NCBI GenBank assembly: GCA_021803845.1
Contig: JAJZLA010000161.1
Coordinates: 1-5,045 of the forward strand
Length of the DNA: 5,045 nt
Origin: a bacterium
GTDB lineage: Bacteria > SZUA-79 > Acidulodesulfobacterales > Acidulodesulfobacteraceae
Direction of reading: 5' to 3'
The notes under the pieces: model-generated
Databases searched by the model: none
What the model was told of the DNA's origin: nothing
What the model saw: the letters and a program-made list of their open reading frames with translations, nothing else
Program-made: the position numbers and the translations under genes
In this document: one piece after another, positions 1-5,045 of the stretch
How the letters are laid out: each line of letters starts with the position of its first letter
How positions within the stretch are numbered: the first letter of the stretch is position 1

Positions 1-39
1 CGTTTTTGTGAAGCTTTGGGATTCTATGAGGGTTTTTAA
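1..39 (+). CDS. C-terminal end of a probable GNAT N-acetyltransferase (partial)
   Basis: The window opens inside a reading frame that ends at TAA 37-39. The 12 visible residues read RFCEALGFYEGF. This resembles the C-terminal GNAT motif of the form 'A..FYEKLGF', which lies in the last strand and helix of the acetyl-CoA-dependent acetyltransferase fold. So little is visible that substrate and length are unknown, and the family call rests on this motif alone. A second, broken GNAT gene lies further downstream (972-1370). Confidence 0.45.
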   Translation, partial: RFCEALGFYEGF

Positions 40-97
40 AATATTTAATTGAGTTAACGTCATGAGTATATAATCATTTTAATTATAAAAATTATTC

Positions 98-120
98 ATT
101 TGATTCATTATAAATCAAAT
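98..120. promoter_or_regulatory. Palindrome overlapping the methyltransferase promoter, candidate operator
   Basis: ATTTGATT (98-105) and AATCAAAT (113-120) form a perfect 8-bp inverted repeat with a 7-nt spacer. The left arm contains the -35 hexamer TTGATT. A dyad over the -35 box is a usual place for a repressor to bind, so the gene may be regulated. The region is very AT-rich, which lowers the specificity of this reading. Confidence 0.4.
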
Positions 121-128
121 CTTATAAT
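100..128 (+). promoter_or_regulatory. Sigma70-like promoter for the methyltransferase
   Basis: TTGATT (100-105) and a perfect TATAAT (123-128) are separated by 17 nt. The start codon at 191 would lie about 55 nt downstream of the expected transcription start. No other promoter this good lies between the upstream stop at 39 and this gene. Confidence 0.6.
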
Positions 129-190
129 ATATTCAAGATATATTAAATTGATAACAATTCCATTATTATGATGTAAAACGGGGGTTAATT

Positions 191-982
191 ATGAAGCATA
201 ATTGGAATGCCGAAGATTACGCAAAGAATTCTCAATGCCAGTTGCAATTAGGCGAAGAACTTATCGAAAAACTTTCTTTAACCGGCAGTGAATCCTTACT
301 TGATATAGGCTGCGGAGACGGAAAAATAAGCGCAAAATTATCTAAGATACTAAAAAAAGGGGAAGTAGTCGGCATAGATGCATCCGAAAATATGATAAAT
401 TTAGCGTCAAAAGAATTTCCAAATGATAAATTTCAAAATCTGACATTTTATCGAATGGATGCAGGAGAGATTAACTTCTCTAAAAAATTCGATATTGCTT
501 TTTCTAATGCTTGTCTTCACTGGGTAAAAGACCATAGCGGCGTTCTTAGAAAAGTTCATGCCTGCCTTAAGCCGAAAGGCAGAATTTTATTTCAGATGGG
601 AGGACGCGGCAATGTGGACGAAGTTTTGAATGCCGTTAAATTAGTCCTGAACAAACCTGATTGGAGCAAGTATTTCGATAATTTCGTTACGCCGCATTAT
701 TTTTACGATATAAAAGACTACGAGATATGGCTTTCGGAAAATAATTTTAAGCCTCTGCGATTGGAATTAATTACAAAGAACATTAAACATGCCGGAGAAG
801 AAAGTTTTAAAGGCTGGCTAAGAACTACATGGTTTCCTTATACCGACCGCTTGCCGGAAACATTAAGGGGGACTTTTATTGACGAAGTATCGGAATCTTA
901 TAAAATAGACCATCCAGCAGATAAATCAGGCAATATCAATGTAAAAATGGTTCGCTTGGAGGTTGAAGCGTATGCCGTATAA
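191..982 (+). CDS. Class I SAM-dependent methyltransferase, trans-aconitate methyltransferase-like
   Basis: The 263-aa protein has a Rossmann-type methyltransferase domain. Motif I is LLDIGCGDGKI at about residues 36-46, the glycine-rich SAM-binding loop. The acidic residue of the second strand is D63 in VVGIDASENM, MDAGEI at 89-94 supplies a further cofactor contact, FDIAFSNACLHWV spans 100-112, and CLKPKGRILF spans 125-134. Domain order, the LHW motif and total length fit the Tam-like family, whose best-known member methylates trans-aconitate. Many relatives have other small-molecule substrates, so the substrate is not assigned. It is probably cytosolic, with no signal peptide. The start ATG 191 follows a G-run (ACGGGGG 179-184 plus 6 nt). 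The 3' end overlaps the start of the broken GNAT gene (ATG 972), so the two probably formed one operon. Confidence 0.85.
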   Translation: MKHNWNAEDYAKNSQCQLQLGEELIEKLSLTGSESLLDIGCGDGKISAKLSKILKKGEVVGIDASENMINLASKEFPNDKFQNLTFYRMDAGEINFSKKFDIAFSNACLHWVKDHSGVLRKVHACLKPKGRILFQMGGRGNVDEVLNAVKLVLNKPDWSKYFDNFVTPHYFYDIKDYEIWLSENNFKPLRLELITKNIKHAGEESFKGWLRTTWFPYTDRLPETLRGTFIDEVSESYKIDHPADKSGNINVKMVRLEVEAYAV

Positions 983-1370
983 ATCTAATTCAGATATTAT
1001 GCGTATAAAACTTTTGCACGACGATATATTGGTAATGTCAGACTGCCTTCTTATCAGTCATGTTTTAAAGAACTTGATTATGCCTTAAGAAAACGAGGCT
1101 GGCTTTCGGAGTATTTTGGCAAGCCCGATACCAAGTGTTACGCCGCCGAACATTCAGTAGAACTCATTGGATTTGCGATACTGTCCAAAACGTCTGAAAC
1201 GGGAGCCGAATTTAGAATTGCCTTAAAACCGGACAAAACAGGCAGTGGATATGGTAAAATAATTACGTTAATGGTTCTTAACGATGGATTTATTAATATG
1301 AAAATTAACATGGTTCATATTAAAGTCAAGAGGAAAATCTTTGGAGAGGCTTAAATACTGCGGTTTAAGG
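972..1370 (+). pseudogene. Broken GNAT-family N-acetyltransferase, frameshifted and truncated
   Basis: Translation would begin at ATG 972, 9 nt after GGAGG (958-962), overlapping the methyltransferase stop. This frame gives MPYKSNSDIMRIKL and then runs to an early stop. Coding resumes in the -1 frame from about 1013 (FARRYIGNVRLPSY onward) and continues to TAA 1352-1354. One missing T in the T-run 1012-1015 explains the switch. The middle part carries the acetyl-CoA-binding pattern in KPDKTGSGYGK (about 1232-1264) followed by a plausible helix. Near 1326-1340 the frame changes again: SLERLKYCGL, a typical GNAT C-terminal motif, is readable at 1338-1367 in the first frame. The gene then runs into the tRNA fragment without a normal end. 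Two frameshifts and a lost C-terminus indicate a dead gene. A sequencing error could explain one shift but hardly all three defects. Confidence 0.75.
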
Positions 1371-1420
1371 TGGTGCCGAGAGGCGGAATCGAACCGTCGA
1401 CACGAGGATTTTCAGTCCTG
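1371..1420 (-). other. 3' fragment of a tRNA-Phe gene (GAA anticodon), probable attL
   Basis: On the minus strand the fragment gives an anticodon stem-loop with CTGAAAATCC (anticodon GAA), the variable region GTGTC, the T-loop TTCGATT, the 3' acceptor strand and an encoded CCA (TGG at 1371-1373). Nothing beyond about 1420 resembles a D-arm or 5' acceptor strand. The tRNA-like sequence stops within the 5' side of the anticodon stem, where position 27 would no longer pair with 43. A 3' tRNA piece of about 50 bp with this break point is the classic product of tyrosine-recombinase integration in the anticodon region. One T-stem pair is A-C, so the copy may have drifted. It cannot be a functional tRNA. 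Confidence 0.85.
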
Positions 1421-1476
1421 CGATATAGCTTGTAAGATATTGAAATAATTAATAATATAGTACGGTATATTTTTTA

Positions 1477-1496
1477 TGTAGGGGTTTTTGTAGGGG
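1477..1496. repeat. Direct repeat TGTAGGGG x2 beside the att site, possible integrase arm sites
   Basis: TGTAGGGG occurs at 1477-1484 and again at 1489-1496, a 12-bp period, separated by TTTT. It lies about 55 bp inside the element from the tRNA fragment. Short direct repeats at such a distance are where tyrosine integrases place their N-terminal arm-binding domain. The role is inferred from position; only two copies are seen. Confidence 0.4.
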
Positions 1497-1497
1497 C

Positions 1498-1737
1498 TTA
1501 CTTATCTTTATATTCCGGCGGACGAGCTCCGATTAACGCAAAAAGATAACTTCTTATTTCTTTTACGCTGTCATTGACTTCTGAAATATCTGATTTAAGG
1601 TTCGTTTCAAGATGAGATATATCGGATTTAAGTTCTTTTATTTTATCGTCCGTTCTTTTCTCCGAAGCGCGTATAAATCCCCACGTTCCTAAAAGAATTG
1701 CAAATACGCTTGCAATAGCTGTTAAAATAATCTGCAT
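1498..1737 (-). CDS. Small membrane-anchored coiled-coil protein
   Basis: The 79-aa protein has a hydrophobic N-terminal segment (about residues 2-22) ending in FIRASEKR, whose positive charges suggest that the C-terminal part stays inside the cell. A charged coiled coil follows at about 27-66. LKSDIS recurs at 36-41 and 47-52, an 11-residue spacing typical of hendecad coiled coils. The end is GARPPEYKDK. The start ATG (1735-1737) follows AGAGGA on the minus strand at a good distance. It lies just inside the att site and 26 nt beyond the left 44-bp repeat, so it may be read from the XRE side. I do not recognise a family. Small single-pass coiled-coil proteins occur in phages (holin-like or spanin-like) and conjugative elements, but nothing here decides between these. 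Confidence 0.6.
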   Translation of the reverse strand: MQIILTAIASVFAILLGTWGFIRASEKRTDDKIKELKSDISHLETNLKSDISEVNDSVKEIRSYLFALIGARPPEYKDK

Positions 1738-1763
1738 ATTGTTATCCTCTATAATTAAATTTC

Positions 1764-1796
1764 AAAAGCACCGCAGGTTATCCACGCTTGCGGGGC
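1764..1796 (-). terminator. Hairpin with short T-run downstream of the XRE gene
   Basis: Read on the minus strand, CCGCA pairs with TGCGG, strengthened by an inner GG/CC pair around an ATAA loop with a 5-nt bulge and by an outer GC/GC pair across a mismatch. Only four T follow. It could be a weak terminator or attenuator between the XRE gene and the 79-aa gene. The bulge makes it less convincing than a textbook terminator. Confidence 0.4.
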
Positions 1797-1807
1797 TATT
1801 TGGGCAA
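1764..1807 (-). repeat. Left copy of a perfect 44-bp inverted repeat
   Basis: This stretch is the exact reverse complement of 3137-3180. In the orientation of transcription leaving the XRE gene it begins TTGCCCAAATAG and ends CTGCGGTGCTTTT. It is noticeably GC-richer than the flanking intergenic DNA. It carries TTATCCACG (1778-1786, plus strand), one base from the DnaA-box consensus TTATCCACA. It begins 57 nt after the XRE stop and ends 26 nt before the start of the 79-aa gene. Confidence 0.95.
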
Positions 1808-1864
1808 AGACTTAATTCTTTAATTCTTACTTTCAATATATCACAACTTTTTAAAAAAATAAAA

Positions 1865-2248
1865 CTAAATTATATCTTTAATCTTTGCTAAAAAATCGAT
1901 AGCGGCGTTTGTGATTTTTAATACTTTTTCGTTTTCGGTTTCGTAAATTTTTTTAATTTGGAATATATTTTTTTCCAACAAGATATTTTTATCGAATTCT
2001 TTGTTTTTTACGTCAGAAGCAGGCAATAATTCAACCGGATTAATATCGTAATAATCGGCAAGTTCATATATTAAATGAATCGGAATAGGAGTCTTGCCGT
2101 CTTCGTAACGACGAAGCGACTGATAGCCAATTGAAAACGTGTTCGCAATATGCAACTGCGAAAAGCCGAGCCGTTCCCTTGTTTCTTTTAGTCGTTTTCC
2201 AATTTCAACATAAATTTCGTTATCGATTTTCTCTACTTTCTTTTTCAT
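1865..2248 (-). CDS. XRE-family (Cro/CI-like) transcriptional regulator
   Basis: The 127-aa protein has an HTH_3 domain at about residues 16-75. IGKRLKETRERLGFSQ forms helix 1 and the start of helix 2, HIANTFSIGYQSLRRYEDGK includes the recognition helix and the RYEDG signature, and HLIYELADYYDINPVELL closes the five-helix fold. The C-terminal 50 residues are charged and helical, without the protease residues of LexA/CI-type repressors, so they probably serve dimerisation or partner binding. The start at 2246-2248 follows AGGGG with 9 nt spacing and is preceded by an extended -10 promoter. It faces away from the excisionase-like operon, the usual layout of an element's lysogeny-type repressor, and probably controls both its own promoter and the divergent one. 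Confidence 0.88.
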   Translation of the reverse strand: MKKKVEKIDNEIYVEIGKRLKETRERLGFSQLHIANTFSIGYQSLRRYEDGKTPIPIHLIYELADYYDINPVELLPASDVKNKEFDKNILLEKNIFQIKKIYETENEKVLKITNAAIDFLAKIKDII

Positions 2249-2269
2249 TTAATAAATCCCCTTTTTTCG

Positions 2270-2278
2270 ATTATACCA
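2270..2278 (-). promoter_or_regulatory. Extended -10 promoter for the XRE gene
   Basis: On the minus strand this reads TGGTATAAT, a perfect -10 hexamer with the TGn extension. The -35 position 17 nt upstream (2293-2298, TTACCT) is weak, which fits an extended -10 promoter. The TTTTGCATAA operator begins just beyond the -35 position. The same 9-mer forms the -10 of the divergent promoter. Confidence 0.65.
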
Positions 2279-2299
2279 TAAATGGCAACGTTAGGTAAA

Positions 2300-2319
2300 T
2301 TTTGCATAATTTTGCATAA
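2300..2319. promoter_or_regulatory. Tandem 10-bp repeat, candidate XRE operator
   Basis: TTTTGCATAA occurs twice without a gap (2300-2309, 2310-2319). The 10-bp period puts both copies on the same DNA face. It lies just upstream of the -35 position of the XRE promoter, as expected for autoregulation. A related, weaker TCTGCAATTC follows at 2331-2340. The assignment to the XRE protein is inferred from position. Confidence 0.5.
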
Positions 2320-2361
2320 ATTTTCCAAAATCTGCAATTCAAATATACCGTTTATATATAT

Positions 2362-2375
2362 AATATTATAATATT
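2362..2375. other. AT-rich tract with a perfect palindrome, middle of the divergent region
   Basis: AATATTATAATATT is its own reverse complement and sits in a nearly pure A/T stretch (about 2351-2385) between the two promoters. It could be an easily melted segment, or simply AT-rich spacer. No gene is seen between 2249 and 2537. Confidence 0.3.
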
Positions 2376-2399
2376 TATAACACTATATCAAGAGCCTAT

Positions 2400-2460
2400 T
2401 ATGACTGTAAATCATAGCTTTATGACTATAAGTAATAAAAAAGTATGACTAAAATAAAGA
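2400..2460 (+). repeat. Iteron-like direct repeats TATGACT upstream of the operon promoter
   Basis: TATGACTGTAA (2400), TATGACTATAA (2421) and TATGACTAAAA (2444) are spaced 21 and 23 bp apart, about two helical turns. A fourth partial match, TTGACTA, forms the -35 box at 2462. The first unit is also a dyad, TATGA and TCATA (2412-2416) around a 7-nt centre. The second is a degraded version (TAATA). Such an array could bind an activator or repressor of the operon or a replication initiator. No Rep protein is seen in the window. Confidence 0.55.
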
Positions 2461-2461
2461 C

Positions 2462-2489
2462 TTGACTATTTATTCAAAAATGGTATAAT
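2462..2489 (+). promoter_or_regulatory. Strong sigma70 promoter of the HTH/TraD-like operon
   Basis: TTGACT (2462-2467), a 16-nt spacer and TATAAT (2484-2489) preceded by TGG form a near-consensus extended -10 promoter. Transcription would start near 2496 and give a leader of about 40 nt ending in AAGGAGG (2521-2527). The TATGACT repeats run into its -35, so the promoter is likely regulated. Confidence 0.75.
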
Positions 2490-2537
2490 TAAATATAATA
2501 AATTTTAAAATATTATATTAAAGGAGGAAAAGACAAA

Positions 2538-2732
2538 ATGACAAAAACTAAAAAACAAATGTTGCAAATGGGTGAAGTCTTAAATTTTCTGGGAGTTACT
2601 AAGATGACGTTACGTAAAATGATGAGAGAGGGCGAAATCGACTATTTTCGCGTCGGAAAACAATATCGTTTTTCGATTAATGATATTGAAAATTACTTAA
2701 TCAAAAACAAAAATAAACCTGTTACGAGGTGA
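2538..2732 (+). CDS. Excisionase-like winged HTH DNA-binding protein (MerR-type HTH_17)
   Basis: The 64-aa protein is almost entirely one HTH_17 domain. MGEVLNFLGVTKMTLRKMM (about 11-29) contains the helix-turn-helix, and REGEIDYFRVGKQYRFSIND (30-49) is the wing with the characteristic 'G..V....R'. The family includes recombination directionality factors (Xis) that bend att DNA during excision, and small regulators of mobile-element genes. The start is set by AAGGAGG 2521-2527. Its stop is embedded in GAGGTGA, the ribosome binding site of the next gene 3 nt later, so translation is probably coupled. With an att site at the left, an excisionase role is attractive but unproven. It could instead regulate the transfer genes. 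Confidence 0.82.
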   Translation: MTKTKKQMLQMGEVLNFLGVTKMTLRKMMREGEIDYFRVGKQYRFSINDIENYLIKNKNKPVTR

Positions 2733-2735
2733 ATT

Positions 2736-3131
2736 ATGTTCGAGGAACTTAAAAATTCAATCAAAGAAGTTTCGCAAAAAATTAAAAATATAGATAAAAA
2801 AACTGCTGTAGATGAATATTTATCTTTGGTTAAACAAAAAGCAGAATTAGAAAAAAAATTAACGGATAAAAAAATTAAATTAATCGAAATGCAAAAAAAT
2901 AAAAAGGACAGAAGCCGCAGGGAACACGTTAAATTTTTAGCAGGTGGGATTATCGCAAAATATTATCCGAACATTTTTGAACTAAAAACAGATGAAGATA
3001 TAGAAAACGCAGTAAAAAAAGTTTTAAGAATCGAAAATCAAAATCAAGATTATTTTGAAATAAATGCCGACAAATTCGAAATAATCGAAAAAGACGGCGA
3101 GGAATACTATAAAGTAAAAAAACAAATTTAA
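2736..3131 (+). CDS. Coiled-coil protein, possible TraD/MobC-like relaxosome accessory factor
   Basis: This is a 131-aa lysine-rich protein with no signal peptide or membrane segment. Residues 1-55 are a predicted coiled coil. RSRREHVKFLAGGIIAKYY (59-77) resembles the 'RR....GG.' core of the TraD/MobC accessory proteins found beside MOBQ relaxases, which help the relaxase at oriT. The C-terminal part (83-131) is acidic and probably folds separately, with FEINADKFEIIEKDGEEYYKV reading like strands. It follows the HTH gene by 3 nt, using GAGGTGA 2726-2732, and ends 5 nt before the right 44-bp repeat, which separates it from the relaxase. The TraD-like call is based on this motif and the neighbours only. 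An unknown element-specific protein is the alternative. Confidence 0.5.
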   Translation: MFEELKNSIKEVSQKIKNIDKKTAVDEYLSLVKQKAELEKKLTDKKIKLIEMQKNKKDRSRREHVKFLAGGIIAKYYPNIFELKTDEDIENAVKKVLRIENQNQDYFEINADKFEIIEKDGEEYYKVKKQI

Positions 3132-3136
3132 TGTAG

Positions 3137-3180
3137 TTGCCCAAATAGCCCCGCAAGCGTGGATAACCTGCGGTGCTTTT
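3137..3180 (+). repeat. Right copy of the perfect 44-bp inverted repeat
   Basis: This is the exact reverse complement of 1764-1807. It starts 5 nt after the stop of the TraD-like gene and ends 25 nt before the relaxase ATG. The DnaA-box-like 9-mer lies on the minus strand at 3158-3166. Downstream similarity to the left copy fades through a shared TTTAAT and a nearby TAT toward the two start codons. Confidence 0.95.
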
Positions 3181-3183
3181 TTT
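3148..3183 (+). terminator. Bulged hairpin plus T7 at the end of the HTH/TraD-like operon
   Basis: CCGCA (3151-3155) pairs with TGCGG (3169-3173). Inner GG (3161-3162) and CC (3167-3168) close an ATAA loop, leaving a 5-nt bulge, and an outer GC/GC pair lies across a mismatch. Seven T (3177-3183) follow. It looks like an intrinsic terminator or attenuator before the relaxase. Because it lies wholly within the 44-bp repeat, it may also be a protein-binding hairpin such as an oriT structure. Confidence 0.5.
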
Positions 3184-3205
3184 AATCTATCTGGTTGGAG
3201 AAAAA

Positions 3206-4588
3206 ATGAAGATAGAACCCAGACACGATTTTAGCAATCACGACTGGAAGGAAAAATATTCAAGAGCTCCGAAAAAAAAAGAAAATGAATTAAGAATTTC
3301 TTCTGGAGTTGCACGAGGTAATTTTTCGGCGCATAAAGGCGGTTTTTCGGGGAATAAGACATGGTCGGTGATGGCGAGGGCGACGGTTTTTTCAGGCGTA
3401 AAAAATAGGGGCAGAGCGGCGGCGTTCGCTGAATATATAGAGAGAAAAGAAGAATGTATTTGCGCCGTCGGCGATCCTGAAGCCAAGAAAAAATTTGCAG
3501 AAATCGAAAAAAAATTACTATCGGAAAACCCGAATCGAGTTACACAAAGACAACTAACCATTCCCGTTCCGGTGGAATTTTTAAATAATGCAGATAAAAA
3601 TATGCAAAAGTTTGCTGAGCAGTTCGGCAAAAAATACTTCGACATCTGCGCAACATGGAATATGGCTTTACATCAGGGCGGAAAAGATATGAAGAACCCC
3701 CATATCCATATCATATTTAGCCCAGTTGACGCGGCGGGAAAAAATATAAGAGACTTATCGAAAAGCAATTATATGTTTTTGGACGCATTGAAGAAAGACG
3801 TTGGCCAGTTTTTACATAATGAACTTAGCGTGGAAATAAGAACTATCGATAAAAAACAAGCAAGGAAAAGGTATCCGCGGTGGGTGGTGGAGGCAGCGAA
3901 AAGAGCAGAAAAAGCGGAATTAGCGGGCGATAAAGGAGCTTTAAAGCAAGAATATATCAAGCGTTATCCGATTTTTGAAGAATTTATAAAAGAAAAAGAG
4001 AGGAAAAAGAAACTTCAAGAATTTAATGAATTAAAAAGCGAGGAAAAAAAATTCAACGAAAAGTTTAAAGACTTCGCAGAAAAAACTAAAAAAGTTTTCG
4101 ATAAAATAACGGGCAGCGAAGAAGCGAAAATTAAGGAAAAGGTTAAAGAAATTCAGGAGGGCAAGGATATGTGCTGGGAAAAAAAACAGAAAAACCAAGA
4201 ACCTACTAAAGAACCTGCTAAAGAAAAACCGGAACCGGAAAGCCAAAAACCACAATACAAAACCCAGAGGAAAAAAGAAATTGAATCCGAAATTAAAAAA
4301 ATAGATAAAATCAATGAAAAATTGAATAAAAAAATTAATTCACGCTGGTTCTCGGTTAAAGAAAAAGAACAATTAATCAGCGACAGGGAATATAACAATA
4401 TGCTTAAAATGGGGTTAGAATCAGAACTTCGTTCTATAGAAAAACCGTCAGTACCAAAACCGAAAATAGAAATACCAAAACCCGACGAAAATAAAAAATA
4501 TAGCGATGAATTACAAAAAATGCAACAGCATCAAGTATCTCAAGAATTTATTAAAAAAAATAATAACGAAAATAAATTAAAAAGGTGA
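3206..4588 (+). CDS. Divergent MobA/MobL-like (MOBQ-type) relaxase
   Basis: A relaxase of this type nicks one DNA strand at oriT through a tyrosine and pilots it into a recipient cell. In this 460-aa protein, GRAAAFAEYIER (69-80) matches motif I of MobA/MobL proteins, with Y77 as the likely nucleophile. NMALHQGGKDMKNPHIHIIF (152-171) matches the metal-binding motif, with H156, H166 and H168 as the three histidines. About 50 residues precede the catalytic core, more than usual. From about 215 on the protein is charged and helical, with an EP/KP-rich linker (331-351) and a second coiled coil. ATG 3206 is chosen because GGAG (3197-3200) lies 5 nt upstream. A GTG at 3173 lies inside the repeat and has no ribosome binding site. 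Its stop is embedded in the ribosome binding site of the next gene. Confidence 0.75.
   Translation: MKIEPRHDFSNHDWKEKYSRAPKKKENELRISSGVARGNFSAHKGGFSGNKTWSVMARATVFSGVKNRGRAAAFAEYIERKEECICAVGDPEAKKKFAEIEKKLLSENPNRVTQRQLTIPVPVEFLNNADKNMQKFAEQFGKKYFDICATWNMALHQGGKDMKNPHIHIIFSPVDAAGKNIRDLSKSNYMFLDALKKDVGQFLHNELSVEIRTIDKKQARKRYPRWVVEAAKRAEKAELAGDKGALKQEYIKRYPIFEEFIKEKERKKKLQEFNELKSEEKKFNEKFKDFAEKTKKVFDKITGSEEAKIKEKVKEIQEGKDMCWEKKQKNQEPTKEPAKEKPEPESQKPQYKTQRKKEIESEIKKIDKINEKLNKKINSRWFSVKEKEQLISDREYNNMLKMGLESELRSIEKPSVPKPKIEIPKPDENKKYSDELQKMQQHQVSQEFIKKNNNENKLKR
4155..4171 (+). promoter_or_regulatory. Internal ribosome binding site and in-frame ATG in the relaxase gene
   Basis: AGGAGG (4155-4160) lies 8 nt before ATG 4169, which is codon 322 in frame. 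Initiation here would give a separate 139-aa protein starting MCWEKKQKNQEP, made of the EP/KP linker and the C-terminal coiled coil. Its SD is stronger than that of the annotated relaxase start. It may be chance in AG-rich coding DNA. Confidence 0.4.
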
Positions 4589-4593
4589 TTATT

Positions 4594-4758
4594 ATGAAAT
4601 TTTTTAAGAAAATGAGTAATAGCAAGGCTTTGAGACCTCGTAGCCGTTACGAGGTGATTTTTTTAGCGGTATTTTTATTTTTTGCTTTTACTCCCTTAAC
4701 GGCTTCGGCGCAGGGAATTATCACTTTCGACCCTGTTACGGGAAATATCCGGGCGTGA
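4594..4758 (+). CDS. 54-aa exported protein, possibly a truncated VirB5/TrbJ-like subunit
   Basis: The reading frame has a basic N-terminus (about residues 1-18), a hydrophobic core VIFLAVFLFFAF (21-32) and TASA before Q40, a clear signal peptidase I site. The mature part would be only QGIITFDPVTGNIRA, 15 residues. The pattern AQG.. .FDP at the mature N-terminus resembles VirB5/TrbJ minor pilus proteins of type IV secretion systems, which are normally some 200 residues or more. I therefore infer a truncated gene, although a genuine short secreted peptide is possible. AAGGTGA (4582-4588), overlapping the relaxase stop, gives a good ribosome binding site 5 nt before ATG. A hairpin with a T-run lies within its early codons. 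The stop is followed at once by the G/T-rich repeat tract. Confidence 0.5.
   Translation: MKFFKKMSNSKALRPRSRYEVIFLAVFLFFAFTPLTASAQGIITFDPVTGNIRA
4635..4664 (+). terminator. Intrinsic terminator-like hairpin inside the 54-aa gene
   Basis: ACCTCGTA (4635-4642) and TACGAGGT (4648-4655) form a perfect 8-bp stem with a 5-nt GCCGT loop. Seven T follow at 4658-4664 after two bases. The structure is as good as many intrinsic terminators. It may end the relaxase transcript or attenuate the downstream gene. It also encodes residues 14-23, so coding constraint may partly shape it. Confidence 0.55.
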
Positions 4759-4764
4759 AGTTTT

Positions 4765-4886
4765 AGGGTTCTTGGTTTTCGGTCTTTGGGTTTCCGGTTG
4801 GAAAAAAAAGGTCTTTGGTTTCCGGCAGTCGGGTTTAAATGGTTTTTTAGTCGTCGGGTTTTGGCAGTTGGTAGTCGGGTTTATGG
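4765..4886 (+). repeat. Degenerate G/T-rich short repeats
   Basis: Two near-identical units, GGTCTTTGGGTTTCCGG (4781-4797) and GGTCTTTGGTTTCCGG (4810-4825), are followed by three variants of AGTCGGGTTT..TGG (4827-4842, 4849-4864, 4873-4886). GGCAGTYGG recurs at 4824 and 4863. The plus strand is strongly G/T-biased, unlike everything around it, and holds many GG/GGG runs. No open frame of note crosses it. It looks like slippage-grown, decayed repeat DNA. Confidence 0.6.
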
Positions 4887-4990
4887 ATAAAAAAGGTTAA
4901 TGGTTTTATACCTAAACGAAAAATCAAAGGCCTTAACGGTCAAATTAGAGCGTTTTTTTTAACGTAAAATTTTAAAAAACGGGGGCATTT

Positions 4991-5045
4991 ATGAAAAAAG
5001 AGGAAATTAAAGAAATTTTAACAAAAATAGCAGCTGATGATAGCG
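4991..5045 (+). CDS. N-terminal start of an unknown protein (partial)
   Basis: ATG 4991 follows AAAACGGGGG (4976-4985) and opens a frame running off the window: MKKEEIKEILTKIAADDS and on. The visible 18 residues are a charged amphipathic helix without a signal peptide. The family cannot be told. The leader upstream matches the one before the methyltransferase (AAAACGGGGG, 175-184), suggesting that this G-run serves as a ribosome binding site in this organism. Confidence 0.55.
   Translation, partial: MKKEEIKEILTKIAADDS

What the first reader, a model, noticed from the sequence alone, without database searches (positions are those of the whole stretch)
1764..3180. Perfect 44-bp inverted repeat enclosing the repressor/HTH/TraD-like cassette
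Positions 1764-1807 and 3137-3180 are exact reverse complements, 1.33 kb apart, in otherwise non-repetitive DNA. The enclosed segment is a complete regulatory unit with a repressor, a divergent promoter region and a two-gene operon. Exact identity implies recent duplication, gene conversion or strong constraint. Flipping the segment would point the strong operon promoter toward the 79-aa gene and the XRE promoter toward the relaxase, so it could act as a phase switch. It could also be a pair of transfer, replication or recombination sites.
Basis: partly seen in the sequence, partly recalled or inferred. Interest (0 to 1): 0.72.

Follow-up and report, generated by a model that had tools for sequence, protein, structure and literature searches.

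The report
Inverted pair of DNA-transfer start sites
Two identical, opposite-facing copies of what looks like the site where a transfer enzyme nicks DNA flank the control genes of a small mobile element, and the pair recurs in related elements, so it is more likely a doubled transfer origin than a genetic on/off switch.

Summary
The 44-bp perfect inverted repeat is real. Relatives show that it is a structured site: a 5' box (mostly TTGCYCAA), one or two hairpins, then a nearly invariant core, (T)AACCTGCGGTGCT. The 14-base core occurs 21 times in 10 of 30 genomes searched in one phylum; its reversed control never. Of 12 relaxase loci (11 plus the window), 8 carry two intact sites; all 8 pairs are inverted, 0.6-1.9 kb apart. 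Hairpin letters vary but pairing persists, and the two copies of one element resemble each other (4 of 40,320 re-pairings reach the observed value). In the window one copy lies 41 bp before a relaxase gene (MobA-like predicted fold), and the core fits 7 of 8 positions of the published MOBP nick consensus. [quoted passage not shown] the window's site 2 is probably a recent copy of site 1. The phase-switch idea found no support: cassette orientation is the same in the 7 comparable loci. Opposite-strand oriT pairs are known in staphylococcal plasmids (PMC4652767, passages), so this is a new variant. Nicking and transfer were not tested; the window's own hairpin is weak.

The parts
1764..1807 (-). 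Site 1: oriT-like site on the minus strand (5' box, hairpin, core), pointing left; predicted nick between 1774 and 1773 (minus strand) if read as MOBP-type AACCTG^C
   Evidence: exact inverted copy of site 2; site 1 and its flank identical in L002; nick position inferred from consensus only
3137..3180 (+). Site 2: oriT-like site on the plus strand, pointing right into the relaxase gene; predicted nick between 3170 and 3171 (plus strand)
   Evidence: core starts 41 bp before the relaxase ATG (3206)
3206..4588 (+). HUH relaxase, 460 aa; invariant Y77 and H156, H166, H168 in the family
2736..3131 (+). 131-aa protein; small ORFs alike precede the relaxase gene in relatives; presumed relaxosome accessory protein
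   Evidence: tblastn in L001-L007; no Pfam family at E 0.01; ORFs in group 2 loci
2538..2732 (+). HTH_17 protein, 64 aa, excisionase/regulator type
   Evidence: PF12728 E 7.9e-10; PHROG excisionase-type matches
1865..2248 (-). XRE-family repressor-like protein, 127 aa
   Evidence: PF12844, PF01381; PHROG repressor matches
2292..2324 (.). Putative operator (TTTTGCAT repeats) between XRE and HTH_17; same stretch in front of the integrase in three relatives
   Evidence: blastn to L001 10502-10533, L002 18460-18491, L006 11927-11958
1498..1737 (-). 79-aa membrane/coiled-coil ORF downstream of site 1
   Evidence: 100% in L002, 81% in L006
1364..1419 (-). 3' part of a tRNA-Phe gene = element end (attachment site)
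   Evidence: 98% identical to the intact tRNA-Phe of L001, L002 and L007 and present at both ends of those elements; no whole tRNA in the window

Best explanation
The repeat is a pair of origins of transfer (oriT) on opposite strands of an integrative mobilizable element whose left end is the tRNA-Phe fragment at 1364-1419. Each site has a 5' box, a hairpin and a nick core; the element's own relaxase, probably helped by the 131-aa protein, would bind the hairpin side and cut in the core (AACCTG^CGG or two bases further). Site 2 lies in the relaxase leader and site 1 before the leftward 79-aa gene, so each points away from the control cassette: whichever is used, the cassette (XRE, HTH_17, 131-aa gene) would enter the recipient last. 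Inverted order would persist because same-strand oriT pairs are deleted by relaxase recombination; near-identity within an element would come from gene conversion or re-copying, and the window's site 2 looks like a recent copy of site 1. Shown: the sites, their conservation, pairing, orientation and link to the relaxase. Inferred: nicking, transfer from both, order of entry, conversion.
For: Core found 21 times in 10 of 30 genomes, reversed control 0. Relaxase domain in 8 of 30 genomes; 7 of these 8 have an exact core and the eighth (G001) one with a mismatch, against 3 of the 22 without relaxase (G008, G010, G024). 8 of 12 relaxase loci have two intact sites, 8 of 8 inverted. In all 7 loci of the window's layout the site stands 32-109 bp before the relaxase start. 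13 different 5' hairpin arms over 25 sites; 21 of 25 beat shuffles at P<0.1. Core TAACCTGC fits 7 of 8 of (C/T)ATCCTG(C/T), the MOBP nick consensus, with an inverted repeat next to it in RP4 (PMC3772185, passages). oriTs usually lie upstream of the relaxase gene with a hairpin 5' of a conserved core (PMC4652767, passages). Predicted relaxase fold. In the minimal complete element L004 (6.7 kb, 6 genes, two sites) the genes it shares with the other complete elements come down to relaxase, 131-aa-like gene, repressor, HTH_17 and integrase. Window, L002 and the L001 remnant share the site-1 hairpin, while site 2 differs in L001 and L002.
Against: No nick or transfer data. The window's own hairpin (5 pairs, 1 mismatch) is no better than shuffles (P 0.46-0.51); folded alone the 50-nt site has z about -1.1 and a different best fold that includes the core. 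In group 2 (L035, L052, L056, L057) the relaxase start is 4.1-4.4 kb from the nearest site, and in L007 0.8 kb. 4 of 12 relaxase loci show one intact site (L001 with a remnant, L007, and L056/L057 whose contigs end about 1 kb further), so two are not obligatory. In group 2 the pair points inward around the repressor, so 'cassette enters last' does not hold there. Every site-1-type copy also sits just before a gene, so a regulatory role is not excluded.
Confidence: 0.7

Rival explanations
1. Replication priming or initiation pair: like ssiA/ssiB of IncQ plasmids, the two inverted hairpin sites let the relaxase (in relatives fused to Toprim) or a linked primase start both strands of a strand-displacement replication.
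For: 5 of 16 homologues carry Toprim, L003 too; DnaB-like helicase in L002 and L035, replicase/primase in L001, Rep3 initiator between the two sites in L003 and L005, DUF3987 in L004. IncQ replication starts at two sites ssiA and ssiB served by RepB (PMC6925257, PMC4538821, passages).
Against: The same core serves relaxases with and without Toprim, so Toprim cannot be what reads it; position in the relaxase leader and nick-like core fit oriT better. The inverted order of ssiA/ssiB is recalled, not from a call.
Confidence: 0.12
2. Regulatory DNA or RNA element: a protein (relaxase, 131-aa protein or repressor) binds each copy and controls the gene after it (relaxase at site 2; 79-aa gene or repressor at site 1).
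For: Site 1-type copies stand 42-110 bp before a repressor or 79-aa-like gene and site 2 before the relaxase in the window's layout.
Against: In L035 and L052 the second copy follows the repressor and points at its 3' end, with no gene in that direction before the repressor end. Autoregulation from an oriT would be compatible with the best explanation.
Confidence: 0.1
3. Invertible phase switch: recombination between the repeats flips the cassette.
For: Perfect inverted repeat around a divergent regulatory unit.
Against: Same orientation in 7 of 7 comparable loci; no invertase seen; cassette contents differ between elements (Rep3 in L003/L005, only a 131-aa-like gene in L004).
Confidence: 0.04
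4. Pair of intrinsic terminators ending converging transcripts.
For: Both window copies score as terminator-like with T tails.
Against: 4 found against 3.0 expected in shuffles; no T tail after the core in L004, L035 or L006 site 2; copies precede genes as often as they follow them.
Confidence: 0.04

Closest known systems
Two-oriT staphylococcal plasmids of the pWBG749 oriT family (PMC4652767, passages read)
   Same: Two oriTs with a hairpin 5' of a conserved core, invariably on opposite strands in the 42 plasmids with two copies; same-strand pairs thought to be deleted by relaxase recombination.
   Different: There most multi-oriT plasmids (58 of 67) carry oriTs of different subfamilies and rely on a relaxase in trans; here copies are alike, 0.6-1.9 kb apart, and the element encodes its relaxase.
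ICEclc with two oriTs (PMC5714925 and PMC3395598, passages; original paper not seen)
   Same: Integrated element with two functional oriTs served by one relaxase.
   Different: MOBH relaxase; spacing and orientation of its oriTs not seen by me.
IncQ (RSF1010/R1162) mobilization and ssi system
   Same: Closest solved relaxase fold is R1162 MobA; oriT is a hairpin followed by a short core; IncQ also links relaxase and primase and uses paired initiation sites.
   Different: Core letters differ (IncQ 37-mer checked); IncQ has one oriT separate from ssiA/ssiB (partly recalled).
RP4 / H. pylori tfs4 oriT, MOBP type (PMC3772185, passages)
   Same: Inverted repeat next to a nick core upstream of the relaxase; TAACCTGC fits 7 of 8 of the consensus.
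   Different: Third base differs (A for T); one oriT, not an inverted pair, as far as the passages show.

Membership tests
Origin of transfer (oriT) | Lies beside the cognate relaxase gene | tested here: met
   One copy 32-109 bp before the relaxase start in 7 of 7 loci of the window's layout; not adjacent in 5 others (L007, L035, L052, L056, L057)
Origin of transfer (oriT) | Hairpin 5' of a conserved core | tested here: met
   21 of 25 sites beat shuffles, 13 different arms; the 4 misses are the window's hairpin type
Origin of transfer (oriT) | Core fits a known nick consensus | tested here: inconclusive
   7 of 8 positions of (C/T)ATCCTG(C/T); one core base differs
Origin of transfer (oriT) | Nicked by the relaxase and mobilizes DNA in cis | not testable with these tools
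   needs biochemistry and mating
HUH relaxase | HUH fold with catalytic Tyr and three His | tested here: met
HUH relaxase | Pfam PF03432 above curated cut-off | tested here: not met
   18.4 bits against 24.6; a divergent member at most
Integrative mobilizable element | Integrase, attachment repeats at a tRNA, relaxase | tested here: met
   L001, L002, L004, L007 have flanking direct repeats at tRNA-Phe or tRNA-Arg; integrase found by Pfam in L001, L002, L004. In the window itself only the left end and relaxase are visible
Integrative mobilizable element | No complete T4SS of its own | tested here: inconclusive
   Only TrbC- and TrbL-like proteins among the ORFs scanned in L001 and L002; not all ORFs were scanned
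Invertible DNA switch | Both orientations occur | tested here: not met
   one orientation in 7 of 7 comparable loci; reads not available
Intrinsic terminator | Hairpin followed by a T tract, conserved | tested here: not met
   T tail missing in L004, L035 and others
IncQ-type ssi pair | Recognised by the element's primase to start replication | not testable with these tools
   gene content is suggestive only

The most novel reading that the evidence does not exclude
The inverted pair is a dual-purpose transfer and replication origin: the relaxase (in some relatives fused to Toprim) cuts opposite strands at the two sites and, with the element's helicase, drives outward strand displacement in both directions, so that either strand can be transferred or copied, and the complementary site on the transferred strand helps to prime the second strand. 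Concerted evolution of the two hairpins would follow because both must answer to the same relaxosome.
Probability: 0.18. Interest if true: 0.7.

Novelty: new variant of a known kind. Interest (0 to 1): 0.47.

Why it matters
Doubled oriTs are usually treated as accidents or as a way to use several helpers. Here a family of elements from one little-studied phylum keeps two matching, opposite-strand sites close together around its control or replication genes, with hairpins that change between elements yet agree within them. That makes two questions directly testable: what a second, opposite oriT does for an element with its own relaxase, and how two inverted sites stay alike. It also gives a signature (5' box, hairpin, AACCTGCGGTGC) for finding relaxase-less passengers.

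Tried and rejected
Searches without relatives: exact 23-mer in viral contigs, 0; relaxase by tblastn in plasmids and phages, none; relaxase alignment in viral contigs, 42 stretches matched a pattern, none a relative; relaxase profile against PDB sequences, one meaningless match. A gapped site pattern gave 4 IMG/VR contigs (L059-L062), rejected: no hit of 10 element proteins by tblastn. Distant blastn of 1300-4800 against plasmids found only the tRNA stretch (20 of 40 records shown). Rfam: four matches, all below the families' gathering scores.

Rejected readings: terminators, phase switch, REP/BIME repeats (many copies per genome expected by the abstract of PMC2817692 in the listing; here I saw 0-4 exact cores per genome). 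Snap-back priming by the pair was considered; group 2 orientation does not favour it.

Rows dropped before counts: of the core matches listed, L037, L038, L039, L025 and L055 were left out of the 25-site set because they lack the 5' box (L055 is an exact 14-mer, G010). Of 12 relaxase matches one (G006:C20) covers only a C-terminal part and was not counted as a relaxase locus. With one mismatch allowed the reversed control had 1 match against 19. The permutation test ignores kinship; the window and L002 share an identical site 1.

Full report
Observation. The two 44-mers are exact reverse complements and identity ends abruptly at both borders. By base composition about 2e-18 such pairs are expected in the window. 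The surrounding genes are as implied: XRE, HTH_17, a 131-aa ORF, and a relaxase whose Pfam match is below cut-off.

The element. Window 1364-1419 is 98% identical to the end of tRNA-Phe genes in L001, L002 and L007, and those three loci hold whole elements between two copies of that stretch. A 6.7-kb element in L004 sits in the same way in a tRNA-Arg gene with a 29-bp repeat. The window shows the left end of such an element and most likely runs out of it before the right end. Integrases were found by Pfam in L001, L002 and L004. L001 and L002 carry TrbC- and TrbL-like proteins but, among the ORFs scanned, no other transfer-pore proteins.

The site. Homologues of the relaxase (16) led to seven genome contigs. 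Five of the seven (L002-L006) hold an intact inverted pair of the same kind, with other letters. Aligned by eye, 25 sites share a 5' box (mostly TTGCYCAA), one or two hairpins, and AACCTGCGGTGC; the core carries one mismatch only in L007. Examples: the copies in L004 form a 51-nt exact inverted repeat and those in L005 a 48-nt one; L006 has 62 nt at 90%. The hairpin just before the core has 13 different 5' arms over 25 sites and is always complemented, with one mismatch in the CCCCGC type; 21 of 25 beat mononucleotide shuffles at P<0.1, and the mean folding z of the upstream 50 nt is -2.6. The window's own hairpin type is the weak one: P 0.46-0.51, z +0.91 for site 2 and -2.05 for site 1, and about 30 of 200 shuffles fold as well as the 50-nt site. 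So the hairpin is argued from the family, not from the window.

Frequency and control. TAACCTGCGGTGCT was sought in the 30 genomes that the tool returned for the phylum of G002: 21 exact matches in 10 genomes, 0 of the reversed control. The relaxase profile matched 8 of the 30. Seven of these 8 have an exact core, the eighth one mismatch; of the other 22, three have a core (G008 two, G010 one without 5' box, G024 one).

Pairing. Of 12 relaxase loci (11, window added), 8 have two intact sites: window, L002, L003, L004, L005, L006, L035, L052. All 8 pairs are inverted, 620-1916 bp apart. L001 has one intact site and a remnant without the core, L007 one site, L056 and L057 one site each on contigs that end about 1 kb further. 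In the window's layout the copies point outward; in L035 and L052 they point inward around a repressor gene. The two copies of one element are alike: mean identity of the variable part 0.88 within against 0.49 between elements; 4 of 40,320 re-pairings do as well. Three pairs (L002 0.59, L003 0.67, L005 0.83) differ in hairpin letters yet keep a hairpin, so identity is not required, pairing is. In L002 site 1 equals the window's copies, while site 2 differs; L001's site-1 remnant has the window's hairpin and its site 2 another. Hence the window's site 2 was probably overwritten by site 1.

Why oriT. Passages of PMC3772185 give the MOBP nick consensus (C/T)ATCCTG(C/T) next to an inverted repeat; TAACCTGC fits 7 of 8. 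Passages of PMC4652767 say that oriTs commonly lie upstream of the relaxase gene with a hairpin 5' of a conserved core. Both hold in the window's layout. The closest fold is MOBQ-type R1162 MobA; its oriT 37-mer was found in 124 plasmid records, in the one opened as MOBQ IncQ1 near mobC; the position of its nick is recalled. Reading our core as IncQ-like would put the nick two bases further.

Why inverted. PMC4652767 (passages) reports that the 42 staphylococcal plasmids with two oriTs invariably carry them on opposite strands and suspects that same-strand pairs are deleted by relaxase recombination. The same filter would explain 8 of 8 here. Two oriTs are also reported for ICEclc (PMC5714925, PMC3395598, passages), and PMC5587640 (passages) names ICEclc, pAD1 and R6K as dual-oriT systems. 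In searches I saw no description of a homogenised inverted oriT pair inside an integrative element; the library lacks most subscription papers.

Switch. Win, L002 and L006 are colinear across the pair, and in 7 of 7 loci of this layout the 131-aa-like gene keeps its direction. Nothing indicates flipping.

Open. Whether both copies are used, whether the pair also serves replication (Toprim fusions in 5 of 16 homologues, Rep3 initiators between the sites in L003 and L005, helicases), and how copies are kept alike.

Noticed in passing
L001 202-795(-), L035 10767-11372(+), L052 10585-11061(+), L053 8749-9504(-), L054 10390-11232(+); relaxases in L007, L052, L056, L057: Cargo proteins of NTase/AbiEii/HEPN type end in the same tail as relaxases (about DAFTxDLxxRLNKxKGxGR); a regular expression picked 9 such proteins plus 2 apparent chance hits among 1078 open frames. 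Possibly a shared type IV secretion signal carrying toxin-antitoxin-like proteins with the DNA.
   Followed up: partly
window 4585-4758 and 4736-4762: Relative to L002 about 2.36 kb are missing here (L002 11540-13900): the TrbC-like protein is cut to 57 aa and the TrbL-like gene is absent.
   Followed up: partly
window 2292-2324; L001 10502-10533; L002 18460-18491; L006 11927-11958: The stretch between XRE and HTH_17 recurs in front of the integrase gene, so the repressor may control excision too.
   Followed up: partly
P0009, P0010, P0012, P0014, P0016; L003 3570-5546: Relaxases fused to a Toprim domain.
   Followed up: partly
L058 (G024:C23): A 5.3-kb contig with integrase pieces at both ends, one site and an L003-like repressor but no relaxase found; perhaps a passenger mobilized in trans.
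   Followed up: no
L006 3539-3830: Remnant of a second element: broken XRE gene plus a site whose core ends in A, beside a tRNA-Pro repeat.
   Followed up: no
window 1970-1992; L007 9949-9971; L003 4903-4923: TTTTTTCCAACA stretch inside the XRE gene matches relaxase-leader or coding DNA of relatives in reverse orientation; unexplained.
   Followed up: no
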